DNA of 64,000 bases from Massilia sp. Se16.2.3 (GTDB lineage: Bacteria > Pseudomonadota > Gammaproteobacteria > Burkholderiales > Burkholderiaceae_D): the NCBI RefSeq assembly GCF_014171595.1, contig NZ_CP050451.1, positions 4,960,001-5,024,000 on the forward strand. Reading direction: 5' to 3'. A program made the position numbers and the translations under genes. Under the pieces are notes generated by a model. It was given only the letters and a program-made list of their open reading frames with translations. It had not been told where the DNA came from and ran no database searches. This document shows positions 1 to 64,000 of this stretch, piece by piece; the stretch's first letter is position 1, and the number at the start of each line of letters is the position of its first letter.

Positions 1-88
1 GCTGGGTCTGGGTGCGCGCCATGTTCGACTGCAGCGTGTTGAGCTGGGTCGTCGCGTTTTCGTAGATGCTTTTCGTGCTGATGCGCAT
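1..88 (-). CDS. flgL: FlgL, flagellar hook-filament junction protein (N-terminus only)
   Basis: Only the first 29 codons lie in the window; the gene runs off the left edge. The start is the ATG whose complement is at 86-88, and the translation begins MRISTKSIYENA, the usual N-terminal D0 helix of FlgL/flagellin-like junction proteins. It follows flgK by 21 bases on the same strand and is probably co-transcribed with it from the sigma-28 promoter upstream of flgK. FlgL is the second hook-filament junction protein, placed between FlgK and the flagellin filament. The call rests on the N-terminal sequence plus position directly after flgK. Confidence 0.88.
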   Translation of the reverse strand, partial: MRISTKSIYENATTQLNTLQSNMARTQTQ

Positions 89-109
89 GGTGTACTTCCT
101 CGTTCGCTA

Positions 110-2059
110 TTAGCGTGCGATCGACAGCAGCGTGTCGAAAATGGTGTTGGCAATCTGCATGACCTTGCCGGCCGCCTGGTAAGCCTGCTGGTACTTCAGC
201 AGGTTGGTCGCTTCCTCGTCCAGGTTCACGCCCGACACGTCCGAGGCCGCTCCCTGCACCTGCTTGAGCAGGGCTTCGCCGGCGCTGGCGTTCACCTGCA
301 CTTCGCGCGTCTTGTTGCCGACCGCGCTCACGGTCTGGGCAAAGGCCGACTGGTAAGTGGCGCTGGCGCCGTTGAAAATGTTCTTCGTCTGCAGCGCGCC
401 GAGGGCCTGGATGTTGCGGGTGTCGGCGGTGCCGGCGGTGTTGGCGCTGATGCTGAAGCTGTCGCCGTTGGCGGGCGCGCCCGACATCGTCACGTTCACG
501 CCGGCGAAGCTGTAGCTGGCGCCGGCCTTGAACGGTGCCGAACCGGTATAGGTCGAGGTGCTGCCGTTCTGCGTCATGGTGATGGTCGCGCCGGCCGGGA
601 AGCCGGTCAGCTGGCCGCCGCCGGCGGCGTCAAAACTCAGCGTCACCGGCAGCGTCGGCGGCGCGGTGAAAAAGCCGGCGCTGACGCTGCCCGCGCTGAT
701 CTGGCCGCTGCCCTTGTTGGCGAGCGGCGCGCTGGTGGCCACCGGCATGCCGGCGGCGATCTCGCTCACGTCGGAAATGGCCAGCTGGAAGTTGGCGGCG
801 CCCCCGGCGGTCGGGCGCACCAGGTAGTTGTCGCCCGAGGCGGCGGCGCCGGCAATGGAAAACGCCACGCCGTCGATGGTCTGGGTGGTGCCGGCCGCGT
901 TGTAGGGGTCGATCTTGGTCCGGTTGTTGTCGGACAGGCGCGTCACGAAGAAACTGGTGCCATCGGACTCGACCTTGTAGTCGCTGTCGGTCAGCTTCGT
1001 CACGTCCTTGACGACGGCGCCGACTGTTGCCGCGCCGTTGTTGTCGATGGCGGCCGAGACGAAGGCCGGCGCGGCGACGAAGTAATCCTTGCCCTGCTTG
1101 CCGGCGCCATCGATGCCCAGCTTGTGCTGGTCGTTGAAGCTCATGGCCATGCCCAGCGCCAGGCGGCCGATCGAATTCTGCACGCGGTCGAGGGTCTGGG
1201 TACGGAATTCCATGATGCCGCCCAGCTCGCCACCGGCCAGTGCGCTTTCCGGCAACTGGGTGACGCGGTCGCCGGTGACATAGCCCACGGTCAGGCGCGT
1301 CTGGTCGGTCGGCGTCTTCATCGTCGCCAGCTGGAAGGCCTGCTGGCCGACGACCAGCGGCTGGCCGTTGCCGATCGAGACGTTCATGGCATTGTTGCTG
1401 CCGGCGGTGACGGTCGCCTTGACGTGCTTGTTCAGCTCCATCACCAGCTGGTCGCGCTGGTCGAGCAGGTCGTTCGGCTTGCGCCCTTCGATCGAGCCAT
1501 AGGAACCGATCTTCGAGTTGATCTCGGCGATCTGCTTGGCGTAAGTGTTGATCAGGTTGACGTTGGTCTGGACCTGGCTGTTCACGCCCTCGCCGATTTC
1601 CTCCAGGCGCGCGTCGATCTGCTGGAAGCTGCCGGCCAGCGTTTCGCTGGAGGACAGCAGCGCCTGGCGCGACGGGATCGAGGCGCCGTTGCCGGTCACG
1701 TCCTGCACGGCCGAGAAGAAGTTCTGGATCGCCGGCGACAGGCCGGAGGTGGTATCGGCCAGCAGGTTGTCGATCTGGCTGACCTGGGCGTAATAGGCGT
1801 CGAGCGAGGAGGTCGAGGCCGTGGCGGTGCGCACCTGCGTGTTCAGGAATTCGTCGCTGTAGCGCTTGATCTCGGCGATCTTGGTGCCGGTGCCGACGAA
1901 GCCATAGCCGTGCTCCATCGTCGTCGACGTGGCCTGCACCACGCCCTGGCGGCTGTAGCCTTCGACGTTGGCGTTGGTGATGTTATGGCCGGTCGTCGTC
2001 AGCGCGGTTTGCGCTGCGTACAAACCGCTTTTGCCGATGCTGAGGAGGTTTCCGGACAT
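110..2059 (-). CDS. flgK: FlgK, hook-associated protein 1
   Basis: This 649-residue protein is the first hook-filament junction protein. It is exported by the flagellar type III system and assembled at the distal hook end. The N-terminus carries the rod/hook-family signature around residues 10-40 (LYAAQTALTTTGHNITNANV). The C-terminus has the matching helix (NLDEEATNLLKYQQAYQAAGKVMQIANT shortened here to its core EEATNLLKYQQAYQ). The middle, about residues 300-560, is the variable surface domain rich in Gly, Ala, Ser and Thr. It is longer than enteric FlgK (about 550 residues), as is common in betaproteobacteria. It lies between flgJ and flgL, but a 91-base gap with a sigma-28 promoter separates it from flgJ, so it is probably a late gene. 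Confidence 0.96.
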   Translation of the reverse strand: MSGNLLSIGKSGLYAAQTALTTTGHNITNANVEGYSRQGVVQATSTTMEHGYGFVGTGTKIAEIKRYSDEFLNTQVRTATASTSSLDAYYAQVSQIDNLLADTTSGLSPAIQNFFSAVQDVTGNGASIPSRQALLSSSETLAGSFQQIDARLEEIGEGVNSQVQTNVNLINTYAKQIAEINSKIGSYGSIEGRKPNDLLDQRDQLVMELNKHVKATVTAGSNNAMNVSIGNGQPLVVGQQAFQLATMKTPTDQTRLTVGYVTGDRVTQLPESALAGGELGGIMEFRTQTLDRVQNSIGRLALGMAMSFNDQHKLGIDGAGKQGKDYFVAAPAFVSAAIDNNGAATVGAVVKDVTKLTDSDYKVESDGTSFFVTRLSDNNRTKIDPYNAAGTTQTIDGVAFSIAGAAASGDNYLVRPTAGGAANFQLAISDVSEIAAGMPVATSAPLANKGSGQISAGSVSAGFFTAPPTLPVTLSFDAAGGGQLTGFPAGATITMTQNGSTSTYTGSAPFKAGASYSFAGVNVTMSGAPANGDSFSISANTAGTADTRNIQALGALQTKNIFNGASATYQSAFAQTVSAVGNKTREVQVNASAGEALLKQVQGAASDVSGVNLDEEATNLLKYQQAYQAAGKVMQIANTIFDTLLSIAR

Positions 2060-2083
2060 GTCTTTTCTCGCGAGTTATCTTCT

Positions 2084-2110
2084 TCTACGGCAGGCGTTGG
2101 CAAAACTTGA
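2084..2110 (-). promoter_or_regulatory. Sigma-28 (FliA) promoter of flgKL
   Basis: Read on the minus strand, the gap upstream of flgK contains TCAAGTTT, an 11-base spacer, then GCCGTAGA. This compares with the FliA consensus TAAAGTTT-N11-GCCGATAA: 7 of 8 in the -35 part, and the GCCG core is intact in the -10 part. It ends 25 bases before the flgK start codon. Spacing is exact and the FliA gene is in the same window (22360-23088), so flgK and flgL are probably late (class 3) genes here. Confidence 0.75.
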
Positions 2111-2150
2111 ATAGTGATGCCGGCCCGCCAATGTTGTTACTCATGCCCTC

Positions 2151-3069
2151 TTACGCCAGGGAGTGCTTGATGATCTTCGACAGCTTGGTGCCGTAATGTG
2201 GATCGGTCGCATAACCGGCGCGCTGCAGGCCGTGGGCAAAGGCCGAGGCGTCACCGGCGTGGTTCAGCACTTTCTCGTAGCGCGGATTATTGGTGATCAT
2301 GCGCGCGTAGTCCTTGAACGAATCGGCCGGGCTGTCGTAGGCACGGAAGCGCTGCACGCGCTGGTGCGCCTGGCCGTTCACGTATTCGGTGGTGACGGCG
2401 GTGGCAACCTTGCCTTTCCAGCCCGGACCGGCCTTGATGCCGAACAGGTTGTTGGCATTGCTGCCGTCGCTATTCCTGATCATGCGCTTGCCCCAGCCCG
2501 TTTCCAGCGCGGCCTGGCCAAGCATGAACTTGGCCGGCACGCCGGTGGCCGCTTCCGCTGCCGCCGCGTGCGAGCCCAGCTTTTTCCCGGAAATCGCGCA
2601 CGTGCGGCGCACGGGTGCGGCCGCTGGCGCTCGTGCCGTTCGTCTGCACGCCGGCGTCCACACCCTGCACGCCGCGCGCCTTGTTCGGCAGCATCGGGAT
2701 GTCGAGCGCACCGGCGCCAGCGGCGGCACCGCCTTCGCCACCGATGGCCAGCGCCTTGGCATCGGTCTGGGCCGACAGCTGGCGCACCAGCACGTCGGCC
2801 AGGCCCATGCCGCGCTTGGCCATGTTCTGGCTCATCTGCTGGTCCAGCATCGACGTGAACATCCTGGTCTGCTGGTTGTCCATCATCCCCTCCTGCGGCG
2901 TGGCGTCGCGCATGGTCTTCATCATCTGGTTGATGAACATGGCTTCGAACTGGGTCGCGGCGCCGCGCATGGCGTCGGCCGAGCCGGTCTTGGCCGACTG
3001 CTTGAGGCCGCCCAGGCTCTGGGTATCGAGCGCGAACGTGCTGCTCAGGTCCGTCCTGGAGGGGGTCAT
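2151..3069 (-). CDS. flgJ: FlgJ, rod assembly protein and peptidoglycan hydrolase (one frame break)
   Basis: FlgJ caps the growing rod and cuts peptidoglycan so the rod can cross the cell wall. The N-terminal rod-binding part (ATQFEAMFINQMMKTMRDA, about residues 38-56) is in the frame that begins at the ATG complementing 3067-3069. That start has an AAGGA ribosome site just upstream. The C-terminal muramidase (glucosaminidase) part, with QAALETGWGKR and ANNLFGIKA, is in a second frame ending at 2151. The frames join at a run of five T at 2581-2585. Removing one base there gives one continuous protein of about 305 residues, the normal bifunctional FlgJ length. The total span is 3n+1 bases, as expected for one inserted base. 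It is probably a homopolymer error rather than a dead gene. Confidence 0.9.
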
Positions 3070-3081
3070 GGCTGGTCCTTC

Positions 3082-4191
3082 TTAGATGATTTCGAGTTCG
3101 GCGCGCAGCGAACCGGCGGCCTTGAGCGCCTGCAGGATCGCCAGCAGGTCTTGCGGGGTCGCGCCGATGGAATTCATCGCCTTCACGACTTCCGCCAGCG
3201 AAGCGCCGCCCTTGACCAGCAGCACCTTGCCCGGATCCTTCTTCACTTCCACGGTCGGGGTCGACGCCACCACGGTCTGGCCACGCGAACCCGGCGCCGG
3301 CTGGCTGATCTGCGTATCGGCGCCGATCGTCACCGACAAATTGCCGTGCGAAATCGCGCAGGTATCGAGGGTGACGGACTGGTTCATCACCACCGAACCG
3401 GTACGCGCGTTCAGGATCACTTTCGCCGCCGCCGCGGCCGGTTTCACGTCGATGTTTTCCAGCAGGCCGATGAAGCTCACGCGCGCATCCGACGAGGACG
3501 GGGTGCGCACGCGGATCACGCGGCCGTCGAGCGCGGTGGCGGTGCCGACGCCGAACTGGTCGTTCAGCGCCGAGACCACGCGGCTGGCGGTGGCGAAATC
3601 GGTCTGGTTCAGTTCCAGGCGAATCTGGTTGTTCTCGCCGAGGTTCGAGGCGACGGCCTTTTCCACGGTCGCGCCGCTCGAGATCTTGCCAACCGAAAGA
3701 TGATTGACTTGCACCTGGGCGCCGCCACCGCCGGCGGAGGCACCGACGCCGCCGACCAGCACATTGCCCTGCGCCATGGCGTACACCTGGCCATCGGCGC
3801 CCTGCAGCGGCGTCATGAGGAGCGTACCGCCGCGCAAGCTTTTCGCGTTACCGATCGAGGAAACCGTGATGTCGATGGTCTGGCCTGGCTGGGCAAAGGC
3901 CGGCAGCGCCGTCGTGACCATCACGGCGGCGACGTTCTTCAATTGCAGCTGCGAGGTCGGCGGCAGGTTCACGCCCTTCTGCTGCAGCATGGCGACGATC
4001 GATTGCACCGTGAACGGGGTCTGGCTGGTCTGGTCGCCAGTGCCGTCGAGGCCAACCACGAGGCCATAGCCCGACAACTGGTTCTGGCGCACGCCAGCGA
4101 TGCTGGCCATGTCCTTCAGGCGCTCGGCGCGGGCCGGAACGCTTGCGGTGAGAACGGCGCAGAGTGCGAGCAGCGGAAAAGCGAAACGCAT
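3082..4191 (-). CDS. flgI: FlgI, flagellar P-ring protein
   Basis: FlgI forms the periplasmic P ring around the rod in the peptidoglycan layer. The precursor starts with a Sec signal peptide (MRFAFPLLALCAVLTASVPARA), then ERLKDMASIAGVRQNQL and GYGLVVGLDGTGD, hallmarks of FlgI. The length (369 residues) is typical. Two ATG codons lie close together (4197 and 4191). A GAGG ribosome site sits six bases before the second, so 4191 is preferred; the other choice adds two residues. It lies between flgH and flgJ, the conserved order, with short gaps that suggest one operon. Confidence 0.96.
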   Translation of the reverse strand: MRFAFPLLALCAVLTASVPARAERLKDMASIAGVRQNQLSGYGLVVGLDGTGDQTSQTPFTVQSIVAMLQQKGVNLPPTSQLQLKNVAAVMVTTALPAFAQPGQTIDITVSSIGNAKSLRGGTLLMTPLQGADGQVYAMAQGNVLVGGVGASAGGGGAQVQVNHLSVGKISSGATVEKAVASNLGENNQIRLELNQTDFATASRVVSALNDQFGVGTATALDGRVIRVRTPSSSDARVSFIGLLENIDVKPAAAAAKVILNARTGSVVMNQSVTLDTCAISHGNLSVTIGADTQISQPAPGSRGQTVVASTPTVEVKKDPGKVLLVKGGASLAEVVKAMNSIGATPQDLLAILQALKAAGSLRAELEII

Positions 4192-4206
4192 GGTCATCCT
4201 CGGCTA

Positions 4207-4854
4207 TTAAAACGGCAACATCGACTGGAAGAAACGCGACATCATCGAATCGACTTCGGCACGGTCGATACGGCTATTGGTGCGGTATTCGACGCGGGCG
4301 TCGGCGACAACGCTCGAGGACACGACATTGCCGGCCTGGATGTTGTCCGGGCTGACGAGCCCGGAGAAGCGGATGAATTCGACACCCTTGTTCATGGCGA
4401 TCTGTTTTTCGCCGGCGACGATCAGGTTGCCGTTCGAGAGCACCTCGGTCACGGTCACGCCGATGGTGCCGGTGAAGGCATTGCTGGCGCTCTGGTTGTC
4501 GCCATCGTTGAACTTCGTCGCGCCCTCGAGGGCCACGTTCGCGCCCAGTTTCGACTGGATCACGCCCGGCAGGCCGAAACTGGCGCTGCCCGCCTTGTTG
4601 CCCGAGCTGGCGCCGGCCTTGTTGGCCGAGGTCTTCTCGACTATGTTGATGGTCAACAGGTCGCCGATATGGCGGGCGCGGCGATCCTCGAACATCGGAC
4701 GGTAGCTGGCGGCGTTGTAGATGGCGCCATCGGCCGGCGGCGCGACTTCGGCCAGTGCCGGGCGCGCGCTGCGCGTTTCCGGGACGATCGAGCTCGGCGT
4801 GGTGCCGCAGGCGGCCAGCATGGCGGGGAGGACGAGGAAAGCGAGTTTTTTCAT
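4207..4854 (-). CDS. flgH: FlgH, flagellar L-ring lipoprotein
   Basis: FlgH forms the outer-membrane L ring. The N-terminus MKKLAFLVLPAMLAAC is a lipoprotein signal with the acylated Cys at residue 16. The conserved segments YRPMFEDRRARHIGDLLTIN and FTGTIGVTVTEVLSNGNL follow, and the protein ends VDSMMSRFFQSMLPF like other FlgH proteins. At 215 residues it is of normal length. It sits between flgG and flgI. The ribosome site is weak, but no other start preserves the lipoprotein signal. Confidence 0.96.
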   Translation of the reverse strand: MKKLAFLVLPAMLAACGTTPSSIVPETRSARPALAEVAPPADGAIYNAASYRPMFEDRRARHIGDLLTINIVEKTSANKAGASSGNKAGSASFGLPGVIQSKLGANVALEGATKFNDGDNQSASNAFTGTIGVTVTEVLSNGNLIVAGEKQIAMNKGVEFIRFSGLVSPDNIQAGNVVSSSVVADARVEYRTNSRIDRAEVDSMMSRFFQSMLPF

Positions 4855-4880
4855 GGTGTCGAAGGCGTTCTCGGTGACGA

Positions 4881-5663
4881 TTACAGCTGGGACAGTTTCT
4901 GCAGCATCTGGTCGGACGTGGTGATCGCCTTGCTGTTGATCTCGTAGGCGCGCTGGGTCTGGATCATGTTCACCATTTCCTCGACCACGTTGACGTTCGA
5001 GGTTTCCACATAACCCTGCATGAGGACGCCGGCGCCGTTCGTGCCCGGGGTGTTCGCGTTCGGGTTGCCCGAGGCCGTCGTTTCCAGGTACAGGTTCTCG
5101 CCCTTCGATTCCAGCCCGGCCGGATTCACGAAGGTCATCAATTGCAGGTTGCCCACCTGCGTGGTGGCGGTGGAACCGGCGACCTTGATCGAGACGGTAC
5201 CGTCGCGGCCGACCGTGATCGACTCGGCGTTGGCGGGAATGGTGATCGGCGGCTGCACGGCATAGCCGCTGGAAGTGACCAGGGTGCCGTTGGCATCGGT
5301 CTGGAAGGAGCCGTCGCGGGTATAGGCCTGGGTACCGTCAGGCAGCAGCACGGGGAAGAAACCCGAGCCGTTGACCATGACGTCCTTCGAGTTGCCGGTC
5401 TGCTGGGGATTACCTTGCGTGAAGATGCGCTCGGTGGAGACGGCGCGCACACCGGTACCGAGCTGCAGGCCCGATGGCAGATTGGTTTGCTGGGAGGATT
5501 GGGCGCCTGGCTGGCGCACGGTCTGGTACAACAAGTCCTCGAACACCGCACGCGAACGCTTGAAGCCGTTGGTGCTGACGTTGGCGAGGTTGTTGGTGAT
5601 GACGTCGAGGTTGGTTTGCTGCGCTTCGAGGCCGGTCTTGGCGATAAACAGCGAACGAATCAT
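4881..5663 (-). CDS. flgG: FlgG, distal rod protein
   Basis: FlgG is the distal rod protein. The N-terminus [20 protein letters not shown] and [20 protein letters not shown] is the classic FlgG rod signature. The C-terminus [20 protein letters not shown] is the paired C-terminal helix shared by rod and hook proteins. Its length of 260 residues is exactly typical. The start has a strong AGGAGA ribosome site. It lies directly downstream of flgF, the usual order. Confidence 0.97.
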
Positions 5664-5736
5664 GAAATTCTCCTATTGGCGGCGGCAGTCCCGACCGGGA
5701 CCCACCGCGTATGGAAGAATTATGCTGGAGAAACAC

Positions 5737-6477
5737 TTAGTTCAAAGCAAGGATCTGACTGGCTTTCGCGGCGTTATTCTCGGCGTTCTTCATCAGGCTC
5801 ATTTGCGTCTCGAAGGATCGGGCCAGGCCGATCATCGACACCATGGCGTCCACGGCGTTGACGTTGCTGCCCTCGAGCGCCCCGCCGGCGACGCGCACGG
5901 ACGGGTCGGCCTGGGCCGGGGCGCCGTCCTTCAGGCGGAACAGGCCGTCATCGCCACGCACCAGGTCTTTCTCGGCGGGATTGACCAGCTTGATGCGGCC
6001 GAGGATGACGGGCGCGGCAGGACGCTCGGCGTTCGATACCGTGGAAATGGTGCCGTCGCCGCCCACCGTCACCGTGACGTCCGGCGGAATCGTGATCGGA
6101 CCGCCCTCGCCCTGGATCGTCGCGCCGGACGTCGTGGTCAGCACGCCGTTCGGGCTCATCTGCAGGGCGCCGTTGCGGGTATAGGCTTCGCTGCCGTCGG
6201 CATTCTGCACCGCGATCCAGCCCGGGCCCTTGATGGCGACGTCGAGGTCGCGGCCGGTCAGTTGCAGCGGACCGGACTCGAAATTCGCGCCGACCGTGTT
6301 GTTGACGACAAAGGTACGCGTCGGCATCCCTTCGCTCAGCACCGGCACGGCGCGGAAGGTATCGAGCTGGGCGCGGAAGCCCGTCGTGTTCAGGTTCGCC
6401 AGGTTGTTCGAAACCGTGGCTTGCTGTTCGAGGATGTGCTTGGTGCCGGAGGCGGCGGTGTAGATCAAGCGGTCCAT
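5737..6477 (-). CDS. flgF: FlgF, proximal rod protein
   Basis: FlgF (246 residues from this start) is a proximal rod component. MDRLIYTAASGTKHILEQQ opens the protein, followed by NNLANLNTTGFRAQLDTFRA, both typical of FlgF. The C-terminus has VDAMVSMIGLARSFETQMSL. The open frame extends 42 codons upstream into a dispersed repeat, but AAGGA lies just before the ATG complementing 6475-6477 and family N-termini begin here, so the extension is rejected. It precedes flgG and follows flgE. Confidence 0.95.
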   Translation of the reverse strand: MDRLIYTAASGTKHILEQQATVSNNLANLNTTGFRAQLDTFRAVPVLSEGMPTRTFVVNNTVGANFESGPLQLTGRDLDVAIKGPGWIAVQNADGSEAYTRNGALQMSPNGVLTTTSGATIQGEGGPITIPPDVTVTVGGDGTISTVSNAERPAAPVILGRIKLVNPAEKDLVRGDDGLFRLKDGAPAQADPSVRVAGGALEGSNVNAVDAMVSMIGLARSFETQMSLMKNAENNAAKASQILALN

Positions 6478-6523
6478 GTTGTTCCTTTGTCGTTCGTGCC
6501 GTTGTCGAGCGTTTCGATATGCT

Positions 6524-6616
6524 GCTTTGTACAGCGTGGAGTCAGGACTCCACCCTACGAATAACCACTGATCGTAGGGTGGGCTCCGCCCACGCGGTCT
6601 CACCCTACGAAAACCA
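6524..6616. repeat. Dispersed inverted-repeat element, GTAGGGTGGGC family
   Basis: The gap between flgE and flgF holds facing copies of a short motif: GGAGTCAGGACTCCACCCTACGA on one arm (quoted in part: CTCCACCCTACGA) and CGTAGGGTGGGC followed by GCCCACGCGG on the other, then another CACCCTACGA. The left end reads GCTTTGTAC then GCGTGG. The same end sequence is seen, inverted, at the right end of the element at 20762-20851. This is one of six loci of this family in the window. Confidence 0.85.
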
Positions 6617-6636
6617 GCGGCTAGTCAACTTGCCAA

Positions 6637-8160
6637 TTAACGCAGGTTCACCAGCGTCTGCAACACCGAATCCTGCGTCTTGATCGTCTGCGCATTCGCC
6701 TGGTACACGCGCTGCGCCGTGATCATGTTCACCAGTTCGGCCGTCAGGTCGACGTTCGAGGTTTCCACCGCCGACGACTGCAGCACGCCGAAGCTGCCCG
6801 AATCCGGCACGCCCACCAGCGGCGTGCCCGACTTCGACGACTCGGCCCAGGCATTGTTGCCGAGGGGTTCGAGGCCATTGACGTTGGCGAAGTTCGCCAG
6901 CACCACCTGGCCCAGCGGCTTGGATTGGCCGTTGCTGTACTGGCCCAGCACGATGCCCTCTTCGCCGATCGAGAAGCGCTGCAGGTGGCCGGCGGTGTAG
7001 CCGTCCTGGGTCAGTTTCTTGTCGCTGGTACCGGTGCCGTACTGGGTGGTGCCGGTAAAGGCGATTTCCATCTTCTGAACCGGATCGGAACCGGTCGACG
7101 GGAAGATCGGCAGGTCGATGTTGAACTTGCCGCCGTTCGCCGTGTCAACCGCGTTCAGGGCGCCGTTCTCGTCGAATTTCAGGGTGCCGATCGGCTTCGG
7201 CGTGACCTTCACGGCCGCGGTGATCGCCTTGTCGACCTGGTCCGGGGTGTAGCCGGCGATTTTCGCGGCGTCGGTACCCGCCTCGACGATGGCTGCCTGG
7301 CCAATGGCGTCGGCGCCGGCCGGACCGGCAGCGGCGGCCACGACGGCCGAGGCCGCATCGGCATACTTGGCCAGCGCGGTCGCGATGGTGGCGGCGACTG
7401 GCGGAATCGCCTTGGTGGCCGCATCCCATTCGGCACGCGCGGCAACCACGGCGGCGTCGCCTTGCGACGACTGCGCCACTTTCAGCTGGTTGACTTCGAT
7501 GCCGTCATTGGCCGCGTACACGTCCCAGGTGCCCGAGCCGTTCTTCACGTAAAAGCTCGACAGCACATGCGGATTGCCCAGCGTGTCATACACATCGATA
7601 GGCGACTGCTTGTTATAGGAGTTCGGGTCGCCTGCGTCGAAGGGCGTAACGGCCGGGGCCGCCGCACGGGAGTCGAGGTTCATCTCGATGCCGACCTTGG
7701 TGGTCGAGACCGGCTTGATGTCGGCGGTGCTGATCTGGATCGGAATCGGGGCGCCCGCCAGCACGCTGCCGGTCGGACCGACGCCGTAGCCGGTCAGCTT
7801 GGCACCTTGCGCATTGGTCATGAAGCCGTCCTTGTCCAGCGAGAACTGGCCGTTACGGGTGTACTGCACCATGCCCGAGGAAACCGTGCGGAAGAAGCCC
7901 TGGCCGTTGATCGCCACGTCGAGCGAGTTGTTCGACGATTCCACGTTGCCCTGGGTGAACTGCTGGGCGATCTGGGACACCTTGGTACCGATACCGGCCG
8001 TCACGCCGCCGGCGCCGTTGAGCGAGCTGGCATAGACGTCGGCAAACTGCGCCTGCGAACTCTTGAAGCCGACGGTGCTGGCGTTGGCGATGTTGTTACC
8101 GATGACGTCCAGCGATTTCGCTGCGCCGTTCAAGCCGCTCAGGCCTTGTTGGAAAGACAT
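6637..8160 (-). CDS. flgE: FlgE, flagellar hook protein
   Basis: FlgE polymerises into the hook (507 residues). MSFQQGLSGLNGAAKSLDVI and NNIANASTVGFKSSQAQFAD at the N-terminus and LVNMITAQRVYQANAQTIKT at the C-terminus are the conserved hook helices. AINGQGFFRTV and MVQYTRNGQFSLDKDGF mark domain D1. Between about residues 235 and 318 there is an unusually Ala-rich, partly helical insertion, absent from enteric FlgE (about 400 residues). It probably forms an enlarged outer domain. The ribosome site AGGAGA is optimal. The gene follows flgD and precedes flgF. Confidence 0.96.
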   Translation of the reverse strand: MSFQQGLSGLNGAAKSLDVIGNNIANASTVGFKSSQAQFADVYASSLNGAGGVTAGIGTKVSQIAQQFTQGNVESSNNSLDVAINGQGFFRTVSSGMVQYTRNGQFSLDKDGFMTNAQGAKLTGYGVGPTGSVLAGAPIPIQISTADIKPVSTTKVGIEMNLDSRAAAPAVTPFDAGDPNSYNKQSPIDVYDTLGNPHVLSSFYVKNGSGTWDVYAANDGIEVNQLKVAQSSQGDAAVVAARAEWDAATKAIPPVAATIATALAKYADAASAVVAAAAGPAGADAIGQAAIVEAGTDAAKIAGYTPDQVDKAITAAVKVTPKPIGTLKFDENGALNAVDTANGGKFNIDLPIFPSTGSDPVQKMEIAFTGTTQYGTGTSDKKLTQDGYTAGHLQRFSIGEEGIVLGQYSNGQSKPLGQVVLANFANVNGLEPLGNNAWAESSKSGTPLVGVPDSGSFGVLQSSAVETSNVDLTAELVNMITAQRVYQANAQTIKTQDSVLQTLVNLR

Positions 8161-8195
8161 GTGATTCTCCTGGGAAGGTTAGTAAGCGGCTTGGC

Positions 8196-8888
8196 TTACA
8201 GGACTTGTTTGATGTCGGCGAGGGAAATGCTCCCTTTGCCGGCGAGGTTCAGCTTGACGCCGTCCTTCGAATTGGTACTTACACTGGCCACCGTATCGAC
8301 GCTCAGCGCCTTGACGTCGGTCAGCGGCAGGCCGCCGCGCGAGGCGACGACGCGGAAGCTGTACTTGCCATCGGCCAGCATGGCGGCGTCGACGGCATCG
8401 CTGCTGCCATCCCAGGCCAGCGGCATCGCGCCCGCGTCAAGCGCGCCGAGGTCGATCGTGGCCACGTCCTTGCCGGTGCGCGGGTCGGTGACGATCACCT
8501 GCACGTTGTCGGCGGCGGTGGCGAGGTCGACACCGAACACCGATTTGCCGCCGGTCAGGTTGATGGTATTGCCTTCGACCAGCACGCCATGGCCGATCAG
8601 GTTCGTCGCCTGCATCGCTTCGCTCGACTGGTAGCTGGCCTTGAGCGTGTCCAGCGTTTCGTTCAGCTTGTTGACGCCGGTAACGGTCTGCAGCTGGGCC
8701 AGCTGGCTCGTCACCTGGGCGTTGTCGAGCGGGTTCAGCGGATCCTGGTTCTTCAGCTGCGTCACGAGCAGGGTCATGAACTTGTCGGTGTCGGCCTGGA
8801 CGCTGTCTTTCTCGGCCTTCTTGTTGTTCATCGTCGACATCAAGTCGTTGATCGAGGTGCCGGCGCCGGCGGAATTTACGGTGGACAT
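8196..8888 (-). CDS. flgD: FlgD, hook cap / hook assembly scaffold protein
   Basis: FlgD caps the growing hook and is needed for FlgE polymerisation. The conserved N-terminal block FMTLLVTQLKNQDPLNPLDN (about residues 41-60) followed by VTSQLAQLQTVTGVNKLN identifies the family. The C-terminal half is the usual Tudor/Fn3-like region. At 230 residues it is normal. It lies between flgC and flgE with gaps of 20-35 bases, so probably in one operon. Confidence 0.96.
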   Translation of the reverse strand: MSTVNSAGAGTSINDLMSTMNNKKAEKDSVQADTDKFMTLLVTQLKNQDPLNPLDNAQVTSQLAQLQTVTGVNKLNETLDTLKASYQSSEAMQATNLIGHGVLVEGNTINLTGGKSVFGVDLATAADNVQVIVTDPRTGKDVATIDLGALDAGAMPLAWDGSSDAVDAAMLADGKYSFRVVASRGGLPLTDVKALSVDTVASVSTNSKDGVKLNLAGKGSISLADIKQVL

Positions 8889-8907
8889 GGGGTGTCTCGC
8901 TTAGGGA

Positions 8908-9309
8908 TTACTGACCGAGGGTCAGGGTTTTGAGCAGCATGCTTTTCGCCGCGTTCATCGTTTCGACGTTGTTCTGGTAGGAACGCGATGCCGACAGCAT
9001 GTTGACCATCTCGTCCACCGCGTTCACGTTCGGCATCGAAACATAGCCCTTCTCGTCGGCCATCGGATGCTTCGGGTCGTAGACCTGTTTCAGGGGCGAG
9101 CTGTCTTCGACCACTTCGCGCACCTTGACGCCGGTGGCGCCGGTGTTCAAGGGAACCGCTTCGAACACGACCTGTTTTGCACGGTAGGCTTCGCCCGTGG
9201 ACGAGGTGGCGCTGTCGGCGTTGGCGAGGTTGCTGGCAACGGTATTCAGGCGCTGGGCCTGGGCACTCATGGCCGAACCGGAGACATTGAATATATTAAA
9301 GAGCGACAT
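8908..9309 (-). CDS. flgC: FlgC, proximal rod protein
   Basis: FlgC (133 residues) is a proximal rod subunit. The N-terminus [20 protein letters not shown] then ASNLANADS is typical, as are the internal [20 protein letters not shown] and the C-terminal [20 protein letters not shown]. It sits between flgB and flgD in the standard order. Confidence 0.97.
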
Positions 9310-9328
9310 GATTTACCCGCCTGATTGA

Positions 9329-9757
9329 TTACTGACCGTTCTGGATCGCCGCCATCAGGCCGCGGATCTGATGGTTGATCATGGTGATGCCGGCTTCGTA
9401 GCGCAGCGCGTTGTCGGCGAACTGGTTGCGTTCGACGTCCATGTCGACCGTGTTGCCGTCCACGGCGCCCTGGACCACGCCGCGGTAGAGCACCGGCGTG
9501 CCGTCGGCAAGCGCCTTGCCGTCGGCGGCCGGGGCCGGCTGCTGGTGGCGGCCATTGGTGGCGGCCAGCTGCGGGTTGGCGGCATTCGCGCCTTTTGCCA
9601 GAGCACCCTGCAGCGCGCTGGAGAAATCGATGTCGCGCGCCTTGAAGTTCGGCGTGTCGGCGTTGGCGATATTGGACGCAATGATTTCCTGGCGCTGGGC
9701 GCGCAGCGAAAGCGCTGCCTCATTGAATCGTAAGTAGTTGTCGAGTTTGCCGATCAT
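9329..9757 (-). CDS. flgB: FlgB, proximal rod protein
   Basis: FlgB (142 residues) is the most proximal rod protein. MIGKLDNYLRFNEAALSLRA then NIANADTPNFKARDIDF is the family signature; the C-terminus has NALRYEAGITMINHQIRGL. The open frame extends 19 codons further upstream, but the ATG complementing 9755-9757 has GGAGG seven bases before it and matches family starts. It is the first gene of the flgBCDEFGHIJ run, divergent from flgA. The 159 bases between the flgB and flgA starts must carry the promoters of both; no clear sigma-54 or sigma-28 promoter for flgB was recognised. Confidence 0.95.
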   Translation of the reverse strand: MIGKLDNYLRFNEAALSLRAQRQEIIASNIANADTPNFKARDIDFSSALQGALAKGANAANPQLAATNGRHQQPAPAADGKALADGTPVLYRGVVQGAVDGNTVDMDVERNQFADNALRYEAGITMINHQIRGLMAAIQNGQ

Positions 9758-9916
9758 GCCGCCTCCGGGCTGATTTCTTGTTGGGACAGCGTGAATCATA
9801 CGTTTGGGCAACACAAGCCAATCAAACGATGAGGGACGGGAATCCCCGGCTATTCAAAGTTTCACCGTGGAACCAAGACACCTAAGATGGCAGCCATCCT
9901 GATTGCATCCACTGCC

Positions 9917-10657
9917 ATGTCCAAGAAACGCATACTGTCGACGCTTCCGCTGTTTGCCGCCCTGCTGGCCGCCATGCTGGCCGCCTTCCTGTCGCCCGCC
10001 CAGGCCGCCACAACAGCCGCCAGTCCTGCCGCCGCGCGCCAGGACGGCGCTGCGCTGCGCAAGGCCGCACAAGCCTATCTGGAAGGACAAAGCGCCGGCC
10101 TGCCGGGCAAGGTGACGATCAAGGTCGGCGCGGTCGACCCGCGCCTGTCGCTGGCAAGCTGCCCGTCCCCGGAGGCCTTCCAGCAGCCAGGCGCACGGCC
10201 CGGGGCAAGACGACGGTGGGCGTGCGCTGCACCGCCCCCCGTCTGGACCGTGTTCGTCCAGGCGCAAGTGAGCGTATTGGCCGACTACCTGACGGCCGCG
10301 GTGCCGCTGGCCCAGGGCCAGCCGATCGACGCCAGCCAGCTGGCGACAATGCAGGGCGATATCGCGGCCATGCCGAACGGCATCATCACTGACATGGCGC
10401 AAGCGATCGGGCGTACGCCCATCGTCTCGCTGCCGGCCGGCGCCCCGCTGCGCCTCGATGCGCTGAAGTCGAAACCGGTGGTGCAGCAGAACCAGGCCGT
10501 GCGCATTATTTCTCGCGGCGAAAACTTCTCGGTCTCGGGTGAAGGCAAGGCGATTGCGAATGCCGGCGAAGGCCAGGTAGTGCAGGTGCGCACGCCGCGC
10601 GGCGCGATCATCAGCGGTACGGCAAGGATGGGCGGGATCGTCGAAGTTGCGCTATAG
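9917..10657 (+). CDS. flgA: FlgA, P-ring chaperone (two compensating frame breaks)
   Basis: FlgA is the periplasmic chaperone for P-ring assembly. From the ATG at 9917 it begins with a Sec signal peptide (MSKKRILSTLPLF... ending SPAQA). An ATG at 9887 is in frame but would put ten odd residues before the signal. The C-terminal SAF-like part is clear: AVPLAQGQPIDASQL, PIVSLPAGAPLRLDALK and GEGQVVQVRTPRGAIISG. Between about 10204 and 10240 the open frame gives RRWACAAPPP, while the next frame encodes GKTTVGVRCTAP, the conserved FlgA segment. One base seems missing at the G run 10202-10205 and one extra at the C run 10235-10240. The shifts cancel, so the frame stays open but about 12 residues are wrong. 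Confidence 0.9.
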   Translation: MSKKRILSTLPLFAALLAAMLAAFLSPAQAATTAASPAAARQDGAALRKAAQAYLEGQSAGLPGKVTIKVGAVDPRLSLASCPSPEAFQQPGARPGARRRWACAAPPPVWTVFVQAQVSVLADYLTAAVPLAQGQPIDASQLATMQGDIAAMPNGIITDMAQAIGRTPIVSLPAGAPLRLDALKSKPVVQQNQAVRIISRGENFSVSGEGKAIANAGEGQVVQVRTPRGAIISGTARMGGIVEVAL

Positions 10658-10698
10658 AAATGCATAGTAAATAAACTTCTCGAAAGAGCGATCCGCGC

Positions 10699-10725
10699 TA
10701 AAGTTTGCGGCCAGGCAGCCGTTAC
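10699..10725 (+). promoter_or_regulatory. Sigma-28 (FliA) promoter of flgMN
   Basis: TAAAGTTT at 10699-10706, an 11-base spacer, and GCCGTTAC at 10718-10725 match the FliA consensus (TAAAGTTT-N11-GCCGATAA) perfectly in the -35 part and at 6 of 8 positions in the -10 part. The flgM start codon is 49 bases downstream. FliA-driven flgM makes the usual feedback loop, in which sigma-28 raises the level of its own anti-sigma factor. Confidence 0.88.
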
Positions 10726-10773
10726 ACAGTGCAGATCCCGGAGCTCCTGCTTCGAACCGAGAAGGAACATGCT

Positions 10774-11085
10774 GTGAAAATCAACGACACCCTCAAGGGC
10801 CCACAAGCCCAACAGCTGCAGAACACGACGGCGGCGAACGCCAAGCAGGCTGAAAAGGCAGCGGCCACGGCCGCGCCAACGCAGACGCAAACTGACAGCG
10901 TGCGCCTGTCCTCGCAGGCGCAAGGCGCCAGCGGGGCATCGAGCACCGGTCAGGTGTTCGATGCCAAGAAAGTTGAACGTATCAAGATGGCAATTGCCGA
11001 TGGGCAGTTCCAGGTAAATTCCGAAAGGATCGCGGACGGCCTGCTCGATACCGTGCGCGACCTGCTCCACTCACGCAACCGATAA
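10774..11085 (+). CDS. flgM: FlgM, anti-sigma-28 factor
   Basis: FlgM binds FliA (sigma-28) and holds late genes off until it is secreted through the completed hook-basal body. The 103-residue protein begins at a GTG at 10774 (VKINDTLKGPQAQQLQN) with GAAGGAA seven bases upstream. The C-terminal sigma-binding half is recognisable: DAKKVERIKMAIADGQFQVN and SERIADGLLDTVRDLL. The N-terminal half is Ala/Gln/Thr-rich and probably disordered, as in known FlgM. An in-frame upstream ATG at 10705 lies inside the sigma-28 promoter and is rejected. flgN starts six bases after its stop. Confidence 0.94.
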   Translation: MKINDTLKGPQAQQLQNTTAANAKQAEKAAATAAPTQTQTDSVRLSSQAQGASGASSTGQVFDAKKVERIKMAIADGQFQVNSERIADGLLDTVRDLLHSRNR

Positions 11086-11091
11086 AGCCCC

Positions 11092-11560
11092 ATGACCAGT
11101 CCGAACACGACCCTCACCGCCGAACACGAGCGCATCAGCGCGCTGGTGGAACTGATGAAACAGGAGCAGCAGCTCCTGGTGGCGGCGGACGCGGACGGAC
11201 TGGCAGGCATGACCCCGCGCAAGGTGGCGCTGGTGCAGGAGCTGGCGCAATTGTCGCGCGAACGCCATCTGGCGCTCGGCCGTGCCGGCTTCGCCGCAGC
11301 CGAAGCGGGCATGGAACCCCTGGCTGGCAGCACACGGCGACGACAACGCGCGCGCCGCCTGGTCGCAGCTGCTGGCCGCGACAAGCGAAGCGAAAGAACT
11401 GAACCGCGTGAATGGACTGCTGATCAACCGGCAGATGGCGCATACCCAGACCGTTTTGACCGCCCTGCGCACACCCACCGCGGGTGCCGAGTCGACGCTG
11501 TACGGCGCCAAGGGCCAGACTTTCGGCAGTGGACCGTCGCGACGGTTTGTCGTCGGCTGA
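11092..11560 (+). CDS. flgN: FlgN, FlgK/FlgL export chaperone (one frame break)
   Basis: FlgN is the cytoplasmic chaperone for FlgK and FlgL. The start frame gives MTSPNTTLTAEHERISALVE and the helical LMKQEQQLLVAADADGL. The family C-terminal half (AWSQLLAATSEAKELNRVNG then LLINRQMAHTQTVLTALR) is in another frame ending at 11560. The frames meet at a run of four C at 11317-11320. Removing one C yields GMEPWLAAHGDD and a continuous protein of 155 residues, the usual size. The span is 3n+1, consistent with one extra base. It is operonic with flgM under the sigma-28 promoter. Confidence 0.88.
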
Positions 11561-11583
11561 CCCTTCTACGCTTCCCCATCACG

Positions 11584-11603
11584 ACGGCCGCTTCTGCGGC
11601 CGT
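11584..11603 (+). terminator. Hairpin downstream of flgN
   Basis: ACGGCCGC-TTCT-GCGGCCGT forms an eight-base-pair perfect hairpin 24 bases after the flgN stop. There is no clean T tract, so it is only a possible terminator or RNA-end stabiliser for flgMN. Confidence 0.5.
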
Positions 11604-11711
11604 TGTCGTTGATGGGTGCCAGGGCGACCGGACCTGTCACCGATTCAGGTAACGCTGCGCGATCAGCGACAGGGCCTGACGCTCGATTGACGCGCTTGCC
11701 GCGCAGCCGCG

Positions 11712-11852
11712 CTACGACTTCATCGTTTTGTGTTGTTGACGGCCGAAGTAAAAGTCATTGATCGTCGTCGTGAAGTAGATATCGGCCGCCACGACAAGCA
11801 CGACGATGACGCAAACGGCAAGGGCAAGACGAACGATGGATTTTCGGGTCAT
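11712..11852 (-). CDS. Small single-pass membrane protein, unknown function
   Basis: A 46-residue open frame begins at the ATG complementing 11850-11852 (MTRKSIVRLALAVCVIVVLV...). It has a basic N-terminus, one hydrophobic segment of about 17-20 residues, and a polar basic tail ending HKTMKS. No good ribosome site is seen, and the frame stays open further upstream without resemblance to anything. I do not recognise it. It stands alone, convergent with flgN and divergent from the PEP-CTERM gene. It may be a real small membrane protein or chance. Confidence 0.35.
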   Translation of the reverse strand: MTRKSIVRLALAVCVIVVLVVAADIYFTTTINDFYFGRQQHKTMKS

Positions 11853-12167
11853 GTATGGTCCAGTACTGAAGGCGTCAATTCTTGTGGTGGATCCGTTCAG
11901 GCATTTCCTGGCGCTGGAAAAAAAACCGCCAGCGACGCCAGGGCGACGGATCGACGACGATACAGGCCGCAACTCGGATGGTGCGGAAGGCAGCACTCGG
12001 ATCAGGGCGCCGTATAGTGTCGGAAGATCTTACACTTGCATCGCAGCAAATATTATCAGTAAATACAATCCCAATGGAATCAATCGACTGAACACATTAT
12101 TTCCTATTGGCAAGAATTATGCTTATTAGAAATATTTACGAAGTCTAATAACTATAGGGATTGATCC
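11853..12167. other. Intergenic region upstream of the PEP-CTERM gene
   Basis: These 315 bases have no supported gene. The right half (about 12030-12165) is clearly AT-richer than the surroundings, as expected for a promoter region for the plus-strand gene at 12168. No specific sigma or operator site could be assigned. Confidence 0.5.
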
Positions 12168-12713
12168 ATGTTTAAAAAATCGATGTTGGCAATGGGATGT
12201 GCGCTGGCTGTCATGTCCGGCAGCGCTTCTGCAGCACTGATCTACAACGAGGCAGTGTCGGGCGATGCAGGCCCGTGGTTCCTCAACGGCGGTCTCGCCT
12301 TGGGCGACGTCTATAGCGGTGACTATGTCCTCGGCCGCATGGACAACACCGCCTACGACTCGTACTGGGAGGGCTACAATTTCTACCTCGACGGCAGTAT
12401 TCGCAGCGTCAACATCACCGTTTTGACGGGCCCAGCGTCGAATAACTGGCAGCTGTACTCCGGCGCCGGCTGGGGAGCGACGCTCCAGCAGGGGCCCTTG
12501 AATAGCTTCAATAGCTCGCTGAGCTTCAACGTGGCGGGCCTGAGCGGTTTTTACACGCTGGGAAACAACGGCGTTGTCAGCTCCATGCCTTACAACTACC
12601 AGATCGCCTTCGACACGGCGACCGACGGCGCGGATATTCCTGAACCAGGCACGCTCGCTCTGCTGGGCCTTGGCCTCGCCGGCTTCTGCGCGCGCCGCCG
12701 TCGCAAGGCTTAG
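12168..12713 (+). CDS. PEP-CTERM sorting-domain protein, secreted
   Basis: This 181-residue exported protein starts with a signal peptide (MFKKSMLAMGCALAVMSGSA, cleavage after SASA). It ends with a textbook PEP-CTERM tail: PEPGTLALLGLGLAGF, then a basic cluster ARRRRKA. Such tails are recognised by exosortase (EpsH/XrtA types), which is not in the window. The body (about residues 25-150) is rich in Gly, Ser, Asn, Tyr and Trp, resembles the beta-rich bodies of other PEP-CTERM proteins, and has no family I can name. TAGGGA lies 14-19 bases upstream of the start. The TAG stop overlaps the first bases of a 104-base palindromic repeat. It is monocistronic, followed by a strong terminator. Confidence 0.9.
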   Translation: MFKKSMLAMGCALAVMSGSASAALIYNEAVSGDAGPWFLNGGLALGDVYSGDYVLGRMDNTAYDSYWEGYNFYLDGSIRSVNITVLTGPASNNWQLYSGAGWGATLQQGPLNSFNSSLSFNVAGLSGFYTLGNNGVVSSMPYNYQIAFDTATDGADIPEPGTLALLGLGLAGFCARRRRKA

Positions 12714-12815
12714 AGCGCCTAACAAAACCGCCATAGCCGCGTTGCGGCTCCTAGCCGTACAAATGTACTGTCGTCGTCGCCGCGCCTTGCTCTGACGGTT
12801 TTGTTAGACGCTCTT
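12712..12815. repeat. 104-base palindromic repeat, copy 1 (GCGYCTAACAAAACCG family)
   Basis: The ends are inverted repeats: AGCGCCTAACAAAACCG at 12714-12730 pairs with CGGTTTTGTTAGACGCT at 12796-12812. Inside lie GCCGCGTTGCGGC and ACAAATGTACTGTCG. A homologous 104-base copy is at 58863-58966, in reverse orientation. It overlaps the stop codon of the PEP-CTERM gene. Confidence 0.85.
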
Positions 12816-12831
12816 AATCAAGGGCTTGCGC

Positions 12832-12861
12832 AAAAAACGGGAGCAACGCGCTCCCGTTTTT
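12832..12861. terminator. Bidirectional rho-independent terminator
   Basis: AAAAAACGGGAGC-AACGC-GCTCCCGTTTTT: a seven-base-pair GC stem flanked by an A run on the left and a T run on the right, so it can terminate from both sides. It serves the PEP-CTERM gene (plus) and the convergent serine-hydrolase gene (minus). Confidence 0.9.
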
Positions 12862-12907
12862 CTTTCTGCCGTCTCGTTTCAGCTTCCATTGCATTCACAT
12901 CAGCCAA

Positions 12908-14065
12908 TCACGGCTGCGCCCAGCTTTTCGCCCCATATTCCCAACGCCATGGCATGCCCGTGTCGCCCAGGACGAGCTTGACGATCCCGGGAAACAAGGC
13001 CTCGGCCCGAACATCGTTGGACAGGATGACAACACAACTTTGTTGTCGCTCCAGGCAAACCCAGGTATTTCCCGTCGAATCGTTGTGCCCGCCTTTCTGG
13101 AAACCATGGCCCAGCGGACCCCTGAAGGTGACGACACCCAGACCCGCGGCCAGATTATCGTGCCGCTGTCCAGGCGCGGCCTCGGGCTGCAAGGTGGGAA
13201 ATTGCGACAAGGTCCTGATCGGCAGCTGCGGGCGCGTCAGTTCCGCCCGTGCAGCCGGACTGAGTCCGTCGCCGCGCACATAGGCCTCGGCGAACCTGGC
13301 GAAATCCGCAATGGTCGTGTCCATCGAGCCGGCCGCGCGTGTCTTACTGCGCTCGTCATGCGCTTCGACACTGCCGTCCTCTTTCCACCCGTCGGCCAGC
13401 TTGGCCGCAAAATCCGGACGCCAGGTCATGCTGGTGCGTTGCATGCCAAAACGATCGAATACGCGCCGCTGCATCTCCTTGCCGAGGTCCAGGCCCAGTC
13501 CGCGTTCGATGACGAATTGCAGCAGGATGATTCCGTCGCCGGAATAGGCATACCGCGAGCCCGGTTCGAAATGGAACCTGAGCTTTCCGTCCGGCTCGAG
13601 AAACCCGAAGTTCGCAAAGCCGGCGCTGTGCGTGAGCAGGATGCGCGGCGTCAGTTTCCGCCAGCGCTCATCGCCGGCAAGATGCTGCCAGGCAGCGTAT
13701 TTGTCCGCCTCGCCAGTGTATTCAGGAAGCGGTTTTGGCAGGTAAGCTGCGATCGAGGTATCGAGGTCGAGTTTGCCCTCTTCCACCAGCTGCATCACCG
13801 TATAGGCGAACACGGCTTTGGTAAGCGAGGCGCCGTACATCACGGTGTCGGGCGTCAGCGGCTCGCCGCGGGCGTTGCGCTTTCCCCAGGTGCGAACCTG
13901 CGTCACGGCGCCATTCTTAACGATGGCAATCGCCAGACCTTGGGCGCCCGTGCGCTGCATACCCTGCTCGACGTAGTCATCCAGCCTTGCTCTCGGCTGT
14001 CCGGTTGCACAGCCGGCCAGCACCAGGCAAGAAAAAACAAGACACCGTTTGAGATAAGCGCGCAT
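12908..14065 (-). CDS. Serine hydrolase lipoprotein, beta-lactamase/DD-peptidase (class C) fold
   Basis: A 385-residue protein starting MRAYLKRCLVFSCLVLAGC, a lipoprotein signal with the acylated Cys at residue 19. AGGGAA lies about 15 bases before the ATG. The open frame continues 44 codons upstream into repeat sequence and is rejected. The S-x-x-K motif is GASLTKAVF, the Tyr motif region reads RYAYSGDGI, and a late HGFQKGGHNDSTG replaces the usual KTG-type box. These mark the penicillin-binding/class C beta-lactamase-like hydrolases (Beta-lactamase family domain). The true substrate cannot be told from sequence: esterase, D-aminopeptidase and drug hydrolase are all known in this fold. It stands alone, convergent with the PEP-CTERM gene. 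Confidence 0.85.
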   Translation of the reverse strand: MRAYLKRCLVFSCLVLAGCATGQPRARLDDYVEQGMQRTGAQGLAIAIVKNGAVTQVRTWGKRNARGEPLTPDTVMYGASLTKAVFAYTVMQLVEEGKLDLDTSIAAYLPKPLPEYTGEADKYAAWQHLAGDERWRKLTPRILLTHSAGFANFGFLEPDGKLRFHFEPGSRYAYSGDGIILLQFVIERGLGLDLGKEMQRRVFDRFGMQRTSMTWRPDFAAKLADGWKEDGSVEAHDERSKTRAAGSMDTTIADFARFAEAYVRGDGLSPAARAELTRPQLPIRTLSQFPTLQPEAAPGQRHDNLAAGLGVVTFRGPLGHGFQKGGHNDSTGNTWVCLERQQSCVVILSNDVRAEALFPGIVKLVLGDTGMPWRWEYGAKSWAQP

Positions 14066-14178
14066 GACGTAGATGTTCCCTATTAGGTGAAAGGTGATCG
14101 AAACGGACGCCGCAGCGGCGTTCTCCGCCACTGCAAGGAATTGATTCCACATATCCGGCCTCCAACGCCCCCATGGCG

Positions 14179-14443
14179 CTGGGGTCAGGTCTGACAAATA
14201 GACACGAACTCTGCATTTGCGGTGCTGGGGTCAGGTCTGACAAATAGACACGAACTCTGCATTTGCGGTGCTGGGGTCAGGTCTGACAAATAGACACGAA
14301 CTCTGCATTTGCGGTTTTCACGACAGCGGTGCTGGGGTCCGGTGCTGGGGTCAGGTCTGACAAATAGACACGAACTCTGCATTTGCGGTTTTCACGACAG
14401 CGTACGGCTGAGATCGTGTCCAAATGTCAGACCTGACCCCAGC
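14179..14443. repeat. GGGGTCAGGTCTGACA inverted-repeat element with tandem partial copies
   Basis: The left arm GGGGTCAGGTCTGACAAATA occurs four times (from 14180, 14227, 14273 and 14347). Each is followed by GACACGAACTCTGCATTTGC. The first copies are tandem with a 46-47 base period; the third and fourth add TTTTCACGACAGC. A single right arm, TGTCAGACCTGACCCC at 14426-14441, is the exact inverse of the left arm. The structure looks like one inverted-repeat element (about 14347-14441) whose left part was duplicated in tandem. It fills the gap between the serine-hydrolase and M16 peptidase genes and encodes nothing convincing. Confidence 0.88.
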
Positions 14444-14469
14444 CTTTCTGTGACGCGGCCCCGCGCTCG

Positions 14470-17322
14470 CTACTTCCCGATCAGCACCGGCTCATCAAAT
14501 CCCAGCTCCTTCATCCGCGGTAGCTGCGTCTTGCCGTCACCCACCACCAGCCACACCATCTTCGACGGATCGAGATACTTCTGCGACAAGGCCTGCACTT
14601 GCGGCAGCGTCATCGCCTTGACGATCTGCTCGCGCTCCTTCACGTAGTCCGGGCGCCAGCCGTATTTGCTGATGTTGTCCAGCATGGCCAGCTTGGCGCC
14701 GGCGGTCTCGAAAGCGCGTGCATTGCTCTTGACGAGGAAGTTCCTGGTCGTTTCCAGGTCCGCGGCCGTGTAGGTGGACGGATAATCCTGCAGGATCTGC
14801 TTGACCAGCTGGGTCGATTCGAGCGTGACGTTGCTGCGCACGCCGCTGGCGATCAGGAAGGGGCCGGCGCTCTTGCTGCCGCTGAAACTGGAATTGATGC
14901 CGTAGGTGTAGCCCTTGCCTTCGCGCAGTTGCTGGGTCAGGCGCGAGGCGAAGCCGCCGCCGCCGAGGATGTAGTTGGTGACAAGCGCCGGGTAGTAGTC
15001 CGGATCGGTCACGGCCAGCGCGCGGTAGCCAACCTGCAGCACCGACTGCTTGGCGTCGGGCACGTCGACAAAATACACCTTGGCGGGCGCCTGGCCGGCG
15101 GCCGCCGTCGGGGCCGGCAGCGTGACGATGGAAAAACTGCTGTTCCGGCTGATCGGCATCGGTTTCGTGCTGCTCAGCCTGACGGTACTGTCGGGCGTGG
15201 TGTTCTCCGAGCAGCTGTTCGGACGCGCGCTCGAGGGCGACAGGTTCGCCCGGTAGTACGCTTTCAGGTCGTCGATGGTGATCGCATTCACACTCTCGAA
15301 GCTGCCGAGGATGTTGTGCGAACGGGGATCGTCCTTTGCATAAATCAACCTGGCGAAGTTGTTGGCGGCCAGCGCATTCGGCTCGGCTTCCTGCTGGCGG
15401 ATCTGGGTCAGCACGCTTTGCTTGATGCGCGCAAATTCCTTCTCGTCCCAGCGCGGCGCAAGCAGGATTTCCTGGACCAGGGCCAGGGTCGCATCGTAGT
15501 TGCGTGCCAGCGTCGTGACGCCGATGCGGATGTCTTCGGTACGCGCCGAGACATTGATCGTGGCGCCCAGTTGCTGGATCGCTTCCTCGAGTTCCTGCGG
15601 GGTCTTGCTGGCGGTGCCCTGGGTCATCATTCGGGCCACCAGGTTGGCGACGCCCACCTTGTCCAGCTTGTCGAGCAACAGGCCGCCGTCGAGGGCGATC
15701 TCGAACTGCACCAGCGGTACTTCCTTGTTCTCGATGCCGACCACGCGCATGCCGTTGCCCAGCGACGCGTTCCATACCTGCGGCACCTTCAAAGCGGGCG
15801 TCGGTCCGTAGGGCGGCTCCTTGCTGCGGTCAAAGGCTGATGGGGTCTTCGCGTAGTCGGCGTTGACGCTCGGGTCGACCGCGTTCTCGGCGCCCTGCAC
15901 CACTTTCTCTTCCACCACTTCGGCCTTGCTCGAACCACTCAGGGCGAGGGCCAGCTTGCCCTTCGGGACAAAACTGGTCGCGACAAATGGCTTGCCCTTG
16001 ATATAGGTTTCGTACACGCGCCGCACATCGGCCGGCGTGACGGCCAGGGTCTTCCTGACGCCTTCGGTCGCATAGCCCGGGTTGCCGCTCAGGTAATTGT
16101 ATTCGGCCAGCAGCGCCGATTTGCCCAGCACGCTCGACACCGAGTTATAGAAACGCGTCTCGATGCCGGCCTTGATCCGGTTCAGGTCTTTCTCGGGAAT
16201 GCCTTCCTTCTCGAACTTCGCAAAGGCCGCGTCGACCGCACCGGCCACTTCGTCGAGCGGCTTGCCCTCGTAGGCGCGCACGCGCAGCATGAACTGGCCC
16301 GCCAGTTCCGAAGTCTGGTTGCCGATCTGGACGGCCGGCGCCAGCTTGCTGTCTTCCACGACCACTTTGTAGAACGGCGCGCGCTTCGTTTGCGACAGGT
16401 ATTCGGCCAGCACTTCCAGCGCATACGAATCCGGATGCAGGTCCTCGACGGTCGGCCAGGCCATCGTCAGCTCGGGCAGCCTGGCGAAATTGTCTTCATG
16501 CGCCAGCTTGACGGTCTGTTTCACCACGCCCGGGCGCTTGGCCATCGCGCGGATCGGTTCGCCGCGCTTGATCTCGGAAAAATACTTTTCGACCCATTTG
16601 CGCGCCTGCACCGGATCGAAGTCGCCTGCCAGCACGAGGGTGACATTGTTCGGCACGTACCACAGGCGGAAGAATTCCTTGACGTCGTCGACGGTGGCAT
16701 TCTGCAGGTCCTCGAGCGAGCCGATGACTTGCCAGTTGTACGGGTGGTCGGCCGGGTACAGCGCCTTGTTGATGACGTAGGAAGTGTGGCCATACGGGGC
16801 GTTGTCCACGCCCTGGCGCTTCTCGTTCTTGACGACCTGCTTTTCCTTGGCCAGCACCGGATCGGTCACGGTGTTGATGAACCAGCCGAGCTTGTCGGCC
16901 TCGGCCCAGATCATTTTTTCCAGGGCATCCTTGGGCACCGTCTGCAGGTAGTTGGTACGGTCCTGCGAGGTCGAACCATTCGCACCCGAGCCGCCGATGC
17001 GGGCGGTCATCTTGTCGAGGCCGCCTTTGCCGAGGTTTTCCGATTCCAGGAACAGCAGGTGTTCGAACAGGTGGGCAAAGCCGGTGCGACCAGCCTTTTC
17101 CCGGCTCGATCCCACGTGGGCCGTCAGGTTGACGGCGACGACCGGATCGGAACGGTCGATGTGGAAAATCACCTCCATGCCGTTGGCCAGCGTGAACTTC
17201 TGGTACTCCACCTTGAGGGCGGCCCGGGTGGCGGCCTTGTTGGGCGTCGCGGCCTGGATGGGGGCAGCGATGGTCGATGCCAGGCATGCAGCCAGCACTA
17301 CGGTTGGGGGAAACATCTTCAT
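14470..17322 (-). CDS. M16 family zinc metallopeptidase, two-domain, with a foreign segment
   Basis: A 950-residue exported protein from MKMFPPTVVLAACLAS (signal peptide ending IQAAT). The inverted zinc motif HLFEH is at about residues 84-88, followed by the downstream Glu in MIWAEADKLGW. A second, inactive-type M16 half begins near residue 510 (NGMRVVGIENKEVPLVQFEI). This is the pitrilysin/insulinase-like arrangement of secreted proteobacterial M16 proteins. Residues about 697-734, just after AYYRANLSPS, do not look like M16: they are rich in Ser, Pro, Asn and Arg and are the antisense reading of a fragment of another gene on the plus strand (see 15121-15232). The normal beta-strand and helix of this place are missing, so the C-terminal half may be misfolded, or the sequence may be chimeric. 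Confidence 0.88.
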   Translation of the reverse strand: MKMFPPTVVLAACLASTIAAPIQAATPNKAATRAALKVEYQKFTLANGMEVIFHIDRSDPVVAVNLTAHVGSSREKAGRTGFAHLFEHLLFLESENLGKGGLDKMTARIGGSGANGSTSQDRTNYLQTVPKDALEKMIWAEADKLGWFINTVTDPVLAKEKQVVKNEKRQGVDNAPYGHTSYVINKALYPADHPYNWQVIGSLEDLQNATVDDVKEFFRLWYVPNNVTLVLAGDFDPVQARKWVEKYFSEIKRGEPIRAMAKRPGVVKQTVKLAHEDNFARLPELTMAWPTVEDLHPDSYALEVLAEYLSQTKRAPFYKVVVEDSKLAPAVQIGNQTSELAGQFMLRVRAYEGKPLDEVAGAVDAAFAKFEKEGIPEKDLNRIKAGIETRFYNSVSSVLGKSALLAEYNYLSGNPGYATEGVRKTLAVTPADVRRVYETYIKGKPFVATSFVPKGKLALALSGSSKAEVVEEKVVQGAENAVDPSVNADYAKTPSAFDRSKEPPYGPTPALKVPQVWNASLGNGMRVVGIENKEVPLVQFEIALDGGLLLDKLDKVGVANLVARMMTQGTASKTPQELEEAIQQLGATINVSARTEDIRIGVTTLARNYDATLALVQEILLAPRWDEKEFARIKQSVLTQIRQQEAEPNALAANNFARLIYAKDDPRSHNILGSFESVNAITIDDLKAYYRANLSPSSARPNSCSENTTPDSTVRLSSTKPMPISRNSSFSIVTLPAPTAAAGQAPAKVYFVDVPDAKQSVLQVGYRALAVTDPDYYPALVTNYILGGGGFASRLTQQLREGKGYTYGINSSFSGSKSAGPFLIASGVRSNVTLESTQLVKQILQDYPSTYTAADLETTRNFLVKSNARAFETAGAKLAMLDNISKYGWRPDYVKEREQIVKAMTLPQVQALSQKYLDPSKMVWLVVGDGKTQLPRMKELGFDEPVLIGK
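15121..15232 (+). pseudogene. Fragment of a YpjD/CcsA-type cytochrome c assembly protein gene inside the M16 gene
   Basis: Read on the plus strand, 15128 onward encodes MEKLLFRLIGIGFVLLSLTV then LSGVVFSEQLFGRAL. That is a hydrophobic segment which I recognise as the conserved middle of the inner-membrane CcsA/HemX-like protein YpjD of Burkholderiales (typically ...LLFRLIxxGFVLLTLTxxSG...). The resemblance stops abruptly at both ends, where normal antisense-of-M16 sequence resumes. About 112 bases therefore seem to come from another locus. There is no start or stop context for a real gene. Identification is from memory of the family and needs a search. Confidence 0.6.
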
Positions 17323-17571
17323 GCGAACAAGATCCTCAGGATGGAAGGGACGGTAGGGCACCGGAGCGTTCTGGATGGTATTGCAATTTCATGATTGCTA
17401 CAACGACAAAGGGCGCTCCGGCGCCGTACGCGGCAGTGTTGCCAGCCGCTTGCATACGGCAGGCTCGACAGGGTGCAATGCATATCTTGCCCTACGAACC
17501 TTGCTGTAGCACAAATTCCTCTCTACACAAGCAGCGGAAAGTAGTCCTGGTATTCACCCACGGAGGAACCC

Positions 17572-18617
17572 ATGCGCCCTATCCCACCCCTGTTAGCCGC
17601 CCTGCTGGCCACGTCCCTGTCCGCCCAGGCCTCGGGCGACATCGCCGTGACCATCACGCCCGAGCGTGCCACCCTTGGCAAGCGCGACGACGTGATGGTG
17701 ACGGTCACCATGCACAACACCGGCAGCGCGCCCGAGCGCCTGCCCGCCTGGCGCACGCCGTTTGCGCGCATCGACAGTCCGCTGTTCGAGATGACGCGCG
17801 ATGGCCTGCCGGTGCGCTACCTCGGCCGCCAGGTCAAGCGCGCCGCACCGGCCGAGGCCGATTTCCTGACCCTGATGCCGGCGAGCGCCGCAGCGCGCGC
17901 GTCGAGCTGTCGGCCCTGTACGACATGGCGGCGACGGGCGCATATGCGGTGCGCTACCGCGGCGCCGCCAGCAGCGGGAGCGAATCCGCCACCTCGACGG
18001 CCACGACCAGGACCGGCGCCATGCGTTCGAATACCGCGGCGATCTGGATCGAAGGCCGCCTGCCGCGCGGCGTCGCTTCCATGGCGGTCGATGCGCCCAC
18101 GGGCAAGGGTTTGAGTTATGCGCAGTGCTCGAACGCCCAGCAGGAAACCATTGCCCAGGCCATGAGCGCCGGCACCGCGATGACAAACGACGCCCTGGCG
18201 TATTTCGGCAAGGCCGAGGTGCCGGGCAAGCGCTATGTCAACTGGTTCGGCGCGCTCGACGGCACGCGCCAGGCGCTGGTCGCCAAACACTTCACGGCCA
18301 TCAAGGATGCGTTCGACACCAAGCCGGTGAAGGTCGACTGCGGTTGTGACGAGGATTATTTCGCCTACGTCTACCCGGCACGGCCCTACACGATCTATGT
18401 CTGCAAGGCCTTCTGGAGCGCGGCGCTGACCGGCACCGATTCGAAAGGCGGCACGCTGCTGCACGAGATGAGCCATTTCGATGCCGTCGCCGGCACCGAT
18501 GACCATGTCTATGGCCAGTCGGGCGCGGCCGAGATGGCACGGACGGCACCGGAACGCGCCGTCAACAATGCCGACTCGCACGAGTACTTTGGCGAGAACA
18601 ATCCGCCCTTGAATTAG
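17572..18617 (+). CDS. M35-like (aspzincin) secreted metalloprotease, copy 1 (one frame break)
   Basis: The start ATG follows a strong GGAGGA site, and MRPIPPLLAALLATSLSAQA is a signal peptide. An N-terminal beta-sandwich-like region (VTITPERATLGKRDDVMVTV, about residues 24-125) precedes the catalytic part. Catalytic motifs are HEMSH (HExxH) and GTDDHVYG (GTxDxxYG), which together define deuterolysin/peptidyl-Lys-type M35 aspzincins. Frame breaks at the GG of 17880-17881: adding one G there gives MPGERRSARVELSALYD, matching copy 2. The span is 3n+2, as expected for one missing base; the restored protein has about 348 residues. It is a tandem paralog of the gene at 18947. Probably secreted; target unknown. 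Confidence 0.85.
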
Positions 18618-18946
18618 TGCAAGAAATCTTCCAGCCTGAGCTGCCGGCACTATTGGCAGGTTCAGGCTACGGAAGCCAATAAGAGGATACTGTTCATGCT
18701 TTTTGGGTCGTCTAGACAAGGCGCTAGCACAAGTTTTGACATAAATACAGAGCGATTCGACAATAGTTCATTCTTGTTACTTTTCCGCCAATCGACCAAA
18801 CAAAATATCTAAATTACATTGCTTCGTTTGAAAGAATTGCGCAGTATAGGCGTGAGTTTTCGTTACATTCCGATGAAATGCGACGGGAGCTTACACAATA
18901 ATGCGGGTGGCGAGCAGCCACGACAATTTTTATACGGAGAAGACAC
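18618..18946. other. Intergenic region between the two M35 genes, with a hairpin
   Basis: AGCCTGAGCTGCC at 18633-18645 pairs imperfectly with GGCAGGTTCAGGCT at 18655-18668, a hairpin without a T tract just after copy 1. The rest (about 18720-18930) is AT-rich and presumably holds the promoter of copy 2, so the two paralogs can be expressed separately. No gene is seen. Confidence 0.5.
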
Positions 18947-20053
18947 ATGAGCTGGAACAGCATCTTGAAGTCGGCAATCGGTATCGCAGCACTCGGCATG
19001 GCATGCGGCGCCCAGGCAGGTTCGAACGGCGTGAAAGTGACCGTCACCCCTGAGAAAAACGCGCTTGGCGCCAGCGACGACGTGGTCGTCAACGTCACCC
19101 TGACCAACACTTCCTCGACCCCGCAATACGTGCTGAAGGCGCGCACGCCTTTCGAAGGCCTGAGCGCGCCGCTGTTCGACGTCACGCGCGATGGCGCCGC
19201 CGTCCCGTACACCGGCGCCCTCGTCAAGCGCGCCAAGCCGACCGCGGCCGACTACTACCTGCTGAAACCAGGCGCGTCGCATACCGTGAAAGTGGAACTG
19301 TCTGCCCTGTACGACATGAGCGTCAGCGGCGACTACTCGATCCGCTATCGCACCGCTTCGCCGGATCTGTTCCTGACGAATAACGGCCGCCTCGGCGGTA
19401 CCGTGCAAGCCGCCGGCTCGAACGCCGGCATCGGCGAGCTGCAGTCGGAAGCGGCTACCCTGTACGTCCAGGGCCGCCTGCCGCGCGGTTCGGAATCGCC
19501 CATCATGGAAGCGCTGAAACGCGATGGCGGCACGGTTTCCCCGGCTGGCGTGAGCTACGCTTCGTGCTCGTCGTCGCAGCAGAGCACGATCGCTTCGGCG
19601 ATCACGGCTGCGAAGAACTACGCCAACGGCTCGGTCAGCTACATGACCCGCACCACGATGGGTCCGCGCTACACCAAGTGGTTCGGCACTGCCACGTCCT
19701 CGCGCGTGTCGACCGTGCGCTCGCATTACAACAACATCAAGAGCGCCTTCGATACCAAGAACGTGGTGGTCGATTGCAGCTGCCGCGACAGCTCGTACGC
19801 CTACGTGTACCCGACCCAGCCGTACCGCATCTACGTCTGCAACGCGTTCTGGTCGGCACCGATGACGGGCACCGACTCGAAGGGCGGCACCCTGGTGCAT
19901 GAGATGAGCCACTTCAACGTTGTCGCCGGTACCGACGACCACGCCTATGGCCAGAGCGCGGCCGCCAGCCTGGCGATCAGCAATCCGACCCAGGCTGTCG
20001 ACAACGCCGACTCGCACGAGTACTTCTCGGAAAACAACCCGGCGCTGAACTAA
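18947..20053 (+). CDS. M35-like (aspzincin) secreted metalloprotease, copy 2
   Basis: A 368-residue protein with a signal peptide (MSWNSILKSAIGIAALGMAC, cleavage near AQAG) and a GGAGA ribosome site. Residues about 28-135 form a beta-rich N-terminal domain (VKVTVTPEKNALGASDDVVV; LVKRAKPTAADYYLL). The catalytic domain follows, with four Cys in its first half (SYASCSSSQQ; VVVDCSCRDS; RIYVCNAFW). Zinc ligands: HEMSH at 318-322 and GTDDHAYG at 328-335, the HExxH + GTxDxxYG signature of family M35. The C-terminus NADSHEYFSENNPALN is shared with copy 1 and may act in substrate binding. The family cleaves proteins, often on the amino side of Lys (peptidyl-Lys endopeptidase type); specificity here is not provable. 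A strong terminator follows. Confidence 0.92.
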   Translation: MSWNSILKSAIGIAALGMACGAQAGSNGVKVTVTPEKNALGASDDVVVNVTLTNTSSTPQYVLKARTPFEGLSAPLFDVTRDGAAVPYTGALVKRAKPTAADYYLLKPGASHTVKVELSALYDMSVSGDYSIRYRTASPDLFLTNNGRLGGTVQAAGSNAGIGELQSEAATLYVQGRLPRGSESPIMEALKRDGGTVSPAGVSYASCSSSQQSTIASAITAAKNYANGSVSYMTRTTMGPRYTKWFGTATSSRVSTVRSHYNNIKSAFDTKNVVVDCSCRDSSYAYVYPTQPYRIYVCNAFWSAPMTGTDSKGGTLVHEMSHFNVVAGTDDHAYGQSAAASLAISNPTQAVDNADSHEYFSENNPALN

Positions 20054-20096
20054 GCACTGGTTTCGGCATCATCGGGCTTGACCCGGCTGAAACGAC

Positions 20097-20150
20097 AAGG
20101 TCCCGGCGAACCGGCAAGTCTGACTTGCGGTTCGGCGGGACCTTTTTTTC
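20097..20150 (+). terminator. Rho-independent terminator of the M35 gene
   Basis: A long near-perfect hairpin: AAGGTCCCG...GAACCGGCAAGTC pairs with GACTTGCGGTTC...CGGGACC, and a run of seven T follows (20143-20149). It can also act on the convergent lipoprotein gene, whose stop is at 20173. Confidence 0.93.
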
Positions 20151-20172
20151 GGCCGTGGGACCGAGGCTTCGC

Positions 20173-20664
20173 TTATTGCCCGGTATGGACGAAGGAGACC
20201 GGCTTGGCCGGGAACTCCGTCAGCGCATCCAGGCGCTTCGGATCGACCAGCACGGGGCCGGCATAGCCGATGTTGTAGCTGTGACGCCCGCTCTGGAAGG
20301 CGTAGGTGCGGGTGATGTCGATGGTGTTCTTCAGGACCTTGCCCGGTGCCAGAGGCTCGTAGTCGGCGGCCGTGAGTGCCGCGCGCTTGACCATCTTGCC
20401 GGTATAGTCGATTGGCCGGTTGCCGAAGTCACGCACGTCGAAGCGGCGGCCCGTCAGTTCCTTTTCCAGCGCAATCTCGCGCGGAATCCAGACCGTGGCC
20501 TTGCCCTGGTTGGTGATCGTCAGGTTGACCAGCACCTTGCCGGGCGGGGTAGCGATATCGATACTGTGTTTCACGTCCACGGTCGGTTCTCCAGCCGTAC
20601 TGGCACAGGCGGTAATAAAGCTGGCTGCCGCAACGGCGGCCAGCAGGAAGGGTCTGCGTTGCAT
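20173..20664 (-). CDS. Lipoprotein resembling the N-terminal domain of the adjacent M35 proteases
   Basis: A 163-residue protein with lipoprotein signal MQRRPFLLAAVAAASFITAC (acylated Cys at 20). The mature part aligns with the N-terminal beta domain of both neighbouring proteases: VLVNLTITNQGKATVWIPRE, RRFDVRDFGNRPIDYTGKMV and VKRAALTAADYEPLAPGK correspond to VVNVTLTNTSSTPQYVLKAR, LFDVTRDGAAVPYTGALV and VKRAKPTAADYYLLKPG. It lacks the zinc motifs altogether. It is convergent with the proteases and shares their terminator. A membrane-anchored single-domain relative of a protease's non-catalytic domain could be an inhibitor, chaperone or receptor. That is inference; no characterised homolog is known to me. 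Confidence 0.8.
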   Translation of the reverse strand: MQRRPFLLAAVAAASFITACASTAGEPTVDVKHSIDIATPPGKVLVNLTITNQGKATVWIPREIALEKELTGRRFDVRDFGNRPIDYTGKMVKRAALTAADYEPLAPGKVLKNTIDITRTYAFQSGRHSYNIGYAGPVLVDPKRLDALTEFPAKPVSFVHTGQ

Positions 20665-20761
20665 GTTCGACTCCGTATGGTTGTGCTTAGCATTGTGCGG
20701 GCACGGGGCGCAAAAGCCAAGGGTGGCGGTGCTGCGGAATCCACGGATGATCGGTGGGTGG

Positions 20762-20851
20762 ACCGCGTGGAGTCAGGACTCCACCCTACGAAAACCACCA
20801 ACGTAGGGTGGAGGCGGCCGGCAAGGCTCCTGACTCCACGCGGTACAAAGC
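20762..20851. repeat. Dispersed inverted-repeat element, GTAGGGTGGGC family
   Basis: A nearly perfect palindrome: ACCGCGTGGAGTCAGGACTC and CACCCTACG on the left; CGTAGGGTGG and CTCCTGACTCCACGCGGTAC on the right, ending AAAGC. The ends match those of the element at 6524-6616. It lies between the lipoprotein gene and motD. Confidence 0.88.
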
Positions 20852-20898
20852 ATGATATACAGAATATTTCACGAATGCGGCTTTCGTGAAATATTCGT

Positions 20899-21633
20899 TC
20901 ACCCGCCCTCTTGCGGCGTGGCCGCCAGGATCGTCACCGCCACGCGCCGGTTGCGTGCCCTGCCCGCTTCATCCGTGTTCGGCGCCACCGGTAGGTTGGC
21001 GCCATGGCCGACGGCGGTCAGCCGCGACGGATCGATGCCGCCTTCGATGAACAGGCGCACCACGCTGCTGGCGCGCACGCTCGATAACTCCCAGTTCGAC
21101 GGAAACGCGGAATTGGCGATCGGCCGGTCGTCGGTATGGCCTTCGACCTGGATCGCATGGGTGTCAAGCTGCAGCAGGCCCGCCACCGTGCCGAGGGTGG
21201 CACGCGCATCCTTGCCCAGCACCGCCTGCCCTTCGGCGAAGAGCACGCTGGCATTGATGTCGACCTTGACGCCGCGCGCGGTCTGCGTCACGCGCACCTT
21301 GCCGTCTTTCACCAGCGGCGCAAGCGAGGCATTCAACTGGCGCGCGAGCGTGTTCAGGCGCTCCTGCTCGCGGCGCATGGCCTCCAGCCGCTTGCGTGCG
21401 ATCAGCTGCGTCAGGGGCAGCTGTTCGATGGTGCTGCTGGCCTGCGGCGTCGTCGGCTTGCCGCCGAAGGCATCGCCAAGCGCGTCCGACAGCACCCGGT
21501 ATTTTCCGACGTTGACCACGGAAATCGCGTACATCACGACAAAGAAGGCGAACAGCAGCGTGATGAAGTCGGCGTACGAAATCAGCCAGCGGTCGTGGTT
21601 TTCCGCCTCTTCCTCGACGCGTTTGCGCGCCAT
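20899..21633 (-). CDS. motD: MotD, MotB-type flagellar stator protein
   Basis: A 244-residue stator subunit that anchors the motor to peptidoglycan. RWLISYADFITLLFAFFVVM (about residues 15-34) is the single transmembrane segment, with the essential proton-carrying Asp in YADF. The C-terminal OmpA-like peptidoglycan-binding domain has QVEGHTDDRPI and NWELSSVRASSVVRLFIEGG. The N-terminus MARKRVEEEAENHDRW is characteristic of MotD rather than MotB. Its ATG follows the motC stop by one base, so the two are translationally coupled. Confidence 0.93.
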   Translation of the reverse strand: MARKRVEEEAENHDRWLISYADFITLLFAFFVVMYAISVVNVGKYRVLSDALGDAFGGKPTTPQASSTIEQLPLTQLIARKRLEAMRREQERLNTLARQLNASLAPLVKDGKVRVTQTARGVKVDINASVLFAEGQAVLGKDARATLGTVAGLLQLDTHAIQVEGHTDDRPIANSAFPSNWELSSVRASSVVRLFIEGGIDPSRLTAVGHGANLPVAPNTDEAGRARNRRVAVTILAATPQEGG

Positions 21634-21634
21634 G

Positions 21635-22378
21635 TCAGTGCGTCACCAGGAGGCTGGCCATGCGTTCCTCGACCACGCGCGCATGGTTGCCGCTGGCCAG
21701 GTCGTGGAAGACTTCCAGCAGGATGTCGTACTGGGCGACGCGGTCCGCCACCAGGGCTTTCAATTTGTTGGCCACCGGCAGGAAGAACAGGTTCGCAAGG
21801 CCCACGCCATACACCGTCGAGACGAAAGCGACCGCGATGCCGGAACCCAGGCGCGAGGGGTCGGACAGGTTTTCCATCACGTGGATGAGGCCCAGCACGG
21901 CGCCCAGGATGCCGATGGTCGGCGCGTAGCCGGCAGCGGATTCCCAGATGCGCGCGGCGCGGCGTTCGGCCGCCTCGAAGGCGCTGACCTCGGTCTCGAG
22001 CAGGCCGCGCAGCTTGTCCGGGTGGACGCCGTCGACGACCAGGCGCAGGCCCTTCTGGATGAAGGGCTCCTTGCCGCCCATGTACTGCTCGAGCGCGAGC
22101 AGGCCGTCGCGCCGTGCCGTGTGGCTCCACAGCGCGATCTCGCGCGAGAGCGGCTGGCGCTTGTCCTTCGGCGGGAAGAAGACCCAGCGCAGCATCTGCA
22201 TGCCGCGGCGGAAAGTACGCGCCTCGGACTGCAGGAGCACCGCCCCGAACGTACCGACGACGACGATGGCGAAGGCTGCCGGTTGAATGAGCGAGGCGAA
22301 GCGGCCGCCGTCGAGCGTGTGCCCGACAACAAGGCCGATAATCGCCAGCGCCAGGCCGATCAGGCTGGCGAAGTCCAC
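21635..22378 (-). CDS. motC: MotC, MotA-type flagellar stator protein
   Basis: A 247-residue MotA-family protein with four hydrophobic segments (for example FASLIQPAAFAIVVVGTFGA and GYAPTIGILGAVLGLIHVME). It pairs with MotD to form the proton channel of the motor. Translation starts at a GTG whose complement is 22376-22378, overlapping the end of fliA by 19 bases. Such overlap suggests coupled translation. Other MotAB-type stators are not in the window. Confidence 0.93.
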   Translation of the reverse strand: MDFASLIGLALAIIGLVVGHTLDGGRFASLIQPAAFAIVVVGTFGAVLLQSEARTFRRGMQMLRWVFFPPKDKRQPLSREIALWSHTARRDGLLALEQYMGGKEPFIQKGLRLVVDGVHPDKLRGLLETEVSAFEAAERRAARIWESAAGYAPTIGILGAVLGLIHVMENLSDPSRLGSGIAVAFVSTVYGVGLANLFFLPVANKLKALVADRVAQYDILLEVFHDLASGNHARVVEERMASLLVTH

Positions 22379-23088
22379 AGCTTTTCCTTGAGCGAGGCAC
22401 GCAGGCGCGCCACGGCTTGCGTGTGGAGCTGCGACACGCGCGATTCCGACACGCCAAGGACGGCGCCGATTTCCTTCAGGTTCAGCTCTTCCTCGTAGTA
22501 CAGGCCCATGAGGATTTTCTCGCGCGGCGGCAAGCCGTCGATGGCGCCGATCACGGCCTGGCGGAAGTCGGTGTCGAGCAGCGCGCGCAGCGGGTCGTCG
22601 TCGTCGACCGCATACCGGTCGAGGAAGGAATCGTTGCCATCCTCGTCGTGGAAGTCCTCGTAATAGACCAGCTGGTGGCCGCCGCCTTCGAACAGCATTT
22701 CCTGGTAATCGGCCAGGGACACGTCGAGCGATTTGGCGACTTCGGTCTCGGAGGGCGCGCGGCCCAGCTTCTGCTGCAGTGCGGTCATGGCGGATTCCAC
22801 TTTCTTCATGGTCTGACGGGTACTGCGCGGCATCCAGTCGTTGCTGCGCAACTCGTCGACCATGGCGCCGCGGATGCGCAGCACTGCATAGGTTTCGAAT
22901 TGGGCGCCGTGGTTGTCTTCGTAGCGGTTGATGGCGTCGAGCAGGCCCATCATGCCGGCCTGGATCAGGTCGTCCACCTCCACCGATGGCGGCAATTTCG
23001 CCTTCATCTGGTGCGCGAGGCGCTTGACCAGCGGGGCGTGCTCGGTGAGCAGGTGGTTCTTGTCCGCTTTCCCTTTGACGGTATACAT
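22360..23088 (-). CDS. fliA: FliA, sigma-28 factor of RNA polymerase
   Basis: This 242-residue sigma factor transcribes late flagellar genes; matching promoters are seen before flgM and flgK. Region 2 contains HAPLVKRLAHQMKAKLPPSV, DDLIQAGMMGLLDAINRYE and FETYAVLRIRGAMVDELRSN. Region 4 contains LPPREKILMGLYYEEELNLK and EIGAVLGVSESRVSQLHTQA. It lies downstream of flhG and overlaps motC. Its antagonist FlgM is encoded at 10774. Confidence 0.97.
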   Translation of the reverse strand: MYTVKGKADKNHLLTEHAPLVKRLAHQMKAKLPPSVEVDDLIQAGMMGLLDAINRYEDNHGAQFETYAVLRIRGAMVDELRSNDWMPRSTRQTMKKVESAMTALQQKLGRAPSETEVAKSLDVSLADYQEMLFEGGGHQLVYYEDFHDEDGNDSFLDRYAVDDDDPLRALLDTDFRQAVIGAIDGLPPREKILMGLYYEEELNLKEIGAVLGVSESRVSQLHTQAVARLRASLKEKLWTSPA

Positions 23089-23103
23089 GCTTGTGCTTTT
23101 TTC

Positions 23104-23921
23104 TTAAGAACCGAAGTGCGCGCCGCGGGTCTGACGCACACCGCTGAAACGCCCGGCGAGTTGGCGGAAAGCCACCGAGGCACCGGCCAGCGGAAACGCA
23201 TCGACCACGGCACGGCCGAGACGCGCGGCGCGGTGCAGGTATTCGTCTGCCGGGACCGAGCCCATGGAACTCAACGTTACTGCAAGGTAACGACTTGCCG
23301 CTGACGCCATATTATCGTAAACAACACGGGCCTCCGCCTCCGTTGCCCCGGTGACAAGGATGCCGAAACGGCGGCGTCCCAGCTCCTGCGCCAGGCGCTT
23401 GATCAGGCCATAGGCGTTGGTGATCGAGGTGGCGTTGGTGGAGACCTGGATCACGATTTCCGAGTCCGCCAGCGCCGGCAAGGCCAGGCTGCCATCGCGG
23501 TTCAGTTCGCCATCGACGATGACGATGCCGCCCTGGCGCTTGACCAGCACATCGAAGGCCTTGGCCAGGCGGCGCGCCTCGACCGCATCCTGCGGCAGGC
23601 GGCCGTCGCGGGCCAGCAGCGCCAGCGCGAAGCCTTGCGGCGCATGCTGCACCACCTGGTCGAGCGCGCATTCCCGGCGTGCCACCTGCATCAACCGGCA
23701 TGGCGTTCCATCTCCGGGCGATAGGCGACGCTGTGGTTGCGCAGGCAGGCGTCGACGATCAGCACGTCGTTGCCGGATTGAAACAGCGAGGCGCCCAGGT
23801 TCACCAGCATGGCGCTCTTGTCGTCGCCCGGGGTGGCGGACAGGAAGGTCACGACGCGCGGCTGGGCGCCGGCCAGCATCCGGCGCAGGCCCTCGGCCTG
23901 GTCAAAGTCGAAACTAGACAA
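23104..23921 (-). CDS. flhG: FlhG (FleN/YlxH), MinD-like flagellar number regulator (one frame break)
   Basis: FlhG-type ATPases control flagellar number and work with FlhF. The likely start is a TTG complementing 23919-23921, overlapping the flhF stop, with GAGG upstream: (M)SSFDFDQAEGLRRMLAGAQP. The first frame stops at 23691. The second gives MQVARRECALDQVVQHAPQ, then the MinD-like core IVIVDGELNRDGSLALPAL and IVIQVSTNATSITNAYGLIK. One missing base in the CCGG around 23695-23699 would join them; the span is 3n+2. The P-loop region reads FLSATPGDDKSAMLVNLG, a degenerate Walker A lacking the usual KGGxGKT, so ATP binding may be altered. Confidence 0.85.
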
Positions 23922-25335
23922 AACGCACCTCGCGCAGGCTGTCGTCGGCTTTGCCGGCACGGGCCATCATCAGCGGCAGGTCGGCGTCCTCGAACTGGGA
24001 TGCGGCATCGCGGCGGCCGCGGAAGGCGCGGTCGACCAGCATGGCGCGGTCGGCCAGGTGCAGGTCTTCCGGCACGCGCTGGCCGTTCGAGATGTAGTGC
24101 AGGTTCAGCTTCTGGCGGATCATCACGTCGAGCACGTTGCCGATCGAGGCGGCTTCGTCGAGCTTGGTCATGATGCAGCCGTGCAGGCCGCTGCCCTGGT
24201 AGGCGCGCACGACTTCGGCCAGGGTTTCGTTGGTGGCCGTCGCGTTCAGGCACAGCAGGCGTTTCACGTCCGCGCCGGCGCCGTTCAGCATGGCCACCTG
24301 TTCCGTCACCATCTGGTCGCGCTGCGACATGCCGATGGTGTCGATGAGCACGGTGTGCTTGTTCTTCAGTTCTTTCAGGGCGATGCGCAGGTCGGCTTCG
24401 TCCTTCACCGAGTGCACCATCACGCCCAGGATCTTGCCATAGATGCGCAGCTGCTCGTGGCCGCCGATACGGTAGGCATCGGTGGTGATCAGGGCCAGCT
24501 TTTCCGCACCGTGGCGCATGACGCAGCGCGCGGCCAGTTTCGCGGTGGTGGTGGTCTTGCCGACGCCGGTCGGGCCGACCAGGGCGAACACGCCGCCCTT
24601 TTCCAGCAGGCTGTCTTCGTCGGCCATGGTGGTCAGGTTACGCGCCAGCACAGTCTTGATCCAGCGCATGGCTTCGGCCGCGTCCTTGTTGGCAGGCATC
24701 TTGTCGATCAGGTAGCGCGACAGCGAGGCCGAGAAACCGGCGCCCAGCATTTCGCGGAGCACGGCCGCCTTGTGCGGTTCGCGCTGCTGGGTACCGCCCC
24801 AGGACAGTTCGGCCAGCTGGGTTTCCATCATGCCGCGCATGGCGCGCAGTTCGCTCATCATGCCGCTCATCTCTTGCGCAGCCGATTCCTGGGCCTGGGC
24901 AATCGCGGCCTGCATCATCTGCGTCATCGCGCTCATATCAAAAGCGGGTGCAGCGGCCGGGGCTGGCGCAGGAGCGGCGGCGCGGCGCGGCGCGGCGAAG
25001 GCGGCTTCGAATTCCGGCTCCATCGCCGGTGCGCGGCGGGTGGCGTAGACGTGTTCGGGGGCCGGCGCTGCGGGCGCGGCGCTGCGGCGGTTCACAAAAG
25101 CCGGCTCGGCGTCGTCGAAGGGATTCAGGTGGTCCAGGCGCGGTGCCGGCTGGGCCATCGGCGAACCGGCGGCTGGCGCGGCCAGCGAGGCGACGTCGTC
25201 GTTGTCGAGTGCGAGGATTTCGACGACGCCATCGACCGGACGGTTCGAGAGGATGACGGCATCGGGCCCGAGCGCATCGCGCACCTTGCGCAAGGCTTCA
25301 CGGGAGGTTGCCGCTGTAAATTTCTTCACATTCAT
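23914..25335 (-). CDS. flhF: FlhF, SRP-type GTPase for flagellar placement
   Basis: A 473-residue SRP-family GTPase that places the flagellum at the pole. It starts MNVKKFTAATSREALRKVRD at the ATG complementing 25333-25335, with GGAGA upstream; a ten-codon upstream extension is rejected. An Ala/Pro-rich linker (about residues 60-160) precedes the NG domain: P-loop GPTGVGKTTTTAKLAA, TTDAYRIGGHEQLRIYG, VLIDTIGMSQRD and TKLDEAASIGNVLDV. It lies upstream of flhG and downstream of flhA, but a repeat array separates it from flhA. Confidence 0.96.
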   Translation of the reverse strand: MNVKKFTAATSREALRKVRDALGPDAVILSNRPVDGVVEILALDNDDVASLAAPAAGSPMAQPAPRLDHLNPFDDAEPAFVNRRSAAPAAPAPEHVYATRRAPAMEPEFEAAFAAPRRAAAPAPAPAAAPAFDMSAMTQMMQAAIAQAQESAAQEMSGMMSELRAMRGMMETQLAELSWGGTQQREPHKAAVLREMLGAGFSASLSRYLIDKMPANKDAAEAMRWIKTVLARNLTTMADEDSLLEKGGVFALVGPTGVGKTTTTAKLAARCVMRHGAEKLALITTDAYRIGGHEQLRIYGKILGVMVHSVKDEADLRIALKELKNKHTVLIDTIGMSQRDQMVTEQVAMLNGAGADVKRLLCLNATATNETLAEVVRAYQGSGLHGCIMTKLDEAASIGNVLDVMIRQKLNLHYISNGQRVPEDLHLADRAMLVDRAFRGRRDAASQFEDADLPLMMARAGKADDSLREVRFV

Positions 25336-25496
25336 CTTATTCTCCGAACTGCTTGATCTATTCATGCCGGGACGGAAGTCTCCGGTCTATGGCTAGATTA
25401 TTGACGATGCTGTGAAGCAACCATCAGCGGAAAAGGATGGGGAAAGTGGGTTAATTCGAATTTGATGGTGGAGTGGTATGGCTTGCGGTCGCGTTA

Positions 25497-25863
25497 CCGC
25501 GTGGGCTCGGGGCGCCCACCCTACGGATGCGCTACGGGGTGGAGCTTGCGAACCCGGGTATCTCCTGCTGTAACCGCGTGGGAACAGGGTGCCTCGGCCG
25601 CCCCGCCCACCCTACGGATGCGCTACGGAATGGAGCTTGCGAACCCAGGTATCTCCTGCTGTAACCGCGTGGGCACAGGGTGCCTCGGCGGCCCCGTCCA
25701 CCCTACGGATGCGCTACGGGGTGGAGCTTGCGAACTCGGGTATCTCCTGCTGTAACCGCGTGGGCACAGGGTGCCTCGGCGGCCCCGCCCCTACGGATGC
25801 GCTACGGGGTGGAGCTTGCGAACTCGGGTACTTCCCGTAGGGTGGGCACCTGTGCCCACGCGG
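25497..25863. repeat. Tandem array of GTAGGGTGGGC-family repeats
   Basis: CCGCGTGGG starts at 25497, 25574, 25665 and 25756, giving units of 77, 91 and 91 bases. Each unit holds CCACCCTACGGATGCGCTAC, GGTGGAGCTTGCGAAC and TATCTCCTGCTGTAA with few differences. The fourth unit ends in a facing half, CCGTAGGGTGGGCACC then GTGCCCACGCGG (to 25863). The array sits in the 682-base gap between flhA and flhF, which holds no gene. Confidence 0.9.
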
Positions 25864-25972
25864 ACGGTGCGGTCCGATAACGGCGCGCCGACGGGCTCGG
25901 CAAACCTTGCAAACCACCGGCGGTCAACGCTCCTGCGCACACCGGGTTTCTCGACCGTTCGTTGAACGCGTA

Positions 25973-26005
25973 GGGTCATCCAAGCCTGGGGCTTGGTGAC
26001 GACCC
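25973..26005. repeat. Palindromic hairpin next to the end of flhA
   Basis: GGGTCATCCAAGC-CTGGG-GCTTGGTGACGACCC forms a hairpin (CCAAGC/GCTTGG and GGGTC/GACCC), flanked by TAGGGT and ACCCTA. It lies 13 bases beyond the flhA stop on the minus strand and could terminate or stabilise flhA mRNA. No T tract is seen. Confidence 0.55.
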
Positions 26006-26017
26006 GCCTACCCTACC

Positions 26018-28123
26018 TTATTGCACGCCCACCAGGCTGGTCACCCGAATCGTCTTGCTCTCCGGGATCTCCGAATGCGACAAGACCTTCAGCTGCGGCA
26101 GCGCGCGGCGCAGGAAACGCGACAGCAGCACGCGCAGCGGAGCCGGGACCAGCAGCACCGGGGTGTGGCCCATGGCTTCCTGCTGCTGCGCGGCGTTGTG
26201 CGCCTGCTGGGCGATGGTGTCGGCAAGGCCGGGCTCGATGCCGGTACCGTCGCCGCCGGCGCCAAGCGCCTGCATCAGCAAACGCTCGAGGCGGTTGTCC
26301 AGGGTCATCACGCTCAGTTCGTTGGTGCCCGGGAACAGCTGCTGCACGATCGCCCGGCCCAGCGCCACGCGCACCAGCGCCGTCAAATCGGTCGGATCCT
26401 GCACGCCGGCGTGTTCCGACAGCGTCTCGATGATGGTGCGCATGTCGCGGATGTGCACGCCTTCCAGCAGCAGGTTCTGCAGCACTTTCTGCAAGGTCGC
26501 CAGCGACACGACTTTCGGCACCAGGTCTTCGACCAGCTTCGGCGTTTCCTTTCCGAGGTGATCCAGCAGTGCCTGGACTTCCAGGCGGCCCAGCAGTTCG
26601 GACGCATGGGTCGTGATCAGGTGGTTCAGGTGGGTTGCCACCACGGTGCCGGCGTCGACCACGGTATAGCCCAGGTTCTGCGCTTCGTCGCGCAGGCCGG
26701 CGTCGATCCACACGGCCGGCAGGCCAAAGGCCGGGTCGGTCGTTGCCTGGCCCGGCAGCGTGCCGCTGGCCATGCCGGGGTTGATTGCCAGGAACTGCCC
26801 GTTCAGCGCTTCGCCGGTGCCCACTTCCACGCCCTTGAGGGTGATGCGGTAGCTCGACGGCTTCAATTCCAGGTTGTCGCGGATGTGCACTGGCGGCGCC
26901 AGGAAGCCGACTTCCTGGGCGAACTTCTTGCGGATGCCCTTGATACGCTTGAGCAGCTCGCCGCCCTGCCCCTTGTCGACCAGCGGGATCAGGCGGTAGC
27001 CCACTTCCAGGCCAAGCGTATCGACCGGCATGATGTCCTGCCAGGTCGCCTCTTCCGTCTCGGCGGACGCGGCTTGCTGGGCGCCGGCCGCGGCGTCGCT
27101 GGCGGCCGCTTCGGCTTCGCGCTGCGGCGCATTCCTGGCACGCTTGGCCAGCAGGTAGCCGGAGCCGCCCAGGGTGCCGCCCAGCAGCAGGAAGACGAGG
27201 TTCGGCATGCCGGGGATCAGGCCCATGCCGGCGATGATCGCGCCCGTGATGTACAGCACTTCGGGCTTGGCGAACAGTTGGCCGACCATCTGGCCGCCGA
27301 TGTCCTGGTCGTTGGCCACGCGCGACACCACCATACCGGCAGCGATCGAGATGATCAGCGAAGGGATCTGCGCCACCAGGCCATCACCGATGGCCAGCAG
27401 CGTATAGGTCTTGGCGGCTTCGCCGACGGCCATGTCGTGCTGGACCACGCCGACGATCAGGCCGCCGATGACATTGATCAGGGTAACCATGATGCCGGCA
27501 ACGGCGTCACCCTTGACGTATTTCGAGGCACCGTCCATGGCGCCATAGAATTCGGCTTCCTGGCCGACTTCCGAACGGCGCTTGCGCGCTTCCGGTTCGG
27601 TGATCATGCCGGCGTTCAGGTCGGCATCGATCGCCATCTGTTTACCAGGCATCGCGTCCAGGGCGAAACGTGCGCCGACCTCGGCGATACGGCCCGCACC
27701 CTTGGTGACGACGGTGAAGTTGATGATGGTCAAAATGACGAACACGACGATACCGACCGTGTAGTTGCCGCCGATCAGGAAGTGGCCGAAGGCTTCGATG
27801 ACTTTACCGGCCGCGGCGCCGCCAGTGTGGCCTTCGGTCAGGACGATACGGGTCGACGCGACGTTGAGCGACAGGCGCAGCATGGTCGACACCAGCAGGA
27901 TCGCCGGGAAGGCCATGAAGTCGAGCGGCTTGACCGTGTACAGCGCGGTCAGCAGCACGATCACCGACAGCGCGATGTTGAAGCTGAAAAACAGGTCGAG
28001 GACGAAGGCCGGCAGCGGCAGGATCATCATCGCCAGCAGCAGGATGATCAGGATCGGCGCCGCCATGGCATTGCCCCTGGCACCGATCGCTCCCACCCAG
28101 CCTGGCAGTCTCAAACTATTCAT
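26018..28123 (-). CDS. flhA: FlhA, flagellar type III export gate protein
   Basis: FlhA (701 residues) is the major export-gate protein. The N-terminal half has about eight hydrophobic segments and the FHIPEP-type signature RFALDAMPGKQMAIDADLNA (about residues 151-170), with the charged Asp in the proton-coupling loop. The C-terminal half is the cytosolic domain (SYRITLKGVEVGTGEALNG; LGYTVVDAGTVVATHLNHLI). A GGAG ribosome site lies upstream of the ATG, 12 bases after the flhB stop. Operon with flhB upstream. Confidence 0.97.
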   Translation of the reverse strand: MNSLRLPGWVGAIGARGNAMAAPILIILLLAMMILPLPAFVLDLFFSFNIALSVIVLLTALYTVKPLDFMAFPAILLVSTMLRLSLNVASTRIVLTEGHTGGAAAGKVIEAFGHFLIGGNYTVGIVVFVILTIINFTVVTKGAGRIAEVGARFALDAMPGKQMAIDADLNAGMITEPEARKRRSEVGQEAEFYGAMDGASKYVKGDAVAGIMVTLINVIGGLIVGVVQHDMAVGEAAKTYTLLAIGDGLVAQIPSLIISIAAGMVVSRVANDQDIGGQMVGQLFAKPEVLYITGAIIAGMGLIPGMPNLVFLLLGGTLGGSGYLLAKRARNAPQREAEAAASDAAAGAQQAASAETEEATWQDIMPVDTLGLEVGYRLIPLVDKGQGGELLKRIKGIRKKFAQEVGFLAPPVHIRDNLELKPSSYRITLKGVEVGTGEALNGQFLAINPGMASGTLPGQATTDPAFGLPAVWIDAGLRDEAQNLGYTVVDAGTVVATHLNHLITTHASELLGRLEVQALLDHLGKETPKLVEDLVPKVVSLATLQKVLQNLLLEGVHIRDMRTIIETLSEHAGVQDPTDLTALVRVALGRAIVQQLFPGTNELSVMTLDNRLERLLMQALGAGGDGTGIEPGLADTIAQQAHNAAQQQEAMGHTPVLLVPAPLRVLLSRFLRRALPQLKVLSHSEIPESKTIRVTSLVGVQ

Positions 28124-28135
28124 GCAACAGCTCCG

Positions 28136-29311
28136 TTATTCGTTATCAGGTCGTGCAGCAGGCTTGACCTGGGATGCAGGGTTCAGCGGGTCCATCTCCG
28201 GCGGCACAGGCAGCTTGGTCGGACGATCAGGATACTGTCCGGCGCCCTTGCTGTAGTTACGCAGCTGGAACACATACGCCAGCACTTCCGCCACGGCCGA
28301 GTACAACTTCTCGGGGATTTCGTCGTCGATCTCGGTGTGCTTGTAGAGCGCACGGGCCAGTGCCGGGGCTTCGAGCATGGCGACCTTGTTCTCCTTGGCC
28401 AGTTCGCGGATCTTGGCCGCCACTTCGTCGACACCCTTGGCCACGACGCGCGGCGCACCGCCCTGTCCGTCCGTGTACTTCAGCGCCACCGCATAGTGGG
28501 TCGGGTTGGTCACCACGACGTCAGCAGTAGGCACATTCTGCATCATGCGGTTGCGTGCCATTTGCCGCTGCATCTGGCGAATCTTGCCCTTAATCTGAGG
28601 ATTGCCGTCCGATTCCTTCGATTCCTGGATCATTTCCTGGCGCGTCATCTTCAGCTTGTTGTTGTAGTGCCAAACCTGGTAAGGCGCGTCGATCAGGGCG
28701 ATCACGCCCAGCGAACCGACGATGATGAGGAAGGCACGCGCGATCAGGCTGGCCAGGTGGCCGGTGCCGGAACCAACGGGCTCGACGGCCAGGCCCAGCA
28801 CGGCTTCCTTCTGGCCCATGATCACGACCCAGGCCACCGCGCCGACCAGCAGGGTCTTGGCGACGGCTTTCAGGAGTTCGATCAGGGAATTGGTGGAGAC
28901 CAGGTTGCCAAGGCCGCTGATGGGGTTCAGCTTCATGAAGTTCGGCATGAAGGCCTTGGTGCTGAAATTGAAGCCGCCGATCATCAGGGGCGCGGCCAGC
29001 GCGACGAGCATGATGGCGAACGCCAGCGGCAGGCAGGCCAGTAGCACGCTGCCGATATCGGCGGTGATGCGCTCGATGAGGACGTTAGGGTTGTAGATCT
29101 GTTCGCGGTCGAGGGTGAGGCCCGACTGGAGGACGGTCGACAGGCGGCCGACCAGGCTGCCGCCGGTCATCCACAGCCCGGCGCCGGCGGTCATCAGGAC
29201 GGCGAAGGTGGCAAGCTCGCGCGAACGCGGAATGTCGCCTTCCTCGCGCGCCTTTTGTATTCTCTTGGGGGACGCGTCTTCTGTCTTTTCCGCGTCGCTG
29301 TCTCCCGCCAT
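28136..29311 (-). CDS. flhB: FlhB, flagellar export specificity switch protein
   Basis: FlhB (391 residues) sets export specificity between rod/hook and filament substrates. The N-terminus MAGDSDAEKTEDASPKRIQK is typical. Four hydrophobic segments follow, then the cytosolic part with the autocleavage motif NPTH in VVVTNPTHYAVALKYTD, cut between Asn and Pro in the family. The start has GGGGAG upstream. First gene of the flhBAFG-fliA-motCD run. Confidence 0.97.
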   Translation of the reverse strand: MAGDSDAEKTEDASPKRIQKAREEGDIPRSRELATFAVLMTAGAGLWMTGGSLVGRLSTVLQSGLTLDREQIYNPNVLIERITADIGSVLLACLPLAFAIMLVALAAPLMIGGFNFSTKAFMPNFMKLNPISGLGNLVSTNSLIELLKAVAKTLLVGAVAWVVIMGQKEAVLGLAVEPVGSGTGHLASLIARAFLIIVGSLGVIALIDAPYQVWHYNNKLKMTRQEMIQESKESDGNPQIKGKIRQMQRQMARNRMMQNVPTADVVVTNPTHYAVALKYTDGQGGAPRVVAKGVDEVAAKIRELAKENKVAMLEAPALARALYKHTEIDDEIPEKLYSAVAEVLAYVFQLRNYSKGAGQYPDRPTKLPVPPEMDPLNPASQVKPAARPDNE

Positions 29312-29809
29312 CGTTCGCTCCCCTTGTTCGCCTATGCCCGCGCCAGTGCTTGCAGGATGGAATTATCGCTGCTGTTGCCCTGGAGCTATAGGGGAAACAG
29401 GGAGGAAAAGGGGTGTCAATTCAAAACGAAGGGGACATTGCATTGCACTTGTTGCACCGCGACGTCCCGGAGACGGAGGGCTTCACCAACCCTTCAGCAA
29501 GGCGCGGCGACGAAGGCCGTACCCTGCAAGGCCAACAGTTGCAATGCAATCAGGTTTGTTTTATTAAGCACGCTAGCACGTAGCCATGGTGAGAAGATCC
29601 AACACGGCCACGGGGCGCGGCAGGTGCTTCTTCGCTTGACGCCTCTGTTCTTGTTGTTGGAGTGTTACCAGGACCGGCCAATGACGAGGTCACCAAAGCA
29701 TGCCCGTTCGCATGCACACCTCAGGTTGGCTATTTTCATAAGGCAAACAGCACTATTTGCACTTTAGCAAGTAAGATGGGTCCCTTCCTGATCATTGACG
29801 GAGCTCCCG
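29312..29809. other. Intergenic region between flhB and a divergent protease gene
   Basis: These 498 bases separate divergent genes, so both promoters should be here. Direct and inverted copies of TTGCATTGCA-like sequence occur at about 29439-29449 and 29537-29548 (TTGCAATGCAA). Short frames across it show no protein-like composition. No sigma-28 or sigma-54 site was recognised. Confidence 0.45.
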
Positions 29810-30994
29810 ATGCATCGATTCACTGGCTTGTGCACCGCCTTCCTGCTGGTATCCGCTGTTCCACAAGTGCATGCGCAGGAGCAGCCCAGTCTGGCCGTAG
29901 CAGTGGACGTGCGCCACGTGTCGCAAGACCTGTGGCGCGTGGATTACCGTTTCGCGCACCCTGTGACGGCGGTCAGGCTGCATTCCATCGGCGCGTTCCG
30001 CAAGCAGGAGTGGAAAGTGCTCACGTCGGGCATGGCCATGACATCCGGACAGGACTTCGATGTCATTGCGTCGAAGGGCAAGCCCTTCAAGGCGGCGAGC
30101 GTGGAAATCAGGACTTTCGACGGCTGGTCGCCGAAGGAATATGTCTCGTTCAACCGTTTCAGTGATGGCGGGACCTCGGTCTATCTCGGCCACCTGCAGG
30201 GCGACGTCGAACAAGGCAACAAGACGGTCTCCATGCGCACAGACTTCCATTTGTCTGGCCTGGCCCGGGAAAACGTGATCGCACCGCCAGCCAACCGGCT
30301 TCAATCGGGTGGTACGCGCGGCTATGCCTACTTTGGACCGGCGCAGGCTGTCCCTGCCGGTGGGGCGAAAGTGCTCATGGATCCCCGAACTCCACTGTGG
30401 CTGCGCGAAACCATCCTGGATGTCGGCGCCAAAACGTCCGGGTACTACGAGAAGGCCTATGGGCGCGCGCTGAAGGATGAGTTGCTGATCATGGTGTCGG
30501 TTGGCAATCTGGAATCGCCGGGTTTTTCGATGAAAGGGGGCGCCATCATGGGCGCGGGCCAGATTTCTTATCTGCTCGAAGGCAAGCAAGTGCAGCTCGA
30601 CCATCCGAAATTGCGTGAGGCCGCAATCAAAACCGTCGCGCACGAGATGGCGCACATCTGGCAAATGGCGGTGTCCCGCGGCGGCGTGGGCGACGACCAG
30701 GGGCCGTGGATCCACGAGGGTGGCGCGGAGGCCATGGCACTCGACGCCCTGGCGCGGACGGGCCTGTTCAGCGAGGAAGGGGTGAAAGCCTACCGCGCGA
30801 AGCAGGCCGCAACCTGCGAACAACTCGGTGGCGCGGTCGATACCTATGACGGCATCTATGCCTGCGGCCTGATGCGCTTCGACAAGCTGGGCGTCGGCAT
30901 CGTCCCGCTATGGCGCGCCATGATGGAGGCTGCCGAAGCAACGGGCGCCGCCTATTCCCAGCAAATGATCGACACGATCGTGTCGGCGAAATAG
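29810..30994 (+). CDS. Exported gluzincin-type (peptidase MA clan) metalloprotease-like protein
   Basis: A 394-residue protein starting MHRFTGLCTAFLLVSAVPQV with a signal peptide cut after VHA. GGAG lies six bases before the ATG. The zinc motif HEMAH is at about residues 278-282 in KTVAHEMAHIWQMAV, and about 20 residues later WIHEGGAEAMALDAL supplies the third-ligand Glu expected of gluzincins (HExxH...E). The N-terminal half is beta-rich with no domain I can name. The pattern fits M1-like or other MA-clan aminopeptidase relatives, but the family and substrate are unknown. It stands alone, divergent from flhB. Confidence 0.75.
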   Translation: MHRFTGLCTAFLLVSAVPQVHAQEQPSLAVAVDVRHVSQDLWRVDYRFAHPVTAVRLHSIGAFRKQEWKVLTSGMAMTSGQDFDVIASKGKPFKAASVEIRTFDGWSPKEYVSFNRFSDGGTSVYLGHLQGDVEQGNKTVSMRTDFHLSGLARENVIAPPANRLQSGGTRGYAYFGPAQAVPAGGAKVLMDPRTPLWLRETILDVGAKTSGYYEKAYGRALKDELLIMVSVGNLESPGFSMKGGAIMGAGQISYLLEGKQVQLDHPKLREAAIKTVAHEMAHIWQMAVSRGGVGDDQGPWIHEGGAEAMALDALARTGLFSEEGVKAYRAKQAATCEQLGGAVDTYDGIYACGLMRFDKLGVGIVPLWRAMMEAAEATGAAYSQQMIDTIVSAK

Positions 30995-31052
30995 GCGCTT
31001 CGGCCTGCGCGATGGATAGGGAACATCGGACCGGGTTCCCGCTAATCGGTTC

Positions 31053-31601
31053 TCAGTCGGCCAGTTCGGCGTCCGCGAACGACCTGCCCTGCCGATCCTT
31101 TTCCGAGAGCAGCGGCGTGCCTGCCAGCGGCCAGGCCACCGCCAGTTGCGGATCGTCCCAGGCGATGCAGCGCTCGTCGGCGGGCGACCAGTAATCGGTG
31201 GTCTTGTAGAGCAGCTCGGCGCTTTCCGACAGCACGAGAAAACCGTGGGCGAAACCCTCCGGAATCCACATCTGGCGCGCGTTGTCGGCACTGAGCACCT
31301 CGGCCACCCATTGTCCGCAAGTGGGCGAGCCGCGGCGCAAGTCGACCGCGACGTCGTACACGCTGCCGGCGACAACCCGTATCAGCTTGCCTTGGGGACG
31401 GTGCAATTGGTAGTGCAGTCCCCGCAGCACGCCGGCGCCGGATTTCGAATGGTTTTCCTGGACAAAGGTGACGCTGCGCCCGAGCGCCGCTTCGAAGCGG
31501 GCCTGGTGAAAGCTTTCGTACAGGAAGCCGCGCGCGTCGCCATGGATCTGCGGCGTCAGCAACAGGACCTCGGGAATCGCCAGGGGCGCGACCGTGCTCA
31601 T
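31053..31601 (-). CDS. rfbC: dTDP-4-dehydrorhamnose 3,5-epimerase
   Basis: A 182-residue cupin enzyme that makes dTDP-4-keto-L-rhamnose during dTDP-rhamnose synthesis. Motifs: GDARGFLYESFHQARFEAAL, the catalytic-His block GVLRGLHYQLHRPQGKLIRV, VYDVAVDLRRGSPTCGQWV and MWIPEGFAHGFLVL. The start at the ATG complementing 31599-31601 matches family N-termini; the frame is open for 177 codons upstream but that is the shadow of the next gene. rfbA, rfbB and rfbD are not nearby. The adjacent gene upstream is a polyprenyl-phosphate sugar transferase, so it probably belongs to a surface-polysaccharide locus. Confidence 0.94.
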   Translation of the reverse strand: MSTVAPLAIPEVLLLTPQIHGDARGFLYESFHQARFEAALGRSVTFVQENHSKSGAGVLRGLHYQLHRPQGKLIRVVAGSVYDVAVDLRRGSPTCGQWVAEVLSADNARQMWIPEGFAHGFLVLSESAELLYKTTDYWSPADERCIAWDDPQLAVAWPLAGTPLLSEKDRQGRSFADAELAD

Positions 31602-31771
31602 GGCATGCCGCGCCGCGCCGGGCGGACCAGGAGAACGGACGGACAGGCCGGGCGAAAGCCAGGCGCAGCGCAAACGGAAAAGCTCATGCAGGGTGATGGA
31701 AGAAAAGGCAGCCGGACCGGCCCGGCATGCTGCGCCGATTGTAGACGATTGCCGGGCAGTCCGGCTCGGGC

Positions 31772-32932
31772 TCACGCCTGCAGCGAGGCGGCTTCCGGTT
31801 CGACCGCGGCGGCCACGGCGGCAATGGCCGTGGTGCGCGCCTGCGGACGCTGGGCGCGGCGGCGCCGTGCACGGGCCGCGTAGGCCACGTACCAGTAGAA
31901 CGCCAGATAGATGCCGAGGCTGGCCAGGGCGGCCAGCACCAGGGCTTGCGAGTCCTGGTGGAAACGCACCGCCAGCATGGCCGGCACGGCGGCCAGTAGC
32001 CAGCAGAACGGCGACACACAGGCATTCCTCAGCGGTGCGCGCAGCTTGCGGAACAGACGGCCGGCAATGGCGATCTTGACCAGGCTGTGCAGGTGGCAAC
32101 GGTCCGGCTGCCCCGGATGGCGTCCGCACCACACACGGCGCACGATGGTGAACAGGGTCTCGAAGGTCGGATAAGCACAGGCCAGCAGCGCCGCCCAGGC
32201 CGATACCTCGCGGTTGCGGTAGACCAGCATCACCGACAGCCAGGCAAGCAGGAAACCGAGCAGGTAGGCACCGCCGTCACCAAGGAACAGCTTGCCGAAA
32301 GGGAAATTCACGAGGAAGAAGCCGGCCGTCACGATGCACACCGTGAAGCACACCCAGGCCAGTTCGGTGTCGCCGCAATCGAGGGCGATCACGCCCAGCG
32401 CCGCCAGGCCGATGACGACCGTGCCGCTGGCCAGGCCGTTGAAACCGTCGATGATGTTGACCGCATTGGCCACGCCGCCCACCGCGAAGGCCGTAAACAG
32501 GATCGACAGGGGCAGCCAGGTCAGCGCCAGGTCGAGCAGGTCGAGGCCGGTATGGACGATGCTCACGCCGGTAAAGGCCCAGCAGGCCAGGCCGCTGGCC
32601 ATGGTCGCAAGCAGGCGCGCACCGATCGAAACGCGGCGCGTCATGTCTTCGGCGATACCGAACAGGAAGGCCGGCGCCGCTGCGGCAAGCAGAGGCGCGA
32701 GCAGGTCCTGCTGCCTGGTGCCGGCAACCGCATAGGCGCAAATGAGCCCAAGCATGATCGCCAGGCCGCCAATGCGCGGCGTGGGCACGCTATGGAATTT
32801 CTGCACTCCAGCGGTCGCATCGAGCGTGAACCTGCCATGCCAGCGCGTTGTCGCGACCAGCAGCAGCGAGCACAGCAGCGATACTGCAAAGCCGAGCTCA
32901 AAAACGAAGATGTGGGTTTCCTGGAGATCCAT
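31772..32932 (-). CDS. WecA/MraY-family polyprenyl-phosphate sugar-phosphate transferase
   Basis: A 386-residue integral membrane enzyme with about ten hydrophobic segments. FHSVPTPRIGGLAIMLGL near the N-terminus, NAVNIIDGFNGLASGTVVI (the Mg-binding NxxNxxDG-type loop) and FLGDGGAYLLGFLLAW are signatures of the GT4 family that loads UDP-HexNAc phosphate onto undecaprenyl phosphate. It probably starts an O-antigen or exopolysaccharide unit; whether it takes GlcNAc or another sugar cannot be told. The C-terminus is a basic and Ala-rich tail (ARARRRRAQRPQA) beyond the last segment. It is followed by rfbC on the same strand after a 170-base gap. Confidence 0.88.
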   Translation of the reverse strand: MDLQETHIFVFELGFAVSLLCSLLLVATTRWHGRFTLDATAGVQKFHSVPTPRIGGLAIMLGLICAYAVAGTRQQDLLAPLLAAAAPAFLFGIAEDMTRRVSIGARLLATMASGLACWAFTGVSIVHTGLDLLDLALTWLPLSILFTAFAVGGVANAVNIIDGFNGLASGTVVIGLAALGVIALDCGDTELAWVCFTVCIVTAGFFLVNFPFGKLFLGDGGAYLLGFLLAWLSVMLVYRNREVSAWAALLACAYPTFETLFTIVRRVWCGRHPGQPDRCHLHSLVKIAIAGRLFRKLRAPLRNACVSPFCWLLAAVPAMLAVRFHQDSQALVLAALASLGIYLAFYWYVAYAARARRRRAQRPQARTTAIAAVAAAVEPEAASLQA

Positions 32933-33224
32933 AATGACAGTTCATTAACCGCCGAATTCTAGCGCATTTCTTTCTAGAAAGCGGAAGGCAGCCGCCAACT
33001 GTGCGCGACCATTCGATACTGACCCGACATGCATGTTTCATAGCTAAGTGCCTGATTTCATGTTGTATTTACGCTATTCAATCGTCAAATTGATCAACTG
33101 CAATAGAAACACGCGGCATTTTTCCTAATATTTACCGACATTTCGTTACAAGTTCCGAGGCATTTGCGCCACGAGCCCGCGGTATTTACTTACACACCGT
33201 TACACATTTATTTTGGAGCAACGA
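32933..33224. other. AT-rich divergent promoter region
   Basis: These 292 bases between divergent genes (the sugar-phosphate transferase and the hypothetical gene at 33225) are much richer in A and T than the surroundings, for example 33050-33150. No ORF, repeat or named operator was recognised. Confidence 0.5.
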
Positions 33225-34449
33225 ATGATTCTCTTTCCAGGCAGTCAAACTCGTTGCATTTCATTATTACTAATGTCGTTTTTACTGATTCCGCCTGGTG
33301 CCCACGCAGATAATGGTCACGACATCCAGGCGCTACGCGCCTTGCTGGAAGAACGCCTGGACAAAGCCGCGGCCGATACCGATGCCGGACAGCGTGCCGC
33401 GGAAGCGCGCCTGGCCACGCTCGAAGCCCAGCGCGCCGCCCTGTTCGCCCAGCTGCCGCCCGGCCAGGCCAAACCGCAGGCCGGCGCCGTCGAGACACGC
33501 CAGTTCGGCGCGGCCGGCCTGGTGCGCGCCTTCGACCTGGCGCGCGAACTCGCCAGCGAGGTGTGCACGAGCCTGCCCGATGGCGCCCGGGTGGTGGTGG
33601 TCGACCCGGCGGTGAGCGAAGGCGTGGTGGCCGCCCGTACCGTTAACGATGCGATGCTGCGCCTGGCTGACGAGCTGGCACGCCGCAACAAGGAACTCCA
33701 GCTGTATCTCGACGCGCATACCCCTCCCGGGGCCGTGCTCGGTACGCTGTCGACAGCCCTGACCGTGGTGCCGGCGCTGCTGCGCGCCTCGGCCGACAGC
33801 GCCGCGCTGTTCAGGGCGACGTCTCCGCCGCCGGCCTGGCCTATGGCGAAGGGTCGCGCGCGCTGTTCGTCAGCGCCCTGGCCGAGGCCTGTCCTGCCCG
33901 CATCGCCGGCCTTGGCGGCGGCTACCGGGCGAACTCGATCCGGCCCAGCACGAGCGTCTGCTCGGCAAGCTGCGTTCGCTCACCAGCCATCGCGCCGACT
34001 ACGCGCAACGCATCGCCCAGCTGCAACGGCTGGCCGACGGCGCCAAGGGCGACGACAAGAAGGAATTCACGGTTCTGGCCAACAGTGCCAGCGCCACCCT
34101 GAAGACGGTCGATGCCTTCATCGACTCGCTCCAGGCAGGCGAGACCGGCGCGCGCAGCCCGCTCTACAACGCGGCGCGCCACCTCGGCTACGCCGCGCGC
34201 ACCGAGGGCGCGCTGGCGCTCGACTTCGACCTGCGCACGGAAGGCATGAGCATCGTGCGCGACAATCTGTTTACCGGGCAGAAGCTGCGCCTGGCCGGTG
34301 TCGCCCTGCTCTGGTACCGGGTCCATGCGCCGGACGGCAGCCTGCGGCTGGCGCGCACCCTGCGGCGCGTGTCGGCGCCACTCGAACTCGACCTGCGCGG
34401 CACGCCGGCGCCCGGCTGGTTCTGGAACGGCGACGCCGCCGCGCGCTGA
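33225..34449 (+). CDS. Exported protein of unknown function (two frame breaks)
   Basis: Begins at an ATG with TTGGAG upstream. MILFPGSQTRCISLLLMSFL then PPGAHA is a signal peptide. Residues about 30-85 look like a coiled coil (ALLEERLDKAAADTDAGQRA, EARLATLEAQRAALFAQL). The start frame fails near 33816. Adding one G at the G run 33814-33816 continues as FRGDVSAAGLAYGEGSRALF, and adding another at 33927-33929 continues to GYRGELDPAQHERLLGKLRS and then to the stop at 34449 (GWFWNGDAAAR). The restored protein is about 408 residues and the span fits two missing bases. I do not recognise a family. It is monocistronic, with a terminator after it. Confidence 0.7.
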
Positions 34450-34479
34450 GTAGCCCCGGCTGTCCGGGCGGCTGGGCAA

Positions 34480-34514
34480 TAAAAAAGGGCAAGCCATGCA
34501 GGCTTGCCCTTCCT
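34480..34514. terminator. Bidirectional rho-independent terminator
   Basis: An A run, then AAGGGCAAGC-CATGCAG-GCTTGCCCTT: a ten-base-pair stem between convergent genes (hypothetical at 33225, plus; GH16 at 34534, minus). The A run on the left serves the minus-strand gene; the T signal on the right is weak. Confidence 0.85.
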
Positions 34515-34533
34515 GTTCACGCACCGTCCCGAA

Positions 34534-36549
34534 TCAGGGATTCGCCACCAGGCTGAAGTCGTCGAAGCTCAGGCTGTAGTCGTCGCCTGCCGCGCCGAAA
34601 GCGCCCAGGATCTGCAACTGCGCGGCCGCATTCGTGACCGGAGAAGTGAAGGTGTACGAATACGTGCCCGCCGCCGGTGTCAATGCCGCTCCTGCATCCA
34701 GGTAGCGGGCGTAACTGCCGCCGTTCTCGCCGATCACGACCCCGACTGTCCCGGCCAGGCTGGCGGCGCCCTTGAAGGTCAAGGTATAACTCCTGCCTTT
34801 TACCAGGGGTACGCTCGGCTGGTTGAGCTGCACATGCCAGTTGTTCGACGGATCGACGTCAAGGACGACCAGCCTTGCGCTGCCATCCACGATCGCGGCG
34901 GCCAGCGAGCCGGTGCCCGGACTGGCCCAGGTCGTCCAGTCCGGGGCCAGGCCCGACGCGAAGTCGCCGTTCCTGAGCAGGTTCACGCCCACCGGCGGTC
35001 CGTCCGGCACATCGGCGGCGCCGATGTCTTCGACGACGACATTATCGATCCACACCGTATTGATCCCCGCGGTCGCCAGGTTGAATACCACGCGTGCGGC
35101 GTTATTCGTCCCGGTCTGCATGTCGAAGCTGCGGGTAAAACGCTGCACGCCCGTCGTCAGCTCGGCGATGTGGTCGCCGCCGGAATACGATTCGAAACCC
35201 CGGTCCTGGCCGGCACCGACGGTATAGCTCATGCTGCGGTTGCTGGAGGCGCGCGCATCAAAGCTCAGCCGGTACTTGCGTCCTTCGGTCAGGGCAATGT
35301 TGTTGTGCTGGAGCTGCACGTTCCATGCTTCGCTGCCGGGATCGGTAATGCCGATCCGGATCGCGCCGCCGTCGTTGCTGGCGACAGCGTCGCCATTGAG
35401 TTTGAACAGGTTCCAGAAATAGCTGTTGTTGACGCCCGCGATCGTTTCCACGTCCGGGCTTTGCGTGACGGCAGTGTGGCTCGCGGTCCAGTCGAACGAG
35501 GGGTTGTAGACCAGGTTGCCATTGACCGGCGGACGCCCCACCGTATTGGCCGGTGTCCACGGGTATTTCATCGCCGGACGCGGACCAGGGTCGCGCTTTT
35601 CGTCAGGCAGCATCGACCAGCGGATGTAGTCGACCAGCATCTCGCCCTTGTCGGGCGTGGCCGCATCCGGGTTGCCGTCGAAATTGCCGCCCACCGCCAG
35701 GTTGATCAGGACGTAGAACGGCTTGTCGAAGGGTGCGGGCCAGGCGTTCAGGTCGTCATCGCTGTCGGGCGGGTTGACGTTCGAACTCCACCATTTGGTT
35801 TGCGTGGAGGTAACGACGCCATCGATCGACCAGGTGATTTCGTTCGAACGCCATTCCAGCGTATAGGTATGCCATTCGCTGACCTTGCCGTTGTTCCCAA
35901 TGGTGGCCTCGTTGCTGGTGTAGATGTTCCGCGGCCACATCCCGCCGTAGTGCAGGGTCTGGGCGATCTTGGTCGGCTTGCTGCCCATGCCTTCCATGAT
36001 GTCGATTTCGCCATTGGCGGCCCAGGTCGCGTAGGGATTGCCGACATTGTCTTCAGGCAGCATCCAGACGGCTGGCCAGAAGCCTTTGCCGACGGGCAGT
36101 TTGGCGCGGAATTCGATCTTGCCGTAGGTGCGGCTGAATTTTCCGGCGGAGCGGATGCGGCCGGAAGTCCAGCCGAAGGTCTGCCCTTCGTTGCCACCGG
36201 CAGCGGTGCCGCGGAACGCTTCCTTGCGCGCGGTGATGACGAGGTTGCCGCCCTCGACACGCACGTTTTCAGGCCGGTCGGTGTAGTACTCGAGCTCGTT
36301 GTTGCCCCATCCCGGGTTGCCGACCGTGGCGCCATTGCCCAGCTGATAGCCCCACTTCGCCGGGTCGAGGCTGTTCCCGTTGAATTCGTCGCTCCAGAGC
36401 ACCGTGGAGGTCGGCGGATTCGGCCCCGGGATCGGTGTTATTTTGCCCGCCGTTGCCAGGGTCGGCTGCGGATCGCTCCCGCTGCCCCCGCAGGCGCCGA
36501 GGACGAGGGCAATGCCCGCGCTGGCGAGCAGATTTTTATATCGAAACAT
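34534..36549 (-). CDS. GH16 beta-glucanase lipoprotein with two carbohydrate-binding domains
   Basis: A 671-residue secreted lipoprotein (MFRYKNLLASAGIALVLGAC, acylated Cys at residue 20; AGGAGA ribosome site). Residues about 45-310 are a GH16 laminarinase-type domain: VLWSDEFNGNSLDPAKW, the catalytic ExDxxE in ANGEIDIMEGMG (about 181-186) and WHTYTLEWRSNEITWSIDG. Two tandem beta-sandwich modules of the CBM4/9 type follow (NLVYNPSFDWTASHTAV, about 340-490; VGVNLLRNGDFASGLAPDWT, about 515-671). It probably cuts beta-1,3 or mixed-linkage beta-glucans outside the cell. A LacI-type operator lies about 95 bases upstream, so sugar-induced expression is likely. Confidence 0.93.
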   Translation of the reverse strand: MFRYKNLLASAGIALVLGACGGSGSDPQPTLATAGKITPIPGPNPPTSTVLWSDEFNGNSLDPAKWGYQLGNGATVGNPGWGNNELEYYTDRPENVRVEGGNLVITARKEAFRGTAAGGNEGQTFGWTSGRIRSAGKFSRTYGKIEFRAKLPVGKGFWPAVWMLPEDNVGNPYATWAANGEIDIMEGMGSKPTKIAQTLHYGGMWPRNIYTSNEATIGNNGKVSEWHTYTLEWRSNEITWSIDGVVTSTQTKWWSSNVNPPDSDDDLNAWPAPFDKPFYVLINLAVGGNFDGNPDAATPDKGEMLVDYIRWSMLPDEKRDPGPRPAMKYPWTPANTVGRPPVNGNLVYNPSFDWTASHTAVTQSPDVETIAGVNNSYFWNLFKLNGDAVASNDGGAIRIGITDPGSEAWNVQLQHNNIALTEGRKYRLSFDARASSNRSMSYTVGAGQDRGFESYSGGDHIAELTTGVQRFTRSFDMQTGTNNAARVVFNLATAGINTVWIDNVVVEDIGAADVPDGPPVGVNLLRNGDFASGLAPDWTTWASPGTGSLAAAIVDGSARLVVLDVDPSNNWHVQLNQPSVPLVKGRSYTLTFKGAASLAGTVGVVIGENGGSYARYLDAGAALTPAAGTYSYTFTSPVTNAAAQLQILGAFGAAGDDYSLSFDDFSLVANP

Positions 36550-36643
36550 GCATGTCTCCTGTTGATCTTCGGACTACGCCGTGAGCTGGCGCCGCGTGTG
36601 ACGTCTTGTAGCAAGAAGAATAATAAACAGGTTTCGCACGAAT

Positions 36644-36657
36644 TGGAATCGTTTCCA
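36644..36657 (-). promoter_or_regulatory. LacI-family operator upstream of the GH16 gene
   Basis: TGGAATCGTTTCCA (inverse TGGAAACGATTCCA) is a near-perfect palindrome with the central CG typical of LacI/GalR-type operators. An AT-rich stretch with a TATTAT -10-like box lies just downstream toward the GH16 start. The regulator gene is not in the window. Confidence 0.65.
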
Positions 36658-36730
36658 TACCCAGCCACGAACAAGCCGGCGGTGGCGATGGCAAGCCCTG
36701 CCATGTCGCCGCCGCGTTGACGGGTGCATG

Positions 36731-37729
36731 CTATGCGCCGGCCTTGCGGACGGTCTGTTCGATGGCCCCGAAGATGGACTTGCCGCGCTCGTCCAGCATC
36801 TCGATGCGCACCGTGTCGCCGAAACGCAGGTAAGGCGTGCTCGGCGCGCCGTCGGCGATGGTTTCGCGGCAGCGCTGCTCGGCAATGCAGGAGTAGCCGG
36901 CGGCGGCGTCCTTGTTCGACACCGTGCCCGAGCCGACGATGCTGCCGGCGCGCACGTTACGGCTTTTGCACAGGTGGGCGACCAGTTGCGGGAAGTTGAA
37001 CACCATGTCGACGCCGGCATCGGGCTGGCCCACCAGGTGGCCGTTCCAGCTCGAGCGCAGGGGCAGGTGCAGCTTGCCGCCGCGCCAGGCAGCCCCCAGC
37101 TCGTCCGGGGTGACGGCCACTGGCGAAAAACTCGTCGCCGGTTTCGACTGCAGGAAGCCGAAGCCTTTCGCCAGCTCTTCCGGGATCAAGTTGCGCAGGG
37201 AAACGTCGTTGGCCAGCATCAGGAGGCGGATGCGGCCGTGCGCCTCGTCGGGGGTCGCGCCCATCGGTACATCGTCCACGATGACCGCCACTTCCGATTC
37301 GAAGTCGATGCCCCACTCCTCATGCGCCAGCACGATGTCCTCAAGGGGCCCGAGCAGGTCGTCGCTGCCGCCCTGGTACATCAATGGTTCTTCCCAGAAC
37401 GAGGCCGGCATCTCGGCGCCGCGCGCGCGGCGCACCAGCTCGACATGGTTGACGTAGGCCGAACCGTCGACCCATTGATAGGCGCGCGGCAGGGGCGCCA
37501 TGCAGCGGCCTGGATCGAAATCGAAAGCGCGCCGGGTTGCGCTCGAAACGGTGCCGGCGTTGAGCTGGGCGTACAGGGCGTCGAGCTGGGGCGCGATGAA
37601 CGCCCAGTCGTCGAGCGCCGCCTGCAGGGTCGGCGCAATCGCGTCGGCCATGTGCGCTGTCTTGAGGTCGCGCGAGACGACGGCCAGCTGGCCGTCGCGG
37701 CTGCCGTCCTTGATGGTCGCAAGTTTCAT
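36731..37729 (-). CDS. Fumarylacetoacetate hydrolase family protein
   Basis: A 332-residue FAH-superfamily enzyme. The metal-binding and catalytic core includes IDFESEVAVIVDDVPMG, IRLLMLANDVSLRNLIPEEL and GSIVGSGTVSNKD. The length and N-terminus (MKLATIKDGSRDGQLAVVSR) match the bacterial group often annotated fumarylacetoacetase in tyrosine or homogentisate breakdown. The neighbours give no pathway context, so a related 2-oxo-acid or acylpyruvate hydrolase role is possible. No other tyrosine catabolic gene is in the window. Confidence 0.87.
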   Translation of the reverse strand: MKLATIKDGSRDGQLAVVSRDLKTAHMADAIAPTLQAALDDWAFIAPQLDALYAQLNAGTVSSATRRAFDFDPGRCMAPLPRAYQWVDGSAYVNHVELVRRARGAEMPASFWEEPLMYQGGSDDLLGPLEDIVLAHEEWGIDFESEVAVIVDDVPMGATPDEAHGRIRLLMLANDVSLRNLIPEELAKGFGFLQSKPATSFSPVAVTPDELGAAWRGGKLHLPLRSSWNGHLVGQPDAGVDMVFNFPQLVAHLCKSRNVRAGSIVGSGTVSNKDAAAGYSCIAEQRCRETIADGAPSTPYLRFGDTVRIEMLDERGKSIFGAIEQTVRKAGA

Positions 37730-37759
37730 GTGCGGTCAGGAAATGATGAGACCGCCATT

Positions 37760-37787
37760 GTAGGGTGGGCACCCCGTGCCCACGCGG
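37760..37787. repeat. Single GTAGGGTGGGC-family palindrome
   Basis: GTAGGGTGGGCACCCC then GTGCCCACGCGG: the minimal unit of the dispersed family, a hairpin with GTGGGCAC/GTGCCCAC arms. It lies between the FAH gene start and the phospholipase gene end. Confidence 0.85.
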
Positions 37788-37858
37788 AAATATGGTCAGT
37801 GTTAGCGGAATCGACGCTCAATGTTACCGGCTCTCATGGCGCAAAACTGAAAAAACAC

Positions 37859-38896
37859 TTAGAACAAACCCAGCACGCCCAGTCCGATCGACCGCTGGAA
37901 ATAGTTATAGTCGATCAGACTCTGCCCATACCCCGCAAACCCCTGTGCATACCCCTTCAGGTTCCCCGCCAGCGGAAATGCCCAGCCCGCCTGGATGGCA
38001 CCGCGGTTGGTCGCGAAGTTGTAGCGCAGCGTCGACGAATAGATATGGCCTTCGCGCCGGTAGGCCAGCGCCAGGTCGCCACGGCCCATGTAGTCGACCA
38101 TGTCCGGATTGTCGTCGTCGCTCTCGCTCAGGCGCTTCCAGACGCGCGCCGTGGCCGAGAAACCATCGCGCTCGACGCCGAGCTGGGCATACACCCGGTT
38201 CCAGCTGCGCGAGAGCGTGCCGGACTGGCCATTCGACTGGTGCACCAGGCCCAGGCCGACGTGGCGCAGCTGCATTCCGCCGAGCTCGACGGCAAGCGGC
38301 GCCACGGCGATGATTTCCGGCTGGTAGTTCGTTTCGCGGAACGGGCTGGAGGCCGCGCTATTGGCCGCCTGCCAAAAGGAATTCTGGGTATAGCCGAACC
38401 ACAGGTCGACGGGCTTGCCGAAGGCCTGCTCGACCATCTTCATCTTGAAGCTCAGCTGGAAAGCCAGTTCGCTTTTCGACAGCGCGGTGTCGTTGGTCAG
38501 GTCGCGATAGGGGCGATAGGGCGCGTCGTTCGGACGATAGCTGCGGTTGGCGATCAGGTAGCTGGCGTGGTGCGGGCGGAACTTGAAAACGCCGCGGCGG
38601 TAAGGGTCGTCCAGCTCCCAATGGTCGAGCTGGCTGAACCTGGCGCTGCTCTCGGCCGAGGGCTGGGCCGTCACTACAGGAACGGCCTCGACCTTGCCGT
38701 CGGCCGGGTTGACGACGACGGCCGCTTCGGTGCGCGGCGCCGGGGTGGCGGCGAGCCGGTCGAAGCAGGCCAGGCGCGCCGTGTTGTCGCCGATGTTGGC
38801 GCAATCGGATAGCAGCTTGGGCGCTTCCTGGGCAGAAGCGCCGCTGGCCGCGAAAACGAAGAAAGCGAGGGGGAGCAGGCGATGGGAAGGCGGCAT
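37859..38896 (-). CDS. pldA: Outer-membrane phospholipase A (OMPLA)
   Basis: A 345-residue outer-membrane enzyme that hydrolyses acyl ester bonds of phospholipids. A signal peptide (MPPSHRLLPLAFFVFAASGA, cut after SASAQ) is followed by an N-terminal stretch of about 90 residues with SDCANIGDNTARLACFDRLA. The OMPLA barrel then begins (FRPHHASYLIANRSY; FQLSFKMKMVEQAFGKPVDL). The active-site His/Ser pair is HQSNGQSG in LGLVHQSNGQSGTLSRSWNR, with the third catalytic Asn in SRSWNRVYAQLG. The chain ends in aromatic residues (VLGLF), as barrels do. The open frame runs 137 codons further upstream without signal character, so the internal start is preferred. Confidence 0.92.
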   Translation of the reverse strand: MPPSHRLLPLAFFVFAASGASAQEAPKLLSDCANIGDNTARLACFDRLAATPAPRTEAAVVVNPADGKVEAVPVVTAQPSAESSARFSQLDHWELDDPYRRGVFKFRPHHASYLIANRSYRPNDAPYRPYRDLTNDTALSKSELAFQLSFKMKMVEQAFGKPVDLWFGYTQNSFWQAANSAASSPFRETNYQPEIIAVAPLAVELGGMQLRHVGLGLVHQSNGQSGTLSRSWNRVYAQLGVERDGFSATARVWKRLSESDDDNPDMVDYMGRGDLALAYRREGHIYSSTLRYNFATNRGAIQAGWAFPLAGNLKGYAQGFAGYGQSLIDYNYFQRSIGLGVLGLF

Positions 38897-39053
38897 GGTG
38901 CACTTGGTGTCGGTTGCAGGAATGCGTCGCCGCGGCCGACCGTGCGCACACGCGTCGTCCGCGATCTGACGCGAGTCAAACCAAGTTTGCGAGAAGATCA
39001 GCTTTTTTGTCGCACGCTTAAGCGCAGTAGCCCCCTGATGGGCGAAATACCAC

Positions 39054-39770
39054 TCAGCCCGGCACCAGCAGCGCGAGCTGTTCGGGCTCGAGGAAACACC
39101 ACTCGCCTTCCTTGAGGCCGAGCGACGAAAGCTGAAGCGCGCCGATCGCCGAGCGGTGCAGCGCGCTGCAATGGTTGCCGGCCGCGGCCAGCATGCGCTT
39201 GACCTGGTGGTACTTGCCCTGCTCCAGCACGATCTCGAGCAGGTGCTCGCCGCGCTGGACGCAGGACACCGCGCGCAGCGGCGCCGGCTCGTCGTGCAAT
39301 TGCACACCCGCCAGCAATTGTTCGACCAGCTTTGGGGTCACCGGATCGGCGGTGGTGGCCTGGTAGACCTTGGGCACGTGGCGCTTGGGCGAGGACTGGG
39401 CGTGGATGAAGGGGCCGTCGTCCGACATCAGCAGCAGGCCCGTGGTGTCGTGGTCGAGGCGACCGACCGGCTGGACGTCGCGCCAGCCGAACTGCTCGGG
39501 CAGCAGTGTGAGCACGCCCGGGTGGTGACTGGGCTTGCGCGAACACTCGAAGTTCGCCGGCTTGTACAGTGCTATATAGACGTGCTCGCGATACACCCAT
39601 TCTTCATCGAATACGGTGAGTACCAGGCCCTCGGTGTCGACGCTGCCTTTATAGGTGTCGACAATGGTGCCATTGACGGCGACGTCGCCGTCCTCGATCA
39701 GGGCACGGCAGTACTTGCGGGTGCCGAAGCCTTGCGATTGCAGGATGCGGTCCAGGGATAATTTACTCAT
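39054..39770 (-). CDS. rsuA: Ribosomal small subunit pseudouridine synthase, RsuA type
   Basis: A 238-residue enzyme starting MSKLSLDRILQSQGFGTRKY: an N-terminal S4 RNA-binding domain followed by the RsuA/RluB/E/F catalytic domain. The catalytic Asp is in PVGRLDHDTTGLLLMSDDGP, and KVYQATTADPVTPKLVEQLL and KYHQVKRMLAAAGNHCSALH are family blocks. RsuA makes pseudouridine 516 in 16S rRNA. The closely related large-subunit enzymes RluB/E/F differ in detail, so the exact site is inferred. Twelve extra upstream codons are rejected because the S4 domain starts at this Met. Confidence 0.87.
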   Translation of the reverse strand: MSKLSLDRILQSQGFGTRKYCRALIEDGDVAVNGTIVDTYKGSVDTEGLVLTVFDEEWVYREHVYIALYKPANFECSRKPSHHPGVLTLLPEQFGWRDVQPVGRLDHDTTGLLLMSDDGPFIHAQSSPKRHVPKVYQATTADPVTPKLVEQLLAGVQLHDEPAPLRAVSCVQRGEHLLEIVLEQGKYHQVKRMLAAAGNHCSALHRSAIGALQLSSLGLKEGEWCFLEPEQLALLVPG

Positions 39771-40047
39771 GGGCGAGACTGTAACAGAAGGCCCAGGGGT
39801 GGGCATAGACTGCGGAGCTATTACTCAGAGGATAGTTACCTCTTACTCGTTTGAGATAAATCAATCCCCCCGAGCAATCCATTGATAGACTTCAACTCCA
39901 TTAGGAATCGGACTACAGCGTGTCCGATTGCTAACCAGGCAATCTCGGATTAATTACTCAACAACCTGGGAGCAGTCGACGACAAGCGCGGTGCAAGACG
40001 CATCTACGCAGGTTTCGTTGGACGCTCCAGCACAACAAGAGGATGAC

Positions 40048-40374
40048 ATGCAACCAGTGAAGCTCATGCCCCACGACGTCGCTACGCTCCCGCCCGCTGC
40101 CGCCTCGGTACGGGCAGCGCGCCTTTCCCTAGCCCGTTCGCATACGGCAATCTTCCCCACCAACCTGGCGCTCGCACGCTGGACCGCCGGCTGCTGCCTG
40201 CCGCACCTGGCCGGCAGCGCCCACCCACCGCTGCGCGCGGCCTGGTTTGCCCGCGCCCAGCGCGAATTCCAGGCCTGGCTCGAGAGCGGCGGCTTCGTCC
40301 AGCACGACGAACCGGCTTCAAGCGACGATGCGGTCACGCTGTGCGACGCCGCGCCGGACGGCACGACCAACTGA
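40048..40374 (+). CDS. Small hypothetical protein
   Basis: A 108-residue frame starting MQPVKLMPHDVATLPPAAAS with AAGAGG about five bases upstream. It is Ala-rich with amphipathic helical stretches (WTAGCCLPHLAGSAHPPLRA; WFARAQREFQAWLESGG). No family is recognised. Codon composition is like the surrounding coding DNA, and a terminator follows about 145 bases later. The open frame extends 40 codons upstream without a better start. Confidence 0.55.
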   Translation: MQPVKLMPHDVATLPPAAASVRAARLSLARSHTAIFPTNLALARWTAGCCLPHLAGSAHPPLRAAWFARAQREFQAWLESGGFVQHDEPASSDDAVTLCDAAPDGTTN

Positions 40375-40519
40375 GGCAAACGCCGCCGGCACCCGCTGCC
40401 GGCGCCTCGTCCTCCCATTCCCGCCACCCTGCCCGAAGCTGCCGCTTCGCCCGCGCGAACGCAGCGGCATGCGTGTACGCAGCAAGAAGAGCGAAGATAG
40501 CGTCAGCTGGGCCCAAAAT

Positions 40520-40547
40520 GAAAACGACGGCTTGCGCCGTCGTTTTC
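40520..40547. terminator. Rho-independent terminator
   Basis: GAAAACGACGGC-TTGC-GCCGTCGTTTTC: a twelve-base-pair perfect stem with A and T rich outer parts, working in either direction. It lies between the small plus-strand gene and the sppA-like minus-strand gene. Confidence 0.88.
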
Positions 40548-40771
40548 GCTCCCGGGTAGGGCTACAACTGTGAGGAATTGAATTCTCTCGAAAACCGCAC
40601 GCATGCGGTGGGTAGCATCTCAGGTTAAGGATGGCAAACAGCTTCATTTCATCGCCCCGCCTGGGAGGAACTACGAGTTCCACTATAGACCATTTTCCGC
40701 GGGTTTCAAGGAACATATTGCAGAATATAAGGTCAACGCGGGTCCGCACTGGCGTCGACCCGCGTCTCGGC

Positions 40772-41764
40772 TCAATTGAGCTTCGGCAGCGTCGTGCGCG
40801 ACATCGCCTTCATGGCACCGGCGCCCACCGAGGCGCCGAATTTCTTCAGCACCCGCTCCGGCAAGCCCTCGTGCGCCGTGTAGTCGACGATGTCCTCGGC
40901 CTTGACGATGTCGCGCGCGACCGTGTCGACCGTGCCGAAGCCATCGGCCAGGCCCATGTCCACGGCCTTGGCGCCGGTCCAGTACAGGCCGGAGAAGGTT
41001 TCCGGCGTTTCTTTCAGGCGCGTGCCGCGCCCTGCCCGCACTACCGAGATGAATTGCTGGTGAATCTCGTTGAGCATTTCCTGGGCGTGGGCGCGGTGTT
41101 TTTCCGACTGCGGGCTGAAGGGGTCGAGAAAGCCCTTGTTGGCGCCGGCCGTGAGCAGGCGGCGCTCGACGCCCAGCTTTTCCATGGTGCCGGTAAAGCC
41201 GAAGCTGTCCATCAGCACCCCGACCGAGCCGACGATGCTGGCCTTGTTCACATAGATCTTGTCGGCCGCGGCGGCAATGTAATAGCCGCCCGAGGCGCAG
41301 ATCTCGTCGACCACGACATACAGCGGTTTATCCGGATAGCCGCGGCGCAGGCGCCGGATCTCGTCGACGATGATGCCGGCCTGCACCGGGCTGCCGCCGG
41401 GACTGTCGATGCGCAGCACCACCGCGGCCGAGCCGGCATCGGCGAAGGCCTTGTTCAGCGAGGGGATGACGTTGTCGGCCGCCCCGCTGCCCTCGGCTTC
41501 GATTTCGCCGTTGATTTCGATGAGCGCCGTGTGGCGGCCCAGGTTTTCGTCGTCGCCGCCGAAGCTCAGGTCGAAATACATCCACAGGCCGACCACCAGG
41601 GCGGTGAGGAAGGCCAGCCGGAAGAAGATGCTCCAGCGCCGCGCGGCCCGACGCTCCTTGATGGTGGCGAAGACGAGCTTTTCGAGCGTCTCGCGCTCCC
41701 AGTTGCCGGCCGTCGGATTGGCGACAAACCGGCTGTCGCCGTCGTTGTGAAGATGATCGCTCAT
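40772..41764 (-). CDS. sppA: S49 signal peptide peptidase, SppA type
   Basis: A 330-residue inner-membrane serine protease that digests cleaved signal peptides. One transmembrane segment lies at about residues 45-65 (IFFRLAFLTALVVGLWMYF). The S49 domain includes VVLRIDSPGGSPVQAGIIVD and the nucleophile Ser in EICASGGYYIAAAADKIYVN, followed by ASIVGSVGVLMDSFGFTG. The short single-domain form is common in betaproteobacteria. It lies upstream-to-downstream in the minus-strand run rluC, HAD, Rieske, sppA with gaps of about 5-70 bases. Confidence 0.91.
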   Translation of the reverse strand: MSDHLHNDGDSRFVANPTAGNWERETLEKLVFATIKERRAARRWSIFFRLAFLTALVVGLWMYFDLSFGGDDENLGRHTALIEINGEIEAEGSGAADNVIPSLNKAFADAGSAAVVLRIDSPGGSPVQAGIIVDEIRRLRRGYPDKPLYVVVDEICASGGYYIAAAADKIYVNKASIVGSVGVLMDSFGFTGTMEKLGVERRLLTAGANKGFLDPFSPQSEKHRAHAQEMLNEIHQQFISVVRAGRGTRLKETPETFSGLYWTGAKAVDMGLADGFGTVDTVARDIVKAEDIVDYTAHEGLPERVLKKFGASVGAGAMKAMSRTTLPKLN

Positions 41765-41815
41765 AGTGTTCGCTGAAGTTGGATCGGTCCGAAGTGCATC
41801 AATGTGTTTCCCCGT

Positions 41816-42181
41816 TCAGGCAAGCGGCAAGCCAACCCGTTCGTCGGGCTCCCAGTACACCTTGCCGTCGGCCTCGTGCACGGCAATCGGGCGCAGCTTG
41901 CCGCCGCGACACGGACCGCCCGTGCAGACACCGGTTTCCGGGCGGTAGACGGCGCCATGGGTCGCGCACATCAGCAATTCGCCGCTCGATTCGAAAAAGC
42001 GCCCCTGCTCCCAGTCGAGTTCCATCGGCACGTGGGCGCAGCGGTTCAGGTAGGCATAGGCCTTGCCGCCGAAACGCACCACGAAGCCGGTCGCCGCTTC
42101 GCCGAACAGGCTCACCGGAAAGCGCACACCCAGGCCGCCGTCGACCAGTGCTTCGGACGCGCATATGTAAACGCCGGCCAT
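41816..42181 (-). CDS. Rieske [2Fe-2S] domain protein
   Basis: A 121-residue single-domain Rieske protein starting MAGVYICASEALVDGGLGVR. The cluster ligands are the paired motifs NRCAHVPMEL (C-x-H) and LMCATHGAVY (C-x2-H), as in Rieske ferredoxins and nitrite-reductase small subunits. Its five-base gap from the HAD gene suggests co-translation. The electron-transfer partner is unknown. The 24-codon upstream extension overlaps the HAD gene and is rejected. Confidence 0.9.
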   Translation of the reverse strand: MAGVYICASEALVDGGLGVRFPVSLFGEAATGFVVRFGGKAYAYLNRCAHVPMELDWEQGRFFESSGELLMCATHGAVYRPETGVCTGGPCRGGKLRPIAVHEADGKVYWEPDERVGLPLA

Positions 42182-42186
42182 CGATT

Positions 42187-42846
42187 CTACGCGTACTCGG
42201 CCAGCCAGGCGTGCAGCTCGACCGCGGTCCGGGCCGAGTACATCGGCCGGCAAGCCTGCAACTGGTCGACCGGATGGGCGCCATACTCGACGGCGATACC
42301 GGTGGCGCCGGCATTGTTCGCCATCATGAGATCGTGGGTGGTGTCGCCGATCATGGCGGTGCGCCGCATGTCCTGGCCCAGTTCGCGCGTCAGTTCCTGC
42401 AGCATTGCCGGGTGCGGCTTGGAAAAGGTCTCGTCGGCGCAGCGGGTGGCGTCGAAAGTCGACAGCAGGCCGGTCGCGTTCAGCGCCCGGTTCAGGCCGA
42501 CGCGGCTCTTGCCGGTGGCGACCGCCAGGAAATAGCCCTGTTGCGAAAGTTCGCTCAACATTTCGCGTACCCCCTTGAACAGGACCAGATCGTGGTCTTT
42601 CGTCAGGAAATGGTAACGATAGCGTTCGACCAGGCGCGGGTACAGCGCCGGCGCCATGTCGGGAATTGCCGCCTGCATCGCTTCGGGCAGGGCCAGGCCG
42701 ATGACGTGCGACGCCGCCTCGTCGCTTGGCACCGGCAGGCCGACATCGCGCGCGGCGGCCTGGATGCAGCGCACGATGGCGGCCGTGCTGTCCATCAGCG
42801 TGCCGTCCCAGTCGAAAACGATCAGATCAAATAGCTTTCTTGGCAT
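42187..42846 (-). CDS. HAD-superfamily hydrolase, phosphoglycolate phosphatase-like
   Basis: A 219-residue HAD-IA phosphatase starting MPRKLFDLIVFDWDGTLMDS. Motif I is FDWDGTLMDS with both Asp residues, motif II has the Thr in YFLAVATGKSR, motif III Lys is near FSKPHPAML, and motif IV is MIGDTTHDLMMANNAGATGI. GGAAGAA lies upstream of the start. An earlier in-frame ATG (42876) is possible. It is next to rluC, a pairing common in Burkholderiales. Its substrate is likely a small phosphate ester, not proven. Confidence 0.88.
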   Translation of the reverse strand: MPRKLFDLIVFDWDGTLMDSTAAIVRCIQAAARDVGLPVPSDEAASHVIGLALPEAMQAAIPDMAPALYPRLVERYRYHFLTKDHDLVLFKGVREMLSELSQQGYFLAVATGKSRVGLNRALNATGLLSTFDATRCADETFSKPHPAMLQELTRELGQDMRRTAMIGDTTHDLMMANNAGATGIAVEYGAHPVDQLQACRPMYSARTAVELHAWLAEYA

Positions 42847-42917
42847 TTCTTCCGGCAACGTGCCGGCTCCTGTCATGGTTGTCGTCGGGTGCGCCACCGC
42901 AGTCAACGTTCTTCGAT

Positions 42918-43898
42918 TCAGTTGAGCGCCTGCCCCAAGCTTAACAAGAAACGGTCGCACTCTGCAGGCAAGGGTGCCTGCAGCGTCATTGGCTTGCCGG
43001 TATCGGGGTGCGTGAACGTGATTTTATGGGCGTGCAGGAACATGCGGCGCAGGGCTCCGCGCTTGTCGGTCGCCTTCTGCAGCTGCTTGTTGAGGGCGAA
43101 ATCGCCGTATTTCTCGTCGCCCAGAATGGGAAAGCCCGACGATGACAGATGAACGCGGATCTGGTGGGTACGCCCCGTCTTCAGTTCGGCTTCCAGCAGG
43201 GCGAAATCCTCCCACTTGCGCAGCAGGCTGAAGACCGTATGCGATTCCATGCCGCCGGCCTGCACGACCACCCGGCGCTCGCCGTCCGGCGTCGTGTATT
43301 TATGCAGCGGCAGTTTCACGTGCTGGCGCTTGTTGACCCAGTTGCCGGCCACTGCGGTCAGGTAGCGCTTGTCGGTATGGCCGTCGCGCATTTGTTCGTG
43401 CAGGTTGGTCAGCGCCGAGCGCTTCTTCGCCAGCAGCAGCAAGCCCGAGGTCTCGCGGTCGAGCCGGTGCACCAGTTCCAGAAACTTCGCATCCGGGCGC
43501 GATGCCCGCAATTGTTCGATCACGCCATACGACACGCCCGAGCCGCCATGCACGGCCACGCCGGCCGGCTTGTCGATGACGAGCAGGTGACTGTCTTCGT
43601 GGACGATGGCAAATTCCGCGCCCGGTACCGGCGCCGTATGCGTTTTTTCGGCGATGCGGATCGGTGGAATACGCACCAGGTCGCCTGCTTCCAGGCGGTA
43701 CAGCTGGTCGATCCGGCCCTTGTTGACCCGGACTTCGCCGGATCGCAGGATCCGGTAAATGTGGCTTTTCGGAACGCCTTTACACACCCGCAGCAGGTAA
43801 TTGTCGATGCGCTGGCCGGCTTCTTCCTCGGTGATCGTAACGAACTGTGCTGCCAACGCCGCTGATGAAGGGGGAACAACATCGTTTTGCATCTTCAT
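42918..43898 (-). CDS. rluC: 23S rRNA pseudouridine synthase RluC
   Basis: A 326-residue enzyme from MKMQNDVVPPSSA, with GGGAAG upstream. The N-terminal S4 domain (AGQRIDNYLLRVCKGVPKSH; GEVRVNKGRIDQLYRLEAGD) is followed by the RluA-family catalytic domain. The catalytic Asp is in LELVHRLDRETSGLLLLAKK, with KTGRTHQIRVHLSSSGFPIL downstream. RluC modifies 955, 2504 and 2580 of 23S rRNA in E. coli. A 13-codon extension to 43937 is open, but has no ribosome site as good. It is divergent from rne, a conserved arrangement in betaproteobacteria. Confidence 0.92.
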   Translation of the reverse strand: MKMQNDVVPPSSAALAAQFVTITEEEAGQRIDNYLLRVCKGVPKSHIYRILRSGEVRVNKGRIDQLYRLEAGDLVRIPPIRIAEKTHTAPVPGAEFAIVHEDSHLLVIDKPAGVAVHGGSGVSYGVIEQLRASRPDAKFLELVHRLDRETSGLLLLAKKRSALTNLHEQMRDGHTDKRYLTAVAGNWVNKRQHVKLPLHKYTTPDGERRVVVQAGGMESHTVFSLLRKWEDFALLEAELKTGRTHQIRVHLSSSGFPILGDEKYGDFALNKQLQKATDKRGALRRMFLHAHKITFTHPDTGKPMTLQAPLPAECDRFLLSLGQALN

Positions 43899-44573
43899 TT
43901 GGACTGTCTTCCCAGAAATTCTCTCTAAGTCCTTCATTTTGAATATATAATCGACATGCGGCGGTCAAACCTCTGCAGGTGTAAGAATTAAAACGATATT
44001 TTACACAGGGGCGCGCTCCATCGGCCCCGCTGGCATGCAAATTCGATGGAAAAAACGTGTACGCACATTCCTGCGTGGATCAGGGTTGCACCGCAGTTGT
44101 AATCGGTTCACGCGCAGGAGTGCCGGATTGGATTGTTTGGAACTGTAAGGATAAGTACCAGCAAGCTTGCCCCAATAGAATTCTGTTAGGTGGTGGGCTT
44201 GCCGGTTGATGGTGTCGATAACGCTTGTCGTTTCGCCCGACCCGTTGCAGGCGTCATCCTGCAGGCTTCACAGACAAGGCTGACTCCATCGCCTGTCGTC
44301 GAAGTCCAGGAGATGTTCGTCATAAACGGTCTGGCTGGTTTTGCGCGCATTGCCTCACCCTGTCGTGCCGCTCGGGATGAGCGGCCCGGGGTTGGCGTGC
44401 CCTCGGCATGACGATCGATTCCATGCGCCCTGTTGCGGCGGCGGGCTTCGTTGCTCGCTCTGCCGCACGCCCGGGCATACCCCCCTCCAGCTCTCCCCTC
44501 CCGCGTATGTCCCTGTAGTTCGCCGCCCTGGCAAGGCGGCTTTGGAACGACCCACGGGTCGCGGAGCAATAAA
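43899..44573. other. Divergent rluC-rne promoter region and long rne leader
   Basis: These 675 bases contain no supported gene. An AT-rich TATATAAT-like segment at about 43942-43952 suits an rluC promoter. The rne side is long, compatible with a long 5' leader such as the one RNase E uses for autoregulation in E. coli. Just before the rne ribosome site, GCCGCC-CTGGCAA-GGCGGC (44523-44540) forms a stable hairpin, which could affect translation or be cut by RNase E. Confidence 0.5.
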
Positions 44574-47500
44574 ATGAAACGTATGTTGTTTAACGCTACG
44601 CAGCAAGAAGAACTGCGCGTAGCGATTGTCGACGGCCAGAAACTGATCGACATCGATATCGAAACGGCCGGGCGCGAACAGCGCAAGTCGAATATCTACA
44701 AGGGTGTCATCACCCGCATCGAACCCTCCCTCGAAGCTTGCTTCGTCAGCTACGGCGAAGACCGCCACGGCTTCCTCCCCTTCAAAGAAGTTGCCCGCAC
44801 GTATTTCCGTGAAGGCGTCGACGTCCGCAATGCTTCCATCAAGGAAGCCCTGCGCGAAGGCCAGGAAATCATGGTCCAGGTCGAAAAGGAAGAGCGCGGC
44901 AACAAGGGCGCGGCCCTGACCTCGTTCATTTCGCTGGCCGGCCGCTACCTGGTCCTGATGCCGAACAACCCGCGCGGCGGCGGCGTGTCGCGCCGTGTCG
45001 AAGGCGAAGAGCGCCAGGAACTGCGGGAGACGATGGACAAGCTGGATTTGCCGCAAGGCATGTCGGTGATTGCCCGTACCGCCGGCATCGGCCGCAATGT
45101 CGAAGAACTCCAGTGGGACCTGAATTACCTGATGCAACTCTGGCGCGCGATCGAAGGCGCCGGCAAGTCGGCATCGGGCGCCTTCCTGATCTACCAGGAA
45201 TCGTCGCTGGTCATCCGCGCCATCCGCGATTACTTCCAGCCTGACATCGGCGAAGTCCTGATCGACACCGACGAAATCTACGACCAGGCCCAGCAGTTCA
45301 TGAGCCACGTGATGCCCGACATGGCGCACCGCGTGAAGCGCTACAGCGACGACGTGCCGCTGTTCTCGCGCTTCCAGATCGAACACCAGATCGAAACCGC
45401 CTACGCGCGCACCGTGCCGCTGCCATCGGGCGGCGCCATCGTCATCGACCACACCGAAGCCCTGGTCTCCATCGACGTCAACTCGGCACGCGCCACGCGC
45501 GGCTCGGACATCGAGACCACCGCCTTCAACACCAACTGCGAAGCGGCCGACGAAGTGGCGCGCCAGCTGCGCCTGCGCGACCTGGGCGGCCTGATCGTCA
45601 TCGACTTCATCGACATGGAAGTCGCAAAGAACCAGCGCGAAGTCGAACAGCGCCTGAAGGACGCCCTGCACCACGACCGTGCGCGCGTCCAGATGGGCAA
45701 GATTTCCCGCTTCGGCCTGATGGAACTGTCGCGCCAGCGCCTGCGTCCGTCGCTGTCGGAAGGCTCGCACGTGACCTGCCCGCGCTGCTCGGGCACCGGC
45801 CACATCCGCGATACCGAATCGTCCGCCCTGCAAGTCCTGCGCATCATCCAGGAAGAGGCGATGAAGGAAAACTCGGCGACCATCCACGTCCAGGTGCCGG
45901 TCGACGTCGCCGCCTTCCTGCTCAACGAAAAGCGCGGCGAAGTCCTCAAGATCGAGAACCGCCACCGCATCACCGTGATCCTGGTGCCGAACAAGCACCT
46001 CGACACCCCGCACTACAAGCTCGAGCGCATCAAGCACGACGATCCGCGCCTCGAAGAAGCGCCGTCCAGCTACACGCTGGCCGAATCGGCCGAAACCGAC
46101 ATGGCCTACAGCAAGCGCCAGAAGGAAGAAGCCAAGCCGCGCCAGGAAGCCATGGTCAAGACCATCACCCCGGCCCAGCCGGCGCCCGTGGTCGACCGCA
46201 GCGAGGCCGCGAAACCGGTCAAGGCCGCCGAAGCGCCAAGCGCACCAGCCGCACCGGTTGCCGCCCCTGCCCCGGCCGGCTTCTTCGCCCGCCTGCGCGC
46301 GCCTTCTTCGGCGGCGCTCCTGCCCCGGCAGAGGCGCCGGTCGTTGCCGAACCGGCCAAGCCGGCCGCGGCGACGCCAGGCCAGGCCGAACGCGGCGAGC
46401 GCAACGGCCGTGGCCAGCGCAGCCGGAATGGTCGCAATGAGGGACGCAACGAGGGCCGTAACGAAGGCCGCAAGGGCCGCGACCGCGACGAGACCGCGAA
46501 AGCCGGCGTCGAAGACAGCGTCAAAGCTGCCGAGACCGAAGGCAAGCCGGCACGCCAGCCGCGTCCGCCACGCGAGCCGCGTGCTCCGCGTGAAGCGCGC
46601 GAGCCTGCCGACACCGCACAGGCCGCACCGCGCGCCGAACGCGGCGAACGTCCGGAACGCGCCGAGCGTCCCGAGCGTGCACCACGCCAGCCGCGTGAAC
46701 GCAGCGAGCGCCAGCAGCCGGTCGAAGCCAAGCTCGACGAGGTGAGCGCCATCCACGCGATCCCGGCGCCGCCGGAAGCCGAACTGTCGACGACCACCCC
46801 GCACGGTGACCTGCTCGAGCACGCCGTCAAGGCCGTGACCACGCTGGGCCCGAACGGCGAGGGAAACCGATCTCGAGGGCGGCGACGAGCCGCGCCGCCG
46901 CCGCCGCCGCGGTGGCCGCAACCGCAACCGCCGCGACCGCGATGGCGTCGATGGCATCGAAACGCCGGAAAACGGCGAAGCGGGCGCCACCCCGGCCTTT
47001 ACGCCGGTCGCCGACGAGGAAGCAGCCAAGGTGCAAGCCGCCGCCAAGTCCGGCCGCAAGCCGCGTGGCGAAGGCAGGCAGCAGTCGGCCGAGCCGGGCC
47101 CATGGCCGTTCCCGACCGCTGCGTCGGTGGCTGCGTCGGCTACCGCGTCGGCTACCGCGTCGGCTGCCGCGTCGGCCAAAGCTGCCGAACGGGCCGCTCA
47201 GGCCGCTGCCGCGCCAGCGCCAGCCCCGGCTCCGGCCCCTGCTTCGGCTGTATCGGCAAGCGCAGCGGCGGGCAACTTCACCGTCGCGGCGCCAACCGCG
47301 CAGGCCTGGTTCTTCCCGACCTCGGTCAAGGCTGCACCGGCTGCCGCTCCGGCCGCCGCTGCTCCTGCGCCGGCACCGGTCGCGCAGCCGGCTCCGGTCG
47401 CTGCCGCACCTGCGCCAGCCGTGCAAGCTGCCGCCGCACCGCAAGCGCCAGTCGCCGCTCCGGCAGCACCTGCTCCAGCCCCGGCTGCCCCAGCACCTGC

Positions 47501-47738
47501 TCCAGCCCCGGCTGCCCCAGCACCTGCTCCAGCCCCGGCTGCGGCAAGCGCGCCGGCCGACCTCGGCGAACTGCTCGGTGCCGCCGGCCTGACGCTGGCC
47601 TCGACCGATCCGGAAAAGCTGCGCGCAGCCCGGGAAGCGGCGGCGCAAGCTGCCGCCCCGGTGCGCGTCGGCCGCGCCCGCAAGCCGGCGCCAAAGCTGG
47701 CCGACGAGCCGCTGATCCAGGTCGATACCCGCCAGTAA
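44574..47738 (+). CDS. rne: RNase E, endoribonuclease and degradosome scaffold (two compensating frame breaks)
   Basis: RNase E starts mRNA decay and processes rRNA and t[23 protein letters not shown] opens the S1-containing catalytic half. The catalytic Asp residues are D301 ([12 protein letters not shown]) and D344 ([10 protein letters not shown]), and the zinc-link CPRCSGTG has Cys 402 and 405; all sit two residues before the E. coli positions. The C-terminal half is Arg/Pro/Ala-rich and disordered. The frame breaks at GCGCGCGCC near 46296-46302 (one base short: then [14 protein letters not shown]) and is restored at about 46860-46862 (one base extra: then [20 protein letters not shown]). 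Restored length is about 1054 residues. The tail ends in long Pro-Ala repeats. An essential gene is unlikely to be broken. Confidence 0.95.
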
Positions 47739-47756
47739 CCGGGTAGCGATCCGAAC

Positions 47757-47787
47757 GAAAAAGGGAAGCCGCGTGCTTCCCTTTTTT
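47757..47787 (+). terminator. Rho-independent terminator of rne
   Basis: AAAAAGGGAAGC-CGCGT-GCTTCCCTTTTTT: an eight-base-pair stem with a six-T tail, 19 bases after the rne stop. Confidence 0.93.
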
Positions 47788-47827
47788 ACATCGATTTTTT
47801 CGCTCGATTTCACGGGAAACCGCCGCC

Positions 47828-49164
47828 ATGAACGATGCCGCCCTCCCCGCCCAGGTCAGCTTGCGCGAAGCCTTCCTCTACTGGCTCAAGCTTGGCTTCA
47901 TCAGCTTCGGCGGCCCCGCCGGCCAGATCGCGCTCATGCACACCGAACTGGTCGAGCGCCGCCGCTGGATTTCCGAAGGCCGCTTCCTGCATGCGCTGAA
48001 CTATTGCATGCTGCTGCCCGGCCCCGAGGCGACCCAGCTCGCTGTCTACATCGGCTGGCTGCTGCATCGCACCCGCGGCGGCATCGTCGCCGGCGTGCTG
48101 TTCATCCTGCCTTCGCTGCTGATGTTGATCGGGCTGGCCTGGATCTACCTCACCTTCGGCCACCTGACGCTTGTCACCGGCATCATGAACGGCATCAAGC
48201 CGGCCGTGGTCGCGATCGTGCTGGCGGCGGCCTGGCGCATCGGCAGCCGCACGCTGCGCAATCCCATCCCGGTGGCGATCGCCGCCGCCGCCTTTGTCGC
48301 CATCGCCCTGCTGAGCGTACCGTTTCCCTTGATCGTGCTGGCGGCGGCCCTGGCCGGCATGCTGGGGGCGCGCCTGCGGCCGCAAGCCTTCCGGGCACCC
48401 GGCCATGCCGCGCACGCGCAGGCGGGAACGGCGCGTCCGCGCGCCCTCATCGACGACGACACCCCGACGCCCGCGCATGCCCGCTTTTTTCGCGCTTGCG
48501 GCTGGCAGCGGTCGTGGGAATCGGCGTCGGCATCATGCTGGCCTGCTGGCTGCTGCTGGCCGCCTGGGGCGGCGCCCACGGCACCCTGGCGCAGATGGGC
48601 TGGTTCTTCACCAAGACCGCCCTGCTCACCTTCGGCGGCGCCTATGCCGTGCTGCCCTACGTGGTGCAGGGCGCGGTCGAGCACTTCGGCTGGCTGAGCG
48701 GGTCGCAGATGATCGATGGCCTGGCGCTGGGCGAAACCACGCCCGGCCCCCTGATTATGATCGTCGCTTTCGTCGGCTTCGTCGGCGGCTGGACCCATGC
48801 CGTGTTCGGACCGGCCGCGCCGGTACTCGGCGCCATCGCCGGCGCCTGCGTCGCCGCCCTGTTCACCTTCGTGCCTTCGTTCGTGTTCATCCTGGCCGGC
48901 GGGCCGCTGGTCGAGTCCACGCGCGGCAACCTGCGCCTGACCGCGCCGCTGACCGCCATCTCGGCCGCGGTGGTCGGGGTGATCGCCAGCCTGGCCCTGT
49001 ATTTCGGCCGAGAAGTCTTCTTTGCCGGCGGCAGCCTGCAGCCGCAGGCGCTGGTGCTGGGCGTGCTGGCGGCGGTGGCGTTGCTGCGCTACCGGGTCGG
49101 CACCATCGGCCTGCTCGGCGCCTGTGCGCTGGCGGGGCTCGTGCTATCGTACTGGCATGGCTGA
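47828..49164 (+). CDS. chrA: ChrA, chromate transporter (one frame break)
   Basis: A two-domain CHR-family membrane transporter that exports chromate in characterised members. The first CHR domain has [20 protein letters not shown] and [18 protein letters not shown]. The second has [20 protein letters not shown] and [20 protein letters not shown]. About ten hydrophobic segments are seen. The frame breaks in a run of six T at 48485-48490. Adding one T continues as [20 protein letters not shown], giving about 445 residues; the span is 3n+2. The stop overlaps the moaA start by eight bases. Some CHR proteins are of unknown substrate. Confidence 0.88.
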
Positions 49165-50266
49165 AAAAATCTTCATGCTGAACGACTTGCGCCACCCTGC
49201 GCTGGCCGTTCCGGCAACACCCGTGGCACCGGGCGGCACGCTCGTCGATGCGCTGGCGCGTCCGCTGCACGACCTGCGCATTTCCGTGACCGACCGCTGC
49301 AACTTCCGCTGCGTGTATTGCATGCCGAAGGAAGTGTTCGGCAAGGACTACCCCTACCTGCCGCATGCCGAGCTGCTCTCGTTCGAGGAAATCGCGCGTG
49401 TGGCCGGCCTGTTCGTCGCCCATGGCGTGGAAAAGATCCGCCTGACCGGCGGCGAGCCGCTGCTGCGCAAGCACCTCGAGCGCCTGGTGGCGATGCTGCG
49501 CGCCATCCCGACACCGTCCGGCCGCCCGCTCGACCTGACCCTGACCACCAATGGCTCGCTGCTGGCGCGCAAGGCGCGCAGCCTGCGCGATGCCGGGCTG
49601 GACCGCGTCACGGTCTCGCTCGACGCCCTCGACGACAGCGTGTTCCGGCGCATGAACGACGTCGATTTCTCGGTGGCCGACGTGCTTGCCGGGATCGAGG
49701 CCGCGCATGCCGCCGGCCTCGGCCCGATCAAGGTCAACATGGTCGTCAAGCGCGGCAGCAACGACGACCAGATCCTGCCGATGGCGCGCCACTTCAAGGG
49801 CTCGCCCGTCATCCTGCGCTTCATCGAATACATGGACGTGGGCGCCTCGAACGGCTGGAACATGGAGGAAGTCATGCCATCGAGCGAGGTGGTGCGCCGC
49901 ATCGGCGCCGAACTGCCCCTGCTGCCGCTTGCTGCCAACTATGCCGGCGAAACGGCATCGCGCTGGCGCTATGCCGATGGCAGCGGGGAAATCGGCGTCA
50001 TCTCCAGCGTCACCGGGGCCTTCTGCGGCGACTGCAGCCGCATGCGCCTGTCGACCGAAGGCAAACTGTACACCTGCCTGTTCGCCACCCGCGGCCATGA
50101 CTTGCGCGCCCTGCTGCGCAGTGGTGCAGATGACCTGGCGATCGGCGGCGCCATCGCCCAGCTCTGGCGCGGCCGCACGGACCGTTATTCCGAAACCCGC
50201 GGCATCGAGCCTGCCGGCACGAAAGCCGGCGCGAAAAAAGTCGAAATGTCCTATATCGGCGGTTGA
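49157..50266 (+). CDS. moaA: MoaA, GTP 3',8-cyclase of molybdenum cofactor synthesis
   Basis: A 369-residue radical-SAM enzyme catalysing the first step of Mo-cofactor synthesis, with MoaC. The SAM cluster is C-x3-C-x2-C in [17 protein letters not shown]. The second cluster is in [19 protein letters not shown]. The SAM-binding GGE motif is [10 protein letters not shown], and the chain ends in the catalytic Gly-Gly (YIGG). The first ATG (49157) overlaps chrA; an alternative is 49175. mobA follows after seven bases, so moaA-mobA-moeA form an operon. Confidence 0.96.
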
Positions 50267-50273
50267 CAACAAT

Positions 50274-50880
50274 ATGAACAAGCATGAATCGATCAGCGGG
50301 CTGATCCTCGCGGGCGGACGCGGCACGCGCATGGGCCAGGTGGACAAGGGCCTGCAGCCGTTTCGCGGCAAGACCATGGTGGACCACGTGCTCGAGCGGC
50401 TCGGCGCCCAGGTTGGCAGCGTCGCGATCAACGCCAACCAGAACCTGGACACCTATGCGGCGCTGGGCGTGCCGGTATGGCCGGACGAGCTGCCAGGCTT
50501 TGCCGGGCCGCTGGCGGGCATGGCGGTCGGCATGCGCCACTGCGGCACGCCATATTTGCTCACCGCGCCCTGCGACTCGCCCTTCCTGCCACCCGACCTG
50601 GCCGCTCGCCTGCTGGCCGCGCTGGAGGCGCAGGACGCCGACCTGGCATTCGCCGTCGTCCCGGGAACCCGGCCGGCGTCCGCAGCCGCATCCCGTGTTC
50701 TGCCCGGTGAAGGTGAAACACCTGCCGGTGCTGTCGCGCTACCTGATGGAGGGCGGCCGGCGCATGGATGGCTGGTACAGGGACCTGAAGGCGGTCGAGG
50801 TGCTGTTCGAGGATGGGGATGCCTTTCGCAACATCAATACGCTGGACGAACTGCAGGCGCTCGATGCGCCGCGCGCGCCG
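50274..50880 (+). CDS. mobA: MobA, molybdenum cofactor guanylyltransferase (one frame break)
   Basis: MobA attaches GMP to molybdopterin. The nucleotide-binding start GLILAGGRGTRMGQVDKGLQ is diagnostic, and PLAGMAVGMRHCGTPYLLTA with CDSPFLPPDL follows. The frame breaks near GGG at 50663-50665; with one G less, the protein continues as PQPHPVFCPVKVKHLPVLSR, then MDGWYRDLKAVEVLFEDGDA and FRNINTLDELQALD, the usual MobA end. No stop follows: the frame runs on into the moeA sequence (see moeA). The right boundary given here is where MobA similarity ends. Confidence 0.85.
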
Positions 50881-50892
50881 CGCCTGGCCGAC

Positions 50893-52151
50893 GTGACGAG
50901 CTGCCTGTCCGGCTACGATCCGGACGCGCTGCCGGTGAAGGACGCCCAGCACATCATCCGCAGCTTCGTGCAGCCGGTAGGCGCCGTCGAGCAGGTGGCG
51001 CTACGTGCGGCCCGGGGCGCGTGCTCGCGCGCGACATCGTCTCGACCATCGACGTGCCCGCGCACGACAATTCGGCCATGGACGGTTACGCGCTGCGCGG
51101 CGAGGATGTGCCGCTCGAAGGCGAAGCGCGCTTTGCCGTGATCGGCACCGCCTATGCCGGCATCCCGGCCGGCCTGGTGCCGGGCCCGGGCGAATGCGTG
51201 CGCATCATGACGGGCGGCGTCATGCCGGCCGGTTGCGACAGCGTGGTGCCGCAGGAATTCGTGATGGAAGACGGCGCCCACGCAATCGTGCTCAGGGCCG
51301 GCACCATCAAGCCGGGCGACAACCGCCGCTTCGCCGGCGAAGACCTGAAGGCCGGCAGCCCCGCCCTGCGCGCCGGCCGCGTGATCCGTCCGGCCGACCT
51401 GGGCCTGATCGCTTCGCTCGGCGTGGCCGAGGTACCGGTGCGGCGGCGCCTGCGCGTGGCCTTCTTTTCCACTGGCGACGAGCTGCGCTCGATCGGCCAG
51501 CCGCTCGCGCCGGGTTCCGTCTACGACAGCAACCGCTACACCATCTACGGCATGCTGCAGCGCCTCGGCTGCGACATCGTCGACATGGGCGTGGTGCGCG
51601 ACGATCCGGCGGCGTTGGAAGAAGCATTGCGCAGCGCCTGCGAGAACGCCGACGCCATCATCACCTCCGGCGGCGTCTCGGTGGGCGCGGCCGATTACAC
51701 CAAACAGATCATGGCGCGCCTGGGCGACGTCACCTTCTGGAAGATCGGCATGCGCCCGGGCCGGCCGCTGGCCTTTGGACGCATCGCCTCGAACGGCCAT
51801 AGCGCCTTTTTGTTCGGCCTGCCGGGCAATCCGGTAGCGGTAATGGTCTCGTTCTACTTCTTCGCGCGCGACGCCCTGCTGCGCATGATGGGCGCCGACG
51901 CCCCGCTGCCGCTGCTGCGCGCCCGCTGCGTGGCGTCAATTCGCAAGAAACCCGGCCGCACCGAATACCAGCGCGGCATCCTCGCCCACGGCGCCGACGG
52001 CGCTCCTGAAGTCCGCATCACCGGCTCGCAAGGCTCGGGCATCCTGCGTTCGATGTCGGAGGCGAACTGCATGGTGGTGCTGCACGATGGGCAGGGCAAT
52101 GTGGAGGCGGGGGAGATGGTGGATGTGCTGATGTTCGAGGGGCTGATCTAA
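50893..52151 (+). CDS. moeA: MoeA, molybdopterin molybdotransferase (one frame break; open to mobA)
   Basis: MoeA inserts molybdenum into adenylylated molybdopterin. TSCLSGYDPDALPVKDAQHI is the family N-terminus, VPAHDNSAMDGYALRGEDVP and RIMTGGVMPAGCDSVVPQEF are the catalytic signatures, and ITSGGVSVGAADYTKQIMAR and FGLPGNPVAVMVSFYFFARD follow. The frame breaks at the G run 51014-51017; adding one G gives RAARGRVLARDIVSTIDVPA. The start is unclear. A GTG at 50893 is used here, but the frame is open without any stop from mobA, so the two may be one MobA-MoeA protein of about 625 residues, or a junction stop may be hidden by another indel. Confidence 0.86.
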
Positions 52152-52155
52152 GTCG

Positions 52156-52187
52156 GTAGGGTGGGCGCCCCGTGCCCACGCGGTACG
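52156..52187. repeat. GTAGGGTGGGC-family palindrome, moeA side of the RAYT gene
   Basis: GGTAGGGTGGGCGCCCC then GTGCCCACGCGGTAC, a single unit ending in the CGCGGTAC seen at other copies. It lies just after moeA and 44 bases from the end of the RAYT gene. Confidence 0.88.
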
Positions 52188-52230
52188 ACGTCTCCATGAT
52201 CCACAGAGCGCGGCGACACCCCGTACCGCC

Positions 52231-52770
52231 CTACTCTAGCTGCATCATCTCAGCCTGAGCCGTTCCACCCCAATCGGCCGGATAAATGCCTGTCCGCACG
52301 AACCGATGAAATGTCGAAAACGGCCACGCTATCGCGCTGTCGGCATGACCATGCCGGACAGGGTTGAAATGAACGTAATCCGCATGCCGTTCGAAATCAA
52401 GATCATCCCGTATCCGATGTTCGAAGAACCGGCGCTGCCAGATTGCCGCATCACGGTGCTTGATTCGCGACGGGCTAGGGTGCCCGGTATAAGGCGTCGT
52501 TATCCCGGCAAAGCGCGACACCGAGTTCTTGATGAGCGCCCAGCGCGTCGAATAGTCCAGGTCCCCGTCGGGCAAGGTCCAGATGCAATGTAAATGGTCG
52601 GGCATCAAGACCCAGGCATCGATGTCGAACGGGCGAACGATACGAACATCTTGCACCGCGCGGCGTAGCGCGGCGCGGATCGGTGGGAGACACAGGATGG
52701 GTTGGCGCCGAAACGACACCAGGGTGAAGAAGTAGGTGGAGCCGGTACGTGCGCGACGGTATCGGGACAT
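52231..52770 (-). CDS. REP-associated tyrosine transposase (RAYT, TnpA_REP family)
   Basis: A 179-residue Y1-type transposase domain protein. The N-terminus MSRYRRARTGSTYFFTLVSF matches the RAYT start pattern. The metal-binding HUH motif is HLH at 59-61 in VLMPDHLHCIWTLP, and the candidate nucleophile Tyr132 is in DYVHFNPVRHG, with the conserved Asn-Pro. RAYTs are single-copy, domesticated relatives of IS200/IS605 transposases that process REP palindromes. This gene is flanked on both sides by palindromic repeats of the same dispersed family found at four other loci in the window, which fits that role. Confidence 0.93.
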   Translation of the reverse strand: MSRYRRARTGSTYFFTLVSFRRQPILCLPPIRAALRRAVQDVRIVRPFDIDAWVLMPDHLHCIWTLPDGDLDYSTRWALIKNSVSRFAGITTPYTGHPSPSRIKHRDAAIWQRRFFEHRIRDDLDFERHADYVHFNPVRHGHADSAIAWPFSTFHRFVRTGIYPADWGGTAQAEMMQLE

Positions 52771-52808
52771 GGTGGCGCATTGTATGTTGCACGCACCGAA
52801 GTACGTTA

Positions 52809-53022
52809 TGCGTCACGGATGATTGATGAGATGCGTCAACTGTTCCGTGACGCACCGTTCACGCGTGGGCGCGGGGCGTCAACCGTTCCGTGGTCGCACC
52901 GTTCACGCGTGGGCACGGGGCGTCAACCGTTCCGTGGTCGCACCGTTCACGCGTGGGCACGGGGCGTCAACCGTTCCGTGGTCGCACCGTTCACGCGTGG
53001 GCACGGGGCGCCCACCCTACGG
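52809..53022. repeat. Tandem 44-base repeats of the GTAGGGTGGGC family, rmuC side of the RAYT gene
   Basis: First an inverted pair CGTCACGGA / TCCGTGACG (52811-52852). Then ACGCGTGGG recurs at 52861, 52905, 52949 and 52993, a 44-base period with unit parts GGGGCGTCAACCGTTCCGTG and GTCGCACCGTTC. The last copy ends GGCGCCCACCCTACGGG. Its CTA (53017-53019) is the stop codon of rmuC on the minus strand. Confidence 0.92.
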
Positions 53023-54336
53023 GTCCAGCTCTTCTTGCGAGCCCAGCATCAACTGCGCCGCTTCGCTCGGCAGCGCTTCCACCGACTTCAGCTTGCGCGC
53101 CATCTGGCGGCTGCGCACCTCCGCGCTTTCGATGTTGCGGGCGGCTTTTTCCAGGGTGAGCTTGGTGGCGGCGAGCACGTCGCCGAACTTGCCGAACTCG
53201 GTCTTCACGGCGCCGAGCACCTGCCACACTTCCGACGAGCGTTTTTCCAGTGCCAGCGTGCGGAAACCCATTTGCAGGCTGTTGAGCAGGGCCGACAGCG
53301 TCGACGGGCCGGCGATCGTCACGCGCATCGAGCGCTGCAGGTCGTCCGCCACGCCGGGACGGCGCATCACTTCCGCATACAGGCCCTCGGTTGGCAGGAA
53401 CAGGATGGCGAAGTCGGTGGTCTGCGGCGGCGACACGTATTTTTCGCAGATGGTCCTGGCTTCCGCGCGCACCGCCCGTTCCAGTTCGGCGCCGTGGCGG
53501 GCGACCCCTTCGGCGTCGGAACGCTCCTGCGCTTCCAGCAGGCGCTCGTACTGCTCCTTCGGGAACTTGGCGTCGATAGGCAGCCACAGCGGCGGGCCGC
53601 CGTCGACCACGCCCGGCAGCTTGATGGCAAATTCGACCCGCGCATTGGAACCCGCGATGGTTTCGACATTCTTCGCGTACTGGTCCACGGTCAGCACCTG
53701 CTCGAGCAGCATCTCGAGCTGGACTTCGCCCCAGGTGCCGCGCGTCTTGACGTTGGTGAGCACGCGTTTCAGGTCGCCCACGCCGATGGCTAGCTGCTGC
53801 ATTTCGCCCAGGCCCTGGTGCACCTTCTCGAGGCGATCGGACACCTGGCGGAAGGATTCCGTGAGGCGCGTTTCCAGCGTCGCGTGCAGCTTCTCGTCGA
53901 CGGTCTGGCGCATCTCCTCAAGGCGCTTGGCGTTATCGACCTGCAGGTCGCGGATCTTGGTTTCCAGCGTGGCGCGCACTTCCAGCATGCGCTGGGCGTT
54001 CGATTCGGTGAGATTCGCCAGGGTCTGCTGCAGGGTATCGGCAAAGCGCTTGAGCGCACGCGCCTGCTCCTCGCGTCCGCCGGCCGCGTGCAGCTGCATC
54101 TGCTGGCGCATGTTCTCCAACTGCTGGTTGGTGCCGCCTTGGTGCTGGGCCATGTGCCCGGCCAGTTCCTGGCGCGTGCCCTGGGCGCTGTGCTGCAGCT
54201 CCTGGCGCAGCTCGCGTTCGAGGCGTTCGAAGGCGAGCGCGCTGCCATCTGTACGTCCGCGCAGGAGCAGCAAAACCTGCAGCCCGATCACGGCCAGCAG
54301 CGCCAGCGCCAGTACGGCAAATTGAAGAGTACTCAT
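53017..54336 (-). CDS. rmuC: RmuC, DNA recombination-limiting protein
   Basis: A 439-residue protein: an N-terminal hydrophobic segment (STLQFAVLALALLAVIGLQV), a long coiled coil (about residues 40-190; ERLERELRQELQHSAQGTRQ), then the RmuC nuclease-like domain: VLTNVKTRGTWGEVQLEMLL, VDGGPPLWLPIDAKFPKEQY and DFAILFLPTEGLYAEVMRRP. In E. coli, loss of RmuC raises inversion between short inverted repeats. The stop codon TAG falls inside a dispersed repeat, so the C-terminus (GSQEELDP) may have been reset by the repeat. Confidence 0.93.
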   Translation of the reverse strand: MSTLQFAVLALALLAVIGLQVLLLLRGRTDGSALAFERLERELRQELQHSAQGTRQELAGHMAQHQGGTNQQLENMRQQMQLHAAGGREEQARALKRFADTLQQTLANLTESNAQRMLEVRATLETKIRDLQVDNAKRLEEMRQTVDEKLHATLETRLTESFRQVSDRLEKVHQGLGEMQQLAIGVGDLKRVLTNVKTRGTWGEVQLEMLLEQVLTVDQYAKNVETIAGSNARVEFAIKLPGVVDGGPPLWLPIDAKFPKEQYERLLEAQERSDAEGVARHGAELERAVRAEARTICEKYVSPPQTTDFAILFLPTEGLYAEVMRRPGVADDLQRSMRVTIAGPSTLSALLNSLQMGFRTLALEKRSSEVWQVLGAVKTEFGKFGDVLAATKLTLEKAARNIESAEVRSRQMARKLKSVEALPSEAAQLMLGSQEELDP

Positions 54337-54351
54337 CTCGTTCGGCTCATT

Positions 54352-54741
54352 TCAATCCGCTTTATTGCGCATCCAGTCGGCGGTCTGGTAGAAGGACTGC
54401 ATCAGGCGCAGGCGGATATCGTCGTCCATGCCGATGTCTTCCATCGCCCAGGCCATCGCGCGCAGCCACTGGTCGCGCTCCTGCGTGCCGATGGCGAATG
54501 GCAGGTGACGGGCGCGCAGGCGTGGGTGGCCATGACGCTCCACGAACAGGTCGGGGCCGCCCATCCAGCCGGACAGGAACATGAACAGTTTTTCGCGCGA
54601 GCCGTCGTTGGGTTTCGGGTGCATGGCGTGGATGCCGGCGAACTCCGGCTCCAGTTCCATCAGGTCGTAGAAGCGGTCGACCAGTTCGCGCAAGCGGGCT
54701 TCGCCGCCGATGATTTCGTACAGGGTTTGGTTCTCGGACAT
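54352..54741 (-). CDS. Truncated hemoglobin, group II (trHbO type)
   Basis: A 129-residue globin starting MSENQTLYEIIGGEARLREL. The short fold carries FYDLMELEPEFAGIHAMHP and the group II region GGPDLFVERHGHPRLRARHL, with the likely proximal His in this block. It may bind O2 or detoxify reactive species; the exact role in this family varies. It lies 66 bases after the permease gene and 16 bases before rmuC, on the same strand. Confidence 0.92.
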   Translation of the reverse strand: MSENQTLYEIIGGEARLRELVDRFYDLMELEPEFAGIHAMHPKPNDGSREKLFMFLSGWMGGPDLFVERHGHPRLRARHLPFAIGTQERDQWLRAMAWAMEDIGMDDDIRLRLMQSFYQTADWMRNKAD

Positions 54742-54806
54742 CCCGTGATCATAACTGAGCGTGGGCCGCCGCGTGTACCGACGCGGCATTCCCGCAACGA
54801 TCTCGA

Positions 54807-57342
54807 TCAGGTCGCCTCGCGCAGCGTTTGCAGCGGTGGCTGGCGCAGCACGCTGCGCAGCCCCAGCCAGCCGCCGGCCAGCGCGCAGACGGCACCGGCC
54901 AGGATGCCCGCCCCCCACACGGTCGGATTGAACGACCACTCGAACTTGAACTGCCAGGTCGCCAGCGCCCAGCCCGGGGCCGCCGCGCCGCTGGCCGCGA
55001 GCAGGCCAGCCAGGCCGCCGACCAGCACGAACTCGATGCGCTGCGCCTGCGCCAGCTGCCTGCGCGTCGCGCCCGGGGCCCGCAACAGGCCCGCCTCGCG
55101 CGTGCGATCGGTGGTCGAACCCATCAGCGCCGCATACAGCACCAGCACGCCCGAGGCCAGCGTGAACAGGAACAGGAATTCGACCGCGACCACGACCTGG
55201 TCCACCACTTCCTGGATCTGGCGGATGATGCCGCTGACGTCGATTACGGTCAGGTTCGGATAGGCGCGTGCCAGCGAACTGGCCAGGTTCGCGCCCTGTT
55301 CGGGCAAGTGGAAGGCCGTCATGTAGGTGGCCGGCGCCTTCGCCATCGCGGCCGGGTTGATGATGACGAAGAAGTTGGCGCGCATCGAGCCCCATTCGAG
55401 CTTGCGCAAGCTGGTGATCTTCGCGTCCACCGGCAGACCGCCCATGTCGAAGCGGATGGTATCGCCGAGCTTCAATCCCAGGGTCTTGGCGATGCCCTGC
55501 TCGACCGAGGCCTCGGAGACGCCGGGCGCGTCCCTGTACCAGGCGCCGCGCACGATCACGTTGTCCTCGGGCGGCGTGGCCATCGTCGACAGGTTGAATT
55601 CGCGGTTGGCCAGGCGCTGGGCATCCTCGCTCTTGTAGGTGCTTGCCGTGACCGGCTTGCCGTTCACGGCCGTCAGGCGGCCGCGGATCATCGGGTACAA
55701 ACGCGGCGCCTCGACGCCGACCGCGGCGATGCGGCGCGTGACGTCGTCCTTCTGGTCGGGCAGCACGTTGATGATGAAGCGGTTGGGCGCGTTCTCTGGC
55801 GTGGCGCGCTGCCAGGCCGCGACCAGGTCGCCGCGCACCACCGTCAGCAGCAGCAGCGCCATCAAACCGAGGGCCAGCGATACCACCTGCACGATGGTGG
55901 CGCCCGGGCGGCGCTGCAGCGAAGTGACGGCAAAACGCAAGCCCCGGTGCTTGAAGGCGCCGCGCAACTGGCGCAGCAGGCGCAGGCCCAGCCAGGCAAC
56001 GAGCGCAAAGAAGGCGAAGCCGCCGAGGAAACCGCCGGCCGTGATCAGGGGCCAGCTTCGGGTCGCCCGCCTGCCACAGCAGCAGCGCGACAAAGACGAC
56101 GGTACCGAGGCCGTAGGTTGCCAGCGCCATCGGCTGCGGCGCGGTTTGCTCGCGCCGGATCACGCGGTTGTGCGGCACGTTCCGCAGCTGCAGGACGGGC
56201 GGCAGTGCAAAGCCGACCAGCAGCAGCATGCCGGTGGCGATGCCCTGCAGCGCCGGCAGCGGCGACACCGGCGGCAGGTCGGCGGGCAGCAGCTTGCCGA
56301 TCAGTTCGAGCAGCACGAAGTGGGCACCAAAACCCACGAGCACGCCAAGCAGGCTGCCGGCCAGGCCGACCAGCGCGAACTCGATCAGGTACAGGGCGCC
56401 GACCTGGTTCTGCGTCAGCCCCAGGCAGCGCAGCATGGCGCAGGCGTCCAGGTGGCGCTGCATGAAGCGGCGCGCCGCCATCGCCACGGCCACCGCCGCA
56501 AGCAGCGCCGACAGCAGGCCGACCGGGGACAGGAAGCGGTCGGCGCGGTCGAGCGTGGCCTGCATTTCGGGGCGGCCGTTTTCCAGCGTCTCGATGCGCA
56601 CGCCCTTGACGTTGTCGCCGGCGATGCGCGCGCGCAGCCAGGCCTCGAAATCGCGCACGCGCGCAAAATCGTTCTTCGCCGGGGACGCCACCTGCACGCG
56701 ATAGGTCACGCGCGCGAAATTGTCGACCAGGCCGGTCGACTGCAGATCGCCGATCGACAGCAGCACGCGCGGTGCGAAATTGGCGAACGAGGCGCCACGG
56801 TCCGGCTCGGCCGCGATCAGCTGGGCAATGGTGAAGCGCCGGTCGCCCAGCTGCAGGGATTCGCCGACCTTGACGCCGATTCCGGTCAGCAGGTTGGCGT
56901 CGACCCAGACGGTGCCGGGCGCGGGGATGCCGCGCGTGCGGGTGCCAAGGGCATTGCTGGCCTGGGCGGGATCGGTGGTAATGCGCAGTTCGCCGCGCAG
57001 TGGATAACCGTTCGAGACGGCCTTGATCGAGGCCAGCTGCGCCGTTGACGCTTCGCCCTCGCCGCCTTGCGCCATGCTGGGGAAGGTGATGGTGTCGGCC
57101 AGCAGCAGGCCACGCCGCGTCGCCTCGGTGCGCCAGGCGGCGGGGACCGGCTGGTCGGCGTTCAGGATCAGGTCGGCGCCGAGCAGCTGGTGGGCGTCCC
57201 GCGCCAGGCCGGCGCGCATGCGGTCGATGAAGAAGCCGACCGAGGACAGGGCAGCGACGGCAACGATCAGTGCCACCAGCAGGAAACGCAACTCGCCGGC
57301 GCGCCAGTCGCGCGCGGTCATGCGAAGGGATTGGGTCAGCAT
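54807..57342 (-). CDS. FtsX-like ABC transporter permease (one frame break)
   Basis: A large MacB/FtsX-type permease of the YbbP class: MLTQSLRMTARDWRAGELRF, a periplasmic region (about residues 45-250) and clusters of hydrophobic segments (LSALLAAVAVAMAARRFMQR; LFLFTLASGVLVLYAALMGS). The frame breaks in GGGG at 56048-56051 (minus strand CCCC). Removing one base joins LLWQAGDPKLALITAGGFLG. The span is 3n+1 and the restored protein is about 845 residues. In E. coli ybbP pairs with an ATPase gene ybbA; no ATPase gene is adjacent here. The substrate is unknown. Confidence 0.88.
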
Positions 57343-57360
57343 CGTCGCGGTTCCTTGTTG

Positions 57361-59053
<1,693 letters not shown>

Positions 59054-60976
59054 ATGACCATTTTTGACAACTACGCCGCCCGTTATGAGCGTACCCGCGA
59101 AGAAGAATATTCCCTGACCGAATACCTTGCCCTGTGCAAGAAAGACCCGCTGACCTACGCGAGCGCACCCGAGCGCATGCTGGCCGCCATCGGCGAACCG
59201 ACCCTTGTCGATACCCGGCTCGACCCGCGGCTGTCGCGCATCTTCGCCAACAAGGTCATCAAGATCTATCCCGCCTTCCGCGAGTTCTATGGCATGGAGG
59301 AAGTGATCGAGCAGGTCGTTTCCTACTTCCGCCACGCGGCGCAAGGCCTGGAAGAACGCAAGCAGATCCTCTACCTGCTCGGTCCCGTCGGCGGCGGCAA
59401 GTCGTCGATCGCCGAGAAGCTCAAGCACCTGATGGAACAGGTTCCCTTCTATGCGATCAAGGGTTCGCCCGTGAACGAATCGCCGCTGGGCCTGTTCAAC
59501 GAAGACGAGGACGGCGTCATCCTCGAGGAAGACTATGGCATCCCGCGCCGCTACCTGCGCTCGATCCCGAGCCCGTGGGCAGTGAAACGCCTGCACGAGT
59601 TCGGCGGCGACATCAACAAGTTCCGCGTCGTGAAGCGCTACCCGTCGATCCTGAAACAAATCGCCATTTCAAAGACCGAGCCGGGCGACGAGAACAACCA
59701 GGATATTTCTTCGCTGGTCGGCAAGGTCGACATCCGCAAGCTCGAGGATTATTCGCAGGACGATCCGGACGCCTACAGCTATTCCGGCGGCCTCTGCCTG
59801 GCCAACCAGGGCCTGATGGAATTCGTCGAGATGTTCAAGGCACCGATCAAGGTGCTGCACCCTTTGCTGACGGCCACGCAGGAAGGCAATTACAAGGGCA
59901 CCGAGGGTTTCGGCGCGATTCCCTTCGAAGGCATCATCCTGGCGCACTCGAACGAGTCGGAATGGAAAAGCTTCCGCAACAACCGCAACAACGAGGCTTT
60001 CCTCGATCGCATCTACATCGTGAAGGTGCCGTATTGCCTGCGCATCTCCGATGAAATCAAGATCTACGACAAGTTGATCCGCAATTCCTCGCTCGAGAAA
60101 GCACCCTGTGCGCCGGGCACGCTGCGCATGATGGCGCAGTTCGCGATCCTGTCGCGCCTGAAGGATCCGGAGAATTCCAGCATCTATTCAAAGATGCTGG
60201 TCTACGATGGCGAAAATTTGAAGGACACCGACCCCAAGGCCAAATCCTTGCATGAATATGTGGATTACGCCGGCGTGGACGAAGGCATGAACGGGCTGTC
60301 GACGCGCTTCGCCTTCAAGATCCTGTCGAAGGTCTTCAACTTCGACAATACCGAAGTGGCCGCCAATCCGGTGCACCTGCTGTATGTACTGGAACAGCAG
60401 ATCGAACGCGAGCAGTTCCCGCCGGAACAGGAGCAGCGCTACCACTCTTATATTAAAGAGCACCTGGCGCAGCGCTACGTCGACTTCATCGGCAAGGAAA
60501 TCCAGACGGCCTACCTGGAGAGCTATTCGGAATACGGCCAGAACATCTTCGACCGCTACGTGACGTTTGCCGACTTCTGGATCCAGGACCAGGAATTCCG
60601 CGATCCCGACACCGGCGAAAGTTTCGACCGCGAGTCGCTCAATGCCGAACTCGAGAAAATCGAGAAGCCGGCCGGCATCTCGAATCCGAAGGACTTCCGC
60701 AACGAGATCGTCAACTTCGGCCTGCGTGCCCGGGCGACCAATGGCGGCAAGAACCCGGCCTGGACCAGCTACGAAAAATTCCGCACCGTGATCGAGAAGA
60801 AGATGTTCTCGAACACCGAAGAACTGCTGCCGGTGATTTCGTTCAACGCCAAGGCCAGCGCCGAGGACGCGACGAAACATGCCGACTTCGTCAACCGCAT
60901 GGTGGAGAAAGGGTATACGGCCAAGCAGGTGCGGCTCCTGTGCGAATGGTACCTGCGTGTGAGGAAATCGTCCTGA
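59054..60976 (+). CDS. yeaG: PrkA/YeaG serine protein kinase, AAA+ type
   Basis: A 640-residue protein. MTIFDNYAARYERTREEEYS is the N-terminus. AAAGGA is seven bases before this ATG but only one base before the ATG at 59048, so 59054 is preferred. The AAA domain has Walker A GPVGGGKSSIAEKL, and LYLLGPVGGGKSS with FRNNRNNEAFLDRIYIVKVP follow as in E. coli YeaG; the C-terminal kinase-like part is conserved. YeaG works with YeaH in stationary-phase and nitrogen-starvation responses in enterobacteria. First of prkA-yeaH-spoVR. Confidence 0.95.
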   Translation: MTIFDNYAARYERTREEEYSLTEYLALCKKDPLTYASAPERMLAAIGEPTLVDTRLDPRLSRIFANKVIKIYPAFREFYGMEEVIEQVVSYFRHAAQGLEERKQILYLLGPVGGGKSSIAEKLKHLMEQVPFYAIKGSPVNESPLGLFNEDEDGVILEEDYGIPRRYLRSIPSPWAVKRLHEFGGDINKFRVVKRYPSILKQIAISKTEPGDENNQDISSLVGKVDIRKLEDYSQDDPDAYSYSGGLCLANQGLMEFVEMFKAPIKVLHPLLTATQEGNYKGTEGFGAIPFEGIILAHSNESEWKSFRNNRNNEAFLDRIYIVKVPYCLRISDEIKIYDKLIRNSSLEKAPCAPGTLRMMAQFAILSRLKDPENSSIYSKMLVYDGENLKDTDPKAKSLHEYVDYAGVDEGMNGLSTRFAFKILSKVFNFDNTEVAANPVHLLYVLEQQIEREQFPPEQEQRYHSYIKEHLAQRYVDFIGKEIQTAYLESYSEYGQNIFDRYVTFADFWIQDQEFRDPDTGESFDRESLNAELEKIEKPAGISNPKDFRNEIVNFGLRARATNGGKNPAWTSYEKFRTVIEKKMFSNTEELLPVISFNAKASAEDATKHADFVNRMVEKGYTAKQVRLLCEWYLRVRKSS

Positions 60977-61206
60977 GGTAGGGACCACGCTGCCAGGGCA
61001 CGCGGCGCCATCCGCCTGTGTCCGCTTACGGCCTGCTCGGTGTGCCGCAAGCATCGAAAGCGTCGCCTCCGGGCACGCTTTCGCGGCGTTCCACGCATTT
61101 TTGACGACCCTGCCAGCCGTGCGCACCCCGCGTCAGCACGCAGCGTATTAAGATAGGAGGACCAGCGCAGCACCTGGTCCGCCGCGATTTTTGCAGGAGG
61201 CATGTT

Positions 61207-62478
61207 TTGACTTACCTCATCGACCGTCGCTTGCAGAGCAAGAACAAGTCAGCGGTCAACCGCGAACGCTTCCTGCGCCGCTACAAAGCGCAGATCAAGG
61301 ATGCGGTCGGCCGCGCGATCAAGGGCCGTTCGATCACCGATGTCGAGAACGGCGAAAAGGTCTCGATTCCCGTCAAGGACGTCAACGAGCCTCATTTCGG
61401 CCACGCCCACGGCGGCGTATGGGAAACCGTCAATCCCGGCAATACCGAATACCAGAAAGGCGACCAGTTCAACCGCCCCCGCAGCGGCGGCGGCGGGTCC
61501 GGACGCGGGCGCGCCGGCAATAGCGACCAGACCGTCGAGGACGACTTCATCTTCGAGCTCTCGCGCGAAGAGTTCATGAACTACTTCTTCGAAGACCTCG
61601 AGCTGCCGAACATGATCAAGACGCAGCTGTCGCAGACGATCGAATTCAAGACCCAGCGCGCCGGCTACAACGTCTCGGGCACGCCGTCGAACATCCACGT
61701 ACTGCGCTCGCTGCGCGGCGCACTCGGCCGGCGCATTGCGGTAGGCGGCCCCAGCCGGCGCCACCTGGCCGAAGCCCAGCAGGAATTGCAGGACCTGTTC
61801 GATGCCGGGGTGCTCGAAGAAGACCCGCGCGTCGTCGAACTGCGCCGCAAGATTCACCACTACCACACGCGCATCAACGCGATTCCCTTCATCGATCCGT
61901 TCGACCTGCGCTACAGCAACCGCATCAAGGTACCGAAACCGAGCACCCAGGCCGTGATGTTCTGCATCATGGACGTGTCCGGCTCGATGGACGAAACGCG
62001 CAAGGACACGGCCAAGCGCTTCTTCATCCTGCTCTATTTATTCCTCAAGCGCGTATACGAACACATCGAGGTCGTCTTCATCCGCCACCACACGGCCGCG
62101 GCCGAAGTCGACGAGGACGAGTTCTTCCACTCGCGCGAGTCAGGCGGCACCGTTGTCTCTTCGGCCCTGCACCTGCTGCAGAAGGTGATCGGCGAGCGCT
62201 ATGCCAGCGCCGACTGGAACGCCTACGTCGCCCAGGCTTCGGACGGCGACAACTGGGACAACGACTCCGTGCTGTGCAAGCAGTTGCTGACCCACGGCAT
62301 CATGCCCAAGGTGCAGTACTACACCTATGTCGAAATCACCGACGGGCCGCCGCAGAACCTGTGGGAGCAATATACCGAGGTGGCGGCGCAGCACAGCAAC
62401 TTTGCGATGCAGAAGATCGTGACTCCGGCCGACATCTACCCGGTCTTCCGCGAGCTGTTCAAGAAGCAACCAAAATAA
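61207..62478 (+). CDS. yeaH: YeaH family protein with von Willebrand A-like domain
   Basis: A 423-residue protein (DUF444) starting at a TTG six bases after GGAGG: (M)TYLIDRRLQSKNKSAVNRER. FLRRYKAQIKDAVGRAIKGR matches E. coli YeaH. A Gly-rich linker (RPRSGGGGSGRGRAGNS) lies at about residues 90-106. The VWA-like part has the metal site MFCIMDVSGSMDETRKDTAK and VVFIRHHTAAAEVDEDEFFH, then QASDGDNWDNDS. The TTG start may lower its expression relative to prkA. The 230-base gap after prkA shows no gene. Confidence 0.94.
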   Translation: MTYLIDRRLQSKNKSAVNRERFLRRYKAQIKDAVGRAIKGRSITDVENGEKVSIPVKDVNEPHFGHAHGGVWETVNPGNTEYQKGDQFNRPRSGGGGSGRGRAGNSDQTVEDDFIFELSREEFMNYFFEDLELPNMIKTQLSQTIEFKTQRAGYNVSGTPSNIHVLRSLRGALGRRIAVGGPSRRHLAEAQQELQDLFDAGVLEEDPRVVELRRKIHHYHTRINAIPFIDPFDLRYSNRIKVPKPSTQAVMFCIMDVSGSMDETRKDTAKRFFILLYLFLKRVYEHIEVVFIRHHTAAAEVDEDEFFHSRESGGTVVSSALHLLQKVIGERYASADWNAYVAQASDGDNWDNDSVLCKQLLTHGIMPKVQYYTYVEITDGPPQNLWEQYTEVAAQHSNFAMQKIVTPADIYPVFRELFKKQPK

Positions 62479-62593
62479 GGCCAGCACATGGACACCCGAT
62501 ATCCGATGCAAACGCAAGCAGGGCCGGCAGACCGCCGGCACCACACTTGCGCCGCGCCCGATGTCCGCGGGTCCTCCAACCGATAGGCACGCC

Positions 62594-64000
62594 ATGCCAG
62601 ACGACCATACCAATCCGCGCGCCCTCCCCGAACAGTCCGAATGGACCTTCGACCTGATCGAACAGGCGCACGAAGAAATTCGCCGCGTGGCCAGGAAATT
62701 CGGCCTCGACACCTACCCGAACCAGCTCGAGGTCATTACCGCCGAGCAGATGATGGATGCCTACACCTCGGTCGGCATGCCGGTGTCGTATAACCACTGG
62801 TCCTTCGGCAAACATTTCCTCACCACTGAGAAGAGCTACAAGCGCGGCCAGATGGGCCTGGCCTACGAGATCGTCATCAACTCGAATCCCTGCATCGCCT
62901 ATTTAATGGAGGAGAACAGCCTGACCATGCAGGCGCTGGTGATTGCCCACGCGGCTTACGGCCACAATTCTTTCTTCAAAGGCAACTACCTGTTCCGCAC
63001 CTGGACCGACGCCGAAGCCATCGTCGACTACATGGTGTTCGCCAAGAACTATATTGCCGAATGCGAGCAGCGCTATGGCATCGACGCGGTCGAGGACCTG
63101 CTCGACTCCTGCCACGCGATCCAGAACTATGGGGTCGACCGTTATAAACGTCCGGCCAAGCTGTCGGTGGCACAGGAAGCGGCGCGCCAGAAGGAGCGCG
63201 AGGAGTATGCCCAGTCGCAGGTGAACGCCCTGTGGCGCACGGTGCCCCGGCGCGAGGAGGAAGAGCGCGACACCCCGCCACCGCGCTTTCCAATCGAGCC
63301 CGAGGAAAACCTGCTGTACTTTATAGAGAAGTACGCACCGCTGCTGGAACCCTGGCAGCGCGAACTGGTGCGTATTACCCGCAAGATCTCGCAATACTTC
63401 TATCCGCAGCGCCAGACCCAGGTGATGAACGAAGGCTGGGCCACCTTCTGGCACTACACGATTCTGCAGGAACTATATAAAGAGGGGATCGTTGGCGACG
63501 GCTTCATGCTCGAGTTCCTGCAAAGCCATACGAACGTCGTCTATCAGCCACCTGCGACCAGTCCTTATTATTCGGGCATCAATCCGTATGCCCTCGGTTT
63601 CGCGATGATGAGCGACATACGCCGGATCTGCGAGAACCCGACCGATGAAGACCGCGCCTGGTTCCCGGACATTGCCGGCAGCGACTGGATCAAAACGCTC
63701 GACTTTGCCATGCGTAACTTCAAGGACGAAAGCTTCATTGCCCAGTACCTGTCGCCCAAGCTGATCCGCGACTTCCACTTCTTTGCCGTGCTCGACGACG
63801 ACCGCAGCGACAAATTGACGATTTCGGCCATTCACGACGAAGCCGGCTACCGCTACGTGCGCCAGCAGCTGGCCGAGCAGTACAACATCGGCAACCGCGA
63901 GCCGAACATCCAGGTCTGGCAGGTCAACACCCGCGACGACCGCGCCCTCACCTTGCGCCATACCCAGTTCCAGCGCCGTCCGCTCAACGCCCAGGCCCAG
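62594..64000 (+). CDS. SpoVR family protein (C-terminus beyond the window)
   Basis: An open frame of 469 codons running off the right edge. MPDDHTNPRALPEQSEWTFD is followed by the SpoVR core: YTSVGMPVSYNHWSFGKHF, NSNPCIAYLMEENSLTMQAL, VIAHAAYGHNSFFKGNYLF and QTQVMNEGWATFWHYTILQE. The His and Glu residues in these blocks suggest a metal site. In E. coli the homolog YcgB is under RpoS. The three-gene set prkA-yeaH-spoVR is widely conserved in proteobacteria. The function is unknown; the name comes from a Bacillus sporulation gene and does not imply sporulation here. Confidence 0.94.
   Translation, partial: MPDDHTNPRALPEQSEWTFDLIEQAHEEIRRVARKFGLDTYPNQLEVITAEQMMDAYTSVGMPVSYNHWSFGKHFLTTEKSYKRGQMGLAYEIVINSNPCIAYLMEENSLTMQALVIAHAAYGHNSFFKGNYLFRTWTDAEAIVDYMVFAKNYIAECEQRYGIDAVEDLLDSCHAIQNYGVDRYKRPAKLSVAQEAARQKEREEYAQSQVNALWRTVPRREEEERDTPPPRFPIEPEENLLYFIEKYAPLLEPWQRELVRITRKISQYFYPQRQTQVMNEGWATFWHYTILQELYKEGIVGDGFMLEFLQSHTNVVYQPPATSPYYSGINPYALGFAMMSDIRRICENPTDEDRAWFPDIAGSDWIKTLDFAMRNFKDESFIAQYLSPKLIRDFHFFAVLDDDRSDKLTISAIHDEAGYRYVRQQLAEQYNIGNREPNIQVWQVNTRDDRALTLRHTQFQRRPLNAQAQ

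Follow-up and report, generated by a model that had tools for sequence, protein, structure and literature searches.

What can a bacterium that makes zinc proteases gain from a separate copy of their N-terminal domain? The question arises in the window analysed here, a stretch of 64,000 nucleotides from Massilia sp. Se16.2.3, where a short gene for such a domain faces two genes of the M35 aspzincin family (Table 1).

Table 1. Features of the M35 locus (positions within the window)
Feature	Position	Strand	Basis or remark
M35 #1, N-part: signal peptide and pro-domain to just beyond the Lys-Arg loop	17572..17895	+	ORF in the frame of 17572
M35 #1, C-part, different frame: pro-domain end and catalytic domain	17880..18617	+	frame of ORF 17277-18617; PF14521, 147.2 bits
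M35 #2, intact 368-aa aspzincin zymogen	18947..20053	+	PF14521, 158.7 bits (curated cut-off 30)
Pro-domain of M35 #2, about residues 26-140	19022..19366	+	BLASTP, AsaP1 match, model
Lys94-Arg95 of the M35 #2 pro-domain loop	19226..19231	+	conserved in M35 frames of the window's family
Catalytic domain of M35 #2	19556..20050	+	PF14521; zinc site HEMSH 19898-19912, D331, Y334; presumed S1' pocket D355/E358
Intrinsic-terminator-like hairpin and T-run	20124..20145	+	between the convergent genes; pattern match only
Stand-alone pro-domain gene, 163 aa	20173..20664	-	convergent with M35 #2; BLASTP, profile, fold
Lys93-Arg94 of the stand-alone domain loop	20383..20388	-	loop alignment
Lipobox I17-T18-A19-C20 of the stand-alone protein	20605..20616	-	pattern only

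The stand-alone gene encodes a homologue of the M35 pro-domain

An earlier, sequence-only reading had described the convergent gene as encoding nothing but the N-terminal domain of the proteases, and this was borne out. BLASTP aligned its product with M35 #2 at 32% identity (E 2e-11) and with the N-part of M35 #1 at E 1e-5. At E 1 the protein has no Pfam match, therefore no recognisable M35 catalytic domain, and is not itself an M35 aspzincin peptidase. Neither PHROG (0.1) nor PADLOC models (0.01) gave a match, and the only NCBIfam match was to an unrelated enzyme at E 0.07.

Used as a profile, the stand-alone protein matched residues 31-142 of AsaP1, an M35 zymogen of Aeromonas salmonicida, with E 2e-8. 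The single sequence gave E 4e-4, barely above methane monooxygenase subunits (E 0.0017), and the latter matches were gone once the profile was used. The structural likeness to the protease N-domains that had been predicted was found, since over the whole domain the stand-alone protein shares the fold of the AsaP1-type M35 pro-domain. It also has the Ig-like fold of BsuPI (3isy); at E 1, 59 members together matched 24 families, PF12690 (BsuPI / I22) not being one of them, nor did 3isy come up when PDB sequences were searched with the profile. The AF2 model of M35 #2 (mean pLDDT 72.1) did not reproduce the domain arrangement of AsaP1 (rmsd 17.6), and a viral structure library yielded weak matches only. 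In homology as well as in fold, the product of the stand-alone gene is an exported homologue of the M35 aspzincin pro-domain.

Only one of the two M35 genes is intact

M35 #2 is an M35 aspzincin peptidase as judged by its PF14521 score, its zinc site and its match to AsaP1 (2x3a; E 2.1e-80 over residues 41-367). We take D355 and E358 to be its S1' pocket residues by analogy with the Grifola enzyme. The loop (VKRA) segment of M35 #1, VRYLGRQVKRAAPAEADF, is read in the frame of 17572, and the frame changes at about 17880-17905, where the gene is broken; the break could be genuine damage to the gene or an assembly artefact. The description of the locus as two intact M35 proteases was consequently rejected. 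The claim that both carry the same N-domain stands as regards homology to each, except that M35 #1 is not a single open frame.

The pairing recurs in other genomes

A stand-alone gene and an M35 gene lie on one contig in 107 genomes (46 of the window's genus, 30 of the rest of its family, 9 of family f145 and 22 of family f147), and conservation of the pairing in other genomes, on which the sequence-only reading had staked its proposal, was hence confirmed. Given the significant similarity between the stand-alone protein and the M35 N-domains, and the frequency with which both genes occur on one contig, the resemblance is not a matter of chance. In the genus table, stand-alone copies were rows above 60 bits, the weaker rows being M35 pro-domains. 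In the family table they were the 33 rows above 92 bits together with G290 (51 bits, own frame of 184 aa); 20 PF14521 rows below 99 bits were excluded as divergent M35s (G165 and G119 have such rows only), and the 27 same-genus genomes of that sample were set aside. For f145 and f147, an open frame shorter than 260 aa without an M35 match was counted; these families were searched because the class sample had matches there, and their rates are therefore not class rates.

Other families show the pairing as well, with different gene orders and with fusions, and abutting or overlapping stand-alone and M35 genes occur in f145 and f147. At genus level, the association of the two genes by genome is weak (Fisher p 0.006). 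M35 genes without a separate partner were seen in all nine M35-bearing genomes of genus g28 and in three genomes of the window's genus (G025, G028, G060). No partner lay within 4 kb of 9 of the 20 M35 matches in f145 and 10 of the 34 in f147 (2 of the 10 fused, some near contig ends), and of the 15 other M35-matching genomes in the class sample, only 8 had a separate or fused second domain. Stand-alone copies without M35 occur in G004, G022, G023, G026 and G031 of the genus, in G149 and G290 of the family, and at L240, where no M35 was seen in the 3.3 kb locus. As a control, 26 loci of M35s without a pro-domain of this kind contained no stand-alone domain (flanks of 1-1.5 kb only). The L239 locus, obtained in another search, is a counter-example: its M35 lacks an integral pro-domain, and a separate domain lies 3 nt downstream.

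Pro-domains often aid folding, and membrane-bound foldases assist lipases in like manner, so the separate domain could be a steric chaperone acting in trans on the folding of M35 proteases or on their exit from the cell. The abutting or overlapping genes of f145 and f147, and L239 in particular, are what such a helper would lead one to expect. However, 113 M35 frames of the window's family possess their own pro-domain, which makes a second copy redundant for folding, the M35s of g28 have no partner at all, and no shared transcript is expected in the window's family because the gene order is convergent, tail to tail. We consider a folding helper unlikely.

Export and anchoring differ between families

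The window's protein has a plausible lipobox ending in Cys20 (ITA before the Cys) after a hydrophobic segment, as judged by pattern. Of the 86 stand-alone copies in the window's family, only 7 showed a lipobox by pattern (one of the 7 in an over-long ORF); among 139 homologues from databases, no more than 4 had one (2 by pattern, 2 further with LPAC). Most copies of the family carry an ordinary-looking cleavable signal, and 11 of the 86 lack a hydrophobic N-terminus. Outside the family, a lipobox was present in 32 of the 37 frames read. The term lipoprotein is thus plausible for this genome and was rejected as a defining feature in the window's family; to judge from the N-terminal sequences, membrane anchoring would not be general there, but would be the rule among the copies read from other families.

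These counts also bear on the idea of a docking receptor or reservoir, a lipoprotein that retains the mature protease at the cell surface or is cut by it to signal or release. The frequent lipobox outside the family agrees with it, as does a precedent from Listeria, where the available text describes a secreted metzincin and a lipoprotein probably cleaved by it (PMC8235301). Yet most copies in the window's family are unanchored while mostly keeping the Lys-Arg loop, and a receptor role appears decidedly unlikely to us.

The loop Lys is mostly kept where an intact M35 gene is present

The pro-domain loop reads Lys-Arg in all 113 M35 frames of at least 330 aa in the window's family, shorter frames and those with stops (5 pieces of broken genes) being excluded. 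The stand-alone copies of this family kept the loop Lys in 70 of 75 cases with an intact M35 in the locus, as against only 4 of 11 without one; G149, G290 and L240 keep Lys-Arg though M35 is absent. The M35s in which covariation between Lys and Glu was followed took in 39 of the 113 of the family, and the pro-domain was unreadable in 2 of 95 M35s. On the tree, only 3 changes per state are needed, giving 2-3 independent pairs, which puts significance out of reach. The M35 of L219 has lost Glu358 and retained Lys. In trans the correspondence is imperfect: at L170 and L183 Lys is found next to an M35 lacking Glu358, and five copies of the window's family have lost Lys while their neighbouring M35s retain Glu358.

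Selection and origin

The dN/dS values of the stand-alone gene in 15 pairs (0.03-0.44) indicate purifying selection, and the frames are open in more than 100 genomes, G006 being the only genus copy for which an internal stop in the match was reported. A non-functional remnant of a duplicated M35 gene, which the missing catalytic domain might suggest, was rejected on dN/dS and is hardly credible. Constraint persists even in ten copies without signal and without Lys, which suggests a different role for some stand-alone copies.

In the tree, one branch (SH-aLRT 100) sets apart the stand-alone copies of the window's family. Since those of f145 join them weakly (86/78), and L150 and L152 are placed elsewhere in the tree, several origins are likely. 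The single branch, the copies without M35 (three of them retaining the loop) and the signal-less copies would all be accommodated if the Ig-like domain had moved to another partner, its adjacency to M35 being inherited from an old duplication. Such a move is very unlikely, as the pairing is repeated across families despite different gene orders and fusions, and in the window's family the loop Lys is mostly lost where no intact M35 is present in the locus.

A proposed inhibitor acting in trans

The sequence-only reading had left open whether the detached domain is an inhibitor, a folding helper or a docking receptor. Of the three, the inhibitor has the strongest support, since what is shared with the proteases is the AsaP1-type zymogen pro-domain, whereas the folding helper is weakened because the neighbouring M35s retain their own copy. 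We therefore think it rather probable that the stand-alone domain is a propeptide-like inhibitor acting in trans on the neighbouring M35s and shielding the envelope of the producer. The threat countered would be protease acting on that envelope after maturing prematurely or coming back from the exterior. The Ig-like domain would dock on the catalytic cleft and, as a pseudo-substrate, its Lys-Arg loop would fill the acidic S1' pocket; catalysis would be blocked by this binding. In this strain the protein is predicted to sit on the outer membrane facing the periplasm (lipobox with Ala at +2), and most relatives of the window's family would have it as a soluble periplasmic protein.

More generally, many bacteria have, beside secreted zinc proteases of this family, a second and detached version of the domain that serves the protease as a safety catch, and this version probably acts as an inhibitor protecting the producing cell. 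More tentatively, and with somewhat less than even confidence, we propose a class-wide, unnamed family of M35-pro-domain inhibitors, detached in several families and sometimes re-fused, located at the outer membrane, in the periplasm or in the cytosol, whose loop changes together with the S1' pocket; L239 suggests a further role, resembling immunity, as sole inhibitor of an M35 that has lost or lacks an integral pro-domain. If true, this would be lock-and-key self-protection, the key evolving with the lock.

M35 enzymes are described as virulence factors in bacteria and fungi (PMC12924839) and as Lys-specific proteomics tools (PMC11985622), in the available text of both sources. No protein inhibitor of M35 aspzincins was found in the literature searched on M35, among the matches listed, and no literature was found on M35 in Massilia. 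A natural family of M35 inhibitors whose specificity can be read from a loop would reveal how producers survive their own M35s, and it opens the question whether the loop residue predicts S1' specificity.

Comparison with known systems

IPI/BsuPI of B. subtilis (3isy, PF12690) has no sequence match to the stand-alone domain and targets subtilisin; it was reported ineffective on metallopeptidases and dropped from MEROPS as a possible competing substrate (PMC3901451). Listeria Mtz/Tim resembles the window's pair in combining a secreted metalloprotease with an adjoining, inhibitor-resembling lipoprotein, but consists of a metzincin and a TIMP-like protein that is cleaved and released, and pro-domain homology is not mentioned in the available text (PMC8235301).

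The AsaP1 zymogen (2x3a, 2x3b, 2x3c) contains the homologous domain, with a fold common over its whole length and the Lys-Arg loop too; in AsaP1 the domain forms the N-terminal portion of the enzyme, whereas the window has it in a separate gene. The AsaP1 pro-domain is said, in a study title (FEBS Lett 2016, 590:3280), to inhibit in cis. AprI/Inh is a periplasmic inhibitor encoded with a secreted metalloprotease, AprA, but the latter belongs to the serralysin family and the inhibitor fold is unrelated.

Among cysteine proteases, Spi of Streptococcus pyogenes resembles the SpeB propeptide, and the I29 inhibitors are homologues of protease pro-regions. The latter (CTLA-2alpha, crammer, BCPI) are free-standing and inhibitory according to the available text (PMC4089206), but belong to animals and to cysteine proteases, unlike the bacterial zinc-protease pair. 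Staphopain-staphostatin and the Bacteroides C10 pairs have small inhibitors, predicted mainly beta, adjoining their proteases; the protease clan differs, and a relation to the propeptide is not described in the available part of the source (PMC3462683). The same text has a small inhibitor gene, spi, adjoining that of the secreted protease SpeB, and Spi thought to halt prematurely active SpeB. SpeB-Spi is a C10 cysteine protease pair, cytoplasmic and transcriptionally coupled, whereas the present pairs involve a zinc protease and are mostly exported, with convergent genes in the window's family; what they have in common with SpeB-Spi is a stand-alone pro-domain homologue and conserved adjacency to the protease across species.

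Gene layout in the window

The coordinates of the genes concerned are collected in the table. M35 #2 matched the zymogen of AsaP1, the Aeromonas salmonicida M35 enzyme of known structure, across residues 41-367 (E 2.1e-80), and its catalytic domain matched the Grifola peptidyl-Lys enzyme (1g12). M35 #1 changes frame at about 17880-17905, inside the pro-domain: one frame carries the signal peptide with the greater part of that domain, and the remainder of the protein lies in another. The change is either a real lesion or an assembly error, and relatives carry open upstream M35 copies at the same place. Further M35 genes split into pieces or separate frames were seen at L048, L108, L151 and L183, and M35 genes may be lost often in these groups.

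M35 #2 and the stand-alone gene for the pro-domain homologue are separated by a terminator-like hairpin. In this gene and its close relatives the signal begins with MQRRPFLLAA or MHRRPFLLAA, which resembles a twin-arginine motif; this start is not kept in distant stand-alone copies. Genes similar to those adjoining the pair also border this site in a number of its congeners.

Protease genes, stand-alone gene and adjoining genes in the window
Feature	Position	Strand	Description
M35 #1	17572-18617	+	Broken gene
M35 #2	18947-20053	+	Intact secreted zymogen of 368 aa: signal peptide, beta-rich pro-domain, catalytic domain
Stand-alone gene	20664-20173	-	163 aa: signal with lipobox ITA|C, then pro-domain only; tail to tail with M35 #2
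Adjoining genes	20899-25365	-	Resemble, by eye, motB, motA, fliA, flhG and flhF

Pairing in the genus and family

The sequence-only reading had suggested that the detached domain could be an inhibitor, folding helper or docking receptor for the proteases beside it. The pairing is kept in other genomes: M35 was present on the same contig as 49 of the 56 stand-alone genes in the genus and 30 of 34 elsewhere in the family, and the pairing recurs in two other families, f145 and f147. The genus genes came from 53 of 62 genomes, and M35 was found in 51; both genes were present in 47 genomes, the stand-alone gene only in six, M35 only in four and neither in five (Fisher p 0.006). All 49 genus pairs are convergent, 44 of them spaced by at most 2.3 kb and five (L074, L075, L076, L087 and L088) by about 7.2 kb with intervening genes, and three genomes (G015, G018 and G052) hold two pairs each. 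Two of the five longer stretches were read (L074 and L088), and contain genes resembling by eye T6SS VgrG and a Tle-type lipase effector.

The genus members that depart from this pattern are informative. G005 has each of the two genes at a contig end, and G014 has its M35 at one. In G024 the M35 gene beside the stand-alone gene is reduced to its two ends, and in G060 (L086:5961-7397) a TnpB-like gene, judged by eye, occupies the stand-alone gene's slot and adjoins a remnant of that gene's signal peptide, 18 residues long. M35 occurs without the stand-alone gene in G025 and G028, and the reverse holds for G004, G022, G023, G026 and G031.

Among 267 further genomes of the family, 30 had both genes, three the stand-alone gene only, 12 M35 only (nine of these from one genus, g28) and 222 neither (Fisher p 1.2e-26, a value that ignores relatedness). 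The contig-sharing pairs were convergent in 29 cases and divergent in one (G260). One branch of the tree parts the family's stand-alone copies (86 rows) from the M35 pro-domains (113 rows) with an SH-aLRT of 100, which fits a single old separation of the two. L122:5300-5845 encodes an exported pro-domain-like protein with the Lys-Arg loop, with no M35 in the stretch read.

Pairing in other families

A class sample of 369 genomes gave an M35 match in 15 besides the window's, 14 of them above the family's cut-off, and eight of the 15 had a second pro-domain, either separate or fused. We searched f145 (21 genomes) and f147 (48 genomes) as two families already showing such a domain. Nine of the ten stand-alone genes in f145 lie on the M35 strand, seven upstream and two between two M35 matches, and 24 of 27 in f147 lie downstream of M35. 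No separate domain was found within 4 kb of 9 of the 20 f145 M35 matches, nor within 4 kb of 10 of the 34 from f147, two of these last ten carrying a fused domain. Across other families, 33 of 34 M35-adjoining frames overlap M35 or lie at most 28 nt away; six overlap by exactly 4 nt, and the larger overlaps hinge on the choice of the longest frame. A lipobox was recognised by pattern in 32 of 37 frames read outside the window's family, a set that includes a detached M35 gene piece (L151) and a frame cut by a contig end (L195); the frames read also include G451 from f125. The pattern overlooked a Cys after a hydrophobic stretch in L165, L166 and L186.

The second pro-domain is fused at the M35 C-terminus in L153, L155, L157 and L181, preceded in the first three, as judged by eye, by a GlyGly-CTERM-like tail and an internal lipobox; in L152, from the same genus as L153, M35 and the domain are two separate, overlapping genes. 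The phylum sample (398 genomes) yielded 11 genomes with matches, six of them new relative to the earlier samples. At L237 a copy with a hydrophobic N-terminus lies 56 nt past M35. At L239:1393-2616 (minus strand) the gene for a 186-aa M35 with no evident signal or pro-domain ends 3 nt before that for a separate, exported-looking protein, which consists of the pro-domain-like fold alone and lacks the Lys-Arg loop; the two look like an effector/immunity pair. L240:1039-1842 encodes an exported pro-domain-like protein with the loop, with no M35 within the 3.3 kb read. At L233, L236 and L238 there is M35 but no separate copy within the stretch read.

Lys-Arg loop and S1' pocket

All 113 M35 frames of at least 330 aa in the window's family kept the pro-domain Lys-Arg and the zinc site, as well as D355 and E358 of the pocket (M35 #2 numbering). 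This pocket pair aligns with D154/E157 of the Grifola enzyme, residues which line its lysine-selecting S1' pocket. The loop Lys was found in 74 of the family's 86 stand-alone copies, namely in 70 of 75 with an M35 of at least 330 aa in the locus and in 4 of 11 without one.

Outside the window's family both pocket and loop vary. In a table of 93 rows, 39 of which come from the window's family, Glu358 and Lys occurred together in 85 rows, neither in seven, Lys without Glu358 in one (L219, where residue 358 is Gln and residue 355 is Glu) and Glu358 without Lys in none (Fisher p 8e-10). In trans, Lys was kept in 29 of 29 stand-alone copies beside Glu358 M35s; it was lost beside Glu-less M35s in L177-L179, near relatives as judged by loop and pocket, and kept in L170 and L183. 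The co-variation in the 93-row table is as expected of a pseudo-substrate lysine, and is a hint rather than proof since three changes per state suffice on the underlying tree, leaving just two to three independent pairs.

Proposed role and relation to known systems

The AsaP1 pro-domain reportedly inhibits in cis, to go by the title of the structure paper. Taken together, export, the place beside the enzyme and the kept loop make the stand-alone domain best read as a candidate inhibitor in trans of the neighbouring M35. From these sequence comparisons we regard this role as rather probable, and slightly less so because many M35s of other families lack a separate copy. A separate pro-domain that assists folding is less needed, since the M35 enzymes retain their own. 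As a lipoprotein, the candidate inhibitor would be held at the outer membrane, the exit point of the protease. The two genes are presumably regulated separately in the window's family because they converge, and are probably co-expressed in f145 and f147.

Ten genus copies lack both the hydrophobic N-terminus and the loop Lys, five beside M35s and five in M35-less genomes. They are under purifying selection (dN/dS 0.03-0.19, six pairs), and may act in the cytosol or have another job. Action in the cytosol is likewise proposed for Spi and the staphostatins (PMC3462683).

Pairs of a protease and a propeptide-like inhibitor are an already known kind. Among the literature matches listed, with most subscription journals outside their coverage, none described such a pair for M35.
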